Part shown: positions 1 through 64,000 of the stretch, piece by piece
Layout of the letters: each line of letters opens with the position of its first letter
Numbering within the stretch: position 1 is the stretch's first letter
The notes under the pieces: generated by a model
What the model saw: the letters and a program-made list of their open reading frames with translations, nothing else
What the model was told of the DNA's origin: nothing
The model's database searches: none
Assembly (NCBI RefSeq): GCF_034424215.1
Contig: NZ_CP139960.1
Location: forward strand, 744,001 to 808,000
DNA length: 64,000 bases
Direction: 5' to 3'
From: Niabella yanshanensis
Lineage (GTDB): Bacteria > Bacteroidota > Bacteroidia > Chitinophagales > Chitinophagaceae
Made by a program: the position numbers and the translations under genes

Positions 1-1
1 C

Positions 2-793
2 CGAGTACAGCATTTGCGCTTTCGGCCGTCTGGCTCACACTTATCATTTTTAGAGAAAATAAGGGTTTTAGCACCCGAGTTTGAGTCATTGTTACGGCAG
101 TATGAAGCTTATGTAAATGATGGCTCTATTGACTTTGAACTTTTAGAATTAAATTCTACTCCCATTCGCCTTGGTGAAATACGCAGCCTGGTGAGCAAGA
201 AATACATTTATGCCAACAGCAAATCTATAGACAGACTTTTGTATTTATTTTTCTCAGATCAAAGCTCACTTTATTATACGGATAAATATGAAGACAAATA
301 CACTAATCTGTACGATCTTTTAAAAAACGAAAATGTAAATATTACTGATTTTGAAAGCTATCAGCAGTATGAAATTAATAAACTGATCGAAGAAGATTAC
401 TTATCAATAGGTGCTGATAATACTGTTAGCATAAAAAAGGAAACATTATTATATATCGTAAGCAAACTTTACAAGGATGAAGTATTAAACTACTGGCACC
501 ATAAAAAGCCGGTTCGCGATATGATTGACGAACTTATAAATGAAAAGCAATTAGTTGCAGAGAGTTCACTGTTCACCAGACAAGAAATAAGTTTTTACAA
601 CTACTATCTCAATAAAAAGGAGTTTACAAATGGTATTGATCTAAGGAACAGATATCTTCATGGCTCAAACTCTCCTTCTGAAAAAGAGCATCAATCCGAT
701 TATTATATTCTAATGAAACTGATTATACTCACTACGCTTAAAATCGAAAATGACTTACTCATAAACGACTTTGCGGCTAAACATTTAGCTTAA
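2..793 (+). CDS. HEPN-like protein, 5'-truncated by window edge
   Basis: The frame is open to the left edge of the window, so the N-terminus is missing; the first in-window start-like codon is a TTG at 14, which is unlikely to be the true start. About 263 codons are visible. The C-terminal part contains R-N-x3-H-G (RNRYLHG) followed by a predicted helix, which is the Rx4-6H signature of HEPN-fold proteins and resembles the end of DUF4209-type proteins. The rest is charged, helical and not recognised. HEPN proteins are often RNases or nuclease partners in defence loci, and the next genes are a restriction-modification system, so a defence role is plausible, but this is inference from one short motif and from position. 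Confidence 0.55.
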   Translation, partial: RVQHLRFRPSGSHLSFLEKIRVLAPEFESLLRQYEAYVNDGSIDFELLELNSTPIRLGEIRSLVSKKYIYANSKSIDRLLYLFFSDQSSLYYTDKYEDKYTNLYDLLKNENVNITDFESYQQYEINKLIEEDYLSIGADNTVSIKKETLLYIVSKLYKDEVLNYWHHKKPVRDMIDELINEKQLVAESSLFTRQEISFYNYYLNKKEFTNGIDLRNRYLHGSNSPSEKEHQSDYYILMKLIILTTLKIENDLLINDFAAKHLA

Positions 794-822
794 ATATTAC
801 TCACTTTAAATATATTTTTTAT

Positions 823-860
823 GTTATAAACCAAAAGGTTACGACCTTTTGGTTTATAAC
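823..860. terminator. 17-bp perfect hairpin after the HEPN-like gene
   Basis: Arms 823-839 and 844-860 are exact reverse complements around a TACG loop. It lies 30 bp after the stop of the upstream gene. There is no clear T-tract on either strand after the stem, so it is a terminator-like hairpin rather than a textbook Rho-independent terminator. Confidence 0.45.
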
Positions 861-1099
861 GCATCCCGGTCTCTGCCCAAGAACATTAACCAATCTTTCT
901 TACCTTTTTTAAAGGAGTTCATCAATTGTTTCTCGATTGGAAATGGCCCCAACTCGAAATAGTAAATAATTGGTAAAACCGCTATAAAGACAAATTCTTT
1001 AAATAGACGACAATATGTATCCATTTTAAAAGCAAAAATCCATTTAAATGGATATATTTTGCTATTTTGCTCAGCAACTGAGTTTAAAAGGATCATCAA
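854..1099 (-). CDS. unrecognised 81-aa open frame
   Basis: This frame fills the 324-bp interval between the HEPN-like gene and the first endonuclease gene. The product would be basic and aromatic-rich with one hydrophobic stretch near residues 36-48, and a plausible-looking C-terminus rich in K, G and R. I do not recognise it. Its stop lies inside the 17-bp hairpin at 823-860, which could serve as its terminator. It may be chance, or the residue of an older gene. Confidence 0.25.
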   Translation of the reverse strand: MMILLNSVAEQNSKIYPFKWIFAFKMDTYCRLFKEFVFIAVLPIIYYFELGPFPIEKQLMNSFKKGKKDWLMFLGRDRDAL

Positions 1100-1117
1100 A
1101 ACTATGTAAATGCGTTT

Positions 1118-1849
1118 ATGGAATTTGAATTACACAGTTATCGTTTTGCACAAGAGATCATAGAACATAGAAATTATACCGGAGCTTTTCAGGAAATAAC
1201 TGGTGTAGTGAGGCAATGCCCGCTGTTCACATTTCCCAATAAATCGAATAAGAATCGACGACTAGATGTAGTACAACAACTCTTTAATACATTTTTTGAT
1301 CGTAGGTTTGCCTGCGATCTGGGTTGGTTGTTTCATCCAAATGCTACCAGTATCCAAGGTTCTGGACTTGCTGCTGATTACCGAAAAATTTTTAATGGAT
1401 TAAGGATACAAGCCGAAGTTCAATTTGGCAATATGTCCCGTTGGTATAGCGACATTTTTAAGTTCCAGACTGCCTATTCACAAGATCTGATCGATATGGG
1501 CTTGTGTATTGTACCAATGTCATCTATTGCTAACAGGATGGATTCGAATGTTACGAATTTTGAGCGATGTGTAAGAGAATTACCATCGGCTAAGCTATCC
1601 ATTACGTTGCCTATACTATTAATTGGTATGGAAATGGAAGCAGGAACTCCCATTGTAGATACATCGACCTCAGGCATAGCCAGGGCCAACGGGCTCATCG
1701 CCGGTGATATAAGGAATATAACAGCTAGAGGAAAAACTGCCAACCGATACAGGATCGTAAACGGCTTTCTTAACGGAGCGCCGGTGAATACAATTTACGA
1801 ATCTTCAGACACTGGGCCAGTAGCCAGCCTGGCTGATCCTGAAGAATAA
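1118..1849 (+). CDS. BglII/BstYI-family type II restriction endonuclease
   Basis: This 243-aa protein matches the layout of the BglII/BstYI family. A catalytic E-x-Q is seen in AEVQFGN (E100, Q102), followed by a helix (DIFKFQ), an IDMGLCIVPM strand, and LPILLIGM, which corresponds to the conserved PxxLxG strand of BstYI and BglII. Family members cut double-stranded DNA at RGATCY-like sites using Mg2+. Length is usual for the family. It is the only rightward gene here and converges with the m5C methyltransferase, with 26 bp between stops. A second member of the same family lies at 4368-5114 on the other strand. Its recognition sequence cannot be read from the sequence; RGATCY or AGATCT is a guess from kinship. 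Confidence 0.85.
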   Translation: MEFELHSYRFAQEIIEHRNYTGAFQEITGVVRQCPLFTFPNKSNKNRRLDVVQQLFNTFFDRRFACDLGWLFHPNATSIQGSGLAADYRKIFNGLRIQAEVQFGNMSRWYSDIFKFQTAYSQDLIDMGLCIVPMSSIANRMDSNVTNFERCVRELPSAKLSITLPILLIGMEMEAGTPIVDTSTSGIARANGLIAGDIRNITARGKTANRYRIVNGFLNGAPVNTIYESSDTGPVASLADPEE

Positions 1850-1862
1850 ATGATAGGAAATA

Positions 1863-1893
1863 GATCCACAATCGGCTATACCAATTGTGGATC
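1863..1893. terminator. hairpin between convergent endonuclease and methyltransferase genes
   Basis: A 10-bp perfect inverted repeat (1863-1872 with 1884-1893) straddles the junction of the two convergent genes and overlaps the last codons of the methyltransferase. There is no strong T-tract. It probably acts as a bidirectional stop or transcript-end stabiliser. Confidence 0.5.
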
Positions 1894-3522
1894 AGGTAAT
1901 GCTATATGAACTACGCGTTCCTGCAAAACGGAATTAAATATGGTGCCAATGAGAATGCCAACGAACATATCTAAATGATTATCGAGGATACGTTTATTAT
2001 CCATTTTACCCTTGTCGTTCTTAAGCTCTCTTTCAATAAATGAAGCTATCAAATCGGTGTCCTTAAGTTCACTTTCAAGCAATGTTCTAAACTCATTGGC
2101 GTACCGGGATAGTTCATCGGTCAAAAATATGGGACCCATAAGATCTCTATTCACATTGCTCCAGTTCAGTTGAACCTCATTTTCATTTACACCTTGTATA
2201 AACGTCTGAAAACGGGTTAAAGATGCAGGCAGACCTTCTACTGCTAACTCTTCTATCAATTCATACGCTCGTTCAAACAATTCCAGATCTAATTGTTTAG
2301 CCTTAATGGCCTTTGAAGTACCATAGAAAAAGTTGACACGCCAGCTGGTTGTCCTTGTTTCTCTGTTATGATAATTCTTAAGTTCAAATCGAACACCGCT
2401 ACCAAATCGAAGGCCAGGTATGGCCAAACAGAATGATCTGCTCCATGGGTAGTGTGCTCCTGCGTTCTCCGGCACTGTTGTTATTGCTTGTTCGGTACCT
2501 AAAACAAGTCGTTCTCTTACTTGTTCCGAGTTTGTGAGCAATACTTCGCCAATTGGTGTTTCCTGCATAGCCTGGGCTATATAAAAAGTAAGCGCTGGCG
2601 GTATTGCATTTCCGATCATTTTTATTTTGCCGGCATAGGTATTACTGAAGTATTGATAGTTTATAGGGAACGATTGCAGACATCCTCTTTCACGTATTGT
2701 TAAGCGTCTGATATTTTGTTGGGCATCCTCAATGATAATACTCTCACGTGAAACCCGGGTACATAAAGCCGTTACTGTTCTTGACGGCCTATCCTGACGA
2801 TCAGGAAAACTCATTCTGTTATATACAGGATGATAAGTCTTTGCATCCCGATTGATCCGTTGTTCTTCGGCTGTTAAGTTCGCTTCTAGCAGATGATCGG
2901 TCATACGCTCTTCCTCCAAAGTGAAACCATACACAGGATCTGTATAAGGAATAGTTGACAAACTTCTCAATACATCACCTAAAGTAACTCTAGGTGTCCT
3001 ATTTTTATAGGCATCCAATAAGTGAAATGGCAAACGGCCTGCGATCATTCTTTTCCTATCTTGAGGTACACCAAAGTCAGACGAATTGTAAACCTTAATA
3101 TCTCCAAAAAGATGCGCAAACTGGTGTAATGATCCTTCAGGAGCAAGTTCTTTTTCCAGAATTCCGGCAACTCTTGGTACATTTTCCATAGCCCAATAAA
3201 TCGGCTGCATGTGCTCGACCACTTCCAGGAATTTACGTATGTCCACTAACCCATCGTTTATATCTCCTTTGCCCCCTCTATTAGCTAAAGAGAATTGCGT
3301 GCAAGGCGGGCTTCCGACCACATAATTGACAAGTTCCGGATCAGGTAACATTGCCAACTCAAGGGTACGTATATTTACCTCTTGGTGTGCTGAGTTGAAG
3401 TTCTTATTGTGCGTGTTATTGGCATCTTTCCACCATTCGTACGACGAAAGCACCTCAATGCCAGCCATTTTAAGACCCAATGTCCATCCCCCAATACCGC
3501 TGTACAGATCTATAGCTGCCAT
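1876..3522 (-). CDS. DNA (cytosine-5) methyltransferase with long C-terminal extension
   Basis: C5-cytosine methyltransferase motifs are present in order: motif I (DLYSGIGGWTLGL, residues 5-17), motif IV with the catalytic cysteine (GSPPC, C74), motif VI (ENV, 113-115), motif VIII (QDRKR, 154-158), motif IX (RRLTIRE, 272-278) and motif X (GNAIPP, 304-309). It would methylate cytosines in the site cut by the neighbouring endonuclease(s). The catalytic core ends near residue 325; about 220 further residues form an unrecognised C-terminal region that is longer than usual for the family. It follows an XRE controller gene with an 8-bp gap and a vsr gene, all leftward, so it sits in one operon with the second endonuclease. 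Confidence 0.95.
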   Translation of the reverse strand: MAAIDLYSGIGGWTLGLKMAGIEVLSSYEWWKDANNTHNKNFNSAHQEVNIRTLELAMLPDPELVNYVVGSPPCTQFSLANRGGKGDINDGLVDIRKFLEVVEHMQPIYWAMENVPRVAGILEKELAPEGSLHQFAHLFGDIKVYNSSDFGVPQDRKRMIAGRLPFHLLDAYKNRTPRVTLGDVLRSLSTIPYTDPVYGFTLEEERMTDHLLEANLTAEEQRINRDAKTYHPVYNRMSFPDRQDRPSRTVTALCTRVSRESIIIEDAQQNIRRLTIRERGCLQSFPINYQYFSNTYAGKIKMIGNAIPPALTFYIAQAMQETPIGEVLLTNSEQVRERLVLGTEQAITTVPENAGAHYPWSRSFCLAIPGLRFGSGVRFELKNYHNRETRTTSWRVNFFYGTSKAIKAKQLDLELFERAYELIEELAVEGLPASLTRFQTFIQGVNENEVQLNWSNVNRDLMGPIFLTDELSRYANEFRTLLESELKDTDLIASFIERELKNDKGKMDNKRILDNHLDMFVGILIGTIFNSVLQERVVHIALPDPQLV

Positions 3523-3530
3523 ACTCTTAA

Positions 3531-3869
3531 CTATTTATTTGATTTTATTTTTCGTAGATCCTTCTTATTCGTTCTTACATGATCGATCTTTTCTTTCGAT
3601 ACAGTCAAGATATACTCAAAGTCATCCTCTTCAACTAACATGGAGGAGATCTCATCGCTTAGGTAAATTCGTTTCAACTCATCTGTTGATATACCGAACA
3701 GCCGGGACACAGTCTGTATTATATCAAACACCCTTTTTTTAGGAAATTTATCCTCATTTTCAATTTTGCTTAAAACAGAAACATCCATATCTAGCTCGTG
3801 CGCAAGTTTACGTTGCGGCCAACCTTCTTTTTCTCTTAATGCTTTGATATAGGACCCAAGGCTTTTCAT
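3531..3869 (-). CDS. XRE-family controller (C-protein-like) of the R-M system
   Basis: A helix-turn-helix of the XRE/Cro type covers roughly residues 6-62 of a 112-aa protein (start of the domain SYIKALREKEGW, then QRKLAHELDMDVSVLSKIEN). A longer start at 3938 is possible, but it would translate an AT-rich segment with repeat boxes that looks like a promoter/operator and would overlap the upstream vsr gene, so the ATG at 3869 is chosen. Small XRE proteins in type II systems (C proteins) time endonuclease against methyltransferase expression. Its position between vsr and the methyltransferase fits that role. Confidence 0.8.
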   Translation of the reverse strand: MKSLGSYIKALREKEGWPQRKLAHELDMDVSVLSKIENEDKFPKKRVFDIIQTVSRLFGISTDELKRIYLSDEISSMLVEEDDFEYILTVSKEKIDHVRTNKKDLRKIKSNK

Positions 3870-3876
3870 AAAACAA

Positions 3877-3917
3877 ATATCTTGACTTTTTTTTATTTGA
3901 CAAAAAATATCAAGTAT
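3877..3917 (-). promoter_or_regulatory. possible operator/promoter upstream of the XRE controller
   Basis: This short AT-rich gap holds an inverted pair CTTGA (3881-3885) and TCAAG (3910-3914), each within an ATAT-containing box, plus an extra TTGAC at 3897-3901. This is the kind of repeat array bound by C proteins. No experimental consensus can be applied here. Confidence 0.4.
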
Positions 3918-3924
3918 TTTTTTA

Positions 3925-4368
3925 TTAATACGTTTCAAGTAGGGCTATTATTTTTTCAACTTCGATTTCTGGCTGCTTTTTTATTTCACATTCCCATAGA
4001 ACAAGCACTTTCCAATTAGCTTGCTCCAACTCTTCTCTTTTTTTGTTATCACGCGCTACATTCTTATGGAACTTTTCGGCCCAAAATTCAGTGTTGGATC
4101 TTGGCATAGGCAAATTGCAATGAGGGCACCGATGCCAATAACATCCATTGACGAAAACGGCAACTTTCTTTTTCAAAAATACTATGTCAGGTTTACCTGG
4201 TATTGTTGGATGAAGCCTATAGCCCTTGTAGCCTTTCTGCCAAAGTAGTTTTCTGACAATGAGTTCTGGCTTAGTATTTTTTGCCTTTATTGAGCTCATT
4301 ATATGGGATGCTCCTTCGGAAGAAGGATGGGGAGATCGCTTATCTCGTATGTATTTCTTTTCACTCAT
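3925..4368 (-). CDS. vsr: Vsr-type very-short-patch mismatch endonuclease
   Basis: This 147-aa protein has the Vsr layout: an N-terminal MSSIKAKNTKPE segment, GKPDIVF with the catalytic aspartate (D61, equal to D51 of E. coli Vsr), NGCYWHRCP with H79 (E. coli H69), then an NTEFWxxKFxxNxxRD segment and a closing VLVLWECEI strand. Vsr nicks T:G mismatches made when 5-methylcytosine deaminates, and is usually coded beside m5C methyltransferases, as here. The residue equivalent to E. coli H64 is Asn (N74), a variation I also associate with other Vsr-like proteins. Its start overlaps the stop of the endonuclease gene by 1 bp. Confidence 0.92.
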   Translation of the reverse strand: MSEKKYIRDKRSPHPSSEGASHIMSSIKAKNTKPELIVRKLLWQKGYKGYRLHPTIPGKPDIVFLKKKVAVFVNGCYWHRCPHCNLPMPRSNTEFWAEKFHKNVARDNKKREELEQANWKVLVLWECEIKKQPEIEVEKIIALLETY

Positions 4369-5114
4369 TATACTGTTAACCGATCACTACCAATCCCTAT
4401 TAAAATAAATGGACAAGGATTACCAACACCTCTATTTAATCTCAACAGCAATTTATCCATATGAGTAGTAGCTGCTCCATATTTAGAATAGTATATGGTA
4501 GACGCTATTTTATCTAATAATGCATCCTTAGGTAAATCAAGATGATTCCCTATATTCTTTTTGGCGGTGTCGGAAAGAGAAATTCTACTGTTTAATTGCG
4601 GTAATGTGAATGGATATATACCCTCCAAAAACCTACGGATTACATTATACAACTCTTTTTGAAGACTGGCTCCTCTTGTAATTATTATGCCTATGCTTAG
4701 CTCACCTATCTGATGTAACTTCCTAAAATTCTCCAGATCACGGTCATAGAATGGGTCTTTATTATTCCATTCTATTTCCAATCCAATATTTCCTTGTTGA
4801 AACGACTTATAATGATCTACCTCATGACTTTCCGATGTAAGTACCCTGCCTCTTACATGATGTTCACTTTCGATTTTGGTCTTGGTCCATGCATTTTGTA
4901 CCAATAAACCTCCTAAGCTTTGAGTGATAGAACTGAGGCCACCGCCACCTTGGATTATTTGATCTTCTCTTATGCTGAAATGATTCAGTATAGCCGTTAA
5001 TTCGGTTGTAGCATCATTAAAGTGATCTTTTATTATTGAGTCTGCAAATCTCGTAAAATATACTTCATATCCGGGTATGTTCAAAACCCGCTCATTTTTA
5101 TAATAATTGGACAT
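4368..5114 (-). CDS. second BglII/BstYI-family type II restriction endonuclease
   Basis: This 248-aa protein has a central block typical of the EWNNKDP subgroup of the BglII/BstYI endonuclease family: SHEVDHYK, then LEIEWNNKDPFYDRDLENF, then GIIITRG. The acidic and lysine residues of this block form the likely metal site. A later GAATTHMDKLLLRL segment and a CPFILIGIG strand also fit. It cuts DNA at a short, unknown site. It is the first gene of the leftward operon endonuclease-vsr-controller-methyltransferase and is probably the cognate enzyme of that methyltransferase. The protein at 1118-1849 is a distant relative rather than a copy: the two share family hallmarks but little sequence. Confidence 0.85.
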   Translation of the reverse strand: MSNYYKNERVLNIPGYEVYFTRFADSIIKDHFNDATTELTAILNHFSIREDQIIQGGGGLSSITQSLGGLLVQNAWTKTKIESEHHVRGRVLTSESHEVDHYKSFQQGNIGLEIEWNNKDPFYDRDLENFRKLHQIGELSIGIIITRGASLQKELYNVIRRFLEGIYPFTLPQLNSRISLSDTAKKNIGNHLDLPKDALLDKIASTIYYSKYGAATTHMDKLLLRLNRGVGNPCPFILIGIGSDRLTV

Positions 5115-5424
5115 TAAGGGCGATTTCTTAGTATAGTGCCCGAAGGTAAATAAAAGTTCTTACATTGTTATGTGCTTCCGCGCGACGGATAGGGTCCCTC
5201 AGGCCCTATATAGTTTTTTGAAACAGAACAGTTATCACTAACACTAAAGCTACAAGGTTGCCAGTGCTGCATGCTACCCTTAGGTACTATTCGGGGCGAC
5301 CCACAAAAATAAAGCAATAGAATTTGCAGACACATTATTTTTCATGAGAACTTGTCCCCTTCCCTGCTATTAATCGCGTTATGCACCGCTTCAAAAGTCA
5401 AAATTTTAAAGGATCGGCTATTGT

Positions 5425-5521
5425 AACATAACGCGAAATTATAGGACAAAACGATGGCTGCTTTTTGGCCGGACAGATAATGCAGCCAGGTGGCGTTTGT
5501 CCTATAACAATATTATGTTAA
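5425..5521. repeat. large nested hairpin built from inverted TTTGTCCTATAA repeats
   Basis: Outer arms AACATAA/TTATGTT, middle arms TTATAGGACAAA (5439-5450) and TTTGTCCTATAA (5496-5507), and inner arms GGCTGC/GCAGCC pair in nested order, with short unpaired spacers between outer and middle arms. A third copy of the 12-mer, in direct orientation, lies at 5587-5598 and is also followed by TTATGT after 7 bp. The two-box-plus-spacer architecture recalls recombinase sites such as attC, but no integrase gene is present in the window. Confidence 0.65.
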
Positions 5522-5613
5522 GTAATATATCAGCATTTCGGCTCCGTGTCAGCGTTACAGATTTTCGATCAATTCGGCTCATACGGTTTGTCCTATAATT
5601 AGTCGTTATGTCT

Positions 5614-5642
5614 GCGGGCTGCAAATCAGGTTTGCAGCCCGC
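5614..5642. repeat. 12-bp stem hairpin
   Basis: Arms 5614-5625 and 5631-5642 are exact complements around a 5-nt loop (GC-rich stem GCGGGCTGCAAA). It lies directly after the third TTTGTCCTATAA copy. No T-tract follows on either strand. Confidence 0.6.
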
Positions 5643-5945
5643 ATCGAATTCATACAACATTGAAACTTTGAATTTGGAAACGAATTTAATGCAGCCCTTG
5701 CCCCTTGGGTAAATAGCCGTAAAGGCAGGCGCTTCATGGGCTGGTAAAAATTCCTGTGTCGAACTGAAAACTTACACAGGATTTTTTACTGCACCCATGT
5801 TCACGCCGCGTTTGTAGCATCTTTAAAATTTTTGCCTTTTTGCCAACGCTTCTTTGTGGTCGCTCGCTGGCCTGTAAAAATGCAATATGCCTGTAGGTCT
5901 TAATTACATTTTTCCAGGCGGGCGCTCGCGGAGCTTGTTCATTTT

Positions 5946-5971
5946 CCACTTTTTGCTTGTCCAAAAAGTGG
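5946..5971. repeat. 10-bp stem hairpin
   Basis: CCACTTTTTG (5946-5955) and its exact complement at 5962-5971 surround a 6-nt loop. A run of A follows on the plus strand. It might be a terminator for something no longer present, or part of a mobile-element end. Confidence 0.4.
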
Positions 5972-6112
5972 AGCAAAAAAGACCCCGGAAATCGGTTGCC
6001 AGGGCGATTTCCGGATGGAATATCTATTGAGCGGTGTGCTAGGCCCATCAACTGTGGAATATAATTGCTTGACGGATGCAGGCCAATCTTTACTTAACAT
6101 AATGTATGCCAC

Positions 6113-6382
6113 TTACACAATCTCGATTTGTTCCCTTTGAAACCGCTCTTGCAAGGCTTCATATTTTTGTTCTTTAGCAATGGTGATGGTAAGCCTGCCT
6201 TTTTCGCAGGCTATTTCTACCACATGGCCGGGCTTAAAACCGCTATCCTGTAGCCATTTTCCGGCCAGCCGCAATGCCGGGAATGATGTGGTTGTTCTGC
6301 TGTTGACGCCCCTGAATGCATAGCGGCATACCGTCATGCGGCGGATGGGTTTGGTAATGCGGTGTGTTTTTACTGTTTGCAT
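6113..6382 (-). CDS. SymE-like type I toxin-family protein
   Basis: This 89-aa protein carries a SymE/AbrB-like beta segment (FPALRLAGKWLQDSGFKPG, then VEIACEKGRLTITI) in its second half, after a basic N-terminus with a short RMTVCRY strand. Members of the family include E. coli SymE, an SOS-controlled toxin repressed by an antisense RNA. No antisense RNA can be shown here. It is divergent from the XRE gene at 6526 across a 143-bp gap, so the XRE protein may control it. The basis is motif resemblance; toxicity is not implied. Confidence 0.7.
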   Translation of the reverse strand: MQTVKTHRITKPIRRMTVCRYAFRGVNSRTTTSFPALRLAGKWLQDSGFKPGHVVEIACEKGRLTITIAKEQKYEALQERFQREQIEIV

Positions 6383-6525
6383 AGCTTAGCTTTTTGTTGG
6401 TACAAAGCAACAGCTGCCGGGTTTTGTGTCCTACAAAAATTGATTGTGTGTTACACCTAAAAAGCTTGTATTTTATGTATCTTTAGGCTTGCAAAATCTA
6501 ATTTGAAAAAACTAAATTTGCTCCT

Positions 6526-6933
6526 ATGACAACACATACTGCTATGCCGAACCACAAAGTACACGAAGGCCGCAACATTAAACGTTTTCGCGAAATGCTG
6601 GGTATAAAACAAGATGCCCTGGCTTTTGACCTTAATATGAGCCAGCAGGCCGTATCCTTGCTGGAGCAGAAAGAAACGATCGATACTCCCCTACTTCAAA
6701 AAATATCTACCCTATTGAAAATACCGGTGGAGGCAATCCAGAATTTTGATGAGGAGCAGGCGGTGAATATTATTGCTAATACGTTTAACGAGAAGTCTTT
6801 TGAGAATGCCTTTGCAAACAATTGTACTTTCAATTTTAATCCACTTGATAAAATGGTGGAATTGTATGAACGTATGCTACAACAGCAAAGGGAGATGATT
6901 GATGAGTTAAAGAAACTAGTGGAAAGAAAATAA
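6526..6933 (+). CDS. XRE-family transcriptional regulator
   Basis: This 135-aa protein has a helix-turn-helix at roughly residues 15-70 (IKRFREMLGIKQDALAF, then MSQQAVSLLEQKE), followed by an asparagine-rich linker and a C-terminal coiled-coil-like helix (MVELYERMLQQQREMIDELKKLVER) that could dimerise. Proteins with this arrangement are common as stand-alone regulators in Bacteroidota. It is transcribed away from the SymE-like gene and ends 11 bp before the structured repeat at 6945-7069. Confidence 0.85.
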   Translation: MTTHTAMPNHKVHEGRNIKRFREMLGIKQDALAFDLNMSQQAVSLLEQKETIDTPLLQKISTLLKIPVEAIQNFDEEQAVNIIANTFNEKSFENAFANNCTFNFNPLDKMVELYERMLQQQREMIDELKKLVERK

Positions 6934-6944
6934 TTTTATTATTT

Positions 6945-7069
6945 AGGGCGTGCCCCTGCCCTATTTGTTGTTGATATTTTAGTGGCAGGGTCGGGCTATC
7001 TGCTGCTACTCCGCCACAAATCCCGCCGCACAAAGCCTTCAGCGGGGTATTCGCTGCTATCCCTCACGC
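6945..7069 (+). repeat. structured repeat element, copy 1 (left boundary of the island)
   Basis: Conserved blocks shared with the element at 15997-16174 in inverted orientation are AGGGCGTG (6945-6952), GGGCTATC (6993-7000) and an 18-bp core CGCTGCTATCCCTCACGC (7052-7069). Between the first two blocks lies a potential hairpin (CTGCC with GGCAG). The blocks keep the same order in both copies while the spacers differ, which suggests an RNA or folded DNA element rather than a coding repeat. It lies between the XRE gene and the DUF6602-like gene. Confidence 0.75.
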
Positions 7070-7123
7070 AGAAGAAGTACAGGTTCGATAGCATGATTAA
7101 TATTTAAAACCTAATTGAACAAA

Positions 7124-7948
7124 ATGCCAGGTAACGCTAGATTATTCCAAGAATCAATAACCCGTGAACTTACTGTTGTAAAAGACAGGGTGAGAAATTT
7201 AATAGGTGATGCTCATTGGGGGGAAGAAGGCCGGTTTAAAGAAGCCGTGTTGAAAAATGTGTTACGGCAATTTCTACCTAAAAACTTATCTGTAGGCACA
7301 GGCTTCATTTTAAAAGCTACTGGTGAGAATGATTATGACAATGTGTTATCATCCCAATTAGATATTATTGTTTATGATAATACCCTGCCGGTACTTTTTT
7401 CAGAAGGTGATTTTGTGATTACAACTTTGAAAAATGTAAAAGCAATTATCGAAGTAAAATCCAGGCTTACACCAACCATGCTTAGGCATGCTATAGAGCA
7501 GTTTGAGCATTCAATAAGCGATTTTGAAGGTCAAATTAACCGGCCCTTTTTTAGTGTAGCAGGACGTCAAAGGCCAATACCAAGTAAGACCAAAATATTT
7601 ACTGGTATTTTTGCATTCGAGTTTGATGGAAATATAGATTCCCATTCAATAGATACTAGCTTAATTGATTCAAGAAGGTTAGTTAACCATATCTCTTTAG
7701 GTGAAGATTATTTTATTAAACATTGGAAGCAAACTGATGCAGGACATCTTGTCAGGAGAGTGGACTGCGCGGCCGATTTTTATAATGTATATAACCTTTA
7801 CAATCTTTCTTTTTCCTATTTCATATCCAATCTTATAGATATTACTTCCGGCGGGCTGAACGACAGGTACTGGTTTTCTTTTCCTATAGAAGGCACAAAA
7901 GAAATGCAAAGGAATAGAACCATTTGTCTAAACCCTCAAAGGCGATGA
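7124..7948 (+). CDS. DUF6602-like PD-(D/E)xK nuclease candidate
   Basis: The 274-aa product (ATG at 7124 preferred over the TTG three codons upstream) has the DUF6602 pattern: [20 protein letters not shown], then VGTGFIL, then SQLDIIVYD and AIIEVKS. D80 and E110-x-K112 form a PD-(D/E)xK nuclease motif, so it probably cuts nucleic acid with Mg2+. The C-terminal half is not recognised. It overlaps the following HNH gene at an ATGA junction, so the two are translationally coupled. It begins 54 bp after the left repeat element. It could be the restriction component for the methyltransferase operon it faces. Confidence 0.75.
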
Positions 7949-8739
7949 ATTGTATTTTTTGTAAAGGTCCTTCTGATGATTCGGTTAGTGTAGAACACAT
8001 TATTCCCAAATCGTTAGGCAATACTCAATTTATTTTAGAGAAAGGATGGGTTTGCGATAAATGCAATAATTATTTCGCTATAAAAATCGAACAGCCATTG
8101 CTTCAAATGCCTTTCTTTATGCAGTATAGGCATGACTTAAATGTAAAGAGTAAAAAGGGTAAAATTCCAAGTAAAAAAGGCTTCCTTCTCGACGAAAACA
8201 TATCGGAAGCTGTCTTACATAAAGATAAAAACAAACAAGAAAGACTTGAAATAGAGCCAAGCGTAATAAATGAAATATTAACAAGCGGTATAGAAGAAAT
8301 CCCTCTTATTACCGTAACCTATGCAGTGCCGGTAGCAAATGAATTGGTTTCAAAATTATTAGCCAAAATGGGGATTGAATCTATAGCGCATACTGCGATG
8401 ACAAACGGTTATGACGAATTTTATTATAACCAAGAAAGTTTGGACAATATTAAACGATATGTCAGGCGCGGAAAAAGAAATGAATTCTGGCCTTATGTAA
8501 CCCGTAGTATCCAAATATCAACAGGCGGTGAGTTAAAAGATATAGTATCGGCATTAAAGGGACTTAACGGGAGTCTTATAATAGTTACCTCCGATCAGCA
8601 ATTGCTTTTTCAGTTTCTTTTTGCAAATACTGAATTTACCATAGATCTACTCAATCCAGGCACAGAATTTATTTTACATTTTTTTTCTGTAAATGAAAAT
8701 AGAAGCTTCATTGTTGAAAATGCGTTGGATAAGTTGTAG
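7945..8739 (+). CDS. HNH endonuclease-domain protein
   Basis: The start is taken as the ATG at 7945, which overlaps the upstream stop in an ATGA junction and sits directly before a zinc-binding C-x2-C (C3, C6). An [10 protein letters not shown] segment (E17, H18, N26) and a second C-x2-C-N (C37, C40) complete an HNH/treble-clef fold with the metal-binding cysteines. The remaining 220 residues are helical and unrecognised and may bind DNA or a partner. It probably acts together with the DUF6602-like protein. It converges with the second vsr gene with only 1 bp between the two stop codons. Confidence 0.82.
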
Positions 8740-8740
8740 T

Positions 8741-9154
8741 CTAATAATCTAAATGTGCAATTATTGTTTTAAGCACCATCTCTATATTTTTTTCGATATC
8801 ACACTCCCAACAGACTAACACCTTCCAACCTAGCTGCTGTAATGCTTCCTGGTGTTTTTGATCCCTGCTAATATTCTTTAATAGTTTTTCTTTCCAGAAT
8901 GTCGAATTGGTATTTGGTATTCTGCCTTCGCGGCAATCGGCATGATAATGCCAAAAACAACCATGTACAAAGATGGCTGTTTTGTATTTGGGTAATACAA
9001 TATCTGGTTTTCCAGGCAGTTTTTTATTATGAATGCGGTAGCGGTAGCCTAATGCAAAAAGAGCTTTGCGGAGCATAATTTCAGGTTTAGTATCCTTCGA
9101 CCTGATCTTGCTCATTACTTCACTCCGCTTCTCTTTCGACCATATATCTGCCAT
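8741..9154 (-). CDS. vsr: second Vsr-type mismatch endonuclease
   Basis: A 137-aa Vsr protein with all three E. coli catalytic positions at the same numbers: D51 (GKPDIVL), H64 and H69 (FVHGCFWHYHADC). The NTNSTFWKEKLLKNISRD segment and the closing VLVCWECDI strand are also present. It would repair T:G mismatches from deamination at sites methylated by the m5C methyltransferase two genes upstream. It is the last gene of the leftward operon; its ATG overlaps the stop of the HNH gene by 1 bp. It is clearly different in sequence from the Vsr at 3925-4368. Confidence 0.95.
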   Translation of the reverse strand: MADIWSKEKRSEVMSKIRSKDTKPEIMLRKALFALGYRYRIHNKKLPGKPDIVLPKYKTAIFVHGCFWHYHADCREGRIPNTNSTFWKEKLLKNISRDQKHQEALQQLGWKVLVCWECDIEKNIEMVLKTIIAHLDY

Positions 9155-9711
9155 TATTGTTTCCTTGCAAATGTTTTATCCAATTCCTTATAAAGTAACA
9201 AAGCATTTTGAAACTCTGATTTTATTTTTTCATACAGATGATTGGTTATAATCCGTATAGAATCTTTTTCCTCCATAGTCAATTTAGGATAAGCAAACTC
9301 TCCCTCATTTATGTGTTTTCTAATTTTGGTCCACCTGTCAAAAAACTTTTCCTTTTGATTATTTCTTTCGCAAATATGTGACAGGTGCTCTTCCCAGGTA
9401 GTATATCCACTATCCACCTTCTTCGTTCTTGAATTACATTTTGAGCATACTGGTACTATGTTTCCCGGATGGTGCAAACCATACTCGTTTCTGTTAAACA
9501 TAATCAAGTGCTCCATTTGCAACTTAGTTTCCTTATCGCCACAATATGCACATTCATTTTGAAATATTTCATCTCTTATTTTCTCCCAATCCCGCTTCCC
9601 TTTTCCATTTCCAGTATTAAAACCGCTACCCCAGTAATATTCTCCAAGACTTGTAAGAAAAGCTCTAATTGCAGTATTGGCAATATCAGCAGGTGTATTA
9701 TATAATGCCAT
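9154..9711 (-). CDS. HNH endonuclease in methyltransferase operon
   Basis: This 185-aa protein contains a complete HNH motif: C54-x2-C57, MEH (E67, H68), HHPGNIVPVC with N84, and C89-x2-C92-N. This is the zinc-stabilised form found in McrA-like and many type II enzymes. The N-terminal 45 residues and the C-terminal helical tail are unrecognised. It overlaps the methyltransferase gene by 14 bp and the vsr gene by 1 bp, so it is likely the operon's cognate cleaving subunit. Whether it cuts unmodified or modified DNA cannot be told. Confidence 0.85.
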   Translation of the reverse strand: MALYNTPADIANTAIRAFLTSLGEYYWGSGFNTGNGKGKRDWEKIRDEIFQNECAYCGDKETKLQMEHLIMFNRNEYGLHHPGNIVPVCSKCNSRTKKVDSGYTTWEEHLSHICERNNQKEKFFDRWTKIRKHINEGEFAYPKLTMEEKDSIRIITNHLYEKIKSEFQNALLLYKELDKTFARKQ

Positions 9712-10867
9712 TATTTACTTTATAATAGTTAATCAAGGTCCTTCGTATTTCTTTAGCTATCAGCTCAGCTTTTGCAGTTGGCACACCATTACTGATTAAT
9801 TTAAATTTATGCGTTAATGGAATGTCAGCCGGTAAAACGTACTCGTCTGGCACTGTCTGTAGCCGCAGCCCTTCTCTTACAGTCAAGCGCCTAGGCTTAG
9901 TGGGATGAAGGTGAACTTCGTTATTACCATAAGCAACCGTGGGGCTATAACGGAATCTATGTAACCGTTTGAACGACTTCCGGTTTGTATCCCCCTCCTC
10001 AATTTGGGTAAAGCGGTCAGATTTAGGAATAAAATGCTCACATTGATTGGGATGATTGTCTGTTAAATCACCTATAACATTATCAATAAAAAGCCGTTTG
10101 TTTATATTCTGCGTAAATTCCTTTACGTCATTTCCAAATCTCCATTTCTTTGGCCAGTTCAGCCCTTTAGGATTTTCAAAAAGTGGTTTAGGCCATCTGA
10201 AAATCAGTTTATCTGAATGATTAAATTTTAAGATTGTATTGTCAAATTCTAATACATAGCCAGCTTTTTCAAGCGTGCTAATTATGGCTTTTTTAAATGC
10301 TACTAAAGCAATTCTTGGTCTGTCTTGTGGATGACCGTACTCAAGCACATTCAACAAATCATGCCAAACAAAATATCCTTCTTGCTCAATACTTTTAACA
10401 AAAGCATCAAATGATACCCGGTGTTTTTTTGTTTTATACAAGCCTTCAACATTTTCAAAAAATAAAAAATCAGGTTTTATTTTAGAAATTATGGTAAAAT
10501 AGCTATGGATCAAACGCCCTCTCTCCCCTTCTATACCTCCGTTTTTTCCTCCTGCAGAGTAGTCTTGACAAGGTGGTCCTCCAATAATTCCTGATACCTG
10601 TTTATAGCTTTTTTGAAGCCTGGCTTGCTCTAGCGGGCAGGAGGCATCTGTGGGCTTGGTTATGTCATTATGGGTTACCAGATTTTTTCTTACATAGTAG
10701 TTGTTAGAATTCTGAAAGTAACTACGAAGGCCTTCGTTGTATGCTTTAATAAAGAACGGCTGAATTTCCACCGCCTCCATCACCTGGAAGCCATTATTAA
10801 TGAATCCGATGTCTAAAAAGCCACCACCGGAAAAAAGTGATAATATGTTGAATGTTTTATTGTTCAT
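9698..10867 (-). CDS. DNA (cytosine-5) methyltransferase
   Basis: A 389-aa C5 methyltransferase. Motif I is LSLFSGGGFLDIGF (residues 9-22), the catalytic site is GGPPCQDYS (C100), motif VI is ENV (138-140), motif VIII is HPQDRPR, motif IX is RRLTVREGLRLQ, and motif X is a variant ISNGVP. Length is normal for the family, so unlike the enzyme at 1876-3522 it has no large extension. It is the third gene of an overlapped five-gene operon that also codes for a double-GHKL ATPase and a receiver-like protein. It presumably protects the host site recognised by the operon's nuclease. Confidence 0.95.
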   Translation of the reverse strand: MNNKTFNILSLFSGGGFLDIGFINNGFQVMEAVEIQPFFIKAYNEGLRSYFQNSNNYYVRKNLVTHNDITKPTDASCPLEQARLQKSYKQVSGIIGGPPCQDYSAGGKNGGIEGERGRLIHSYFTIISKIKPDFLFFENVEGLYKTKKHRVSFDAFVKSIEQEGYFVWHDLLNVLEYGHPQDRPRIALVAFKKAIISTLEKAGYVLEFDNTILKFNHSDKLIFRWPKPLFENPKGLNWPKKWRFGNDVKEFTQNINKRLFIDNVIGDLTDNHPNQCEHFIPKSDRFTQIEEGDTNRKSFKRLHRFRYSPTVAYGNNEVHLHPTKPRRLTVREGLRLQTVPDEYVLPADIPLTHKFKLISNGVPTAKAELIAKEIRRTLINYYKVNNGII

Positions 10868-13133
10868 GTTCTGTCCTTTCTAGTACTCCGTTTACCAATT
10901 GCAATTTTTGATTCTTATCAAAAACTATAACACCTGTCTTTAGTTCTTGAATAGTTAGTTTACGCTTGGCATGTCCATCCTCTATGAAACTAATTAGGTT
11001 TTCTGACCCTAAAATTTGAAAATTTTCATTATTTTCTGGTTTTTGTTTATTATAAAGGTCTTTATAACTAAATGCTGCTTTTGCTTTATAATCGTCAATA
11101 TTCAAGTGATACTTATATTGTAATGTATATGATGCAGCACCATTTTCAGTTAACTCATATTGAAGTTTGCTTTCAATTGTTAATTTGTCGGATATGGCGT
11201 ACGAAAATAGTTTTTCATATTGCGGGAGCTTAATTTTTAAATCATAAAGTTTTATGTACTTACCCTGTCTAGAAGTGTACAACCCAAAGTCTTTTATTTC
11301 TTGTCGGGAATCTGGATCTTCACATAGTTCGAAAACTAAAGTTATTACTTCGACTTCCTCTTCAATATTACCAATTAAGTTAAGATCAATTCTACCTTTA
11401 TTATTCAAATAATTATTGTACAGAGAGTCAAAATAACGCCCTTTCAGCCTGCAGACTCTTCTTATTTGATGATCAAAAATTTGTCCGTCTTCTTGAAAAA
11501 TGAACTTGGGGAACTTTATGGGGCCAGAAATATCATGTGACTGAATAAATTCTGCTACACCTTTTCCTGCAACTTTTGAGTATTGTGCTTTAAGCTCATC
11601 ATAATACAAATCTTTTCCAGCAGGCAATAATAATGATACATCATCATCTAGATCGGTTCCAATATCAATTTTACATTTCCCCAAATCATTAAACATACAT
11701 AAATCCAAAACTTGCAAATCAGCAAAAAATATATTGGGCGTCGCAATATCTATATTTATAGTTTCGTATTCATTTTCCCCTATTTTTAAAAAATAGTCAA
11801 TATATATTTTTTTCTTGCCATTCTCTACTACAATTTCAAACTTATGTTCTTGTTTATTATGTTTACCAAAATTGATTTGAAAAAATTCACCAAGTTTTGC
11901 TTTCCGCTTATTAGTTTTTCCTCTCAATAATAAGTCACACAATTGACCAATTAGTATATAATACTGTCCGTTTGCTTCCCAGATGTCTCCGGGGGCTATT
12001 GGCAAATGTTTTTTATTGATACTGTAATCAAAAAGTTCGTATGTATTAAGCCCTTTTAATTCTTTACCGACTTCAGGTAAACCTGGATGATCCACTAAAT
12101 AATCTCCATTAAAAAATGAAGTTAATCCCGCAATGAACTTAAAGTCATTTAACTCTCTAGAGTCAAATTCATTACGAATAGATAGTTCATTCCAGTATTT
12201 AATAGCGTCATAAGCTGAAATGCCTTCTTCGTGTGATTTGTCGATTATATACTTAATGTTCTTTTGGTTTTTAAGTACGATTTTAAGAGTATCCTCTGCA
12301 CTTTTAACAGTTTTAACGCGTAATGAATTAAATACTTCTGCATATGCAGATTGCGCTAGAGCTAAAGCAATATCATCAATACTATTCGCGCCATTTTTTG
12401 AAATTTCCTGGACAAAATAGTCTTCATAATTGATTAAAGAAACAGGGCTAGCAGTGCTAGTATATAAACAGCAAATATGATTGAACCTTTCATCATTTTT
12501 ATGTTCCTTAATTAAATCATTTATTAACTCTTTACCTTCTTGCATCCCACCTCCCAAGCTCTTGTCAATAATTGATAAGCAAAAATGGCTGTGAGTTTGT
12601 GAGATTGCAGCTTCAACTTCAGATTTGAATTCGTCCCATTCCGCATGAGTTGGCCGCTCTTTTCTAATTATTATTTTACATTCCTTTATTGATTGGATGG
12701 TTTCTAGTATTTCTTTATATTTGGGAACAGCTTCATGAATAAAAATGCCATTTTTTAAGAAGATGGATTTCAACTTATTGTCTTCATCAGCTTTTATAGC
12801 ATCGGTAAGAAATCCTAACGGAGCCTTAATAATTTCTTCATGCCCTATTTTCTCTAAATATTTATCAAGATAGTCTGTTCCTATTTTTTCAAAGGTTTCA
12901 TTGTCATGATTTTGAATATTATTCCACTTATCATTGAAATCTCTTAATTGTGAAGATAGTTCTGTATATTCTTTAAATTCCAGCTCGCCCAATATTTGAG
13001 AGCGTTTTTCTTCTGAAATTGTATAAATGCCACCTAAGATTAATTTAGGATCTTCTATATAAGAAAATTCATTCTCAATAATTAGAATTGTAAAGGCTTT
13101 TAGCGTTTTTATAAGCTCTTGCAGTTTATTCAT
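10857..13133 (-). CDS. large unrecognised protein with degenerate receiver-like N-terminus
   Basis: This 758-aa protein matches no family I can name. Its first 250 residues can be read as a response-regulator receiver fold with a long insertion: strand 1 FTILIIENE (14-22), then about 155 extra residues, strand 3 HFCLSIIDKS with D190 followed by GxGMQEGKELIN, strand 4 ICCLYTST (T225 or T227), and strand 5 DYFVQEISKN with K246. The Asp/Thr/Lys order is the receiver order, but the acidic pair of strand 1 is poor. The remaining 500 residues have alternating strands and helices, with YILIGQLCDLLLRG and RRVCRLKGRYFDSLYNNYL as possible interaction regions. It overlaps the ATPase gene by 8 bp and the methyltransferase gene by 11 bp. 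I infer it is the ATPase's partner. Confidence 0.6.
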   Translation of the reverse strand: MNKLQELIKTLKAFTILIIENEFSYIEDPKLILGGIYTISEEKRSQILGELEFKEYTELSSQLRDFNDKWNNIQNHDNETFEKIGTDYLDKYLEKIGHEEIIKAPLGFLTDAIKADEDNKLKSIFLKNGIFIHEAVPKYKEILETIQSIKECKIIIRKERPTHAEWDEFKSEVEAAISQTHSHFCLSIIDKSLGGGMQEGKELINDLIKEHKNDERFNHICCLYTSTASPVSLINYEDYFVQEISKNGANSIDDIALALAQSAYAEVFNSLRVKTVKSAEDTLKIVLKNQKNIKYIIDKSHEEGISAYDAIKYWNELSIRNEFDSRELNDFKFIAGLTSFFNGDYLVDHPGLPEVGKELKGLNTYELFDYSINKKHLPIAPGDIWEANGQYYILIGQLCDLLLRGKTNKRKAKLGEFFQINFGKHNKQEHKFEIVVENGKKKIYIDYFLKIGENEYETINIDIATPNIFFADLQVLDLCMFNDLGKCKIDIGTDLDDDVSLLLPAGKDLYYDELKAQYSKVAGKGVAEFIQSHDISGPIKFPKFIFQEDGQIFDHQIRRVCRLKGRYFDSLYNNYLNNKGRIDLNLIGNIEEEVEVITLVFELCEDPDSRQEIKDFGLYTSRQGKYIKLYDLKIKLPQYEKLFSYAISDKLTIESKLQYELTENGAASYTLQYKYHLNIDDYKAKAAFSYKDLYNKQKPENNENFQILGSENLISFIEDGHAKRKLTIQELKTGVIVFDKNQKLQLVNGVLERTEHEQ

Positions 13134-15777
13134 TATCCTCAGCAGGTTGGTTTAAGCGTATTTCAAAAATATAACGGTTGCCATATTCATTCTTCATTGG
13201 TAATAATTCAATATCCCCCCCAAAAGATTTCAAGAACTGCCTCACAATATACAATCCCATACCCCGGCCATCTTCCTTTCCGGAAACCAATTCATTAAAT
13301 AAAATATGCTGATACTTATCTAGCACACCTGTGCCCGTATCATGGAACTGCAAAGTGTTGGAAGAAGTGGATTTTATCACAATAGAATCATGTTCGGTTC
13401 TTTGATACTTCACATTAGCTTTTGATTGTTTTTGGCGTTGCCTGATCCAATATATGGAGTTATCTATCAGGTTATAGAAAACGTGTAGTAAAGCACCTTT
13501 AGGAACTTCCCAGGTATTATTGACCGATGAAATATCAACTTCAACTTTATGCCTTTTTAACCTGAATTTGAACCGCTCAACAATAATAGCTAATTCATCC
13601 TTTACATCAGTGGCAACCAAAGCTCTATTGCCTTCACTTTTAATAAATGTTTTATCCAGGAAAGAATAAAATTTATCCAGGTCACCCATTTTTTTGAACA
13701 AATGTTCAAACTTATTCTTAACAGGTTTTAAATGCGTTTTATTAATATCATACAGCTCATTTTCCAGGAAATAATTTTCAATAAAACGGAAGTGTTCATC
13801 ATATTTCTTTTCCTCCTCTTCAGAGCTGCTTAATAAGGAATGCAGTTCATGGGTAATTATTTCTGTAACCAATCCATTGGCCATTAGTTTGTAGTTGTTA
13901 TAAGCCTCTGTTTTGATTCTTACTTGCTCTTGCTTGGCAACTTCCAGCAATTGATTGGCGCTTCTCAGCGATCTTGTAGTGTCATCAATATTTTGTTCAA
14001 AATTTAGTGCAACCGGCTCCAATTTTTCAAATACCCTTTTTACAGAAGCAATTTTTTCTTCCGAATCAAGATCAATATTATCTTTTATGGCTGTAATAGC
14101 TTGTTGTATTGCCACAAGGTTCTGCTTAGCAGATTCAAATATTACTTTTGCCTTATCTACTTCCTCCTGGATTTGTTCATCTGTATTTTCAGGTATCCAG
14201 CCAATCTCCAGACTTAAGAAGCGTTTGGTTAGCTCCACAGCCAATTTTGAGAAATTGGGAGAAAAAATCTCCAGGATTTCATTCAAGACCACTCTTAAAG
14301 ACTCCGCATAGATGTTTTGCGTCAAATGTTCTCTTGAGCTAGTCTCATAAATATATTCCTGTTTCTTATCATTAATTTTTATAAAACCAATTACATTGCC
14401 TAGTTCAAATCTGTAAAACTGTTGCCCAGAGGTTCTTTTTTGTTGTAACTCTAACCAGTCGTTCTCTTTATTACCTATAGTAGCTATTCTAAAAGAGTTC
14501 CGGTATAGCTTTATGCCGTTATTAGCTTCAAGAAAAGGTCTTATATCATAATTAATCCTGGTTTTAGCATCTATATATTTATTTTCTACCGCCGATTTCC
14601 TCGCCATGCTCATCAGCGTATTATCTCTTTTGAAAGAGTAGATTTTGCCATCCAGCGGTGCAAGTTTTAATATTGCTTCAATAAAGCCATTTGTATTAAT
14701 AGATTTATCTTTTTTCTTCCACCTTCTTAACGCTTCAGATAAAAGAAAACTTTCGGAGAGATTCATTTCATATTCAGCCTGATATTTTTTATATAATTTT
14801 TGATATTCCGATGGAGAGCGTTTCCAATCCTGATATAACACAGTACCCAATTCTCTGTGATGGATTCTTTCTATAAACCAAGGACGGATATCAAGCTTTA
14901 AATCAAATTTTAAATCAACTGGTTTACCTGACTCATCAAAAATAAAATTCGATGTAAATGAGTGAATCGATTCCGCAACACTCAATGCTTGATAATTAAA
15001 GTCAAGTTTAACAGGTTTTTTATCGATTGATATGTCAATATTAATCAAGCTCTTTTTTTCCTCAAATGGAGAGTAGAGAAATCCAAGTGCAGTTTGTAAT
15101 TCGCTTTTAACAACTAACTTCTTACCAAGGCTTTTACCCACATTACCAAACAAGTCTATCGCAAACTCTTCTTTTTCTTCAGTGTATCTGTCGAAATCAA
15201 CTGGAGTGTCTGTATCGCCTATTAGCCATAATCTGGTATAGCCATTTGATTCTGCAGAATCTTCTCGCCATTCAGGTGCATCAAATTGATTATTGTTTAT
15301 AAATTCAGACCACTGTACTTCAATAATATTTATGTTTTTAGTGCCTTCTTCTAAGCTTTCTACTATCAATGTAGGGGCTATGCGTTGTGCAGCCAATCTG
15401 CCAATACCTTTATCCCCTAAGATGAGTTTATCATCGTCAGAATAAGAAGAGTCTTGTTTTTCCTCTTTCTTTAAGGTTGAACCTACTTCAAAAAAGCCTT
15501 TCTGTAATACATCATAAGACATTCCCTTCCCATCATCCTCAATGACAACAATTCCATTTGGGGATTTTTCTTTGAGCCTTGTTAATATAACGGATGGTAT
15601 TTCTACATTACTTCTTTTTTTATCAAAATTGTCAATCGCTGAAAGAAATTGTATATAAACATTTTCTGCTTTTGCGTCATACGAATTCTTTATTAATTCA
15701 GTAATAGCGACTTCATCTGAAGTAATTAACTCATAGCCTAAATGCCGCAGGATTCTAGGGTTGTATGTAAATTTCAT
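13126..15777 (-). CDS. double-GHKL ATPase (MutL/MORC-like plus histidine-kinase-like)
   Basis: This 883-aa protein contains two Bergerat-fold ATP sites. The N-terminal one is MutL/Hsp90/paraMORC-like: N-box ELIKNSYDA (27-35), G1 DDGKGM (81-86), G2 GDKGIGRLAA (121-130). The C-terminal one resembles a sensor histidine kinase: N-box FYNLIDNS (767-774), G1 DTGTG (813-817), G2 DGRGMGL (836-842). An H-box-like HELHSLL begins at H643, after a long coiled-coil-like region (about 540-630). No membrane segment or sensor domain is seen, so it is cytoplasmic. GHKL ATPases of the paraMORC type are known from restriction-modification neighbourhoods. It heads the operon with the receiver-like protein, methyltransferase, HNH nuclease and Vsr. 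Confidence 0.85.
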   Translation of the reverse strand: MKFTYNPRILRHLGYELITSDEVAITELIKNSYDAKAENVYIQFLSAIDNFDKKRSNVEIPSVILTRLKEKSPNGIVVIEDDGKGMSYDVLQKGFFEVGSTLKKEEKQDSSYSDDDKLILGDKGIGRLAAQRIAPTLIVESLEEGTKNINIIEVQWSEFINNNQFDAPEWREDSAESNGYTRLWLIGDTDTPVDFDRYTEEKEEFAIDLFGNVGKSLGKKLVVKSELQTALGFLYSPFEEKKSLINIDISIDKKPVKLDFNYQALSVAESIHSFTSNFIFDESGKPVDLKFDLKLDIRPWFIERIHHRELGTVLYQDWKRSPSEYQKLYKKYQAEYEMNLSESFLLSEALRRWKKKDKSINTNGFIEAILKLAPLDGKIYSFKRDNTLMSMARKSAVENKYIDAKTRINYDIRPFLEANNGIKLYRNSFRIATIGNKENDWLELQQKRTSGQQFYRFELGNVIGFIKINDKKQEYIYETSSREHLTQNIYAESLRVVLNEILEIFSPNFSKLAVELTKRFLSLEIGWIPENTDEQIQEEVDKAKVIFESAKQNLVAIQQAITAIKDNIDLDSEEKIASVKRVFEKLEPVALNFEQNIDDTTRSLRSANQLLEVAKQEQVRIKTEAYNNYKLMANGLVTEIITHELHSLLSSSEEEEKKYDEHFRFIENYFLENELYDINKTHLKPVKNKFEHLFKKMGDLDKFYSFLDKTFIKSEGNRALVATDVKDELAIIVERFKFRLKRHKVEVDISSVNNTWEVPKGALLHVFYNLIDNSIYWIRQRQKQSKANVKYQRTEHDSIVIKSTSSNTLQFHDTGTGVLDKYQHILFNELVSGKEDGRGMGLYIVRQFLKSFGGDIELLPMKNEYGNRYIFEIRLNQPAEDNE

Positions 15778-15840
15778 ATGTATTTAGCTTCACTTAAATA
15801 GACCATCTAGTATAAACTTATTACAGATAGGGTTAATATG

Positions 15841-15848
15841 CAAAAATA
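15841..15848 (-). promoter_or_regulatory. possible Bacteroidota -7 box for the defence operon
   Basis: On the minus strand this reads TATTTTTG, which fits the Bacteroidota -7 consensus TAnnTTTG, 63 bp upstream of the ATPase start. No convincing -33 element was found at the expected distance. Confidence 0.35.
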
Positions 15849-15996
15849 GGTAAACTTTTTTGACTCTAACATTCTCTATTTCAGCTATTTCATACCTCTG
15901 TCGATTAGAAATTGTAAATTAACTTTTCCAAGTTAATCTTATATTCAAAATTGCTTTGGCTGTTATTAACATATGTTTATTAAGTTATCTCTCCCC

Positions 15997-16174
15997 GCGT
16001 GAGGGATAGCAGCGGTAGCCCACAGCCACGGCCCTTAGCCGTGGCGAGGACTACAAGCGGATAGCCCGGCCCCGGTATGGGGCTTTGGGAGCAGCGCTTT
16101 ATTACATTCGCCAAGGCTATAAGGTGTACCTTGCTGCACTTTTGCCCATCGGCCCCATACCGGGGACACGCCCT
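15997..16174 (-). repeat. structured repeat element, copy 2 (right boundary of the island)
   Basis: This is the inverted relative of the element at 6945-7069. Read on the minus strand it starts with AGGGCGTG (complement of 16167-16174), carries a perfect 14-bp stem (16070-16083 with 16152-16165) around a 68-nt insert, then GGGCTATC (complement of 16060-16067), a GGCTAAGGGCC-type small hairpin, and ends with the 18-bp core (15997-16014) identical to 7052-7069. The long stem and conserved single-strand blocks suggest a structured RNA or a mobile DNA end. I have the impression that similar GC-rich elements recur in this phylum, but cannot verify it here. Confidence 0.75.
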
Positions 16175-16272
16175 CAAAGAATAAAATGACAACAAAAGTA
16201 CTGCGGCTCCCCTCGTCGTCTGCCTCCGGTACCCGCTTTTTTGCATCAATGGGGCACATCAAATTTAAATGC

Positions 16273-16280
16273 TAATTTTG
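16273..16280 (+). promoter_or_regulatory. possible -7 box for DUF763 gene
   Basis: TAATTTTG matches TAnnTTTG and ends 7 bp before the ATG at 16288, so transcription from it would give a nearly leaderless mRNA. No -33 element is obvious. Confidence 0.3.
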
Positions 16281-16287
16281 TTAGTAT

Positions 16288-17514
16288 ATGATGCAGCGAT
16301 CCGGCAGTGCAGACTTACCCCTTCATAACGGCCAGGTGCCGCCCTGGCTGGCTGCGCGCATGGCGGCATTGGGCAAGGCGATTGTGGAAGAAATTATCGC
16401 CGGCCAGGGTAAAAGCGCCCTGCTGTCTAAGCTAAGCGACCCCTTCTGGTTCCAGAGCCTGGGCGCGGTGATGGGTATGGACTGGCATTCGTCGGGCATT
16501 ACTACCTCGGTAATGGGGGCTTTAAAAAGCAGCATCAACCCGCTGGCCAGGGAGCTGGGCATCTGCATCTGCGGCGGTAAGGGCCGCCACTCGCGGAACA
16601 CGCCCCAGGATATCCTGCGCTTTGCCGAAACCACCGGCCTGAACGCGCCCGACCTGGTGCGCAGCAGCAAGCTGAGCGCCAAGGTGGATAATACGGCCGT
16701 GCAGGATGGCTTTCAACTGTACCAGCATCATTTCATATTGAGCGACGAGGGCCAGTGGACGGTGATCCAGCAAGGCATGCGCGACAGCAGCGCTACGGCC
16801 CGGCGGTATCATTGGCACTCCCCATCGGTACAATCGTTTACCGAAACGCCGCATACCAGCATTTACGGGGCCAACCAGGGTACGATCCTCAACCTGACCG
16901 ATCAACTGGCGCGGCCTTTAAAAACCGCTATGATGGAAGTGGCTACTGAAAACCCGGACCGGATGCTGCCGGAGATCGCTAAGATGCGGCACCTGGTAAT
17001 GCCTAGCCACCACGATGTAAGGGCAAAGGATGTGGACCTGAAGCGCCTGGGCGCGGTGCTCTGGCTGGCACAGGAAAAGCAAGTGCAGAACTTTGAAGAG
17101 CTGCTGTTGCTGGAAGGCCTGGGCCCGAAAACCTTGCAGTCGCTGGCGCTGGTGAGCGAGGTGATCTACGGGCAGCCCACACAGTTTAAGGATCCGGCGC
17201 GTTTTTCCTTTGCCCATGGCGGCAAGGACGGGCATCCCTTCCCGGTGCCTACGCGGGTGTATGATGAAACGATCGACACTTTACAGCAGGCCATAAACAG
17301 AGCTAAGCTGGGCCGGCAGGATAAAATGCAGGCGATACAATCGCTGTCGAAAATAACAGACCGGCTGTCCGAAGACTTTATACCAGATGGCAGTATTGAC
17401 GAGGTGATCGCTCACGAAAGGGCGGAATCCTGGAAATATAGCGGACGAACGGTTTTTGGTAAAGCGAAGCGGCCGCAGGGACGGCAGTTGGATTTGTTTG
17501 ATGACCAAGGATAG
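16288..17514 (+). CDS. DUF763 domain protein
   Basis: This 408-aa protein is a full-length DUF763 member: the N-terminal MQRSGSADLPLHNGQVPPWLA and the central GGKGRHSRNTPQ and YQHHFILSDEGQWTVIQQGM segments are hallmarks. A helix-hairpin-helix-like LLLLEGLGPKTLQSLALVSEVIYG stretch near residues 274-297 suggests DNA binding. The biochemical function of the family is unknown to me; DNA repair or nuclease-related roles have been suggested by domain content. It is GC-rich compared with the island on its left. Two adjacent ATG codons (16288, 16291) are possible starts. Confidence 0.9.
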   Translation: MMQRSGSADLPLHNGQVPPWLAARMAALGKAIVEEIIAGQGKSALLSKLSDPFWFQSLGAVMGMDWHSSGITTSVMGALKSSINPLARELGICICGGKGRHSRNTPQDILRFAETTGLNAPDLVRSSKLSAKVDNTAVQDGFQLYQHHFILSDEGQWTVIQQGMRDSSATARRYHWHSPSVQSFTETPHTSIYGANQGTILNLTDQLARPLKTAMMEVATENPDRMLPEIAKMRHLVMPSHHDVRAKDVDLKRLGAVLWLAQEKQVQNFEELLLLEGLGPKTLQSLALVSEVIYGQPTQFKDPARFSFAHGGKDGHPFPVPTRVYDETIDTLQQAINRAKLGRQDKMQAIQSLSKITDRLSEDFIPDGSIDEVIAHERAESWKYSGRTVFGKAKRPQGRQLDLFDDQG

Positions 17515-17530
17515 TAAGTGTGTATTTGAA

Positions 17531-17555
17531 AAAGTTACCAAAATTTGGTAACTTT
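17531..17555 (+). promoter_or_regulatory. perfect palindromic operator of the ParDE module
   Basis: AAAGTTACCAAA and its exact complement TTTGGTAACTTT flank a single A, ending 18 bp before the parD start. Type II antitoxins usually bind such a palindrome to repress their own operon, so this is the likely ParD/ParDE operator. Confidence 0.75.
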
Positions 17556-17573
17556 ACGTCAAAAAGAAACGTT

Positions 17574-17825
17574 ATGGGACGCAATACCTCTGTATCATTG
17601 GGCGATTACTTTGAAGATTTCGTAGAGCATAGCATTGCAGCAGGCAGGTATAGCAATGCCAGTGAGGTAATAAGGGCTGGCCTGCGATTGCTGGAAGAGG
17701 AAGAAAATAAAGTGCAGGCGCTTAAAAATGCCATTGAAGAAGGCATTAATAGCGGCGTTGCTAAAAATTTTGATGCTAAAAAACATTTAGCCCAATTAAA
17801 ATTGGCAAAGAGAAAAGATGGCTAA
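17574..17825 (+). CDS. parD: ParD-family antitoxin
   Basis: The ATG at 17574 is chosen because it begins MGRNTSVSLGDYFEDFV, the normal N-terminus of ParD/CopG-type ribbon-helix-helix antitoxins; a longer frame from 17520 would translate the operator. The product is 83 aa: a ribbon-helix-helix (about 1-50, with SNASEVIRAGLRLLEEEE) and a charged C-terminal tail that would wrap the toxin. It binds and inhibits ParE and represses the operon. Its last 8 bp overlap the parE start. Confidence 0.92.
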   Translation: MGRNTSVSLGDYFEDFVEHSIAAGRYSNASEVIRAGLRLLEEEENKVQALKNAIEEGINSGVAKNFDAKKHLAQLKLAKRKDG

Positions 17826-18117
17826 ATATGTATTAACGAATAAAGCAGTTGAAGACCTTACCCAGATTTGGGATTATACTTATGAAGTGTGGTCAGAAAA
17901 CCAGGCAGATAAGTATTATGAGTTAATTATTGCTGCCTTTGAGGAAATTGCTGAAAACCCTGCGTTGGGTAAAAGCTATGCAGCGCTGTCAAAAGAAATA
18001 TTGGGGTTTAAAGTAGGCAAGCATATCATCTTTTACACAATATTGAAACCCGATGAAGTTCAAATTGTAAGAATTCTTCATTCAAGAATGGACTTAAAAA
18101 ACAGACTGAGAGAATAA
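17818..18117 (+). CDS. parE: ParE-family toxin
   Basis: This 99-aa protein of the RelE/ParE fold starts with YVLTNKAVEDLTQIWDYTYEVW and has LGKSYAALSKEILGFKVGKHIIFYTI and a C-terminal VQIVRILHSRMDL segment, as in typical ParE proteins. ParE toxins poison DNA gyrase. The 8-bp overlap with parD gives translational coupling that keeps antitoxin in excess. It is intact, with normal length. The actual target is inferred from the family. Confidence 0.93.
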   Translation: MAKYVLTNKAVEDLTQIWDYTYEVWSENQADKYYELIIAAFEEIAENPALGKSYAALSKEILGFKVGKHIIFYTILKPDEVQIVRILHSRMDLKNRLRE

Positions 18118-18260
18118 TTGTGTTATTTTAGAGCAATACCTCAATAAAATTATTACATAACCCTCTTGTACACCGGCAATAAAAACGATTATGGCAGCCC
18201 CCAAGGAAAAGCTTGCAACAGCACTTTAAGTTTTAAATAGCCAGTGAAAATAAAAACCGA

Positions 18261-19223
18261 ATGGATAAAAAAATTATGGATACCAGGAATCAACCCAACC
18301 CAATGAAACGCCGCGACTTTTTACAAAAAACGGCTGTACTTGCAGCTTCTGCAATCTTTTTACCGGCTTTGGGCAATCGCGCCTATAGTGCTACCAATGC
18401 TATTAAAAATAAAAGCGCCATTCCAACCGTAAAACTCAATAACGGTTTACTGATGCCCGTGTTGGGCTTTGGTACCTATTCATTAAAAGGTGATATATGC
18501 CAGCGTTCTGTGGCTGATGCTATTGCTGTAGGGTATCGCCTTTTTGATACGGCCACCAGGTACGGAAACGAAGCATTTGTTGGTGCAGGAATCAAACAAA
18601 GCGGCATCAAAAGAGAAAACCTTTTTATCACCTCAAAAGTTTGGGTTGATGATTCGGGGTATGAAAAGACAAAAACGGCTTTTGAAACCTCCTTAAAAAA
18701 ACTGGGCACCGATTATTTAGATCTATATCTTATTCACCGGCCCAGGGGGGATTTTAAAGGCTCATGGAAAATGATGGAAGAGCTGCACAAAGCCGGTAAA
18801 ATAAAAGCGATCGGTATCAGTAATTTTACCCCGGCTCAATATAAAGACCTGATGTCGGTGGCTACCATAAAACCCGCAGTCAACCAAATTGAAACGCATG
18901 CTTTCTTCCACGAGATGGACTCCTATAACGATTTGAAGAAAAACGGCGTACAAATGGAAGCCTGGGCACCCTTTGCAGAGGGCAGAAACGGGCTTTTCAC
19001 CAATGAAACTTTGGCAGCCATCGGCAGGAAACACCATAAAACCACTGCCCAGGTAAGTTTAAGGTGGCATTACCAACGTGGTGTAGTGGCTATACCCAGA
19101 ACGGTGCAAAAAGCACATATGATGGAGAATTTAAACATTTTCGACTTTAAGTTAACTCCGGCTGAAATGAAAGCCATTGCAGCTTTAGATCTGAATACCT
19201 CTCAGTTTCCGGAATGGACCTAA
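18261..19223 (+). CDS. aldo/keto reductase with Tat signal
   Basis: A 320-aa NAD(P)H-dependent aldo/keto reductase of the 2,5-diketo-gluconate reductase type. The catalytic tetrad is visible as D96, Y101, K126 and H159 (FDTATRYGNE, SKVW, LIHRP), followed by GISNFTPAQ and the nucleotide-binding IPRTVQKAHMMEN region. The N-terminus has a twin-arginine motif (MKRRDFLQK, R17-R18) and a hydrophobic stretch with an alanine-rich cleavage region, so the enzyme is probably exported folded to the periplasm. The internal ATG at 18303 directly before the RR motif is an equally good start. It stands alone between the TA module and a long non-coding gap. Confidence 0.9.
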   Translation: MDKKIMDTRNQPNPMKRRDFLQKTAVLAASAIFLPALGNRAYSATNAIKNKSAIPTVKLNNGLLMPVLGFGTYSLKGDICQRSVADAIAVGYRLFDTATRYGNEAFVGAGIKQSGIKRENLFITSKVWVDDSGYEKTKTAFETSLKKLGTDYLDLYLIHRPRGDFKGSWKMMEELHKAGKIKAIGISNFTPAQYKDLMSVATIKPAVNQIETHAFFHEMDSYNDLKKNGVQMEAWAPFAEGRNGLFTNETLAAIGRKHHKTTAQVSLRWHYQRGVVAIPRTVQKAHMMENLNIFDFKLTPAEMKAIAALDLNTSQFPEWT

Positions 19224-19626
19224 ACCTACCGGAGCTGTTCCTTTATCCGCCTTATCTTTTATCAGGAAGAACTGAAAACTGAATACGTGCTGTTTCAGCA
19301 GCAAGTATAGTTTTCTGGTAAGCTCTGGCATGCCCTGTAAAGAAAGCACCAGGCTCCTACCCCCACATGATTTTAAATGGTAAAACCACGTCCTGTTATA
19401 CTTAGTAACTGAATTAGTTGAAACCTGTGATCAGGATTTTGTGATCAAAAAAAAACGATCACAAAAATCTGATCACAAAACATTTTTTGAAAGAGGATAA
19501 ACTAAAACAACAAAGGGCATCCACTTCTCCAGGACCAGTCAATTTGTTAACACACAAAGTGTAAACAGTACAAAGTGTTAACAAGCCTGGTGTTAACAAA
19601 ATCAACCATTGCCAAATCGTGGGTAA
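19224..19626. other. non-coding interval with hairpins and GTTAAC boxes
   Basis: 403 bp without a gene. It contains a 21-bp-stem hairpin (19426-19477) and a cluster of GTTAAC-type palindromic words: TTGTTAACAC (19544-19553), GTGTTAACAA (19575-19584) and a third GTGTTAACAAA at 19590-19600. These could be structured 3' ends or regulator sites for the convergent genes on either side. Confidence 0.55.
19426..19477. terminator. 21-bp stem hairpin between convergent genes
   Basis: Arms 19426-19446 and 19457-19477 pair with only one or two mismatches around a 10-nt A-rich loop; each arm itself contains two GTGATC words. It lies between the convergent aldo/keto reductase and PhyH genes, a natural place for a bidirectional terminator. 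Confidence 0.5.
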
Positions 19627-20571
19627 TTAGTCTAGCTTCGTAAAGCTTAAATACTGTACAAACCGCGGTTGGTCCGACCGGTTGATGCTGGCGGCATGGG
19701 GTAAGGTTTGCAGCCATACCACAATGTCGCCCTGGCGGCCGGGCACAGGTATGGCACCTGCTTCCCGCTCAATGGCATGCTGTGCTGCTACCGGATCGGC
19801 AAACTGCTGCTGGTAAGCCTCGTACTTTTGATGAAAGCCAGGAATAAGGCGCAACGGCCCCCGCTCTTCGGGCGTATCATCCAGGTAAATAAGCCCCTGT
19901 ATATAATATTCAGGCGGGCGGCTGTGGTCGATATCCCAATGCAAGGCATGATGCCTGAACTGCCAATGTTCCGTTTCCGGCGGGTTATAGCTTACCTTAT
20001 CAGTATTGGCTGCTATGTTGGGGGTTTCATACAGCTCTGCAAACAGCTGTTTTACGGCCGGGTGTCTTCGAATGGTTTCCATATCGGGTTGCTGGTATAC
20101 CTGCAACATCAGGCCATGCCAGTCGCTATGATTGGGGTACCAGGTAGTCGCATTGTTGAGGTCGATGCCCTGGTAATCGCAGATAAACTGTTTCACCCGT
20201 TCACAGTGTTCAATGGGTACCAATCCGCCAATACGCAGATAGCCCTGCTCCTGCCAATGCTGCCATTGCTCCGGGCTGAGGATAGGTTGGGCTAACAGTT
20301 CCGTTTCCGCAGTTGTTACGCCATCAAAAAGGCGAGCGGCCTTGGCTACCGCATCTGCACCACGGGTGTCCTGCAGCCATTGGTGGAAATCATCAACTGA
20401 GCGGCATTCGCTATACAGGTAGCGGAAGGTTTCGAACTTGCCCAACCCGTGCAGGGCCAGCCAACGGTTTTCCGTTTTTTCATAATCTGGCATGGGTTGC
20501 TGGTGCGGCTTGCCGGCTTTTACATCAAGGTGGGCAGTTACAAAGTAATCAATGAATTCGTTATTGGTCAT
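19627..20571 (-). CDS. phytanoyl-CoA dioxygenase (PhyH) family protein
   Basis: A 314-aa Fe(II)/2-oxoglutarate-dependent oxygenase of the PhyH family. The iron ligands are visible as HWDID and the distal LPHAASIN histidine, with downstream RFVQYLSF carrying the 2-oxoglutarate-binding arginine. The YIQGLIYLDDTPEERGPLRLIPGFH segment is typical of the fold. Substrate is unknown. The ATG at 20571 (MTNNEFIDYF) is preferred to the longer frame from 20673, whose extra 34 residues look unlike the family. It is convergent with the aldo/keto reductase gene and divergent from the LytTR gene. Confidence 0.85.
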   Translation of the reverse strand: MTNNEFIDYFVTAHLDVKAGKPHQQPMPDYEKTENRWLALHGLGKFETFRYLYSECRSVDDFHQWLQDTRGADAVAKAARLFDGVTTAETELLAQPILSPEQWQHWQEQGYLRIGGLVPIEHCERVKQFICDYQGIDLNNATTWYPNHSDWHGLMLQVYQQPDMETIRRHPAVKQLFAELYETPNIAANTDKVSYNPPETEHWQFRHHALHWDIDHSRPPEYYIQGLIYLDDTPEERGPLRLIPGFHQKYEAYQQQFADPVAAQHAIEREAGAIPVPGRQGDIVVWLQTLPHAASINRSDQPRFVQYLSFTKLD

Positions 20572-20682
20572 GGCAGCACGAATATAACGGTTAGCCGTGA
20601 GAAGCCTGCATTCTACGATAAATCGTGAGATGGTTAAAGCTAACCTCAAACTGAAGTCCTGATTTACTGACATTTTCTCTTA

Positions 20683-20703
20683 GTTAACAGCTGAGCTGTT
20701 AAC
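20683..20703. promoter_or_regulatory. 21-bp palindrome in the PhyH-LytTR divergent region
   Basis: GTTAACAGCT and its exact complement flank a single G. It lies between two divergent genes and could be a regulator-binding site. It also resembles the TTAACAGATGACAG words scattered in other intergenic gaps, so it may simply belong to that family. Confidence 0.4.
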
Positions 20704-20805
20704 AGATGACCCGCCCTGAAAACAAGGCCATTATATGGGGCCGAAAAATGCATTCGATCGCCTGATTAATATGTACATTTATAATATCATTAAATGTGAT
20801 CAGCA

Positions 20806-21645
20806 TTGACCCAACCCGCCATCATACCAATTATTGAACAAAACCCAAAGGCTTATCGACTTTTTGCGCCCATTGTAGCATTGTTGATCGCTGCCAATAT
20901 TGCGGCCGATTATTTATATACCCTCTTTCAAAACACGGCCTTTTATCTATCGGAATCAGCGCTTTTCAGCAGCTACTGGATCTTATTTGTTCCATTGGTA
21001 TTATTACAATGGAGATGGATGAGTTCGGTTGAAAAGAGATACCTGCAACTATCTATTACGCTATTGATAGCAGCCTTACACCTGGTAACCTATCCGGGAT
21101 TGATAAGATTATTGTCTGCGCTTTTTTACGATCATACTTTTGCCTATTGGCCAAGCTTTCAATTCGGGCTTTCCGCCTACCTGGTGCAGTCGCTGGTTAT
21201 TTATGGTTATGGCTTTGCAGTGATGGCATCGAAAAAAAGCATACAATCGGCGGCAGAAACCATTGAGGCTGCCCGTGTAGAACCAGCTGTTTTTCTGCAA
21301 ACTTTGCTGGTTAAGGATGGTGCAAATACACAAACACTACTGGTGGTAAATGATATCCAGTATTTTTCGGCCAGTCCTCCTTATGTAACGATCCATCTTT
21401 CTCATAAAAAATACCTGCATACAGCCACTTTAAAAGCACTGGAGGCGCAACTGGATAACGGCATATTTGTACGCATTCATAAATCCTGCCTGCTTAACAT
21501 CAATACTATTGTATCGGTGCAATCACGCAAAAATGGCGACTATGATGTAAAGCTGACAGATCAAACCATTTTAAGAGTAAGCCGTAACTACGCCGCAAAT
21601 CTCAAGGAAAAATGGCCGGCGAGGCCTCAGGTGAGCTTAAAATAA
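20806..21645 (+). CDS. membrane-anchored LytTR transcriptional regulator
   Basis: The 279-aa product has about four hydrophobic segments in the first 145 residues and a C-terminal LytTR DNA-binding domain (about 172-272, with DIQYFSASPPYVTIHL, FVRIHKSCLLNI and LRVSRNYAANLKE). This class, a membrane part fused to LytTR without a receiver, is common in Bacteroidota and probably senses an envelope signal. The frame has no good ATG: an ATG at 20794 is followed at once by TGA, so the TTG at 20806 is used; the start is uncertain. Confidence 0.85.
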   Translation: MTQPAIIPIIEQNPKAYRLFAPIVALLIAANIAADYLYTLFQNTAFYLSESALFSSYWILFVPLVLLQWRWMSSVEKRYLQLSITLLIAALHLVTYPGLIRLLSALFYDHTFAYWPSFQFGLSAYLVQSLVIYGYGFAVMASKKSIQSAAETIEAARVEPAVFLQTLLVKDGANTQTLLVVNDIQYFSASPPYVTIHLSHKKYLHTATLKALEAQLDNGIFVRIHKSCLLNINTIVSVQSRKNGDYDVKLTDQTILRVSRNYAANLKEKWPARPQVSLK

Positions 21646-21716
21646 ACGCAGCTTACCACATTCCATTTGTTCGTCACCTGGTTTGCCGCTCATATTTGTT
21701 CTAAAAAACAGGAATC

Positions 21717-22370
21717 ATGAAAAAATGGATATTGGAATTAACGACGGCATTGTGCTCTTTGGTATTCAGTTGTGGTTCACCGGTCAAACCCTCTGCACCG
21801 AAAACAGGCGAATTGATTGGCGGTGGTTGCGATGGTTGTGAGCTGATGTATGTTAATCTGCCAGAGCAAATAGCTTCAGCAGATAGCAGCCCCGCCTGGA
21901 ACGGCGAGGGCCAACCCTTAAAAATTTCTGGTACCGTACTAAAAGCGGATGGCAAAACACCTGCGCCTGATGTGATCATTTACTACTGGCAAACCGATAA
22001 CGAGGGCCATTATGCCAACCTGGAGGGACTGGATCCCCGGGCTAAACGCCACGGCTATATACGCGGCTGGCTCAAAACCGGTACTGACGGCAGGTACGCG
22101 CTGTATACGATCAGGCCCGCACCCTATCCTAACGATTCCTTACCGGCGCATATTCATTTATCGATAAAAGAACCCAAGCTGCCCAATGAGTATTACACTG
22201 ATGAGATCAATTTTGACGATGATCCTCTGCTGAAACCCTATTTTAAAAAACATCCGCCTGAACACCGGGGCGGCAGCGGCGTGGTGCGCGTGAAGTTGCA
22301 AGGCAGTTTGCAGGAAGCTGAGCATGATATTGAATTGGGAAAGAATATTCCGGGGTATCCGGGTAAATAG
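21717..22370 (+). CDS. intradiol-dioxygenase-like lipoprotein
   Basis: A 217-aa protein with a lipoprotein signal peptide (cysteine in LVFSCGS, about residue 19) and a beta-sandwich like intradiol ring-cleavage dioxygenases: LKISGTVLKADGKTPAPDVIIYYWQTDNEGHY, then GWLKTGTDGRYALYTIRPAPYP and PAHIHL. The two histidines of HIH plus tyrosines would bind Fe(III). Secreted relatives of this type act on catechol-like compounds, but the substrate is unknown. An AGGAA sequence precedes the ATG. It follows the LytTR gene on the same strand. Confidence 0.8.
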   Translation: MKKWILELTTALCSLVFSCGSPVKPSAPKTGELIGGGCDGCELMYVNLPEQIASADSSPAWNGEGQPLKISGTVLKADGKTPAPDVIIYYWQTDNEGHYANLEGLDPRAKRHGYIRGWLKTGTDGRYALYTIRPAPYPNDSLPAHIHLSIKEPKLPNEYYTDEINFDDDPLLKPYFKKHPPEHRGGSGVVRVKLQGSLQEAEHDIELGKNIPGYPGK

Positions 22371-22441
22371 TGTGCGACCTCATTGCCTTTTGTGGGTATG
22401 AATGTGAACCAGGAGCTGTCACTGTAATCTGTCAACTTCCC

Positions 22442-23572
22442 TCACCTCCCCTTCATCAGCACATAATCATAAGGAATGGTCTGGCTCAGATCGGCCAGGT
22501 ACCAAACGCCCGGATCACCGGCATACTGCACAAAGTCGTAAGCTATATCCAGTGGCATTTGAATATTGCCCAGGTTCTCACCCTGTTTGTTAAAGGCACA
22601 TACCATGGCTGTTACCCGAGCTATTTCTCCACCATTGGTTCCATCTGGCCGTAAAGCCGCATTATAAGCTTTACCAATGCGGATGTAAGCATTATGATCT
22701 TTTAATAATTCCCCCACCTTTCCTTTATAATAATGCAAAATAGCATCCTGCGCTTCTTCATTATCAGGCTGTTGGCTGGCCGGTTCCAATTTGGTATAAT
22801 CAAAGTGGCGGGCACGTTCGTAATCGTCCTTTACACCATCGGGTATAAAGTCTCCACGCTCTATGGCGGCCTTCCACATGACGGTATCCAATAATACCTG
22901 GGGTGCAGACTGTGCTACATCAGTGATACCGGCTGCGGCTTCAGCTGCTGCCTTAAGGGGTGCTGCAGCATCTGCCTCATCGGCTTCCGAATTCTCAAAA
23001 GAGCCGGGAAATAACCACATCCTCACCGAAGCCAGATGTTCGGGTACATGGTTCCAGCCAATAACAAATTGAATGAACAATAATAAGGCGACCAATAATA
23101 CCAGAAACGCGCGAAATAGTTTTTTAAACAGCTTTCCCCTGCTCAGGCCTTTATTACGCGGTGTCTCAAACTGGTCTGTAAAAAACTGTCGGTTGCCCTG
23201 TATAAAAGCTTTTACAGCATCCTGCGCAAAGGCATAGTCGCTTTGCTGGTAGCTGTAGTTAAGGTACCGGCCTGGTTTTGCAGGGTGTGGGTATTCATAT
23301 CGCACCATAAAAATGCGCCGGGTTGATGGCATATCTCCGTCCCGCCCAAAACCCGGACTAATATGTAAGGTTCGCTTATCACCATCAGCACCCAGGCTTA
23401 TTTCGTAAAAGTATAAATGATGTACCACATCATCCAGCCGCTCGTATACTGCTTTCTCCAATTGCTCCCAATCCACCTGCCTGAATAGCTGCCAGGCTGC
23501 ATCGCCCGAAAGGGAATTTATAATTTCCTCCTGCTGCTCAAAAGGATCCTGCAAGGCTACCGTAAAACGCAT
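22442..23572 (-). CDS. unrecognised single-pass membrane protein
   Basis: The 376-aa product has an N-terminal cytoplasmic-type region of about 150 residues, a basic stretch followed by one strong transmembrane segment (FLVLLVALLLFIQFVIGW, about 157-174), an alanine-rich linker, and a C-terminal region with VLLDTVMWKAAIERGDFIPDGV and a YYKGKVGELLKDHNAYIRIGKAYNAAL stretch. I do not recognise the family. It converges on the intradiol-dioxygenase-like gene with 71 bp between stops. Confidence 0.75.
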   Translation of the reverse strand: MRFTVALQDPFEQQEEIINSLSGDAAWQLFRQVDWEQLEKAVYERLDDVVHHLYFYEISLGADGDKRTLHISPGFGRDGDMPSTRRIFMVRYEYPHPAKPGRYLNYSYQQSDYAFAQDAVKAFIQGNRQFFTDQFETPRNKGLSRGKLFKKLFRAFLVLLVALLLFIQFVIGWNHVPEHLASVRMWLFPGSFENSEADEADAAAPLKAAAEAAAGITDVAQSAPQVLLDTVMWKAAIERGDFIPDGVKDDYERARHFDYTKLEPASQQPDNEEAQDAILHYYKGKVGELLKDHNAYIRIGKAYNAALRPDGTNGGEIARVTAMVCAFNKQGENLGNIQMPLDIAYDFVQYAGDPGVWYLADLSQTIPYDYVLMKGR

Positions 23573-23837
23573 AAGGTTCTGTTTAAGCCTTCAAATATAA
23601 GACTAGCCATAAATGCAAAGCCTTTGATTTATGATTCGCAAAAGAGCTGTTTAGATTCGTTGACAGAATTTAGTTGACAGATGACAGTTAACAGATGACA
23701 GCTCGTACATCGTACACCAGGCATCCTACATTATTCACCATTTCTTATTCACTTCTTCCCCTGGCTCAGTTGACAGATCACAGTTGACAGATGACAGCTC
23801 GTACTTCTTATATCGTACATCGTACATCATAGCTTGC
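23573..23837. repeat. intergenic TGACAG-word repeats
   Basis: This gap holds repeated words: an 18-bp direct repeat ACAGATGACAGCTCGTAC at 23691-23708 and 23787-23804, several GTTGACAG copies, and TCGTACATCGTACA runs. A segment at 23748-23768 resembles the 3' end of the neighbouring GH95 gene at 23836-23857, as if partly duplicated. No gene is seen. Confidence 0.7.
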
Positions 23838-26072
23838 TCACTTCTTCCCCCAGCTCAACACCTGTCCTACCCGGGTAACTGCTGTAGCGCGGTAACCATT
23901 GGCTTCGCGGTGCAAAGGCAAATCCCCCTTCAGCTGATAGGGTAATAATAGATTCAATGGCATACCAGATTCAGAACGCAACACAAGTTTAGTTACCTGT
24001 CCCTGTTTCCAGCTTAGCTCTACTATTTCAAAGCCGCCACGGGCCCTTAATCCTTTTACAATTCCTTCAGGCCATGCAGCAGGCAGTGCGGGTAATACCT
24101 GTATCTCTCCCGCATGGCTTTGCAGCAGCATTTCAGCAATGCCCGCAGGGTATCCCAGGTTACCGTCAATCTGGAAAGGCGGGTGCGCACAAAGCAGGTT
24201 TTCATATATACCGCCTCCATTATCATAATTGACATTACCTGAGCCTGCCAGTTTTATAAAATTATTGAGGATCTTATATGCATGATCTCCATCCTGCAGG
24301 CGGGCCCAGAAATTCATTTTCCAGGCCATCGACCAGCCGGTAGATGCATCGCCACGGGCGATCAAAGTTTTTTTAGCGGCTGCAATCAAATCCGGAGTGT
24401 GCGTAACCGAAAACTGGCGGCCCGGGTGCAATCCAAATAAATGAGACACATGCCGGTGCTGGTCCTTCGGATCATCCCTATCAGTTTCCCATTCCTGCAA
24501 CTGTCCCCATTTGCCTATTTTAGGCGCCAGCAAGCGGCTTCTCAATTCGCTGATATGGCGTGCATATGCGGTATCGATTTTCAAGATGGCTGCCGCTTCC
24601 GTGTAATTGGTAAAAAGGTCATAAACGATCTGCTGATCATGGCTTACACCATCTTCGTGCGGACCATGTTCGGGCGACCAGCCATTGGGCGCCACAACGG
24701 TCCCGTCGGGCCTGCGTTTGAGGTGATCGTCCCAGAACTCCGTGATCTCCTTTAAGATAGGGTAAGCAAATTGTCGCAAATACACTGTATCCTGTAGAAA
24801 AGCATAGTGTTCCCATAAAGCCTGTGCATACCATGCGCTACCGGGTGTATTCCATAAAAAGCTCTCCCCTCCAAAAATATTGTTCTCCGTTTTAACTGTC
24901 CAGCCTCTTACACCCGGATATTCTTTTTGAGTATTTGCCTTTTTAACTTCGCGCATACTATTGATATAGTCCAGGTAAGGATGATGCATATCCGGGAGAT
25001 TGGTAGGCAGCGCCAGCCAGTAATTCATTTGTATATTGATATTGGAATGATAGTCTGAGCGCCAGGGCGGGTTATTGCTGTCGTTCCAGATACCTTGCAG
25101 ATTAGCTGGTAAACCACCTCGGCGAGAAGAGCTGATAAGCAGGTAACGGCCATATTGAAACAGCAGGGCTTCCAGGGCGGGATCGGTGCCTGCTTTATAC
25201 TGTAATACCCTATCCCTCGCAGGCAGGTTGCTGCCCGATTTTGTAACGGGTCCTAATTGTAAAGAAGTACGTTTAAACCAGCTTTGGTAATCTTTTATAT
25301 GTTCTTGTTGCAAACGGCTCAGCGTTTTGGGAGCCGCCTCATCCAGCCTTTTTTGAACAACGGGTAAAGGATTGGCTCCTCTCCATCCCTGGCTGCGCTG
25401 GTTGCTGTAATTAGTAGCGGCTGCCAGCAACAGGGTAAAGCCATCAGCTTTATCGATACGTATCACCGGCACGCCTTCTTTTTCGATAACCTTAACGGTG
25501 CCGCCCACATGCTTCAGCTCCAGCCTCGCCGCATACTGCAAACCATTTTCCAATATACCTGTAACCTGAAGACCTTTGTTAGATGCGACCACGACAGCCT
25601 GATGCATATCGGTAAGACGGATATCACCGGAGTAAGCTCCCTTTTTACTGGCTGTAAAATGCACTGCTACTACCTGCTGCGGGTGGCTTGCGAAGTAAGT
25701 ACGGGTAAAACGGATATCATTTTTTTCATAACTTACCCGGGCAAGCGCTGTATTCAGGTCCAGCTCCCTCCTATAATGGGTAAAAGCTGTTATTGAATCA
25801 TCCAGGTTGATCCATACATCTCCAAAAGCCTGGTAAGCTCCCGTTTCCTGCTCATCACCGGTCCATAAACTGCTTTCATTAAACTGAACACGCTCGCGAC
25901 CTACGCCACCAAATACCATCGCGCCCAGGCTGCCATTGCCGATGGGATAGGCCTGGGTCATCCAGTCGGTGGCTGGCCGGTTGTCCCATATAACCAGGGA
26001 TCCTGCATTTATTTGTGCACTTAACAAACGGGCAGCTACCAGCAGGCAACCTATCATCCAAATTTTCTTCAT
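23838..26072 (-). CDS. glycoside hydrolase family 95 (alpha-L-fucosidase type)
   Basis: The 744-aa product starts with a signal peptide (MKKIWMIGCLLVAARLLSAQ) and has GH95 hallmarks in order: IWDNRPATDWMTQAYPIGNG, FNESSLWTGD, SNINIQMNYW with the catalytic asparagines, WSPEHGPHEDG with acidic residues, and FQIDGNLGYPAGIAEML with the conserved aspartate near the end. GH95 enzymes are inverting 1,2-alpha-L-fucosidases, with some alpha-L-galactosidases. Length is normal for the family. It would act in the periplasm or outside the cell on host or plant glycans. No SusC/D pair lies nearby. Confidence 0.93.
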   Translation of the reverse strand: MKKIWMIGCLLVAARLLSAQINAGSLVIWDNRPATDWMTQAYPIGNGSLGAMVFGGVGRERVQFNESSLWTGDEQETGAYQAFGDVWINLDDSITAFTHYRRELDLNTALARVSYEKNDIRFTRTYFASHPQQVVAVHFTASKKGAYSGDIRLTDMHQAVVVASNKGLQVTGILENGLQYAARLELKHVGGTVKVIEKEGVPVIRIDKADGFTLLLAAATNYSNQRSQGWRGANPLPVVQKRLDEAAPKTLSRLQQEHIKDYQSWFKRTSLQLGPVTKSGSNLPARDRVLQYKAGTDPALEALLFQYGRYLLISSSRRGGLPANLQGIWNDSNNPPWRSDYHSNINIQMNYWLALPTNLPDMHHPYLDYINSMREVKKANTQKEYPGVRGWTVKTENNIFGGESFLWNTPGSAWYAQALWEHYAFLQDTVYLRQFAYPILKEITEFWDDHLKRRPDGTVVAPNGWSPEHGPHEDGVSHDQQIVYDLFTNYTEAAAILKIDTAYARHISELRSRLLAPKIGKWGQLQEWETDRDDPKDQHRHVSHLFGLHPGRQFSVTHTPDLIAAAKKTLIARGDASTGWSMAWKMNFWARLQDGDHAYKILNNFIKLAGSGNVNYDNGGGIYENLLCAHPPFQIDGNLGYPAGIAEMLLQSHAGEIQVLPALPAAWPEGIVKGLRARGGFEIVELSWKQGQVTKLVLRSESGMPLNLLLPYQLKGDLPLHREANGYRATAVTRVGQVLSWGKK

Positions 26073-26331
26073 ATTGCAATTTTATAGCCATAGTGTTGGG
26101 CTATTGGCCAGCTGCAAAATAAGGATTTATAGGTGAATAGGGAAGGATGATGTATGCCAGATGTAAGATGTACGCGGTACGAAGTACGACTATCGTCTGT
26201 CAAATAAAAATGTGATTATTGAATAAATTTTAAAACTCATCGCTAATGCGAGGAGCTTTCATCCGGCATCAAACATCCCGAATCAGCTGTCCCCGTTCCA
26301 TCATCCGGTATCTGATATCTGTCATTCGGCA
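26073..26331. repeat. intergenic word repeats upstream of GH95
   Basis: The gap contains degenerate repeated words of the kind ATCATCCGGCATC, ATCATCCGGTATC, TGTAAGATGTACG and TCGTCTGTCA, similar in style to the words at 23573-23837 and 41700-41850. No gene or clear promoter can be called. Confidence 0.5.
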
Positions 26332-27789
26332 CTATCCCTCATCCCCCAGCCGCTCAATAACAGCTTCGATCTTTTTATTAACGGCATCAATCTCTGCATC
26401 AAAGCCCGGGGAATCTTCAGCTATGGCCCGGTACATGAGCTCATAGCTTTTTATTCTCAACTCACAATATTCTTTTAATAAAACATTTCTTTTTAACAGA
26501 TGCTCCGGCAGGTGCAGCTGATCAAAACTTTTCACCAATGCCAGGTTCTGGTTCCAGTAGTTAAGCCCCTCGTCGCGCAGTGAAAAAAGTTTTTCCTCCC
26601 TGGGTGTATCATCCGGTAATTTAAATACAGATAAGGCAAAGGTTTCGGTGTCTGTAAATTCTTTGATGCCTTTTTCATAAATAACCAGGTCGTTAGGTAA
26701 ATTCTTATACACTCCGAAACTAACACCTAAAACCAGCAGACTTACCAGCGCAATAGGCTTCCACTGCGGGGATGGCTCTTCGGTATTTCTAAATCCGGGT
26801 AAAAATCCAAATCCTATGATGAAGCCACTTATCAACCCGCCAATATGGGCCGCATTATCGATACCACCTTTTAAACCGTAGAGGAGATTGTAGCCTACAA
26901 AAATGCTGATGCTGGTGAGTAACGACCTCCTGGCTTCCTTCTCAATAAGATCGCTGGTAAGCATTGCTAAAAACACACCATACATACCGAATATAGCGCC
27001 TGAGGCACCGGCGCTGATCGTAAGATCGTGCCACCAAAGACTGGTAACACTGGCGGCAATACCTGCCAGCAGATAGGCAGCTAAAAACCGGGCTTTGCCC
27101 AGGTAGGGCTCCAGAAGCCCTCCTATATACACTAACGCATACATATTCAGCAGCAAATGCAGTATACCTATATGCACAAAACAATTGGTCAGTAAACGCC
27201 ACCATTGTCCTTCCAGTGTAACAGGTTTAAAATTGGCACCCCAGCGCACCAGGCTTTCACCGTCGGGTGTTAGTACAGACACACCGGCGGCAATCATTCC
27301 TATAAACACCAGTATATTCAGGTTGATCAGTATAGGCGTGATAAAGAAACCGGGTGCCGGTACAAATATTGACAACAGGTTCTTAAAAGATTGTGATTTT
27401 GTCGGGGCTTCATCCGCAGACATCGTTTCATCCTCGCTTGGCTGCTGTATTCCGGCTGGCTGGTTTGTGTTATTTTGATTATCGGACAACGCGTCCAGTT
27501 GCACCAAAAATGTAGCCACCAGATCTTTATTCTTTCCTGAATCGATGGTTTCGTAAGCCGTAGAGTGACTGCTGATACAGGCCCGTCCGTCAGCCACTTT
27601 TACGTTCAATACTCCATTCCACGAAAAAGCACCATTACCGGTATAAGCCGTAAACCCATTGTCACCCGCATACCCTATAGTGAGGCTCATATGGGCCGCC
27701 GCCTCGCGGGCCTTTGAAATAAACTCCCGGGGCTTTAGTGCTCCCAGTGCCCGCTCCTCCGTATAAGAGGAATTTGATCCTGTTGTCAT
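26332..27789 (-). CDS. rhomboid-family intramembrane serine protease
   Basis: A 485-aa protein with a soluble N-terminal region (1-135) of unknown role, a hydrophobic core of about six or seven membrane helices, and a soluble C-terminal tail. The catalytic dyad is seen as S263 in GASGAIFG and H315 in AAHIGGLISGF; the HxxxxHxxxN of helix 2 is FVHIGILHLLLN (H206, H211, N215). Rhomboids cleave membrane-protein substrates inside the bilayer. The gene is divergent from the UvrA-like gene. The long N-terminal extension is unusual and may bind a partner or substrate. Confidence 0.92.
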   Translation of the reverse strand: MTTGSNSSYTEERALGALKPREFISKAREAAAHMSLTIGYAGDNGFTAYTGNGAFSWNGVLNVKVADGRACISSHSTAYETIDSGKNKDLVATFLVQLDALSDNQNNTNQPAGIQQPSEDETMSADEAPTKSQSFKNLLSIFVPAPGFFITPILINLNILVFIGMIAAGVSVLTPDGESLVRWGANFKPVTLEGQWWRLLTNCFVHIGILHLLLNMYALVYIGGLLEPYLGKARFLAAYLLAGIAASVTSLWWHDLTISAGASGAIFGMYGVFLAMLTSDLIEKEARRSLLTSISIFVGYNLLYGLKGGIDNAAHIGGLISGFIIGFGFLPGFRNTEEPSPQWKPIALVSLLVLGVSFGVYKNLPNDLVIYEKGIKEFTDTETFALSVFKLPDDTPREEKLFSLRDEGLNYWNQNLALVKSFDQLHLPEHLLKRNVLLKEYCELRIKSYELMYRAIAEDSPGFDAEIDAVNKKIEAVIERLGDEG

Positions 27790-27979
27790 CGTGATTAGTT
27801 TGAACTGGTTGCCGAATTTGCAGTTGTGCAGGGTTAGCCTTTCTCATCTCCCAATGCCAATTGCAGTATGTAAATATAACACGATTTGCAATAGGCTGCA
27901 AAAGTCTGGTTCAACAAGGTTGGCCGCTGGTGCGATATTTGCCATTTTACCCGCGATTGATCACAAAACCCTTAACCCG

Positions 27980-30235
27980 ATGAAGTATATAAAAATTAAA
28001 GGAGCGCGTCAAAACAATCTCAGGAACTTATCGTTGCAAATCCCGAAAAACCAGATCAGTGTATTTACAGGGGTTTCGGGCTCGGGCAAGTCCTCTTTAG
28101 TATTTGAAACCATTGGGGCCGAAGCGCAAAGGCAGATCAACGAAACGCAAAGCAGTTTTGTACGCAACCGGCTACAACACCTGGGGGTGGCCGATGTAGA
28201 CCATATTGCGCACCTGAATGTACCTGTGATCATTGATCAAAAAAGACTGGGCGGCAATGCCCGTTCTACCGTAGGCACGGCTACTGATATTTATGCATCT
28301 TTAAGGCTGCTTTTCTCCCGCCTGGGGCAACCCTTTGCAGGCTACTCCAATGTATTTTCATTCAACCATCCCCAGGGTATGTGTACAGCCTGCGAAGGTT
28401 TAGGTTTTGTAAGCGCTATTAATACCGATGCGCTTATTGATCAAACCCAGTCATTGAATGAGGGCGCTATCCGGTTTCCTACTTTTCAACCCGGCGGCTA
28501 TCGCTGGCTGCGGTATACCTTATCGGGTTATTTTGACAACGATAAAAACCTCCAGGATTATACACCGGAAGAATGGGACCTGCTCCTGCACGCAGATACC
28601 CACAAACCACCTCACCCCTCACCCGGTTGGGGCAAAACTATGCAGTACCAGGGACTATTGCCCCGCCTCCAGCGCGATTTCCTGAAAAAAGATTCCAAAG
28701 AATTAAAGCTGCGACAGCAGGAACTGGCATCCATCGTCACCACGCAAACCTGCCCTTCCTGCAGGGGACAAAGATTAAACGAAACTATACTATCCTGCCG
28801 GATCAACAAACTCAATATTGCAGACTGTGCCGCTATGCCAATTGATGAGCTGCTGACTTTTATACAGGGACTTCATGCCCCGGCTTATGACACCGTTCTG
28901 CAGGAGCTCTTAAAGAAACTACAGAATATGGTTACCATCGGCTTACAATATCTCATATTAAACCGCGCCACCAACAGCCTTTCCGGGGGCGAATCGCAAC
29001 GCATTAAAATGGTGCGGCACCTGGGCAATAGCCTTGAAAACCTATTATACATTTTTGATGAGCCCAGTATTGGCCTGCATCCAAAAGACCTGGATAATCT
29101 AACTACTATTATTAAGGGCATTAAAGCCAAAGAAAACACCGTATTAATTGTGGAGCACGATCCCGACCTGGTGAAGATAGCTGATCATGTTGTAGACATG
29201 GGGCCCGGCTCGGGAGCAAAGGGTGGTACCATTGTATACCAGGGTAACTTTAAAGAGCTGGCCAAGTCTAACGGGAAAACAGGTGTTTATTTTGCCGCGC
29301 CACGTAGCATCAACAAAAAACCCAGACAGCCTTCAGGATGGATCCAATTAAAAAATGGCAATCTCCACAATCTTAAAAATATTTCGGTGGCCATTCCACA
29401 GCAGGTGCTCACCGTAGTAACCGGTGTTGCCGGCTCGGGCAAAAGTACCTTAATGAGCAAAGTGCTGCCACAGCAATACCCGCAGGTGAAGATCATCGAC
29501 CAGTCGCCTATGCGCGGCAGTATTCGCTCTAACCTGCTGACCTACCTGGGCATTGCCGACCAGGCGCGGCAATTATTTGCCAGAGCTAATAAGGTCAGCG
29601 CAGCTTTATTCAGCAGCAATAGCGAAGGTGCCTGCCCTAATTGCAGGGGACAGGGGATTGCAAAGATTGACCTGGCTTTTATGGACGATATAGAAGCTCC
29701 CTGTGAAGTATGCGCAGGCAGCGGATTCAAGCCGGAAGTGCTAATGTATACTTACCAGGGAAAAAATATCGTAGAAGTATTGCAGCTAACCATTGCCCAG
29801 GCCCGAATATTTTTTGCAGACATTCCTTTCATTTCCGGGCTGGATATATTGATTGAACTCGGTATGGATTACATGACCCTGGGGGAACGGCTTAGTGATT
29901 TCTCGGGTGGCGAAAGACAACGCCTGAAACTAAGCCGCGAGCTTAATGAAGATAACAGCCTGTTGGTATTAGATGAACCCAGCACAGGACTACATCCCTC
30001 CGATACAAAAAAATTAATGGGATTGTTGAACCAACTGGTAGACAAGGGTAATACGCTGGTGGTGATTGAACATAACCTGGATATTATTGCGCAGGCAGAC
30101 TGGGTTATTGATATAGGACCCGGCGCCGGTAAACAAGGCGGTGAACTGGTATTTGGCGGCCCGGTTAAGGAGTTATTACAACATACCGATTCCGCTACAG
30201 CATCTTATTTAAATAAGCATTTGAAGGGTAACTAG
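27980..30235 (+). CDS. short UvrA-like ABC ATPase
   Basis: The start at 27980 (MKYIKIKGARQNNLRNL) is chosen because the longer frame from 27791 adds 63 unrelated residues and would run into the promoter zone shared with the divergent rhomboid gene. The 751-aa product has two ATPase halves: Walker A GVSGSGKSS (31-39) and GVAGSGKST, signatures LSGGESQR and FSGGERQR, and CxxC zinc pairs (CTACEG, CPSCRG, CPNCRG, CEVCAG). It is about 190 residues shorter than canonical UvrA, as in class II UvrA/DrrC-like paralogues linked to drug or DNA-damage tolerance. It is probably not the housekeeping excinuclease subunit. Confidence 0.88.
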   Translation: MKYIKIKGARQNNLRNLSLQIPKNQISVFTGVSGSGKSSLVFETIGAEAQRQINETQSSFVRNRLQHLGVADVDHIAHLNVPVIIDQKRLGGNARSTVGTATDIYASLRLLFSRLGQPFAGYSNVFSFNHPQGMCTACEGLGFVSAINTDALIDQTQSLNEGAIRFPTFQPGGYRWLRYTLSGYFDNDKNLQDYTPEEWDLLLHADTHKPPHPSPGWGKTMQYQGLLPRLQRDFLKKDSKELKLRQQELASIVTTQTCPSCRGQRLNETILSCRINKLNIADCAAMPIDELLTFIQGLHAPAYDTVLQELLKKLQNMVTIGLQYLILNRATNSLSGGESQRIKMVRHLGNSLENLLYIFDEPSIGLHPKDLDNLTTIIKGIKAKENTVLIVEHDPDLVKIADHVVDMGPGSGAKGGTIVYQGNFKELAKSNGKTGVYFAAPRSINKKPRQPSGWIQLKNGNLHNLKNISVAIPQQVLTVVTGVAGSGKSTLMSKVLPQQYPQVKIIDQSPMRGSIRSNLLTYLGIADQARQLFARANKVSAALFSSNSEGACPNCRGQGIAKIDLAFMDDIEAPCEVCAGSGFKPEVLMYTYQGKNIVEVLQLTIAQARIFFADIPFISGLDILIELGMDYMTLGERLSDFSGGERQRLKLSRELNEDNSLLVLDEPSTGLHPSDTKKLMGLLNQLVDKGNTLVVIEHNLDIIAQADWVIDIGPGAGKQGGELVFGGPVKELLQHTDSATASYLNKHLKGN

Positions 30236-30375
30236 CAGATGATGCAGCAATATACCGGGAAGGCGTTGCTCTGTCTTCTTTCCCGCTGCCGCCATCTTTT
30301 TAAAGTTTTCATGCTCCTTGTTTTTAGCACATTGATTGGCCTAACTTTATAGCATCGATCAACAAAACACAATTC

Positions 30376-32865
30376 ATGAAACTAAGAGGAGTACTGGCAT
30401 TGTTACTACTGGCGCAAATGGCAGCTGCGCAGGACACGATCCGTTTCGACAAAGCGCTGGCGGTGCAGTCGGGCAGCAGGTATGGCCGGGAAGCAATTTA
30501 TACCGATTGGCTCAGCTATCAATTGTTCCATAACCTGCTGCAACCTGCAGCGGGTACACCTTTTAGTAAAACCGGCGACGGCGATTCTATTGTATGGCGC
30601 ACCGTTACTGCCGATGAAAACGGGCGGTTCCGCGTATTCAGCCGTCGCAATTTTCAACGCAGCAATAACCCCTTTCTTAATCCTGGCGCTGTAGACCGTG
30701 GCGCCGATTATTTATATATCACTTACAATGCTCCCCAACAACAGGCCGCCCTGCTACGCATACAGGGAAGTGCCGGTTTGTATGTTAATGGAGCTCCGCA
30801 CATGGGCGATCCTTACAGCGCGGGCTATATGCATATTCCCGTACTGCTCAAAAAAGGAAGGAACGAGATCTATATAAGAGGCGCCAATGTACTGCCCGAG
30901 CTGATACCGGTGCAACAGGCGCTTCATTTGCATACGGATGATGTAACTGCGCCTCATATTGTTCTTAATAAACATAATAGCAAATTGAAAGTAGCGCTGG
31001 TAGTCAGTAATGCAGGCCCGCTGCCCGCTGCGGATCTTTCCATAACGTCTACAGTGCAGGGTAAGGCATTAACCAGCACTGTAGGTGCTATTCCCGGTCT
31101 TGCAACAAGAAAGATATTTTTTGAGGTAGATGCATCGGCCGTTAAGCAGAAAGGAAACTATGATTGTGCCCTGGTGTTGAAGCAGGGCAATAAAACGATA
31201 CACAGCGCCCTAATTATATTGGAAGCAGTACAACCTAATGAGCATTACAGCAGCACGTTTATAAGCGGTATAGATGGCAGCCTGCAATACTACGCTACTA
31301 CACCGCAATCCGGGAATAGCGGTGAGAACCAGGCACTTTTTCTTTCAGTGCACGGCGCGGGTGTAGAAGCTATAGGCCAGGCAAGGGCCTATAAACCTAA
31401 AGACTGGGGCAACCTGGTGGCAGCTACCAACCGGCGGCCTCGTGGCTTTAACTGGGAAGACTGGGGAAGGCTGGATGCCATGGAGGTATTGCAGATCGCC
31501 AAAGACAAATTCAAGCCCGATCCGTCGAAGATCTATCTCACCGGCCATTCTATGGGTGGTCATGGTACCTGGTTTCTGGGTGCTACTTATCCTGATAAAT
31601 GGGCCGCCATTGGTCCGGCAGCCGGCTACGCATCATTAAAAGATTATGGATCGGCTGATGGCCGTATACCTGATAGTGCCAGAACCGAGGTAGAGCGCCT
31701 TTTACTTCGTTCGGGCAACCAGAGCGATGTTCCTAAGCTGGCCAACAACTACCAGCCACTGGGCGTTTACATCTTACACGGCGATAGCGACCGGGTAGTA
31801 CCCGTTACCTACGCACGGCAAATGCGAAAAGTATTGGGTGACTTTCATAAGGACTTCAGCTATTATGAATACCCGGGGGGTGAGCATTGGTTTGGCGACC
31901 AGAGCGTGGACTGGCCTCCTATGTTCGACTATTTTAAATGGCACCAGCGCCAGCCCGACTCTTTAACTAACACGATCGATTTTACCACCAGCAGCCCGGG
32001 CATATCCGCTACTCATCACTGGGCAACTATATACCAGCAACAGTACCCGCTGCAATACAGCAGGATTCAACTGAGCCGCAACCGGGCGTCAGCAAGCATT
32101 TCAGGCGCTACTCAAAACGTTGCCTTACTTCAACTCTCGTTGAATGATTTCCCGGCAGGCACCAGCATCAACATCCGGTTGGATAGCACACCGGTTTTAT
32201 CTTACACTACCCTATCATCGAACGACAACCTGTACCTGGGTAAAACCAATTCCGGATGGGCTTTTACCAAACCACCGGTAGCTTCTGATAAAAATCCACT
32301 TCGGTATGGCACATTTAAAGAAGCATTTAATAAAAGGATGGTATTTGTGGTGGGCACCAGGGGCACGGCAGAAGAAAACCAAACTAACCGCAACAAAGCT
32401 ATTTATGATGCAGAAAGCTGGTACTACAGGGGCAACGGAGCAGTAGACATCATCAGCGATACCGAATACCAACCCTCCCGCTATGCAGGCAGAAATATTA
32501 TTATTTATGGCAATGCCGATAATAACAATGCCTGGAAAATGTTGTTAAGCGAAAGCCCGCTGCAGGTTAAAAGAAACCAGTTAACAGCAGGCGATCAAAA
32601 ATGGACGGGCGATAACCTGGCCACTTATTTTGTATGGCCGCAAAAAGACCCGGCATTGCTGGTTGGGGTCATTGCTGCAACCGGTGTAAAAGGAATGAAA
32701 GCAGCTTATGCCAATCAATATTTTGCGGGTGGCAGTGGCTTCCCTGATTTTATGATCTTCTCCGATCAGATGCTGAAAGATGGCGCAGCCGGTGTTAAAC
32801 TGGCCGGTTTCTTCGATAATCACTGGCGTTTAACCAAAGATGAAATGGCGGCATCAAAGGACTAA
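30376..32865 (+). CDS. secreted prolyl-oligopeptidase/esterase-type hydrolase
   Basis: This 829-aa protein has a signal peptide (MKLRGVLALLLLAQMAAA), an N-terminal beta-rich region, and an alpha/beta-hydrolase domain with GHSMGG (S392), HGDSDRV (D472) and GGEHWFG (H504) as the catalytic triad. The C-terminal 300 residues are a further region with YGNADNNNAWKMLL and a glycine-rich end. It is related to the S9/PHB-depolymerase-like hydrolases; substrate may be a peptide or an ester in a polysaccharide. It stands alone with 140 bp upstream. Confidence 0.82.
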   Translation: MKLRGVLALLLLAQMAAAQDTIRFDKALAVQSGSRYGREAIYTDWLSYQLFHNLLQPAAGTPFSKTGDGDSIVWRTVTADENGRFRVFSRRNFQRSNNPFLNPGAVDRGADYLYITYNAPQQQAALLRIQGSAGLYVNGAPHMGDPYSAGYMHIPVLLKKGRNEIYIRGANVLPELIPVQQALHLHTDDVTAPHIVLNKHNSKLKVALVVSNAGPLPAADLSITSTVQGKALTSTVGAIPGLATRKIFFEVDASAVKQKGNYDCALVLKQGNKTIHSALIILEAVQPNEHYSSTFISGIDGSLQYYATTPQSGNSGENQALFLSVHGAGVEAIGQARAYKPKDWGNLVAATNRRPRGFNWEDWGRLDAMEVLQIAKDKFKPDPSKIYLTGHSMGGHGTWFLGATYPDKWAAIGPAAGYASLKDYGSADGRIPDSARTEVERLLLRSGNQSDVPKLANNYQPLGVYILHGDSDRVVPVTYARQMRKVLGDFHKDFSYYEYPGGEHWFGDQSVDWPPMFDYFKWHQRQPDSLTNTIDFTTSSPGISATHHWATIYQQQYPLQYSRIQLSRNRASASISGATQNVALLQLSLNDFPAGTSINIRLDSTPVLSYTTLSSNDNLYLGKTNSGWAFTKPPVASDKNPLRYGTFKEAFNKRMVFVVGTRGTAEENQTNRNKAIYDAESWYYRGNGAVDIISDTEYQPSRYAGRNIIIYGNADNNNAWKMLLSESPLQVKRNQLTAGDQKWTGDNLATYFVWPQKDPALLVGVIAATGVKGMKAAYANQYFAGGSGFPDFMIFSDQMLKDGAAGVKLAGFFDNHWRLTKDEMAASKD

Positions 32866-33028
32866 ACTGCAAATCGGCATGGGTTCGCAACCTGGCTGTG
32901 TTTGTAAAGCGAATATTCAGTCATTAACAGGGTATTGGGCATAAGAAAACAATTTTGCCTAATACACGGCATACCCGCGACATGACTACATGAAAAAGAA
33001 ATACCAGGAATGCAGATCAATAAAACCC

Positions 33029-33982
33029 CTATAAATTGGAGCTCCACTTTTTAGGCTTTGCTCCAAAATGCTTCTCAAATAACCTTCCAAAATAACTTAG
33101 GTTACTAAAACCTAACTGATAACCGGTTTCAGAAACAGACAAATGCTCATCTTTTAAAAGTCTTGCCGCCTCCTGCATACGGAGAAACTGGTGGTATTCG
33201 TAAATCCCCTTTCCAAAAACCTGGGTAAAAAGCTTTCGGAGTTTGAGCCTGTTTACCCCACTGATTTTTACCAGTTCATTTTGTGTAAATGGTTTGTCCA
33301 GCGAAGAGGCAATCTTATTCCTTACTCGGTACACAGCTTCTATTTCATCGTTGCGGAGATTTTGGTGAGAAACCTCCTGCCTGTTCAGTAAATTTTTGAA
33401 CAGAAAATAAAGCAACTCTAAGGCTCTTAATTTATAATAAGCTTCAGGAAGGATGGTTGCTGATGAAGTATTAACAACTTCGCTAAAAACAGTGGCCATT
33501 TCCGGCGACATAAACTCTTCAATCAAAAGCGTTTTTTCGTCATTAAAAAGATATTCAAATTGATGTTGACTCTTACCCAGGAAATTCTTCAGGTAATCCA
33601 GATCTATTAAAATGGTGATCTGCCGGATGGTTATTCCCTTTGGAAATAGGATCTCGCTTTTCAAATGCAAAGGAGTAATCCGCACATGAGGCTGTTCCTG
33701 TAACAATTTAGTTCCCCGCGATGACTTGTTAAAAGAATGGCCGGATATGTTTTGAAAGGAAATCAGCAGGCCTCTTCTAATTATGTCAATTGATTTCCTG
33801 CTGTACGAAAAAGTTTTCCCCGCAGTTACCGATCGAACCATTACCAACATTTCGGGGAGCAAATTTATGATCCGCACTTCATTTAGCTGCAGCTCATTCA
33901 TCCCATCACCGTGTGCTGAAACAGGGATGCCCATCTTTGCAGCCCAATAAAGCATCTCTTGCCTGTTTTCATGATCAAACAT
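33029..33982 (-). CDS. AraC-family transcriptional regulator
   Basis: A 317-aa regulator with a C-terminal AraC/XylS domain: two helix-turn-helices in about residues 215-315 (FTQNELVKISGVNRLKLRKLF, then SVSETGYQLGFSNLSYFGRLF, ending KHFGAKPKKW). The N-terminal 200 residues are an unrecognised sensing part. It is divergent from the FAD monooxygenase gene across 91 bp, so it is the likely regulator of that gene. No binding site is obvious. Confidence 0.92.
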   Translation of the reverse strand: MFDHENRQEMLYWAAKMGIPVSAHGDGMNELQLNEVRIINLLPEMLVMVRSVTAGKTFSYSRKSIDIIRRGLLISFQNISGHSFNKSSRGTKLLQEQPHVRITPLHLKSEILFPKGITIRQITILIDLDYLKNFLGKSQHQFEYLFNDEKTLLIEEFMSPEMATVFSEVVNTSSATILPEAYYKLRALELLYFLFKNLLNRQEVSHQNLRNDEIEAVYRVRNKIASSLDKPFTQNELVKISGVNRLKLRKLFTQVFGKGIYEYHQFLRMQEAARLLKDEHLSVSETGYQLGFSNLSYFGRLFEKHFGAKPKKWSSNL

Positions 33983-34073
33983 ATCTTCCGGACTATTTTT
34001 ATGTCTTTTTAAGCTATTTTATTCCTGAATGTAAAATTAGCTTTGCCATGTCAAACCATAAAAATTTACATAA

Positions 34074-35246
34074 ATGAAAAAAGAAATTCTTATATCAGGT
34101 GGAGGCATTGCAGGATTAACAGCAGCCAAACTACTTTCACAGCAAGGACATCATGTAACAGTGATCGACAGGGCACCATCTTTCACAAAAGCAGGGTTCC
34201 TTATTTCCCTGAAAAGTTTTGGCGTTAAAATTATGGATGAGCTGGGGCTAACAGCAAAACTCCTGCGTGAATCGTCGCCTTCTGAGTATGCTGCTTTTAC
34301 TGAATCAAATGATCAGGTCATTCAACAGATCAGCTATGAAAAGATGAACAAAAATACCGAACGCTCTGTGCTGATTTCGCGTGGCAGCCTTCATCATGTT
34401 TTATTTGAAAATATAAAAGACGAAGTAAAGGTGCTGCTAAATACAACCATTAGCCGGCTGGCTCAAAAAGGAAATACCACAATTGTTACATTGTCTGATG
34501 GAAAAGAGATCACGGCAGACCTGGTAATTGTATCAGAGGGCTTGCGTTCATCTACAAGGGGACAATATTTTAAAGGTTGCAAAGTGGAAGATTTCAATAC
34601 CCTGTATATGGGTGGCCAATTGAAATTTCTTCACGGTTATACTGTCGGCTCCTTCAAAATTTATATCGATGTGAATAAAATGCTTTCTATCTATCCGGTT
34701 GCCCCGGATGAAATTGCCATTCAATGCTATATTCATCACGAAGGAGAATTAGCAACAAGCAGCTTAAATGCTGCTGAGCTGTTAGGAAGTTCGTTCAGTG
34801 AGTACAGCCAAGAAATACGGGATTTACTTAGCCGCTTTATAGCAAATGGATTAATGTTCGTTGACAAAATGGGTATGGTAAATGCCCCTGACCTGGTAAA
34901 TGGCAATCTTGTTTTATTAGGTGATGCGGGTTACTGTCCCACTGCGCTCTCTGGCATGGGGGCATCACTATCCATCTATGGGGCTAAAGCATTAGCATAT
35001 TTCATAGGCAAAACACCGGAAAATATATCATCTGCCTGCAAAAACTACAATACATTAATGCAACCGATCATTCAAAAATTCCAGGGAAATGCAAAAAAAA
35101 ATGCGGCCTCTTTTATCCCCTCAAATGAAGAACGGCTGAATCAGTTCGTCCATTCTTTCCGGTCAGCATCTGATGAGGATTTACAAAAAATAATGACCGA
35201 TCCAATTTTATTAACGGAAGATCAATTAAACTTCAAAACAAGCTAA
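34074..35246 (+). CDS. FAD-dependent monooxygenase
   Basis: A 390-aa group A flavin monooxygenase related to TetX/PHBH-type enzymes. The N-terminal dinucleotide fold has SGGGIAGLTAAKLL (about 8-21), the DG-like segment is represented by LVIVSEGLRSSTR, and the second FAD motif is LLGDAGYCPT (G283-D284). It would hydroxylate an aromatic or polycyclic compound using NAD(P)H and O2. Divergent from an AraC regulator, it looks like an inducible detoxification gene. Tetracycline inactivation is possible but not shown. Confidence 0.88.
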   Translation: MKKEILISGGGIAGLTAAKLLSQQGHHVTVIDRAPSFTKAGFLISLKSFGVKIMDELGLTAKLLRESSPSEYAAFTESNDQVIQQISYEKMNKNTERSVLISRGSLHHVLFENIKDEVKVLLNTTISRLAQKGNTTIVTLSDGKEITADLVIVSEGLRSSTRGQYFKGCKVEDFNTLYMGGQLKFLHGYTVGSFKIYIDVNKMLSIYPVAPDEIAIQCYIHHEGELATSSLNAAELLGSSFSEYSQEIRDLLSRFIANGLMFVDKMGMVNAPDLVNGNLVLLGDAGYCPTALSGMGASLSIYGAKALAYFIGKTPENISSACKNYNTLMQPIIQKFQGNAKKNAASFIPSNEERLNQFVHSFRSASDEDLQKIMTDPILLTEDQLNFKTS

Positions 35247-35410
35247 GGTAGTTGGTAAGCCAACTACCCAAGACACCAGATAAAATGTCTTTACAGTGTA
35301 CCAGGTGGTCTCACCGGTCTCCGGGTTTGTTTCTTCGCTAAAAAATTTACCTGTCATCCCACGCCTATTTGTCACCGCATATTTAATCATTCTGTTTGCA
35401 GCAATATAGG

Positions 35411-36118
35411 CTACTTCACTTTAGTAGGGCGCACTTCTATTTTGCTTGGTAAAACATTAGGGTTCATTTTCAACAGATCTACTACGATTTGTCCAAGATC
35501 AGCGGGTTGAATTTTCCATGCATCTTCCTCATTTGGAATATGCCCGTTAAACTCGGAGCTCACTGAGCCAGGCATAATCGTTGTACATTTTATACCGTAA
35601 CTGCGCAGATCGAGCATCGCCGCCTGCGTAAACCCAACCACCCCAAATTTTGATGCATTATATCCTGCTGCCTGGGCAAAGAAATTGGTTCCAGCCAGTG
35701 AAGCCATGGAGATGTAATAACCCTTATTTTGTTTTAACTGGTCAACGGTTGCTTTTAAAGTATGAAATACGCCAGTCAGGTTGGTATCGATCATGGCATT
35801 CCAGTCCTCCAGTGTCAGCTCGTCGACCGGGGCAAACTTCCCTATACCCGCATTTGCAATCACCACATCCAACTTACCAAATGTCTTTATGACCTGCTCA
35901 ACTGCCCGGACTTCATCTTCAAAGTTTCTTACATCGGCTTGCAAGACTAAAACATTTTCACTTCCCAGAGTTTGCTTAGCCACTTCTGCAGCCTGGATAT
36001 TTCGACCGGATATGGCGACTTTAACTCCATTCTCCATTAAAGCTCTGGCTATTCCCAATCCTATACCCTTTGTTCCTCCTGTTATGTAGGCTACTTTGTT
36101 TTCTATGTTTTGCATCAT
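35411..36118 (-). CDS. short-chain dehydrogenase/reductase
   Basis: A 235-aa classical SDR: NAD(P)-binding GGTKGIG (14-20), NAG (89-91), catalytic serine in SMAS (S140) and YNASK (Y153, K157). It acts on an unknown alcohol or ketone in the cytoplasm. It lies 50 bp downstream of jetC on the same strand, at the position where jetD would be expected in a Wadjet operon, although there is no functional reason to link it to Jet. Confidence 0.93.
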   Translation of the reverse strand: MMQNIENKVAYITGGTKGIGLGIARALMENGVKVAISGRNIQAAEVAKQTLGSENVLVLQADVRNFEDEVRAVEQVIKTFGKLDVVIANAGIGKFAPVDELTLEDWNAMIDTNLTGVFHTLKATVDQLKQNKGYYISMASLAGTNFFAQAAGYNASKFGVVGFTQAAMLDLRSYGIKCTTIMPGSVSSEFNGHIPNEEDAWKIQPADLGQIVVDLLKMNPNVLPSKIEVRPTKVK

Positions 36119-36168
36119 TATTTATTTTATCATTATTTTTTACCGCTACAGCTCTGAAGCTAACCTTT

Positions 36169-39100
36169 TTACGCCACCACTTCTTCCTTATTCTTTATTT
36201 TTTGCTGCAGTTCCTTAATCGTCATATTATACATCACACTATGCCGGTTATTTACTCTTTGCACCAGGTGCACATGGGCAATATAATCCTGCACAATCTG
36301 TATCTTATCACTAGGCGTTACCACCAGTAATTGCAAGTGTAATTGTTTACAAAGCTCCATCAGGTAGGTAGCCTTATCCTCATCCTGGTTACTAAAGCTT
36401 TCATCTACGGCTATAAAACGCAGGCTGCGGCTGTTTTTCCCTTCGCGGGTAATACCAAACTGGTAGGCTATGGCACTACACAATATGGTATAAGTTAATT
36501 GCGCCTTCTCCCCTCCCGATAACTGCCCCATCTGGCGATAGGTTTTCTTCAGCTCATTGGTATTCCTGTATTTCTCATCGGCCCAAAACTCAAACCAGTT
36601 ACGCACATCCATTACACGGGCACGATAGCTTTCACTTTCATCCAGGCTATCGATAAGCGGTTGTACTTTCTGGCGGAAGTGAAGGGCCTTATCTTCAAAC
36701 TTACTTTGTTGCCAGTTGGCAGCTTGCGGCAAAGCATCCAGTAACGCGTTGCGGAAAGCCTTAATGGTTGCATCAGGCACCGATCGTTTACCCAGCTGAA
36801 TATAAGTATCGGGCAGACGGTTAAAGTTAATAACCCCTAAAGATTGGTTGAGTTTGTTCACGCTGTTATTGATCTCCCGCTCCCATTTCTCCATCTCCTC
36901 GTTGAGTCCGCCAATTTTGTACGTTATTGTGTCGTTGATGAAATTCTCAAAGTCTCTTCTGTATTTGGGCAGGTTCTCTGTTTCCAGTTTATCCAGCCAT
37001 TCTTTAAACTCTTCGGCATAAACGGCCTCCTCCGGTAAATACTGTACATCACTATACCAGTCTGGAAAGCGCTGCAGCAATGTGGGTGAAGGGTTTTTAA
37101 TCTGGCTGATGCTGCGGTTTAAATGCGTTTCCGTTTTATGCAGTTGTTGTTGAATCGAAGCAGCTTCAGCATCCAGCTTTTCTTTAAATAAGCGATAAGT
37201 TTCTTCAATCGTGTCCAGCGTAACGCCACCCAAAGCTATGGCATGCTGCTGCTGAAACTGCAACAACTCATCTTTATTTTCGGGTGTAATGTGCTGCAAT
37301 AAAATCTGCAAGGTAGTTTTGAGTTGCATTCTTCCGTTAACACGATTTTCCAAGGTGGTCACTTCACCATTAGCAGATAGCCATTTCTTTTCCGCTTCGG
37401 CGCGTTGTGCCATCACTTCATCGAGCTGAGCCGTTAGGGCCTGTAGCTGGTTATTGCTTTGGCTCAGTTCTTTGATCTGCTCCTCTGTTTTATGTAAGCC
37501 CCTTTGGAAACCTGCCACATCTAACAAAGCGAATCCACCATGCTCCTGCAGGCGACTTAAGGCATAAAACTGTTTCTGTAAACGTCCTGCCCGACTGCGG
37601 CAACGCTCTATAATTTCAGCCGTATTGGCCAGCTCATCCGTTAGCTTATTCCGGCGCATGATCAGCGCTTCTTTTTTACGCTCATTGTTCCAGCCCATTA
37701 CATAACGGCCAGCGTCATTCACGCCCGGACGGTCATCCTTTTCATGTCGATTACGGTTTTTAACCAGACCATTAAGTGTAATGGCTTTATCATATCGCTC
37801 CAGGGTCTTTTCATCGTTCAGGCATACATAAGAAAATTGTTGTATCACCTGTTGCTGTACCCACTCAGATAGTGTATGATCGGGATGAAAATCCAGCTTG
37901 TAAAAAACCGTCTGGTCTTCCGCCAGGGCGGGTATCGTGTCCTTTACGTGGTAGTACACCAGCCTTGCGCCGATATTGGTTTGGTTGATATAGCGGGTTA
38001 CTCTCTTATAGTGCTTATCGGGGACCAGCAACCGCAAAGAAAAGCCATGCAACAACTTCTCTAAAGCCGGCTGCCAATGCAGCTCTTCCGGTTTTACCTG
38101 TACCAGCTCGCCTGCAAAAGGCAGGTCAGCAGTTTCCAGCCTCAATGCATTACACAATTCTCTTCGCACATTGACCAGGTGAGCCGGTATATTACTTTTG
38201 CTGTGCAATAAAATATTCAGCTCTCTTTCCAGCTGCTCCCGCTCATCATTTGCTTTCCGGTGTTGGTTCTTCGCATCAAAATCATCATCTTCATTCAGGC
38301 GGTTTTCCCGGTCCAGCCTCATAGCGGCTCTGGCCGTTTCTTTCTGTATCCGCTTATAGCTTTCTTCGTCGGAGGCTGTTTTATCCTCCAAATGCAATGT
38401 AGTACACCATTCGGTAAACAGGGCCAGGTTCGCTTCCGCTTCCTTCTTCTTTACTTGCAGCTCTTTTAACTCCTGCTCTAGTTGCTTTAAACGCTGACCC
38501 GCTTTATTTTGCTCGATCTGGTTGCGGGTAGTTCGTTCTTCTTCGTGTAACCGGTCTATGGTTTCTTTAAGATCCGCGGCATGTTGTTCCAGTGTTTTGA
38601 TGTTGCTGGCATCTTCTTCCAATGCCTCCTGTAACAAAGCATCCTGGGTATAGCTTTTCCAGATACTGGCGGTTTGCACCGATTGCTGTATCGTTTTCTG
38701 TTGATCCTGCAGGTTTTTAAACCCGGTGTAATGCTCGTGCACCGGTTGCAGCAAACGTATCTGCTCTTCTGCTTTTTCTATATTACGCTGCGCATCCAGC
38801 AAGGTAGCCAGGTGTTTTTTCAGCTCCTGGAAAGCCGACTCCATATCCCGGGGTTCCAGCATGTGGGTGCGGATGAAATCGTCCAGGTTGCCCAGTACTT
38901 TAATACCTACTGTCTGATTGAACAAGGTCAGGGCCTGAATGCTCTGCATACCCAACACATCTACCATGCGGTTGGCGTATTTGCTGGCTGCATCAAACCA
39001 TTCTACCTGTTTCCGGCTGCCTTTATTGTATTGCTGGTCTATCCTGCGTTTCCAGGCATTGCCCAGGTCAAAAGGTTTAAAATCCGTTTCAATGCGCAGG

Positions 39101-39564
39101 CTTTTATGGGCAATGCCAAACCGCTTCTGCATATCGCCATTGGTAAAATACCGTACCTGGAACAGGGTTACTTCCTGCTGCGCCTCATTGGTGAAGTTGG
39201 CAAGCAGTATACTGTAGGCCTCATCCCGGTTTTCACGGAGATAAAGGGTTTTGGTGACACCCGTATCTGAGTTAATGGTACCATAGCCACCCATCACATA
39301 GGTATCTTCGGTACGGTCGCCCTTTTTTTCACTACCACTACTCTGGTTGTAAAAACGGTATCTTTTTTCGGGAACGATCAGGGTAAGCAGTGCATCCACG
39401 AAAGTGGTTTTACCGCTACCGTTGGCCCCGGTTAACAGGCTGGTTTCACCATTAGGCATAATGGTATGTATCTGCTCATCAAAAGTGCCCCAGTTAAACA
39501 CTTCCATGTATTGTAACCGGAACCCGCTCTTCTCATTATCCGTGCTGAATACGCTTAGCTGCAT
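36169..39564 (-). CDS. jetC: JetC/MksB-like SMC ATPase
   Basis: A 1131-aa SMC/MukB-like ATPase: N-terminal MEVFNWGTFDEQ, Walker A GANGSGKT (46-53), long coiled-coil arms through the middle, ABC signature SGGEKAQ (1016-1022), and Walker B FIAVDES with D1054-E1055. In Wadjet/MksBEF complexes it forms a DNA-loop-extruding motor with JetA (kleisin) and JetB; Wadjet uses this to recognise small circular DNA such as plasmids. It overlaps jetB by 29 bp. The gene is intact. A JetD (DUF2220/DUF3322) nuclease would be expected next but is absent from the window. Confidence 0.92.
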   Translation of the reverse strand: MQLSVFSTDNEKSGFRLQYMEVFNWGTFDEQIHTIMPNGETSLLTGANGSGKTTFVDALLTLIVPEKRYRFYNQSSGSEKKGDRTEDTYVMGGYGTINSDTGVTKTLYLRENRDEAYSILLANFTNEAQQEVTLFQVRYFTNGDMQKRFGIAHKSLRIETDFKPFDLGNAWKRRIDQQYNKGSRKQVEWFDAASKYANRMVDVLGMQSIQALTLFNQTVGIKVLGNLDDFIRTHMLEPRDMESAFQELKKHLATLLDAQRNIEKAEEQIRLLQPVHEHYTGFKNLQDQQKTIQQSVQTASIWKSYTQDALLQEALEEDASNIKTLEQHAADLKETIDRLHEEERTTRNQIEQNKAGQRLKQLEQELKELQVKKKEAEANLALFTEWCTTLHLEDKTASDEESYKRIQKETARAAMRLDRENRLNEDDDFDAKNQHRKANDEREQLERELNILLHSKSNIPAHLVNVRRELCNALRLETADLPFAGELVQVKPEELHWQPALEKLLHGFSLRLLVPDKHYKRVTRYINQTNIGARLVYYHVKDTIPALAEDQTVFYKLDFHPDHTLSEWVQQQVIQQFSYVCLNDEKTLERYDKAITLNGLVKNRNRHEKDDRPGVNDAGRYVMGWNNERKKEALIMRRNKLTDELANTAEIIERCRSRAGRLQKQFYALSRLQEHGGFALLDVAGFQRGLHKTEEQIKELSQSNNQLQALTAQLDEVMAQRAEAEKKWLSANGEVTTLENRVNGRMQLKTTLQILLQHITPENKDELLQFQQQHAIALGGVTLDTIEETYRLFKEKLDAEAASIQQQLHKTETHLNRSISQIKNPSPTLLQRFPDWYSDVQYLPEEAVYAEEFKEWLDKLETENLPKYRRDFENFINDTITYKIGGLNEEMEKWEREINNSVNKLNQSLGVINFNRLPDTYIQLGKRSVPDATIKAFRNALLDALPQAANWQQSKFEDKALHFRQKVQPLIDSLDESESYRARVMDVRNWFEFWADEKYRNTNELKKTYRQMGQLSGGEKAQLTYTILCSAIAYQFGITREGKNSRSLRFIAVDESFSNQDEDKATYLMELCKQLHLQLLVVTPSDKIQIVQDYIAHVHLVQRVNNRHSVMYNMTIKELQQKIKNKEEVVA

Positions 39565-40126
39565 GTGCTGTCAGTTGCTGTTTAAAATCTTCTAAAATTT
39601 CACTGTCTACCCGGGCCTTGATGATCTTTTTGATCCTGAACTTCTGTTCGTCTGCCACATCATGATTTTCCGATCGCTCCAAAAACCCGTTTTCTTCTGC
39701 CCTGTCGATGAGCCTGTCAATGTCCTTAAGCATCTTTACCCGGCTGGCATTCTCCTTAAAAAACAGTTCGGCGTATTCTTTTATCTCGCGTCGTTTTTTG
39801 ATCAGTTCCCGGTGGGTGGCTTCACCTACTTCAAACTCGGCCATCATATCGCGCAGCAATACTAGCATCACACTTTCATCATAGGTAAGGCTGCGGCGCT
39901 GGGCCCAGCTTACACCGGTGGTATCTTCTTCGGTAATGCTATGTTTAATATAAGCATAGCCGTCCTGCTCGTCCAGCACCAGGGTTAAGCCCAGTTGCTG
40001 TAAAAAGCCTGTCAATTCGGCCCTGTATTGCACCAGTTTTTCCCAGCTGCTTTTTTCCAGGTACTCTACGGGCCCCTTCAGCAGTTTTATAAATACGGGG
40101 GTGAATGCATGTATTGTATCCGCCAT
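39536..40126 (-). CDS. jetB: JetB/MksE-like protein (DUF4194)
   Basis: A 196-aa DUF4194 protein, with LTYDESVMLVLLRDMMAEFE and a THRELIKKRREIKEYAELFF region typical of JetB. It would bind the kleisin JetA as the KITE-like (MksE) subunit of the complex. Ten bases separate it from jetA and it overlaps jetC by 29 bp, so the three form a single operon. Confidence 0.9.
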   Translation of the reverse strand: MADTIHAFTPVFIKLLKGPVEYLEKSSWEKLVQYRAELTGFLQQLGLTLVLDEQDGYAYIKHSITEEDTTGVSWAQRRSLTYDESVMLVLLRDMMAEFEVGEATHRELIKKRREIKEYAELFFKENASRVKMLKDIDRLIDRAEENGFLERSENHDVADEQKFRIKKIIKARVDSEILEDFKQQLTAHAAKRIQHG

Positions 40127-40135
40127 CTTCCATTC

Positions 40136-41605
40136 TTATTTGCTAAATAATAAATAAGGTACTTCCACAAATTTGGTCGCTTCTTTATTAAGTGGTATCA
40201 ATTCTACCGCGGTGCCAATGATCTGTACCCTTTTTGATTTTTCTTTTAAGAAGCTGTAATACCCTATCACTTCGGCCAGGCCATTGTCTAAAGAGGTCGC
40301 TTCTACAATTTCTTTTAAGGTAGCCGTCTGCTTGTCTTTCAGTACCTGCTCCACCTTATTCCACAGCATTTTTTTGTCGATAAAAGCCGTGTTCAGCAAA
40401 CGGTTGAACCGTTCCATATCGGCTATCTTTTCCACCGCGGCAACCGGTTGCTTTAAAGTAGCAGCTGATCTTTTTTCTTCCAGCGCCAGCTTCCGGTCCA
40501 TTATTATTTTTATTTCGGCAGGTTCTTCTACCTGCAGGCCTGCATCGATTGGCTCCTCCTCCATCAGGTCAAATACCAGCTCTTTAATGCTACTGATCTG
40601 TTGCCTTAACCGGCGATGGCGGGCAATTTCTTTTTCGGTAATAATGCGGCTCAGCTTTTCAGCCATTTTATCATTGGCGTCATATACCGATTTACCCTGC
40701 TCCAGCAGGAAGGATTTAATGTTTTGCAGGAAGTCGGTATCTGCTTCCAGCTCCCGGTCCTGCAGCAATAGCAGCAACTGCTCGGTTAGGTTACGCCATT
40801 CCTCCTGCCCGTTGCGGGAGATCAAAAAGTCCCAGAAAGCATAAAAGCTCTTGCCCTGGTTGCTGCTGCGCAGCGCATCGTACGATTCGAAGGCAAAGCC
40901 TACAATGGTACCCTTATGCTGTTCGGCTTTGGTATGTTGTTCAACAATATTGCGATGGATCTGCTTGAAATTATCTTCTACTTCCCTGAAATCGCCGATC
41001 AGCTCATAACAAAGCTTAATAAACAGGTCAAGCCGCTCCTGTACCTGCGCATTATTATAGCGTTGAGGCGCTACACCCAGCTCCAGGGCTTTTATTTCCT
41101 TGTCAATTTCCGCCCTCCGGTCTTTCAGTATCTGTAATTTCTTCTCCTTATCGTCCTCGGTATTTTCAACCATATCGCGCAAAGAGCCAAAGAGCATTTT
41201 AAACCGGCTTTCCGTCCCCACATGGTTTTGCCCCAGTTGCAGGTTCTGCATCCATTGAAATACTTTTTCGGTATAGGCGCTCAGCTGGTAATTGGTATTG
41301 CCTTCGGTATCGGGGTAATCCTGCAGTATGCGTTTTTGTACCCAGCTCACCAGGTACTTGCGGCTGCGGCTTTCTTCGTCCTCGCCAAATTCTATACGGG
41401 CTTCTTCCAGGTCCTCGGTACCATCGTCATGCTGGCTCAGGGTTTCTGCCAACAGGGGTACCAATTGCTCTTCCTTTACCACCATGCGGCGATTTTCTTT
41501 AAACACCGTATATAAAAATGGTAATACCCAGCCGGCATTGCGCAGTCGCAGCATTTGCAAAGCCGGGGAAGATTGTATTAAAAAGTTTATGTTTTCGCTT
41601 GTCAT
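40136..41605 (-). CDS. jetA: JetA/MksF-like kleisin (DUF3375)
   Basis: A 489-aa DUF3375 protein. Recognisable parts are SPALQMLRLRNAGWVLPFLY near the start, FREVEDNFKQIHRNI in the middle, and DALRSSNQGKSFYAFWDFL. It is the MukF/MksF-like kleisin that bridges the SMC heads. It is first in the leftward jetABC operon; upstream is the repeat-rich 638-bp gap. The length is normal for JetA. Confidence 0.92.
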   Translation of the reverse strand: MTSENINFLIQSSPALQMLRLRNAGWVLPFLYTVFKENRRMVVKEEQLVPLLAETLSQHDDGTEDLEEARIEFGEDEESRSRKYLVSWVQKRILQDYPDTEGNTNYQLSAYTEKVFQWMQNLQLGQNHVGTESRFKMLFGSLRDMVENTEDDKEKKLQILKDRRAEIDKEIKALELGVAPQRYNNAQVQERLDLFIKLCYELIGDFREVEDNFKQIHRNIVEQHTKAEQHKGTIVGFAFESYDALRSSNQGKSFYAFWDFLISRNGQEEWRNLTEQLLLLLQDRELEADTDFLQNIKSFLLEQGKSVYDANDKMAEKLSRIITEKEIARHRRLRQQISSIKELVFDLMEEEPIDAGLQVEEPAEIKIIMDRKLALEEKRSAATLKQPVAAVEKIADMERFNRLLNTAFIDKKMLWNKVEQVLKDKQTATLKEIVEATSLDNGLAEVIGYYSFLKEKSKRVQIIGTAVELIPLNKEATKFVEVPYLLFSK

Positions 41606-42243
41606 GCCCTGTTTCTCACTTTATCGGGGTACGCAAAATAAGATAATATGGGGATTATGAAAGGAGAAGCTATGCACATATTAGCCACGTGGCGGGATGT
41701 CGTGAGTTGACAAATGACAGGTTAGTGCATGACAGATGACAGTTAGAAGCAGACGAGTCGAAAGATGACAGTTGACAGGATCAAGGTGATCCAAGGCATG
41801 GATGACAGATCATTGATTGTTCACCGGCTGTCGGCTATGAACTATCAGCTATCGCCAATTAACAAAAAAAAGCCAGGGTAGACACCCTAGCCGTTGCTAA
41901 CCTATGAAAAACAGTATGAAGGTACAACCTTACTAATAACTTTTGAAATATTTTTTTAACTTTTTTTTATTTACTTGCAACAGCAGTTAAAATTCTCAGG
42001 GCTGTTCATTTTGATTGACTTGCTGTGTTTTTAAGTATATAGCGATAATCCTCTTCACTTCCATCAAAGAATATAAATCGTCAAAAACACAGAAGGCAAC
42101 AATAATGATAAGGCTTCAATAGAGAGAAACTTGTGAATGAAGTTCGTTTTAAGTAAAAGAGCGTATAAAATAAATTGCCAACTGGTTCTATTTTCGTAGT
42201 GATCCACTTTGAGTTACTCCTCAATCTCCACTACGTTAAACAC
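41606..42243. other. non-coding gap with word repeats and a terminator
   Basis: 638 bp between jetA and the last capsule gene, both leftward. The part at 41700-41850 contains degenerate GTTGACAAATGACAG, TGCATGACAGATGACAG and GATGACAGTTGACAG words of the same family as in 23573-23837. The terminator at 41864-41891 ends the capsule operon. The remaining AT-rich stretch (41940-42240) shows nothing I can support. Confidence 0.55.
41864..41891 (-). terminator. Rho-independent terminator of the capsule locus
   Basis: On the minus strand an 8-bp stem (GCTAGGGT with ACCCTGGC, one T:G pair) with a GTCT loop is followed by eight T. It lies 353 bp downstream of the last capsule gene and faces the right way for the 64-42 kb leftward operon. 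Confidence 0.75.
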
Positions 42244-43374
42244 CTATTCATGTAAACCATAATACTCAAAAGTGCTCGATATAACTTTTTTTAGGGACAA
42301 CTCTTCCACCATTTTCTCTCTCGAAAGCCTACCCATTTTCTCTCTACTATCTTTATCTGAAAGCAATTTGCCCAGTGCTTCGGCTAAGGCTACATGATCT
42401 TTAGCTGGTACCAGATAACCATTTACTTCATGCTCTACGCACTCCTTACAACCGGGTACGTTAGTGGTAACAATAGGTCGGCCAACCGCCATTGCTTCAA
42501 TCAGGGATTTGGGTAGTCCCTCCCGGTAAGAAGGTAAACAAACAATATCGGCTTCTTCAAGTAAAGGGCGAACATCTTTTTGGTGGCCTATCCATTCAAT
42601 ATAACCTGGTATCAACATTCTTTGAAGCTCGCTTTCAGATATACCTGACGGATTATGGTCGTCAATATCACCGGCAAGAACAAAAACTGCTTTATTTTCC
42701 CAATTTATTTTTAACAAATTGGCGGCGTCAATAAACTCTACAATCCCCTTATCATAGAGCATTCTTGCCGTTACCACAACTTTTATCCTACCGGTAGTAA
42801 CGGGTTGCTTATAAGAAAAAATCGTTTCATCTACACCAGCCCCTTTTATCAGCTTGTAATTACCTCTATCGAGGAAGCCCATAGTCTTATACAAACTAAT
42901 ATCGTCCGGATTTTGAAATATAAACTGCACGTTGCCAGAATAAGCAAGTTGCATCAAACCCTTTAATATCTTCTGTACCAACCCGTTTCTTCCGTTTATA
43001 AAATTATAACCCAGGCCACTTATAGCGTTAAAAATTTTAAAGTTCTTTCCTCTGTTAAGCCTGGCGGCAAGGGACCCATACAAAACCGGCTTGATCGTTA
43101 CATTATGGATAATGTTGGGCTGATATTTGGCAAAAAGGTTCGTTAGGTGAGCAATAACTTTCAATTCCTTTAAGGGGTTTTTACCGGCCCGATCGAAGTC
43201 AACGTTAAGAAAATGAATACCACATTCTTCAATTTCAGACCGCCTCCCTGTGTCCCGTGCCAGCAAAAAAACATCAAATCCCTTATTTTTCATGGCAATA
43301 GCCAGTGGTAAACGATGGGATATAAAAAACCAATCAACATTTACAACATAAAAAATCTTCTTCTTTTCACTCAT
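42244..43374 (-). CDS. GT4-type glycosyltransferase
   Basis: A 376-aa GT-B enzyme of the GT4 family. The N-terminal half begins VNVDWFFISHRLPLAIAMKNKGFDVFLLA, and the C-terminal half has TARMLYDKGIVEFIDAA, EADIVCLPSYREGLPKSLIEAMAVGRPIVTTNVPG, the usual E-x7-E nucleotide-sugar site. Similar proteins act on undecaprenyl-linked GalNAc or related acceptors. It is the last gene of the capsule operon and overlaps the epimerase gene by 4 bp; a sugar made by that gene may be its donor. Confidence 0.9.
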   Translation of the reverse strand: MSEKKKIFYVVNVDWFFISHRLPLAIAMKNKGFDVFLLARDTGRRSEIEECGIHFLNVDFDRAGKNPLKELKVIAHLTNLFAKYQPNIIHNVTIKPVLYGSLAARLNRGKNFKIFNAISGLGYNFINGRNGLVQKILKGLMQLAYSGNVQFIFQNPDDISLYKTMGFLDRGNYKLIKGAGVDETIFSYKQPVTTGRIKVVVTARMLYDKGIVEFIDAANLLKINWENKAVFVLAGDIDDHNPSGISESELQRMLIPGYIEWIGHQKDVRPLLEEADIVCLPSYREGLPKSLIEAMAVGRPIVTTNVPGCKECVEHEVNGYLVPAKDHVALAEALGKLLSDKDSREKMGRLSREKMVEELSLKKVISSTFEYYGLHE

Positions 43375-44360
43375 GAAACTGCTGGTGTATTTTTTTTGAA
43401 CCAGTCAAAAGTACGCTCAAGTCCAGCTTCCACAGAAACGGTAGGTTCATAATTAATAAGAGCAGCCGCTTTAGCTATTGACGCCAAACTATGCTTCACG
43501 TCGCCTTTTCGCTCGGGACCGTATAGAGGAACCTGATTTGTGCCAGCAAGAAGAGCAATGCTATTCCATAAAGCGTTTAATGTAGTTTTTTGTCCGTATG
43601 CGATGTTGACCACCTCATGTTGTTGCACGGATTCCGAAAAAAAACTTTTAACATTTGCCTGAACCACGTTATCAATATACGTAAAGTCCCGGCTAGTCTC
43701 CCCGTCGCCGTTGATAGTTGGCTGAAGATCTTCAACCGCAGACTGCATAAATAGCGGAATCACGGCGGCGTACGGTCCCGAGGGATTCTGTCGGGGACCA
43801 AATACATTAAAGTATCTCAAACCTACTGTATGGAAATTGTACAATCTGGAGAATACGTCAGCATACAGCTCGTTGACGTATTTAGTAACAGCATAGGGTG
43901 ATAAAGGTGCTCCTATAGTATCCTCTAATTTTGGCAAGTTTGGATGATCGCCATATGTGCTGGAGCTTGCTGCGTACACCATCCTGATAACGCCCGAATC
44001 TTTAGCAGCAGTCAGTACGTTCAAAAAGCCGCTGATATTCACCGCGTTCGTGGTGACAGGATCGTTAACTGACCTTGGTACTGATCCCAAAGCCGCCTGG
44101 TGACTAACAAAATCTATTCCTTCGCAACTTGCTTTACAAATATCCATATCTCTGATATCGCCTTCTATAAATTCAAAAGCTGAGTTGTGTTGAAAATCTT
44201 TAAGATTAGCTGCTGAACCAGTAGCTAAATTATCCAGTACTCGAACTTTTTCTGCGCCGGCGTTTATGAGGTATTCAACAAGATGGGAGCCAATAAAACC
44301 CGCTCCCCCGGTAATTAAGAAGCTCTTATCAGAAATATTCGCTGTAGATAAAGATGTCAT
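43371..44360 (-). CDS. wbpP: UDP-GlcNAc/GalNAc(A) 4-epimerase, WbpP/TviC type
   Basis: A 329-aa extended SDR epimerase close to WbpP of Pseudomonas and TviC of Salmonella. It has GGAGFIGSH (18-26), ASSSTYGDHPNLPK, and SPYAVTKY with Y156 and K160, followed by RYFNVFGPRQ and INGDGETSRDFTYIDN. With the TviB-like dehydrogenase upstream it should convert UDP-GlcNAcA to UDP-GalNAcA (or UDP-GlcNAc to UDP-GalNAc), giving an acidic sugar for the capsule. It follows the dehydrogenase by 25 bp. Confidence 0.9.
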   Translation of the reverse strand: MTSLSTANISDKSFLITGGAGFIGSHLVEYLINAGAEKVRVLDNLATGSAANLKDFQHNSAFEFIEGDIRDMDICKASCEGIDFVSHQAALGSVPRSVNDPVTTNAVNISGFLNVLTAAKDSGVIRMVYAASSSTYGDHPNLPKLEDTIGAPLSPYAVTKYVNELYADVFSRLYNFHTVGLRYFNVFGPRQNPSGPYAAVIPLFMQSAVEDLQPTINGDGETSRDFTYIDNVVQANVKSFFSESVQQHEVVNIAYGQKTTLNALWNSIALLAGTNQVPLYGPERKGDVKHSLASIAKAAALINYEPTVSVEAGLERTFDWFKKNTPAVS

Positions 44361-44385
44361 TCAATTGTATTTATTCAGTATTTGC

Positions 44386-45636
44386 TTATAGCCTTGCCGT
44401 TGCGATTGACTTTTCGAACACTCCTTTCACATCGTATATAACCGGACCAGTTTTTATATTTAGTGACTTAAATTCACTGTGCCCTACAGCAGCAATAATA
44501 CCAGAATAAATCTCAGGCTTAAGATCGGCCAAGAGGTCAATCTGATATTCATGAGCGACTTCTTCAGGGCTGGCCCATGGATCGTACACGTCCACTTCAA
44601 CCCCAAAGGACAGTAGCTCTTTAATAATATCAATAACCTTGCTGTTCCGGATATCAGGGCAATTTTCTTTAAAGGTTATACCCAATACCAGTATTTTAGC
44701 CCCTTTAATTTTAATATCATTTTGAATCAGTAGTTTGATCAATTCGTTGGCTACATATGCGCCCATGCTATCATTCATTCTCCGGCCAGCAAGTATAATT
44801 TCAGGATTATATCCTGCCTCCATTGCTTTTTGGGCGATATAAAACGGATCCACGCCGATACAGTGTCCTCCCACCAGGCCTGGCCTGAAGGGTAAAAAAT
44901 TCCACTTAGTTCCAGCCGCTTCCAACACTTCTGTAGTATCTATCTTCAGAAGGTTGAAGATCTTAGCCAGTTCATTTACGAATGCGATATTAATATCTCT
45001 CTGCGCGTTTTCAATCACTTTGGCAGCCTCTGCCACCTTAATGGATGATGCTTGAAAGGTTCCTGCTTCTATAATACTGGAATAAAGAGCGTCGATTTCT
45101 GCTGCAATTTCCGGAGTAGAGCCCGAAGTTACTTTACGTATTTTAGTCACTGTATGCAACTTGTCTCCAGGATTAATACGTTCGGGAGAGTACCCGCAAA
45201 AAAAGCCGGTATTAAATTTTAAACCTGAAATTCTTTCCAAAATGGGGACACAAAACTCTTCAGTAACCCCAGGATATACTGTTGACTCATATATAACAAT
45301 ATCCCCTTCTTTCAATACGGAAGCTACAGCTTCGGAAGCTTTTTTAATAGGCGTAAGGTCGGGGTTATTGTGTTTATCTACAGGAGTAGGAACAGTTACT
45401 ATATAAATTTGCGCCCCTTTAGCGTCGGTAATATCCGAGGAGTAGCTAAGCTTATCAGCGGCCATCAACCCGTTTTTGTCAATTTCCAGGGTTCGGTCAA
45501 AAAAGCTTTTTAACTCTTCAATCCGGTTTTTACTGATATCAATTCCAATGGTATTGAACTTCTTGCCAAACTCTGCAGCAAGAGGCAGGCCCACATAGCC
45601 CAGGCCAATAACAGCAATGGTTTTCATGTTCTGCAT
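44386..45636 (-). CDS. tviB: UDP-N-acetylglucosamine 6-dehydrogenase, TviB/WbpA type
   Basis: A 416-aa UDP-sugar dehydrogenase. NAD-binding GLGYVGLPLA (11-20), then VTVPTPVDK, STVYPGVTEE, and the catalytic cysteine C259 in GGHCIGVDP; the C-terminal domain has GITFKENCPDIRNSKV. It oxidises UDP-GlcNAc to UDP-GlcNAcA with 2 NAD+. Pairing with the epimerase downstream is as in Vi-antigen and O6 loci. An alternative start is the ATG three codons in (MKTIAVIGLG). Confidence 0.92.
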   Translation of the reverse strand: MQNMKTIAVIGLGYVGLPLAAEFGKKFNTIGIDISKNRIEELKSFFDRTLEIDKNGLMAADKLSYSSDITDAKGAQIYIVTVPTPVDKHNNPDLTPIKKASEAVASVLKEGDIVIYESTVYPGVTEEFCVPILERISGLKFNTGFFCGYSPERINPGDKLHTVTKIRKVTSGSTPEIAAEIDALYSSIIEAGTFQASSIKVAEAAKVIENAQRDINIAFVNELAKIFNLLKIDTTEVLEAAGTKWNFLPFRPGLVGGHCIGVDPFYIAQKAMEAGYNPEIILAGRRMNDSMGAYVANELIKLLIQNDIKIKGAKILVLGITFKENCPDIRNSKVIDIIKELLSFGVEVDVYDPWASPEEVAHEYQIDLLADLKPEIYSGIIAAVGHSEFKSLNIKTGPVIYDVKGVFEKSIATARL

Positions 45637-45665
45637 ATAAAATTATTGGCCGCAAAGGTAAGGGA

Positions 45666-46778
45666 TTAGTTATTTCTCTGCGAGAGTAACTCCTCATAAA
45701 GTTTTATATGTCTATCAATCATTATTCCCATATCAAATTGTTTCACATACTCTAGGCCTGTCGCAGACATATCTTCAGCCAGTTTGGGATTATTGATTAT
45801 CTTCTGAATTTTATCAGCTAAGTCCCGTGCGTTACCTTTTTCGAAAAGAAATCTTTTATCTGGAACGATATCGTTAATTCCAGGTACATCAGAGCCGAGA
45901 AAGGGCTTGCCGGAAGCTAAGGATTCTAATGTAACACCCGACATACCTTCATAATCGGAAGAAAGCACATTAATATCTACCGACTTCATTAACGAAGAAA
46001 TATCTGTGCGAAAACCAAGGAAATGAATTCTATCCAGTGTATTTTGTTGCTTTGAATATTCTTCGACTTTGCTCATCATATCACCTTCACCGGCTAAAAG
46101 AACATGGTAATTATCATTTAAATACTTTAAAGAAGTAATAAGTGTTTTTTGATCTTTTGGATACCTGAAGCTGGCAACCATGAGAATTGTATAGGAGTTT
46201 GGGGGTATTTTAAACAGTTTAGTTAAATTTTCTTTACCCAATTCCTGAGCTTCAAAAATAAATCTCAGATCAACTCCGTTAGGTATTACGCTTACAGGAG
46301 GGGTTATTTTTATATTTTTAATTAGGTTTCGTTTCACTTCATTAGAAATTGCTATTACAGCATCATATGACTTGTACGCTATTCTATCGATCATTTTTAA
46401 TACTACATTTTTTCTCCTTTTATTATAATTGCTATGTTCAGTATAAACTAATATGCCATTTTTTCTGTTTCTCAAAGCAACCGAAGACCAGTAAAGTGAT
46501 GGGAAAAGATGTGTATGAACAATATCAAAGTTATTGCTATCAATAATTTTTTTTATCCTAAAAATAAGCAATGGATTATACAAGTTAGAAGCTTTTAAAT
46601 CAATAATCGGAATACTTAATTCTTTTATAGCATCAATATAAGCAGACACCGATAAAGACTGGTTTAGGAGTAATAACGTAGGCCGAACACCTTTCGCAAT
46701 AAAAAAAGGTATTGTCGTCTTAATTAAATTTTCTGCACCGCCTTTGGCTAAGGCATTGGTAATGATTAGTAATTTCAA
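45666..46778 (-). CDS. GT4-type glycosyltransferase
   Basis: A 370-aa GT-B glycosyltransferase: ITNALAKGGAENLIKTTIPFF at the N-terminus, HTHLFPSLYWSSVALR, PNGVD, LMVASFRYPKDQKTLI and VLSSDYEGMSGVTLESLASGKPFLGSDVPG with the nucleotide-binding glutamates. It would add one sugar of the capsule repeat unit. It is AT-rich compared with the dehydrogenase gene, as is usual for the serotype-specific middle of such loci. Confidence 0.9.
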   Translation of the reverse strand: MKLLIITNALAKGGAENLIKTTIPFFIAKGVRPTLLLLNQSLSVSAYIDAIKELSIPIIDLKASNLYNPLLIFRIKKIIDSNNFDIVHTHLFPSLYWSSVALRNRKNGILVYTEHSNYNKRRKNVVLKMIDRIAYKSYDAVIAISNEVKRNLIKNIKITPPVSVIPNGVDLRFIFEAQELGKENLTKLFKIPPNSYTILMVASFRYPKDQKTLITSLKYLNDNYHVLLAGEGDMMSKVEEYSKQQNTLDRIHFLGFRTDISSLMKSVDINVLSSDYEGMSGVTLESLASGKPFLGSDVPGINDIVPDKRFLFEKGNARDLADKIQKIINNPKLAEDMSATGLEYVKQFDMGIMIDRHIKLYEELLSQRNN

Positions 46779-46837
46779 ATTTGAAATAAAATTGAGAATT
46801 GAATAGTATGACAGTTATTGAGCAGTAACAACTAATT

Positions 46838-48181
46838 CTATTTTTTAAATCGAGAGAATACTTTAGTGTTTGCAATGCGATAAACTGGTTGTCCTCTACG
46901 GGCTTTTATTATTGTTTCTTCACCTTTTAAAGAATTTTTTACATTATCCACTTCAACTCGTGCTTTTCCTCCGCTATAAGTGCTTATATCGCCGTTATTA
47001 TTTTTCATATCAATGACTTTTTCAATATCTACATTGGCTTCATACTGAATATAACAGTTTTTATAACTAAAAAGAGGCAGTGTATTGCCAGGGCTTTTTA
47101 CAGTTACAGGACTTTCCCACATAAACCCTGCACTATTCAATGCACTACTTGTAATTGGCTTAAGTGTTATATTGCAATTGTTAAAATAAAACTGATCCAT
47201 TCTATTATTCGCCGTCGCGACATACCCTCTGCTGGCATTTACAACATTGCAATTATTTATATTAATTCGAACAGCTACAGATACTGATGACACCTGAAAT
47301 CCAACAGCATTATTAAGACTGTTGCAATTCTCGAACCGATAGCTGGCATAATCACCTTTTATTACTTTACCTACGTTTTTTCCAGTAGTCGCAACAAATC
47401 CATAATGTTTGTTTTTTTCAGCAACACATGCGATCGTGGTAATATTTCCTGAATTTTCATACCAAAAACCTGCGTTGTACTCTCTTCCTCCATACAGTAC
47501 GGAGCCGTCATGCCCGTTACTTGCGCGACAGTTATCGAATAAGATGTTACTTGAATTATTTTCAGTAACAAACCCTATTCGGGTGTAATCATCAGCCTTG
47601 CAATTCCTAACCTGTACGGAGCTACATCCATTAAAATAATAGCCATCACCAAAGTTTCCGTTGCTGTTTATTGCAGAACAGTAATTTATTTGAATGTTAG
47701 ATGACGCCTCCAGGCGCAGGCCGCTTTGAGGAGAGTTTCGAAATATACAATTTTGAATCTGTATGTTACGACTACCGTAAACAAATAACGGAGTGCCCCC
47801 GTCGATCACTTCCCTCTTTGTTGTAACTTTTACAGACCCGTCAAAAGTAATATTATTGAGAGATAAATTATTTTGGTTTCTGATAAGACAAAAGTCAAAT
47901 TTTGATAATTTCTGCTGTGCCTTCCTTTTGATAACAGTACCGTTCTCTCCAGAAAGGTTGCATAGAATAGTTATTGAAGATACCAAGTACGTTCCTTTTG
48001 GTAAATAAACAGAAGCACTCCTAACTTTCGCAGCATTGATGGCTTCCTGAACTGCTTTAGTGTCATCACTCAAGCCATTTCCTTTAGCCCCATAATCTTT
48101 AATATTTATAATACGTGTTTGGCTAAAAATGTTCGTTACAATAAAAAAGACCAAATAAACTACGAATAGAATTCTTACCAT
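46838..48181 (-). CDS. secreted right-handed beta-helix (pectate-lyase-like) protein
   Basis: The 447-aa product starts at the ATG at 48181, just past the upstream stop, because it then begins with a signal peptide (MVRILFVVYLVFFIVTNIFS); a longer frame would overlap the upstream gene. The mature part opens with INIKDYGAKGNGLSDDTKAVQEAINAA, the classic entry of pectate-lyase-3/beta-helix proteins, and continues with many NxxxxNC-like rungs (IQIQNCIFRNS, VQVRNCKADDY, ILFDNCRASNG). It may be a polysaccharide lyase, epimerase or depolymerase acting on the capsule. Catalytic residues cannot be assigned. Confidence 0.8.
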   Translation of the reverse strand: MVRILFVVYLVFFIVTNIFSQTRIINIKDYGAKGNGLSDDTKAVQEAINAAKVRSASVYLPKGTYLVSSITILCNLSGENGTVIKRKAQQKLSKFDFCLIRNQNNLSLNNITFDGSVKVTTKREVIDGGTPLFVYGSRNIQIQNCIFRNSPQSGLRLEASSNIQINYCSAINSNGNFGDGYYFNGCSSVQVRNCKADDYTRIGFVTENNSSNILFDNCRASNGHDGSVLYGGREYNAGFWYENSGNITTIACVAEKNKHYGFVATTGKNVGKVIKGDYASYRFENCNSLNNAVGFQVSSVSVAVRININNCNVVNASRGYVATANNRMDQFYFNNCNITLKPITSSALNSAGFMWESPVTVKSPGNTLPLFSYKNCYIQYEANVDIEKVIDMKNNNGDISTYSGGKARVEVDNVKNSLKGEETIIKARRGQPVYRIANTKVFSRFKK

Positions 48182-48182
48182 A

Positions 48183-49301
48183 CTATTTTTTAGATTTAAT
48201 TTTACTATCATACAGGCCATCGTATTTTGCACTACAAGCACTGATACTGTATTTCTTCTCAAATGCATTGAGACAATTTACTTTAATATGATCTCTATTA
48301 GGTGCGTGTAAATTACGATATAACGCATTATAATAAGATTCAGTACTCATATCACTGCTTAAAAACCCCGTCACCCCGTCTTCTATTACTTCTGTAATTC
48401 CACCTACAGGAGTACAGGTTGGGATACAGCCAGCAGAGAAAGCCTCTATTAGGGACATAGGCAACCCTTCATATACGCTCGAAAGACAAAAAGCATCAGA
48501 AAGAAGTAAATAATCCCCAACATTGTTTTTATCACCTACAAACAAAATTTGTTCAGATGAACCAATGAGTTCGTTTAATTCCTTAAAGAGTACCTGATCT
48601 CTAATACCTCCAACAATCAATAACCTTATTTTTTTTTCATGTCTACTATTATATAAGTTCACTGCACCAATTAAAAGTTTTTGGTTTTTAACTTCTACGA
48701 TCCTGCCAATGTGAACGAGCAAATACTCTGTCTCTTTTTTCGAAAATTCTTTTTCTACATTTGTGAAAAATTTAGTAGATACAACTTGTGGACATCCATT
48801 TTCAATAAGAATATCATTATTTAGCTTGTAGTAAGCTCGATAAGTATGGCTCCCATCTTTCGATATTGTAACAGGAATCACGCTGTCTTTCTTATATAAT
48901 CGACGACGAATAGTTTTAATGAACTTATTCGGACACTCTTTCTCCGCTTTACTATGAATTGTGTGAACAAAGAGACCAGCGCTTGATACTATGTAAGGCA
49001 ATCCATACTCAAATGCATTGATATGGGTGTGAACGATATCTGGGGTTATCGCTTTTAGCGTTGAATACAGCTTAAAAAGGGTAATTAGGCTAAAACCAGG
49101 ACGCTTTCCAAGTGAAACATACTTCACTTTGGAATCAAGCTCTGATAAGAATGTACTGTGATCATTCTTATTATCAAACAGAGAAACTAAGTGGACAGAG
49201 TATTGCTCTTTTGTACTCAACTCATTACATATGTTTACTGTAAAGCGTTCGGCGCCACCTTTTTTTAGCGATGGAACAATATGAACTATAGTCTTTTTCA
49301 T
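48183..49301 (-). CDS. GT4-type glycosyltransferase
   Basis: A 372-aa GT-B enzyme beginning IVHIVPSLKKGGAERFTVNICNEL, with THINAFEYGLPYIVSSAG, LVHIGRIVEVKNQKLLIGA, and DAFCLSSVYEGLPMSLIEAFSAGCIPTCTPVGG as the donor site. Its stop precedes the beta-helix start by one base, so the two are coupled. Specific sugar unknown. Confidence 0.9.
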   Translation of the reverse strand: MKKTIVHIVPSLKKGGAERFTVNICNELSTKEQYSVHLVSLFDNKNDHSTFLSELDSKVKYVSLGKRPGFSLITLFKLYSTLKAITPDIVHTHINAFEYGLPYIVSSAGLFVHTIHSKAEKECPNKFIKTIRRRLYKKDSVIPVTISKDGSHTYRAYYKLNNDILIENGCPQVVSTKFFTNVEKEFSKKETEYLLVHIGRIVEVKNQKLLIGAVNLYNSRHEKKIRLLIVGGIRDQVLFKELNELIGSSEQILFVGDKNNVGDYLLLSDAFCLSSVYEGLPMSLIEAFSAGCIPTCTPVGGITEVIEDGVTGFLSSDMSTESYYNALYRNLHAPNRDHIKVNCLNAFEKKYSISACSAKYDGLYDSKIKSKK

Positions 49302-49322
49302 TGATTTACATCTGTTAACAAA

Positions 49323-50510
49323 TTATTTCCTACAAGCAGTTCCTAATCTTCTTCTCCTGATAATTGTTAACTGCATTAAAAAATTCCAAATACCTAAGGC
49401 TTCTAATAATGCTATAAAGCCCAACAAGGGGATGCGATGCCTTGGCCCTTGCAACTCGGTAAATGACCCATAGAACACTGTTAAAAGAATCGTCATAATT
49501 AAAAAAGGCATTAGTACTCGGAAATAACGTCTTAAAAATAAATACAACCCATACAATGTTAATGGAATAAACATCCAATGTAAAATGGTCGCAAGTGATA
49601 TAAACCAATATGCGGGGTCTACCTGAAAAGGAACGGGAGTCAACAAATATCTTATGATACCCAGTACAATGTTAGGTGATGGTCCCAAGGCAGCCAACTG
49701 CACTGAAAACAACTTGATAACTATTATGAAGAAACCAATCGGCATAACGATCAATATCGCCCCTTGAACAACCAGTTTTTTCCAACGCGATTTTATTCGA
49801 TAGGCATAGCCTGATAAAAAAAACACAATAGTTGTTACCACTATGAAATATGAAAAATAAAATCGGATTATTTGGAAAACTAAAAGTATGACAATAAGGA
49901 AAACAAGATTTAATATATTAAAACCATTCCTCTTTAGCTTAATAATATTATATAAAGCAGCAGTCGTTAAAAACAGAACAAAAGTGTCTTTTAAATTAAT
50001 AAAACTCGACCACGACATCAAATCCCAATGTAGAAGTAACAGAAGAAACGCAAACTTAGAGAATCTCTTATCAATACCTGCAAGAATTAGTATTTTGTAA
50101 AACAATACAGCGCCAAATACGGAAACAAGCACATTCATTAAAACAGGAGCATAATAACTAACTCCAAAAAGATGCATCGCAATTACATTATAAATGTAAT
50201 ACCCAAAATGCATTCCCCTGGCCAGGGCTCCCATTTCCAGATAGCCTTCTTTACTAAAAAAATAGCCGAATGAGGTTGCCTTGTCGTATGCTATCAATGA
50301 CCCTTCATAATAAGTCAAATCATCTACTAAAACAATTGGCATTTGATGACACAGAAACGTAAAATAAAAAATAAAAAGACCAAACTTCAAAATCGTAACA
50401 AGCATAGCTCCCCCTCCATTTCCCAAGACCTTATAAATAAAAAAAAAGGCTAGTCCCATTGCGATGATCAGCGATACGAAAAAATCTGTATAATTATTTA
50501 CAAAGTTCAT
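49323..50510 (-). CDS. polytopic membrane protein, candidate Wzy-type polymerase
   Basis: The 395-aa product has about ten hydrophobic segments with few charged loops; a periplasmic-type loop (VLVDDLTYYEGSLIAYDKATS) follows the second or third helix, and PRHRIPLLGF lies near the C-terminus. This topology fits a capsule polymerase (Wzy/EpsG-like) or a membrane glycosyltransferase. It is the only such protein in the locus, which otherwise has a flippase and chain-length protein, so Wzy is the best guess; sequence alone does not prove it. Confidence 0.65.
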   Translation of the reverse strand: MNFVNNYTDFFVSLIIAMGLAFFFIYKVLGNGGGAMLVTILKFGLFIFYFTFLCHQMPIVLVDDLTYYEGSLIAYDKATSFGYFFSKEGYLEMGALARGMHFGYYIYNVIAMHLFGVSYYAPVLMNVLVSVFGAVLFYKILILAGIDKRFSKFAFLLLLLHWDLMSWSSFINLKDTFVLFLTTAALYNIIKLKRNGFNILNLVFLIVILLVFQIIRFYFSYFIVVTTIVFFLSGYAYRIKSRWKKLVVQGAILIVMPIGFFIIVIKLFSVQLAALGPSPNIVLGIIRYLLTPVPFQVDPAYWFISLATILHWMFIPLTLYGLYLFLRRYFRVLMPFLIMTILLTVFYGSFTELQGPRHRIPLLGFIALLEALGIWNFLMQLTIIRRRRLGTACRK

Positions 50511-50779
50511 ACACTAATAATTGCGTATTTACGCATATAATTCCATCTCTTTATAACAATCAAAAATACTACAATATAACAAAGAAAAGGCTAAAGGCAC
50601 TTCTCATACACACACGCTTATAAAAAGCTTTAGATTCATACATGTAAATTTTGACCGGCCTGCCTAAATTGTTGGTTTAATCAATATAATAAGATTTCAT
50701 CGAAGAACAAATTTTCAATCAAAACCGTTCAATTAAAGCATCTTTCAATTTGGGAACACGGATGTTGTCAATTAAAAAC

Positions 50780-51331
50780 CTAATTCAATATATTAGTAAT
50801 ATACCCTTCGCAAGGGTTCTCCTTACTTACAATTTTACATGGATTTCCTACAACAATTGAGTTACTGGGAACATCCACATTGACATACGAATTAGGTGCA
50901 ATTAATACATTTGAACCTACATGAATGTTCCCTACTATTACGGCACCGGTTCCTATCCATACATTATCACTAATTGTTGGATACCCTCGAAGTTTACCGC
51001 GATTAGCTTGTCCAATAGTAACTAAATGGGCAATATTGCAATTTTTACCTATTCTAGCTTTGCTATTAATGACTATGGTTCCAAAATGGCCTATGTAAAA
51101 CCCCTCACCTATTTCTGTATTATAAGGAATTTGATACCCATATCGTCTTGAACATCTATGTAATAAAAGAATAAAAACAAACCACCTTGGCGTATACTTT
51201 TTACTTTTTTTCGCTTGGCGTAAATAATACATATACCTAAAGCCAGCTGTTTTAAAGAGTCCCTTAAGAAAACCTTTAACCCCTTTTAAACCTCCGTAGC
51301 GATATAGATCAGATTCTATAATTTTGTTCAT
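50780..51331 (-). CDS. hexapeptide-repeat acetyltransferase (serine acetyltransferase-like)
   Basis: The 183-aa protein carries left-handed beta-helix hexapeptide repeats (IPYNTEIGEGFYIGHFGTIVI, then IGKNCNIAHLVTIG, and NVWIGTGAVIVGNIHVGSNVLIAPN). The H in IGHFG and IAHL regions is typical of serine O-acetyltransferase-like enzymes found in polysaccharide loci, where they acetylate sugars. The 269-bp gap upstream of the Wzy-like gene holds nothing I recognise. It is short but complete for this subfamily. Confidence 0.85.
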   Translation of the reverse strand: MNKIIESDLYRYGGLKGVKGFLKGLFKTAGFRYMYYLRQAKKSKKYTPRWFVFILLLHRCSRRYGYQIPYNTEIGEGFYIGHFGTIVINSKARIGKNCNIAHLVTIGQANRGKLRGYPTISDNVWIGTGAVIVGNIHVGSNVLIAPNSYVNVDVPSNSIVVGNPCKIVSKENPCEGYITNILN

Positions 51332-51510
51332 ACTTTTTATTTTGACACCAAAAAGCTACTTTCAAACATGACTCCACTTTTAACACAAAAAAATTACAAG
51401 TATTTGAAAATAAATAAATTACATAAAAATCTCTAATTTTAAACAATATAATGATAATCGTCAACATGATGCGAAAGGCCCCAATCCCAAACACTGTTTT
51501 CCTATTATAA

Positions 51511-52590
51511 TCAATATTTACGTCTGGGATAAAATCCCTTAAGCATAAACAAGACATAGATTAGAGCAGGCACCTTAATTTTTTTTAGTAGACGGGAACG
51601 TAATGCACAATTATGGAACCGAGTCCATTTGTTCATAAGCCCTTTGGGGGGTATCCCGAAGCTTTTTGCAATTTCGATAATTTCGGTTTCAATTTTTTTA
51701 ACTTCAGGAGTGATTATATCATCCATATCCTGGAGAATATACTGGAAATCTGCCTGAGCTGTGAAAATGTATCCGTCAAGGTATTTAATTAAATTTTCTT
51801 TATTATGATTTTTTAACAGCCCCGTAATCTCCTGCATTAATTTTTGAATACTTTGTAATAAAGTGTTGGCTTTAGTATAACGATTATCAAAAATAGAAAT
51901 GTGCCGATTGATGTCTAATCTTATGAGTATATCCGGTGAAGTAGAATACTTAAAACATCGTAATTTTATTTGCGGGGATAGTAACATGCGGATATGCATT
52001 TCCGGATCCTGCAGTCGTTGGAGATGCTCATCAAAGCCATTTAGGCTGCCCAAAAAATCCCTTTGCCAAAATGTATTGGATATAGTCCAAGGCAAATCAT
52101 TTTTTAAAAATCTTTTTAAAAAAAAATTCACCTTATCAACCGATAGCAGAAACATACACTTGTGAATATTGTAACGTACACTCTTAATAAAAGGCTGTCC
52201 AGGATTTTTGATAAAATAAGCTTCATTAAAAACAAACAAATTGCTTACAAGATCTTTCCGGATTGCCTTCACCCGATTCAATAAACAATTTTGGGTCAAT
52301 AGATCATCCGCATCTAAAAACATAATGTACTCCCCTTTTGCCAAAGAAATCCCTATATTTCTGCAAACAGAGCCTCCTTTATTCTGCTTAAACGTTGTCC
52401 GGCAATACAACCGTACCCGGAGCTCGTCCTGGTATAAATCTTTTACCAATTCATACGAACCATCCGTGGAACCATCATCGACAATAATCATCTCCCAATT
52501 TGTATAAGTTTGATTGATGACAGAGTCGATCGTCTCCTGAATGTAGCCTTTCTTATTATATAATGGGCAAATTATGGATATATTTAACAT
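51511..52590 (-). CDS. GT2-type glycosyltransferase
   Basis: A 359-aa GT-A enzyme starting ISIICPLYNKKGYIQETIDSVINQ, with IIVDDGSTDGS and the metal-binding FLDADD. The C-terminal 200 residues are helical and unrecognised. It is a cytoplasmic inverting enzyme adding one capsule sugar. About 180 bp without a gene separate it from the acetyltransferase gene. Confidence 0.92.
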   Translation of the reverse strand: MLNISIICPLYNKKGYIQETIDSVINQTYTNWEMIIVDDGSTDGSYELVKDLYQDELRVRLYCRTTFKQNKGGSVCRNIGISLAKGEYIMFLDADDLLTQNCLLNRVKAIRKDLVSNLFVFNEAYFIKNPGQPFIKSVRYNIHKCMFLLSVDKVNFFLKRFLKNDLPWTISNTFWQRDFLGSLNGFDEHLQRLQDPEMHIRMLLSPQIKLRCFKYSTSPDILIRLDINRHISIFDNRYTKANTLLQSIQKLMQEITGLLKNHNKENLIKYLDGYIFTAQADFQYILQDMDDIITPEVKKIETEIIEIAKSFGIPPKGLMNKWTRFHNCALRSRLLKKIKVPALIYVLFMLKGFYPRRKY

Positions 52591-52645
52591 TAAGAATTTG
52601 AATTATAATACCTGGAAGTTCCAAAAGCCGTTTGTGGATTAATTG

Positions 52646-53608
52646 TTATGATGATAAATCATTTTTTCTTTTTAGCGTTTTTGTTATTTGTATTGGAATC
52701 AAAGATTTGAAAATCCCTATTTTTTCTGAACGGGTTTTTGCCAATTTCATCGAGGTTTTTAATAAAAAAAAAGTGTCAACTCTATGATCCTTTATTTTAA
52801 GAGATAATTTATTTTTCAATAAACTTAAACCGCTCTTAAAATACATTATCCGGGTAAATTCATCTGGTGATTTTTCATACAATTCTTTATACAAATTATA
52901 AGCTGTAATACTTTTTTCTTTTAATGATTTTAAACTAAACACCCCACCATTATGAATATTGTATACGCCCAGCGCTTCTTTCAGGTAATAACCTTTTCCG
53001 ATTTTCAGTAGTTCATAAAATAAATGAACATCCCTTCCATAGCTATATTTATCAACAAGCACACATATTTCGGGAATATTTCTAAAAAGAGAAGTCAGTG
53101 TCTTAGTGATCCATGCTTTAGATGAATCCAATAAAGTGAAAGTAAAACCTTTATCATCTTCTTGATTTTTAGCAACTATTGAAGAAAGTATCATGGTGTT
53201 TCTTTGAGTTTTTGTCACATTCAAAGCAATATATCCACCTGTTATTACTGAATAATCATTGTTTTTTTCCAAAAAATCTACTTGCTTTTGCAATTTTAAA
53301 GGGTCTGTCCAATAATCATCGCCTTCGCAAAGGGCGATGTATTTACCTTTGGCCCGGGGAAAGTTATATTTAATATTAATTCCTCTAACCCCTTTAGAAT
53401 ACTGGTTTTCTGCCTGTATAATAGGTTTTATAATATCTGGATATTTTTGTTGATACTCCCGGATAATATCAGACGTACCATCTGTAGAAGCGTCATCATG
53501 AATCAGTACTTCAAAATCAAAACTACATTGTTGTATCATAAATCCATCCAAACATTGTCGAATATAAGGAGCGTGATTATATGTGATGCATGAAATTGAA
53601 ACCGTCAT
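52646..53608 (-). CDS. GT2-type glycosyltransferase
   Basis: A 320-aa GT-A enzyme: VSISCITYNHAPYIRQCLDGF, EVLIHDDASTDGTSDIIREY, and CEGDDYWTDPLKLQKQVDFLEKN, a subgroup frequent in capsule and O-antigen loci. Its start overlaps the stop of the pyruvyltransferase gene by 1 bp. Acceptor and donor are unknown. Confidence 0.93.
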   Translation of the reverse strand: MTVSISCITYNHAPYIRQCLDGFMIQQCSFDFEVLIHDDASTDGTSDIIREYQQKYPDIIKPIIQAENQYSKGVRGINIKYNFPRAKGKYIALCEGDDYWTDPLKLQKQVDFLEKNNDYSVITGGYIALNVTKTQRNTMILSSIVAKNQEDDKGFTFTLLDSSKAWITKTLTSLFRNIPEICVLVDKYSYGRDVHLFYELLKIGKGYYLKEALGVYNIHNGGVFSLKSLKEKSITAYNLYKELYEKSPDEFTRIMYFKSGLSLLKNKLSLKIKDHRVDTFFLLKTSMKLAKTRSEKIGIFKSLIPIQITKTLKRKNDLSS

Positions 53609-54672
53609 TATTTGAGAATTTTAGCCTTTATTTTTTCAAAAGCTTTTTGAGAAGTAGCGTCTAATTCATGATTGATATTCTTATATTTTTCTATCAATAA
53701 TTCTTTATTATCCTCCAACAATTTTATTTTACTGTCTAAATCTGAAAGAAAGTTTTCATCGTCTATCTTCACATTATAATCCAGTAAATCTAATTCTTCC
53801 ATCAATCCCCGATGCTTAGGATGATTTTCTAGCGCAATTACAGGTGTATTGAAACCAATAGGCAATATTTGACCATGGCCACGCATAGCTAAAACAAATT
53901 CTGCATACTTATAGTAACCTATCATTTTATCCGAATGATCAAATGCAAACTTTCCAAAATCCAAAACTTCTGTATTATCGATTCCTGAACTTATTTCCTT
54001 AGAAATGGATACATCGTCTATAACATGTGGAGCAAAAATTACTTTATACTTCTTAGACAAATCTTTAGTAATCTCTCTCATTTCATTTATAAACTTTTCT
54101 ACTTTTTGCTCTGAACCAAATCTATTAATTGGCTTATCGTTCGCCAATTGTATTATAATATATTTTTTTTCTTCTAACCTTTCATATTCAGTATTCAAAT
54201 CTATATGAAAGCCCGGATCAGGAATAACCTCGGCATCAATACCAGTTTGATTAAAAAGACGATTGTAGCTTCCATCATTTCTAACTGAGAAAAAAGAAGC
54301 ATTTGCAAGTGTTTCTTTAAGATGTATTTTTCCTCTTTCAGGAATTCCGCCTTCTTCTATCCAATAATTATATCCCACCCCATATACGATATAAGGGATT
54401 TTTATTTGGCGTATTAATTCTTTATCTATTAACCAAAACCAGCCATTGGGCCAATGGGCGCCATGAATAATCCCCCCCCCACCAATTACTAACAAATCAT
54501 ATTTTTTATTTATAACTTCATTAATGTAATATTCATCAAAGTTTCTTCCCTGGATATTGGTATTTCCAATATAATCAATATCCAAATAGTTTCTTAATAG
54601 ATTCTTGACCCCGATGCCTAAAGCATAATCACCAATATTATAATTTAAACAATACGCATGTAAAACTCTCAT
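53608..54672 (-). CDS. polysaccharide pyruvyl transferase family protein
   Basis: The 354-aa product has the WcaK/CsaB-like pattern: NYNIGDYALGIGVKNLL at the N-terminus, LLVIGGGGIIHG, ASFFSVRNDGSYNRL, VIPDPGF, and EFVLAMRGHGQILPIGFNTPVIAL. Such enzymes transfer pyruvate from PEP to sugars as a ketal, or act as related transferases, adding negative charge. Its start codon follows a heptamer tandem repeat that fills the gap to the upstream gene, so its translation may vary with repeat number. Confidence 0.88.
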   Translation of the reverse strand: MRVLHAYCLNYNIGDYALGIGVKNLLRNYLDIDYIGNTNIQGRNFDEYYINEVINKKYDLLVIGGGGIIHGAHWPNGWFWLIDKELIRQIKIPYIVYGVGYNYWIEEGGIPERGKIHLKETLANASFFSVRNDGSYNRLFNQTGIDAEVIPDPGFHIDLNTEYERLEEKKYIIIQLANDKPINRFGSEQKVEKFINEMREITKDLSKKYKVIFAPHVIDDVSISKEISSGIDNTEVLDFGKFAFDHSDKMIGYYKYAEFVLAMRGHGQILPIGFNTPVIALENHPKHRGLMEELDLLDYNVKIDDENFLSDLDSKIKLLEDNKELLIEKYKNINHELDATSQKAFEKIKAKILK

Positions 54673-54673
54673 T

Positions 54674-54704
54674 ATTATTTATTATTTATTATTTATTATT
54701 TATT
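54674..54704. repeat. AAATAAT-type heptamer tandem repeat
   Basis: Four full copies and a partial one of ATTATTT (plus strand) fill the 27-bp gap between the ATP-grasp gene's stop (inside the array) and the pyruvyltransferase start at 54672. Slippage would change the length of the ribosome-binding region by 7 bp per unit. Confidence 0.85.
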
Positions 54705-55983
54705 GTCTCTCCAGTAGTGCCTCGATGTTATCTGGAGCAAATACAGGAATTTTCAGATTTTTATAAACTTCATATCTCTCTTTGTAAGAATCATCAATGA
54801 AAATTGCATCGTGGTGGGCTATATACTCATATTTGAAGTGTGTTTCCTTTAAGTGAATTATATTATCAAAAATTTTATTAAGATGATATTTTTCTAGGCT
54901 TTCATTAATATCATAAGCATGTTTTGTTATTAAGTAAATTTTTTTCCCATAATTAATACATTGAAATATAAATGACAATAAAGTTATATTCACGTTGTTT
55001 CTAATAATCAAACAATCATCAAAATCTACATATATATGATTATAGTCTATTTTTAGTTTATATTTGTTATCCAGTGCCCTATCTAATTCTATTTCGTAAT
55101 TATTAACAAATAATTCCACATCATAATCAAATGCATCGAACAAACTTAGTAATGAGAAATTAACTCCGATATTTCTGTGCAAACTTGATGAACCTCCAAA
55201 TCTAGCAGCAATTTCCAGTAGAGTGAAAACACCTTCATTATTAAGTTTTAGTTGAACAAACCAAGCTCCACGAAATTTTATTTTTGAATTAATTGTTTCT
55301 ACAATCTTTTTGATTTCATCCTCTTTCTCTAAAAACATTATAGTATTTACACTAATACCATTTAAAACCCTTTTTCGTAGTCTTGGACCATAAAACCGAA
55401 GATTACCGTACCTATCAGTAAAACAATCTACAGTTAACTCTTCACCAGGTAAATATTCTAGTATTAATGAATTGGGATATTTTAAAAACTGTTGTTCTAA
55501 CTCTTCTTTAGAGTTAACTCTCGAAGCTCCTCTTGAGCCATAACCAATGTCCGGTTTCATGAATAATGGAAAATCTTCAACCTGTACATTTTCTTTTGTA
55601 TATATACGAGGGCAAGGAACAACACTACTCAGTAAACTATACGTTTTTTTCTTAGACAAACAAATTTGATTGACCTCATTGGATGAGCCAATAATTTTAC
55701 AATTTATTTTATCTCGAATTTCAGAAAATTTAGCTATTACAGAATCCATAGCAGGATATATAGCGTCTATTTGGTGTTCTTCAATTATTTTATTGATTGC
55801 AGAAACAAAATCCTCATCATCAAAGAATGGAACATTCCCAATATAATTTTCAAAGATAAATTTCCCGTGATCATCTACGCTATTGGCCCCAAACAATTTA
55901 AAGTGTCTTGAATATTTCAATGAACGGTAGATTTCTAAAGCAATTTCGGAACCACAAGGGAATACTAATATGTTTAATTCCAT
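54700..55983 (-). CDS. ATP-grasp ligase fused to HAD-like domain
   Basis: The 427-aa protein has an N-terminal Rossmann-like region (ILVFPCGSEIALEIYRSL), then an ATP-grasp domain (about 100-290) with FPLFMKPDIGYGSRGASRV, LILEYLPGEELTVDCF and the metal-binding LLEIAARFGGSSS. The last 120 residues resemble a HAD-type phosphatase: YVDFDDCLI (DxD motif) and IFIDDSYKERYE. ATP-grasp proteins ligate carboxyl groups to amines or hydroxyls. The fusion suggests it attaches an amino acid-like group to a nucleotide sugar, but the substrate is unknown. Confidence 0.8.
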   Translation of the reverse strand: MELNILVFPCGSEIALEIYRSLKYSRHFKLFGANSVDDHGKFIFENYIGNVPFFDDEDFVSAINKIIEEHQIDAIYPAMDSVIAKFSEIRDKINCKIIGSSNEVNQICLSKKKTYSLLSSVVPCPRIYTKENVQVEDFPLFMKPDIGYGSRGASRVNSKEELEQQFLKYPNSLILEYLPGEELTVDCFTDRYGNLRFYGPRLRKRVLNGISVNTIMFLEKEDEIKKIVETINSKIKFRGAWFVQLKLNNEGVFTLLEIAARFGGSSSLHRNIGVNFSLLSLFDAFDYDVELFVNNYEIELDRALDNKYKLKIDYNHIYVDFDDCLIIRNNVNITLLSFIFQCINYGKKIYLITKHAYDINESLEKYHLNKIFDNIIHLKETHFKYEYIAHHDAIFIDDSYKERYEVYKNLKIPVFAPDNIEALLERQ

Positions 55984-55989
55984 TTTATT

Positions 55990-57072
55990 CTAATTATTTT
56001 GCACTCTTAGCATTAAACGACAAATTAAATCGACTTCTTCCAACGTTAAATCATAATACAATGGTAAACATAAAACCCGTTGAGATATATCATCTGTTAC
56101 AGCAAGAGATTGAGACTCTAAGTAAGGTAACGAAGAAGCCAACGATGGATAAAAGTATCTACGGGTAAAAATTTCGTTACCATCTAATTTGGTTTTGATT
56201 TCTAATAATAATTCTTCACTTTCTAAAACAATGGGATAATAGGCGTAGTTGATGGTTGCGTCTTTGTGCCATATCGGTTTTACGGCTTTAAGGTATTTCA
56301 GTTTTTCATCATACCCCCAGGTCAATTCTTTACGCTTTTGATGTATGCGTTTGATATATTTTAAATTGACCAATCCCATCGCAGCGTGGAACTCTGAATT
56401 CTTTCCGTTTAATCCCAATTCGGCAAAAGAGTCAAAACCTGATATCCCGAAGTTACGGATATATGCCATTTTCTTCAATAAAGCTGCATCTTGGCTTATT
56501 ACCAACCCGCCTTCGGTACTGTGGTAGAGTTTGGTAGCATGAAGCGAGCAAATTGAAATATCACCATATTCAAAAACTGATTTCCCGTTGATCTCTACTC
56601 CAAAAGCATGGGCAGCGTCATAAATAACTTTCAGCTTATGTTTTTTTGCTATTTTTTCGATTGCCACTACATCACAAGGGTTGCCATACACGTGCGTGGC
56701 AAGAATGGCAGAAGTATTTTCTGTAATTGCGGCTTCAATTTTAGATGGATTTATATTTAAGGAATATTCATCAATATCCACAAATACCGGAGTACAGCCT
56801 TCCCATACAATAGAACTTGTTGTTGCAACAAAAGAAAAAGGCGTGGTAATGATTTCACCTTTTAAGTCCAATGCTTTAATCGCCATTTGGAGTGCCACAG
56901 TTCCATTGGTAACAAATAATAGATGTTTGAGTTTCAAATGCTGTTTGAGCTTCATTTCCAGGTCAGACGCTAAAGGCCCCATATTGGTCAGCCATTGACG
57001 TTGCCAGATGCCATCAATATATTTTTTGAATTCTTCTACAGGAGGAAGGAAAGGTTTGGTTACGGGAATCAT
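55990..57072 (-). CDS. DegT/DnrJ/EryC1/StrS-type sugar aminotransferase
   Basis: A 360-aa PLP enzyme: FVTNGTVALQMAIKAL, TPFSFVATTSSIVWEGCTPVFVDI, YDAAHAFG (D152) and LHATKLYHSTEGG, with the PLP lysine at K181. It transfers an amino group to a keto sugar nucleotide, giving an amino sugar that could be the acceptor for the ATP-grasp protein coded 6 bp downstream. It overlaps the flippase gene by 4 bp. No dehydratase making the keto sugar is seen in the window. Confidence 0.92.
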   Translation of the reverse strand: MIPVTKPFLPPVEEFKKYIDGIWQRQWLTNMGPLASDLEMKLKQHLKLKHLLFVTNGTVALQMAIKALDLKGEIITTPFSFVATTSSIVWEGCTPVFVDIDEYSLNINPSKIEAAITENTSAILATHVYGNPCDVVAIEKIAKKHKLKVIYDAAHAFGVEINGKSVFEYGDISICSLHATKLYHSTEGGLVISQDAALLKKMAYIRNFGISGFDSFAELGLNGKNSEFHAAMGLVNLKYIKRIHQKRKELTWGYDEKLKYLKAVKPIWHKDATINYAYYPIVLESEELLLEIKTKLDGNEIFTRRYFYPSLASSLPYLESQSLAVTDDISQRVLCLPLYYDLTLEEVDLICRLMLRVQNN

Positions 57073-58514
57073 TTTCTTAAAATTATCTGCTTAAATTCAA
57101 TTATCGCCTGTGATTTAACAAAAAAGTTTATACCCAAATATAAACCTAAATATAGGGTAGAAACAATCAAAATCTGCATAAAGTTACTTAACCTATAAAC
57201 AGGCAGTATTTGGTAATGGGTAATTAATCCCAAAACTAAACCAATAAAAATGGCTAAGGCAATAATAGGAACTAAATCTTTAAGCTGTTGCCAACCCGAA
57301 TAATCAATTAACTTACCACTATAATGCATATTGATCCAAAGCGCAAGAACTGAGTTTATTACCTGGAAATATAGCAATCCATAGATGCCAAAAAAAACAG
57401 CAATCACAATACCTGCAGTAATGATTATCTTCTTGATAATTTCTAATTTGAAAAACAAGTCGGTTCTCCCCTTTACCTTTAAAATATTCAGATTATAGGT
57501 GTGAAAAGGATATAAAATCCCCGATACGCATAAAAGCTGAAAATAGGGCACTGCTGGCAACCATTTTTCTGTCAGCAAAAGGCTAAAGATTGGTCGCGCC
57601 TCTAAAACCAATAATATCATTATCGGCGCTACCAAAAAAATAACCTGTAGCATTAATTTTTTGTATGCTTCTTTCAGCCGCTCATTGTCATTCTGAATTT
57701 TAGAAAAAACAGGAAAGGTAACCTTGTTTAATGCTGATGTTATATTCGATATTGGCAACATTCGTAATTTACTGGCTTGGGTATAATATCCCAATTCAGA
57801 AACCAGGAAAAATTTACCAATAATTATATTATATGCATAGGTATAAACCTGATCAAGTAGCCCGGAAAATGTCAGCTTATACCCATACAAAAAATGAGAT
57901 CTAAGTAATCGCTTATCAATAATAAATGAGGGTGACCATCCGGCAAACACCCAATGCTGAATGGTAAATATCGTTGTTTGTGTTAAGTACATCCATACCA
58001 GGCTCCAGACACCCCAACCCATTTTGGCAAGTGTTACCCCCACTATTCCTCCAACGACAACTGAAGGGATCTGCATCATCATCTGGACTTTAAAGCGCAT
58101 ATCTTTCGTTAGCCTGGTTGTTTGCACGCTCATAAACGCCTGTATAATAAACGTAACAGCATACAAGCGCAACAAGGATGAAAGAATAGGCTGTTTAAAG
58201 AAATCCGCGATGAGCGGACTACAGAAGAACACAATAGCGTAAACCAGTACACTAAAAATCAGGTTCATCCAGAATACTGTAGAATAGTCAAGCTGCCCCG
58301 CATCTGCTTTATGTATGAGAGAAGAAGTCATTCCACTATCTACCAAACTACCGCCAATAGCAATAAAGACCATAATCATCCCGATAAGGCCAAATTCTGA
58401 TGGCAATAATATACGCGCTAATACAATTTGCACGACAAAGCTAATTAACTGTACACTAATTTGTTGGGTAAATGTCCAGAAAACACCATGTACTGCCTGC
58501 TTGCGTAATGACAT
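57069..58514 (-). CDS. Wzx-like oligosaccharide flippase
   Basis: A 481-aa protein of the MOP superfamily (WzxC-like): about 12-14 membrane helices, starting with SLRKQAVHGVFWTFTQQ and LARILLPSEFGLIGMIMVF, then SSLLRLYAVTFIIQAF and YAYNIIIGKFFLVSELGYY. It would flip the undecaprenyl-linked repeat unit across the inner membrane. It is the first intact gene of the biosynthetic part of the locus. Confidence 0.93.
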   Translation of the reverse strand: MSLRKQAVHGVFWTFTQQISVQLISFVVQIVLARILLPSEFGLIGMIMVFIAIGGSLVDSGMTSSLIHKADAGQLDYSTVFWMNLIFSVLVYAIVFFCSPLIADFFKQPILSSLLRLYAVTFIIQAFMSVQTTRLTKDMRFKVQMMMQIPSVVVGGIVGVTLAKMGWGVWSLVWMYLTQTTIFTIQHWVFAGWSPSFIIDKRLLRSHFLYGYKLTFSGLLDQVYTYAYNIIIGKFFLVSELGYYTQASKLRMLPISNITSALNKVTFPVFSKIQNDNERLKEAYKKLMLQVIFLVAPIMILLVLEARPIFSLLLTEKWLPAVPYFQLLCVSGILYPFHTYNLNILKVKGRTDLFFKLEIIKKIIITAGIVIAVFFGIYGLLYFQVINSVLALWINMHYSGKLIDYSGWQQLKDLVPIIALAIFIGLVLGLITHYQILPVYRLSNFMQILIVSTLYLGLYLGINFFVKSQAIIEFKQIILRK

Positions 58515-58715
58515 ATTATTTTTTATTTTATCAACAATTCAATGTAATACCCACCCTGCTTTTACTGTCTAGTGTTATATCAATTGTGAAGTGTCAGGGC
58601 GACATTTGTTGCGAAAAAATATGCTTGACACGACACTCGTGATTTATGCTTTTTAAGGGGGGAAAATAAACCGCCCTGGCAAGCCACCGCTTTCCTGGTA
58701 TCTATAAAGGTGTGC

Positions 58716-60050
58716 TCATTTTCTTACATCACCTGTTTTTTCGATCATAAAATAACCGCCGGTTTTACGGCTGCCTTTCCTTTCAATTAATTTCATTGCT
58801 ACTAATTGCGCAATTTGCCGCTCCATTGTTTTTATCGGGCGATGGTTCAATATTACCAATAATTGCCTGGCCTGCGCCCCCGCATTGTTCAAAATAGCTG
58901 AAACTAAGGAACTTAATCCCTCATTTAATCCACTATTTGCTATTGCTGCAAAACCGTTACGAGAAAGTCTTCCCCGATAGCTTTAAACCCGCTATGAGCA
59001 GATTTTTCTTCCTCAAAATAATTCATAATACGCCCAATCCCGGAACCGTATTTTTTCATCCAGCCTAAATTTTAAAAACTCGGCGATCGCTTTATTTCTT
59101 GGGGTTGATTTGTAATGATTCTTCGATAAGTCCTCAACCAAAATGCAGTCGGACAATTTACGGGGATTGTAAAATTCAATTTTATCATCAAACATTTTTA
59201 AAACAGAATGGGAATCAACACGGTAATCGCGATGGATGATCATATTCAGCACAATCTCGCGGACGGCTTCCAATGGGTACTGCCATTTCTGGATGTTTTG
59301 CGCGTTGCCGGTAATAACCAGGGCGATATTAATATGCTTTTTTACAAAGTCCAATACCTTCTCCACCTGTGTAATAATGTCTGCCTGTGTGCGGGGAGCA
59401 TCTTTATTAGTAAAAATATTCTGAAACCCGCCCAACTCAATATTGGAAGCAATAGAATCGCGACTTTTGAACATTAAGTACGCTGCATTGACCGGCTTTT
59501 CTTCCCTGATTAAATTATATTTTAATAAAAAAGGCAAAGGCACTTCAGTAATAGTCATTCCCCGCACTTTCATAAACTTTATACGATGCTGCACCTTATC
59601 TAAAGAAATATCATCCAGGTTGTGCAAATGGTCGGGGTATGCGTCTCTGCTTGTATTAAGCGGTTGTAAATGCATATTTACTACTCCCGACACCGCAAGC
59701 TGATGATTCACGTTTTTTACCCGTTTGTAGTATTTTTCCCTTACAGAAACCGGCTTTACAGAATACTCCTGGATTGTCAGCAACGCAATGGTTTTGTCCT
59801 CATTTTTGATCTCCACATCAGAAATAATAACAGGGGCCATTTTATTTTTAATTTCATTGGACCACTGTGCAATAGTTTCCTTGCCTAATCCAAGCCCGTT
59901 CATTTCTCCGCTGTCTGAAATATAAACCGCTCCCCCTTTAGCATTACAAAAAGTGCCTAAAGCGATGGTCACATCAACGCCGAAAAAAGACTTGAACTCC
60001 GAGGTTTCAGCTTCTCCCCGTTCAATGATATGCCGGATATTTTGCTTCAT
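58716..60050 (-). pseudogene. AlbA_2/RecG-like ATP-binding protein gene with two frameshifts
   Basis: The intact 345-codon frame (59013-60050) has an AlbA_2-type start (ETSEFKSFF, FCNAKGGAVYI) and a GHKL-like AVREIVLNMIIHRDY, then breaks just before the family's usual ending. The ending is present in other frames: KKYGSGIGRIMNYFEEE and GEDFLVTV follow a shift near 59068-59071, and AIANSGLNEGL, RPIKTMERQIAQLVAMKLIERKG and a TGA at 58716 follow a second shift at the A run 58950-58953. Both shifts are at homopolymers, so they could also be sequencing errors. It lies inside the capsule locus, between the Wzz-like and flippase genes. Confidence 0.85.
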
Positions 60051-60427
60051 TATTTTTTACACTACCAGGTATTTCCAGGCGGATTATTTTCGCACGCTGC
60101 CAGGAATGTTTTGCAATCGTGCTGCAATCCGCCGGTTTGCCCATCCATCGTGCTTACAATATGTGAACACAGGTAAAGTATCCATCAAATCATTCTCCGT
60201 TTCTTCCTTCCATGGATAAGATATACCTGATTTTTTACCCCTACCCGCTCAATAATATCCACTACTTTCGGGCATTCTAATGCGTTAACGGTAATGGCTC
60301 CATTTCCATTGAGAAATCCACCAAGTTTCAATAATATAACGATGATGGCGACCTTCCATCATTACTACAACTTATTCAATTATTACTTTCAATGAGGTGA
60401 AAGAATACCCCTGTTAATTTGCAGAAC
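60051..60427. other. gap with short open frames, possible gene remnant
   Basis: 377 bp between the pseudogene and the Wzz-like gene. On the minus strand a short frame (about 52 codons, around 60195-60350) encodes a coherent-looking LGGFLNGNGAITVNALECP segment with VVDIIERVGVKNQVYLIHG, and another encodes MDTLPVFTYCKHDGW. They look like decayed coding sequence, but I recognise neither. Confidence 0.35.
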
Positions 60428-61528
60428 TCAGGCAACTTCTGTTAAAGCATCACGAAGCAATTTCTTGCCGCTGAGAAATAATGTCACCAGAAATATTGCT
60501 ATAAACCCACCGATAATGACTCCTTTAATTTTACCCAATCTAGACTTAGCCAATGGCAATATGGGCTCATCTACTATCTGTATCAGGGGGCGTTCTTTCA
60601 GCAAGGCCATTTTACCCGCCTCTAAGTTTTGCATCAGCGTGCTTAGCACATTCTGGTTAATTTCTGCATCCACCCGGCTGTTTTGTATAGGTACAATGCG
60701 TTGTGCCATGCGGGTAGGATTTTGATTAGGCGTAGCATCGGCCACCACTGCCGCTTTACTAATGGAACCGCTCAACCTGCTTTGTACCGAATCTACTTTT
60801 TTTTGCAGGATAGCCACGTTTTCTTCAGCACTTTTAGTTTTCGTGGTAAGGTAAAAATCATTTACATTACTTACCAAGGCCTCGTTAAATTTCTTCGAAA
60901 ACAACTCATCGGGGCTACTTACCTCAACAAGTATGATACTCAGATTTTTATCTTTTTTCTCAATATTTAAAAAATTTTTATTTAAATCATTAACCACTCT
61001 GGAAATAATGCTATCCTGTAAACGTTTCTGACTATCGTTTTTGATATTTGAATTATCGGCAACAAAACGAAACTGCTTTAGCGCCGGGTTTTCATTCCAT
61101 AACTCCCGGTAACCCTTAAAACCATCGATAAACTGGTCAATTAACAGCTTATTAGGATTATTGTTGCCAGATTGTAAGGGACTAAGCAGGGTTTTAGCCA
61201 ACATTCGCCTGGAGCGGTATAATTCGATAATATTATCTTCTTCAAATAAGCCCCCCTGGTTGCCAACGCCCAAACCAAATGCATTTGCCAAACCGGCATA
61301 AGCGCCTAAACCGCCTGATATCCCACCTTCTTCCAGTACAAAACTTGTAGTAGCAGTGTATACGGGCTTATCTAAAATAGCATAAGTTAAACCGGCAGCC
61401 CCCCCAAGTAAACCCCAAGTACCAATAATATACCACTTAGAGAGAAAATACCTGATCCAATCCCTGATAGTTAGAATTAAATCTTTCAGTGATATATCCT
61501 CATTTTTTAAATTAGTCTCGCTTGTCAT
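60428..61528 (-). CDS. Wzz-type chain-length determinant protein
   Basis: A 366-aa PCP protein: one membrane helix near residue 35-52 (WYIIGTWGLLGGAAGLTYAI), a periplasmic region with a long coiled coil, and a second helix at the C-terminus (IKGVIIGGFIAIFLVTLFL). It begins with a cytoplasmic stretch DISLKDLILTIRDWIRYF. There is no attached tyrosine-kinase domain. It controls polymer length with the Wzy-like protein and the SLBB exporter. It is 25 bp downstream of the exporter gene. Confidence 0.9.
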   Translation of the reverse strand: MTSETNLKNEDISLKDLILTIRDWIRYFLSKWYIIGTWGLLGGAAGLTYAILDKPVYTATTSFVLEEGGISGGLGAYAGLANAFGLGVGNQGGLFEEDNIIELYRSRRMLAKTLLSPLQSGNNNPNKLLIDQFIDGFKGYRELWNENPALKQFRFVADNSNIKNDSQKRLQDSIISRVVNDLNKNFLNIEKKDKNLSIILVEVSSPDELFSKKFNEALVSNVNDFYLTTKTKSAEENVAILQKKVDSVQSRLSGSISKAAVVADATPNQNPTRMAQRIVPIQNSRVDAEINQNVLSTLMQNLEAGKMALLKERPLIQIVDEPILPLAKSRLGKIKGVIIGGFIAIFLVTLFLSGKKLLRDALTEVA

Positions 61529-61553
61529 TTTTTACTGGCTGTTCGGTTTTCTA

Positions 61554-64000
61554 TTATTTTAATATAGCAAAAATTAGGGCTGCTAGAGAAGCTACACCCG
61601 TGCCCAGCCCCACCCAGGCCTGGGCGGACAAGCGCTCCTTAACGGGTTTTTGCGGTATAGAAATCTCAGCACCCGGCTTCACACCCGGGTAATTATTAAA
61701 AAATAGTACCTTCCGGGTGCCCTGCACAGAACCATTGGCCTGGCTAATAAACGAACCTCTTTTTAACGCCTGGTCTGTAAAACCTCCGGCACTATTAATA
61801 TAGTATTTAAAAGATTTGCCCGGAACATATACCACATTAATAGGTCTTAATACCTCGCCGGATACTTTAACGGTTTGTAACAGGCTGGGCACACGAATAA
61901 TATCCCCCTCTTCCAGCACCAGGTCGTAACGGGACTGTGGGTTTTTTAAAATATTATCCAGTTGAATGCCTACCAGATCAGACCTTAAATTGATGGCAGA
62001 TAATGCTGTGCCGCTGGAAAAATCGTTCAGGCGCTGCAGGTTGGCTTTCTGAATTCGCTCTTCCTCTGCGTCATTGTTGGCATTGAGCGAGGTTTCTGTG
62101 CCCGGGCGTTTTAAAGAAGCGCCCTCGCTATAAGCAAAAGCAGTTAAACCTCCGGCCCTGTTGATAATATCAGAAATCCGTTCATTTTTATTTTGAATGG
62201 TATACAAACCTGGCCTCAATACTTCACCCAGTATCTGCACCTGTTTCAGGGAAGCACGGCCTTCTGCAGCACGTATCGTTACAATATCATAAGGTTGTAA
62301 TACAAAGCCCGAATCAGACAAACTCAAATCCTTGTTTACCGTAGTATGAAACACTTCGGCTACCCGAACATCTTTTTGTGTCATATCTGCTCCCTTTATC
62401 CGGCGAGCTACCTCCACATTTAGCGGGTTAGCCCCCAACCTAAAGCCCCCCGCCATCTGAACCAGGTCTTCTACTTTCATATTTTCTGAAAAATTAAAAG
62501 TACCGCCACGTCTTACTTCTCCATTGATAGTCACATTATACCCATCACGCAGATCGAAGACGGAGGATATATTAACGATGTCATTTTTGTGTAATGGGAG
62601 ATCTGCGTTCCCGCCGGTCATAACATCAGCCACATTAAATGGTAAGATGGTGGTGGTATTATCTGCATTGGTACGGATGATATACCCCCTTTCTTTAAAA
62701 GTATCGCCTGAAAGGCTGTCGGCTAAAATAACCAACTGACTAATAGTCATACCCGGTTTAAACTCATACATACCCGGACGGGCTACCGGTCCGACGATAT
62801 CCACCTTATTTTCAAAACGCTCAAATATTGGATCTACAAATACTTTATCACCGTTTTTAGGGTAAAAATCAGGATACTCCATCAATTGTTTTACCACTAT
62901 TTTCTGCGCACTTTCGGTATTCTGGATAATTTTTACTCTTGCCTTATAGGCCATATCCGAAAAGCCACCTGCATAACGAAGCACATCAGCCAGAGATTCG
63001 GAAGGCCTGATTTCATAAATCGCTGACCGCTTCACTTCGCCCAGCACATCTACCCGTATTTGATAAATTGGTATATGAATAATATCCTGGTCTTCGAGTC
63101 GTACATTGTCCGCTGGTACACCATTGATCAGAAAATCATACAGGTCGATGGTAGCGACGACCTGGCTCCCTCTAATCACCTGGATATTCCGGAACGAGCC
63201 TTTTTCGTTAGGACCACCGGCCATGTAAAGAGCGTTAAAAACGCTTGTCAGCGAAGAGACGGTGTACGTTCCGGGTTTGGTTACTTCACCCGACATAATT
63301 ACACGTATACTACGAATATTGCCAAGATTGATGGTCAAATTAGTACGACCAGAACGAAGCCCGGGATAGACACCAGACATTTGCGACCTAATTTTGCTGG
63401 AGGCCTGTTCAATTGTGAGACCGGCTACATTGATCTTTCCCACATACTCCAACGAGATAAATCCTTCCGGCGACACCCGAGGTTGGTAACTGGCTTCATT
63501 GTCTCCCGTTAAATCGATTAGCAGTTCGTCGTCGGGGCCAACTACATAATTTTTCGGCGTAGCCATGCGGGTATTAGTTTCGAAGGGTGACACACCAGAG
63601 CTAAAAAGTGCCGCGCCAAATATTCTTGATTTTGGAGGTCCATCTTCGTCAGCCAAACGCCCTTTCTTCCCTTCTTCGTCTTCAGTTTCCTCTTCCTCTG
63701 TACTTTCCTCTTTATCTGGCTGCTGACCGTTAAGTTGACGAGCTCTGTCCTTCAGCTTCTGGATTTCCGTTGACGACATACCACGGGCTGCTGCCGCAGC
63801 TTCCAATTGCTTTTCGGTCATGCCCGACTCTCCCATCCTTTGCATCATTTGTCTTATCTGTGCATCCGACATATTTTCCACCTCAAGGTTACCATAATCG
63901 TTACTTTTGGGTGCAACTTTGGGAGTCGGCGCTGGACTACGATCCTCAGTTCCACTACCATTATTGTTCGTAGCCGGCCGCTGATTAGTAGTTGGTTGTT
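61554..64000 (-). CDS. SLBB-repeat polysaccharide exporter (Wza-like), 5'-truncated by window edge
   Basis: The frame stays open to the right edge of the window, so the ATG at 63881 is internal and the signal peptide lies outside. The visible part starts with a proline/asparagine-rich stretch, then a helical repeat-like MSDAQIRQMMQRMGESGM/GMSSTEIQKLKDRARQ segment typical of Bacteroidota relatives. A polysaccharide-export domain (YVVGPDDELLIDLTG) follows, then several SLBB domains (IRVIMSGEVTKPGTYTV, KVDIVGPVARPGMYEF, QVQILGEVLRPGLYTI, TVKVSGEVLRPINVVYV), and a C-terminal hydrophobic helix. It forms the outer-membrane export channel for the capsule. Confidence 0.93.
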   Translation of the reverse strand, partial: QPTTNQRPATNNNGSGTEDRSPAPTPKVAPKSNDYGNLEVENMSDAQIRQMMQRMGESGMTEKQLEAAAAARGMSSTEIQKLKDRARQLNGQQPDKEESTEEEETEDEEGKKGRLADEDGPPKSRIFGAALFSSGVSPFETNTRMATPKNYVVGPDDELLIDLTGDNEASYQPRVSPEGFISLEYVGKINVAGLTIEQASSKIRSQMSGVYPGLRSGRTNLTINLGNIRSIRVIMSGEVTKPGTYTVSSLTSVFNALYMAGGPNEKGSFRNIQVIRGSQVVATIDLYDFLINGVPADNVRLEDQDIIHIPIYQIRVDVLGEVKRSAIYEIRPSESLADVLRYAGGFSDMAYKARVKIIQNTESAQKIVVKQLMEYPDFYPKNGDKVFVDPIFERFENKVDIVGPVARPGMYEFKPGMTISQLVILADSLSGDTFKERGYIIRTNADNTTTILPFNVADVMTGGNADLPLHKNDIVNISSVFDLRDGYNVTINGEVRRGGTFNFSENMKVEDLVQMAGGFRLGANPLNVEVARRIKGADMTQKDVRVAEVFHTTVNKDLSLSDSGFVLQPYDIVTIRAAEGRASLKQVQILGEVLRPGLYTIQNKNERISDIINRAGGLTAFAYSEGASLKRPGTETSLNANNDAEEERIQKANLQRLNDFSSGTALSAINLRSDLVGIQLDNILKNPQSRYDLVLEEGDIIRVPSLLQTVKVSGEVLRPINVVYVPGKSFKYYINSAGGFTDQALKRGSFISQANGSVQGTRKVLFFNNYPGVKPGAEISIPQKPVKERLSAQAWVGLGTGVASLAALIFAILK

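What the first reader, a model, noticed from the sequence alone, without database searches (positions are those of the whole stretch)
7124..15777. Candidate undescribed defence system: double-GHKL ATPase + receiver-like protein + m5C methyltransferase + HNH + Vsr, facing a DUF6602/HNH pair
Seen in sequence: five leftward genes overlap by 8, 11, 14 and 1 bp, and two rightward genes overlap by 4 bp and meet them with one base between stops. The set has a modification enzyme, three nuclease candidates, a mismatch repair nuclease and an ATPase/receiver-like pair. Established knowledge: GHKL ATPases (paraMORC type) occur in R-M neighbourhoods, and Vsr accompanies m5C methyltransferases. Inference: the ATPase and receiver-like protein control or power cleavage. 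I know no named system with exactly this set, but could not search.
Basis: partly seen in the sequence, partly recalled or inferred. Interest (0 to 1): 0.85.

Follow-up and report, generated by a model that had tools for sequence, protein, structure and literature searches.

The report
Two-component-style restriction-modification operon
A bacterial gene cluster joins a DNA-marking enzyme to a kinase and receiver pair that looks like a signalling relay, and relatives of that pair sit beside several chemically different DNA-marking systems, so it may be an alarm-and-attack module against viruses.

Summary
The genes and overlaps are as described. The core is HK883 (two GHKL domains and an H-box) - RR758 (receiver plus a large output region) - C5 methyltransferase, kept in the window and the four close relatives found. 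HNH, Vsr and the facing DUF6602/HNH pair are not conserved with it. The kind is not undescribed: HEF_HK/Response_reg_2 pairs near C5 methyltransferases, HNH and Vsr were published in 2021 (PMC8011034), paraMORCs in 2008. The window proteins miss both Pfam models; profile comparison and an intact phosphorelay link them to that family. New here: a separate branch with another gene order, and related pairs beside C5 methyltransferases, N6/N4 methyltransferases and phosphorothioation (Ssp-like) genes, including an A. baumannii locus that may be the Ssp locus whose nuclease is reported missing. Receiver proteins without the shared 'CD' motif tend to be followed by a separate HNH, MBL or GIY-YIG gene (6 of 9 against 5 of 26), but this depends on how genes are classed (p 0.003 to 0.22). 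Best reading: a modification-linked phosphorelay that switches restriction or killing on, about 45%. No bench test.

The parts
13126..15777 (-). HK883: N-terminal HATPase_c_3 (residues 20-161), conserved middle region (421-520), H-box ITHEL with H643, C-terminal HATPase_c (762-875)
10857..13133 (-). RR758: receiver domain 1-275 with a helical insert (E20, D190, T225, K246), output region 346-590 with GDI...GQLCD, fast-evolving C-terminal domain 591-758
9698..10867 (-). C5 cytosine DNA methyltransferase (PCQ and ENV motifs read by eye)
9154..9711 (-). HNH protein, 185 aa, not found in sister loci; accessory or acquired nuclease
8741..9154 (-). Vsr-type endonuclease, expected (from the family) to repair T:G mismatches at deaminated m5C
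7124..7948 (+). DUF6602 protein with PD-(D/E)xK and NucC-like PADLOC matches; facing neighbour, not core
7945..8739 (+). HNH_5 protein; facing neighbour, not core

Best explanation
The core HK883-RR758-MTase is a restriction-modification unit with a two-component-style switch. The methyltransferase marks host DNA. HK883, a double-GHKL kinase with an N-terminal MORC-like ATPase module, senses a DNA state that signals invasion (unmodified DNA, ends or a structure) and autophosphorylates at H643. The phosphate passes to D190 of RR758, which releases or activates its output region (346-590, with a motif shared across the superfamily) to attack DNA or stop the cell; the fast-evolving end (591-758) tunes recognition. 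Vsr limits mutation at m5C; the HNH is an accessory nuclease. Shown: conserved operon, conserved catalytic residues in both partners, predicted receiver fold, recurrence beside different modification chemistries. Inferred: the signal, phosphotransfer, and the output activity.
For: HK-RR-MTase in 5 of 5 type-W loci, with no nuclease gene common to them. H-box His plus acid in 27 of 27 HKs aligned. E20, D190, T225, K246 invariant in 5 of 5; receiver fold. An RR-like gene follows the HK in 36 of 37 HK loci read (not found in L109; most RRs judged by eye on the acidic strand-end motifs). A modification gene lies within about 4 kb in 29 of 36 and within about 10 kb in three more (L040, L043, L044): C5 in W 5/5 and K 7/7, N6/N4 in T3 4/4, phosphorothioation genes in PT 7/7, other methyltransferases in 9 (tally 144); in L049, L112 and L115 the record says only SAM-dependent methyltransferase. 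RRs without the CD motif are followed by an annotated HNH, MBL or GIY-YIG gene in 6 of 9, RRs with it in 5 of 26, as if output domain and separate effector replace each other. The A. baumannii pair faces DUF4007/ATPase/PAPS-reductase-like genes; a paper notes a missing Ssp nuclease and a nearby two-component system in that species (PMC12421847, passages).
Confidence: 0.45

Rival explanations
1. HK883 and RR758 are a signalling pair that only regulates expression of a neighbouring restriction system (the speculation of PMC8011034); the output region binds DNA or RNA.
For: Two-component logic usually ends in transcription (general knowledge); PMC8011034 proposes control of R-M; a GHKL kinase with a repressor controls immune operons in CapK/CapS (PMC13373217, passages); PT loci with FtsK genes have an independent candidate restriction arm.
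Against: No DNA-binding domain recognised in RR758; no nuclease common to the type-W loci to be regulated; relay and methyltransferase genes overlap in one operon.
Confidence: 0.22
2. The GHKL protein is a paraMORC-type motor that loops or clamps DNA for the HNH nuclease, which is the true restriction enzyme; the receiver domain is a structural adaptor.
For: DNA looping by paraMORCs in R-M operons was proposed in 2008 (PMC2292703, passages); HNH lies in the operon; HNH or HNH_2 genes follow several related pairs.
Against: Window HNH not found in L002-L005 and not similar to the other HNHs compared; the H-box His is kept in 27 of 27 HKs aligned, which an adaptor scheme would not need.
Confidence: 0.18
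3. Adjacent independent defence modules: a methyltransferase with Vsr, a GHKL/REC pair, and a DUF6602/HNH system, joined by island clustering.
For: The window also holds a BglII-type R-M with Vsr at 1876-5114, SymE-like and XRE genes; HNH and DUF6602 are locus-specific.
Against: HK, RR and MTase overlap and co-occur 5 of 5; modification genes lie near 32 of 36 related pairs.
Confidence: 0.1

Closest known systems
HEF_HK (PF19191) / Response_reg_2 (PF19192) two-component-like pairs with R-M systems (PMC8011034, 2021)
   Same: HATPase_c_3 + H-box + HATPase_c kinase next to a receiver protein, with C5 methyltransferase, HNH and Vsr neighbours; HK profile match over most of its length, E 3e-35
   Different: No match to either Pfam model; gene order HK-RR-MTase, against MTase-HK-RR in 7 of 7 PF19192 loci read here; RR 758 aa, against 525-575, with an extra variable C-terminal domain
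paraMORC GHKL ATPases in R-M operons (PMC2292703, 2008)
   Same: N-terminal GHKL module in R-M contexts with Vsr and HNH
   Different: The word receiver does not occur in that paper, and the passages seen mention no H-box or second GHKL domain
Ssp-like phosphorothioation loci with HK-RR pairs (L040, L041, L043-L046, and A. baumannii L054; compare PMC12421847)
   Same: Related HK-RR pair near a DNA-modification module
   Different: Modification is sulfur in the backbone, not m5C; RR 636-714 aa
DefensePredictor predictions (PMC13092281; figure legends and passages only)
   Same: HATPase and REC are among the domain labels of predicted systems not validated
   Different: Whether both belong to one system, and which proteins they are, was not seen; E. 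coli
Detocs (recalled; one search listed one paper that mentions it, not read)
   Same: Defence by a histidine kinase and response regulator relay to an effector, as recalled
   Different: Different proteins and no DNA-modification partner, as recalled

Membership tests
HEF_HK / Response_reg_2 family (PMC8011034) | Match to PF19191 in the kinase | tested here: not met
   No hit at E <= 1; own-genome search at E <= 10 hit only three other places; two K-type HKs tested do hit above cut-off, two PT-type below it
HEF_HK / Response_reg_2 family (PMC8011034) | Match to PF19192 in the receiver protein | tested here: not met
   No hit at E <= 1; own genome 0 matches
HEF_HK / Response_reg_2 family (PMC8011034) | N-terminal HATPase_c_3 and C-terminal HATPase_c in one protein | tested here: met
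HEF_HK / Response_reg_2 family (PMC8011034) | Core His followed by an acidic residue in the DHp-like helix | tested here: met
   H643-E644, in one alignment column with the His of the K-type HKs; His plus E or D in 27 of 27
HEF_HK / Response_reg_2 family (PMC8011034) | Receiver fold with phosphoacceptor Asp, Thr/Ser, Lys | tested here: met
   (predicted model; margin over unrelated folds small)
HEF_HK / Response_reg_2 superfamily (wider) | Homology of RR758 to Response_reg_2 proteins | tested here: inconclusive
   Direct hhalign weak: W-K 4% (CD stretch only), W-PT 0.8%, K-T3 2.2%; chain W-T3 98.8%, T3-PT 93%, PT-K 96%
paraMORC | GHKL plus S5 domain, R-M neighbourhood | tested here: inconclusive
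   GHKL and neighbourhood met; S5 domain not tested by a model
Type II restriction-modification | Methyltransferase with a cognate endonuclease for the same site | tested here: inconclusive
   Methyltransferase met; no conserved endonuclease; sites unknown
Druantia (MTase matches DruM2 at 1.3e-112) | Other Druantia proteins beside DruM | tested here: not met
Detocs | Its named proteins | not tested
   recalled only

The most novel reading that the evidence does not exclude
The window operon belongs to a large, mostly unannotated superfamily of defence systems in bacteria and probably archaea in which a MORC-like sensor kinase and a receiver protein form a modification-agnostic phosphorelay: the same alarm pair is plugged into C5 methylation, N6/N4 methylation or phosphorothioation, and its output is a nuclease or killer domain, carried on the receiver protein or made by the next gene, rather than transcription. 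It would supply the missing effector of Ssp systems such as that of A. baumannii.
Probability: 0.3. Interest if true: 0.85.

Novelty: new variant of a known kind. Interest (0 to 1): 0.6.

Why it matters
If the relay is real, restriction would be gated by His-Asp phosphotransfer triggered by DNA state, a control not shown for any R-M system that I know of (recalled). It would tie R-M, phosphorothioation defence and paraMORC ATPases into one scheme, give a testable candidate for the effector reported missing in a widespread Ssp system, and name two catalytic residues whose substitution tests the idea directly.

Tried and rejected
Output domain as PemK/MazF-like RNase: suggested by eye, tested by hhalign against an alignment of 12 PemK-family sequences, probability below 1 in all five comparisons; rejected.

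C-terminal domain swap by recombination: suggested by identities (win/L003 66 and 51% against win/L002 19 and 15%); trees do not demand it, since one topology is not rejected in any partition (AU 0.069 for the C-terminus, 0.08 for 346-590, 0.42 or more elsewhere). Kept only as fast divergence.

XRE gene at 6526-6933 as cognate controller (61% match beside L003): it has six copies in this genome and matches in 20 of 247 genomes, so it is a general family.

DUF6602 as core: 0 of 4 sister genomes (in which nothing rang anywhere); 21 of 247 Bacteroidota genomes have it, the window's own among them. L035 is the only other locus read here with it adjacent.

Because of that spread I lowered the best explanation from 0.50 to 0.45 and the novel reading from 0.35 to 0.30.

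Literature: PF19191/PF19192 by name is in PMC8011034 and, once, PMC10663231 (listing). For phosphorothioation with such a pair only the PMC12421847 remark was found; the BREX/DUF4007 paper PMC12839542 has no 'receiver', 'MORC' or 'GHKL'. Other searches: 9, 10, 58, 140, 141. The library lacks most subscription papers, so absence there means little.
Full report
WHAT IS THERE. The window lies in a 5.54 Mb single-contig genome, probably Bacteroidota (inferred from the named homologues). Seven ORFs are as described, with the stated overlaps. Leftward: HK883 (15777-13126), RR758 (13133-10857), C5 methyltransferase (10867-9698), HNH (9711-9154), Vsr (9154-8741). Rightward: DUF6602 (7124-7948) and HNH_5 (7945-8739). 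NCBIfam's BbrUII/HgiDII restriction family matches HK883 only weakly (62.6 bits against a cut-off of 550; best stretch 75-163).

THE CORE. A genome-contig scan with HK883 gave five loci; one (L006) is a hybrid kinase with PAS and HisKA domains and was dropped. In the other four (Pedobacter, Chryseobacterium, Mucilaginibacter, a Flavobacteriia MAG) the order HK-RR-MTase is kept: 5 of 5 with the window. What follows differs: HNH and Vsr (window); a 252-aa protein without a recognised domain (L002); nothing on that strand for 2 kb (L003); Vsr and a 647-aa protein with a TDIDG...QLK stretch, read by eye as nuclease-like (L004); nothing on that strand, with a separate MTase-MvaI/BcnI-Vsr set upstream (L005). 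So no nuclease gene is shared. The type is rare: in 294 family genomes only the window's own carries it (two more have partial, T3-type matches); in 395 phylum genomes likewise only its own (one partial T3 match); in 148 of the Chryseobacterium set only L003's own genome.

HK883. Both GHKL domains keep recognisable ATP-site motifs. In an alignment of 27 HKs (W 5, K 7, T3-type L036-L038, eleven plasmid loci, L054) the H-box His followed by E or D is present in 27 of 27. Profile comparison links HK883 over most of its length to K-type HKs (E 3e-35) and to N6/N4-MTase-linked HKs (E 9e-46).

THE FAMILY. PMC8011034 (abstract, Results and Discussion read) describes 644 regions with Response_reg_2-type genes, 91.6% of them linked to GHKL/HEF_HK genes, with C5 methyltransferases, HNH and Vsr, and speculates on control of R-M. 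PMC2292703 (passages) describes paraMORC GHKL proteins in R-M operons with Vsr and HNH. So the kind is known. The window proteins fail both Pfam models, while the two K-type HKs tested pass. Profile links run W-T3 98.8%, T3-PT 93%, PT-K 96%; the direct comparisons W-K (4%), W-PT (0.8%) and K-T3 (2.2%) fail. I therefore call it a probable sister branch, not a member of PF19191/PF19192 as defined.

ONE PAIR, SEVERAL MODIFICATIONS. I read 37 HK loci: W 5, K 7 (the PF19192 hits over the cut-off, 7 of 296 genomes; the further weak hits of that call were not read), T3 4 (L036-L039), PT 7, and 14 other plasmid loci. An RR-like gene follows the HK in 36; in L109 I looked only at the longest ORF of the gap. 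Modification genes: C5 in W and K; in T3 N6/N4 methylase (Pfam above cut-off in L036 and L037, below it in L038, annotated as site-specific DNA-methyltransferase in L039); in PT 7 of 7 a DUF4007 gene with a large gene beside it (called ATP-binding in two) and a PAPS-reductase gene (annotated in six, inferred from place and size in L054), with a cysteine desulfurase in five; the L046 stretch ends before it. In L040, L043 and L044 these genes lie about 9-10 kb from the pair. Nine other loci have methyltransferase genes (L042, L049, L107, L108, L110, L112, L113, L115, L116). None annotated: L048, L111, L114; L047 unclear. So 29 of 36 within about 4 kb and 32 of 36 within about 10 kb. L116 is an archaeal plasmid. 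Plasmid loci were chosen by me from hit lists, not at random; H41 was considered and not fetched, and most listed hits were not read.

WHERE THE EFFECTOR SITS. Of 9 RRs without the CD motif, all are followed on the same strand, within -17 to +22 bp, by another gene; in 6 this is, or in L049 is followed by, an annotated HNH (L042, L107, L113, alike at 30-37%), MBL-fold (L108, L111; in L111 interrupted by an IS) or GIY-YIG (L049) gene. Of 26 with the motif, 5 have a nuclease-like gene behind the RR or the methyltransferase (window, L004, L031, L033, L037). Fisher p is 0.015 so counted, but 0.003 to 0.22 under other classings; it is post hoc and ignores kinship. It is a lead for an output module carried in cis or in trans, not a proof. 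In L054 the pair faces the modification genes; in 30 kb the only other candidate annotated is an 'endonuclease' in a run of transposase genes. PMC12421847 (passages) reports a missing Ssp nuclease and a nearby two-component system in A. baumannii global clone 2; that L054 is the same locus is my inference. Against: five of seven PT loci also carry FtsK-type genes that may be the restriction arm.

MECHANISM AND VERDICT. The best-supported reading is a phosphorelay that couples DNA sensing to restriction or killing, with the methyltransferase protecting self; signal, phosphotransfer and output are inference. HNH, Vsr and DUF6602/HNH are neighbours of varying closeness. DefensePredictor (legend) has HATPase and REC among labels of predictions not validated. 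New variant of a known kind; interest 0.6.

Noticed in passing
1876-5114 (-): A second type II R-M: C5 methyltransferase and BglII-family endonuclease, a Vsr-like gene similar to the window Vsr (49%) and an XRE-like regulator (by eye). Two Vsr-bearing m5C systems lie about 4 kb apart.
   Followed up: partly
6113-6933; L087 7971-8801; also L088-L091: A SymE-like gene (Pfam 8e-12) beside an XRE regulator; a similar arrangement recurs 8 kb upstream (by eye for the SymE-like gene). The XRE family has six copies here, one near a Cas9 gene (Pfam) and one beside a protein starting like SIR2 (by eye; Pfam found nothing): perhaps a regulator of defence loci.
   Followed up: partly
17520-18117 (+): Two small overlapping genes that look like a ParD/ParE toxin-antitoxin pair (by eye, not scanned).
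   Followed up: no
16288-17514 (+): DUF763 protein (Pfam 1.2e-134) upstream of the operon, on the other strand.
   Followed up: no
L038 6570-7592; L037 9087-9572: Next to T3-type HK-RR pairs: a protein matching a TIR effector model (PADLOC 6.9e-8) and a short GmrSD_N protein.
   Followed up: no
L109 3251-6630: C5 methyltransferase followed by a GHKL protein; no receiver gene found behind it in a brief look.
   Followed up: no
L040, L041, L043, L044, L046: Phosphorothioation loci with the HK-RR pair also carry FtsK/SpoIIIE proteins next to large hypothetical proteins, a possible SspFGH-like arm (by analogy, not tested).
   Followed up: partly
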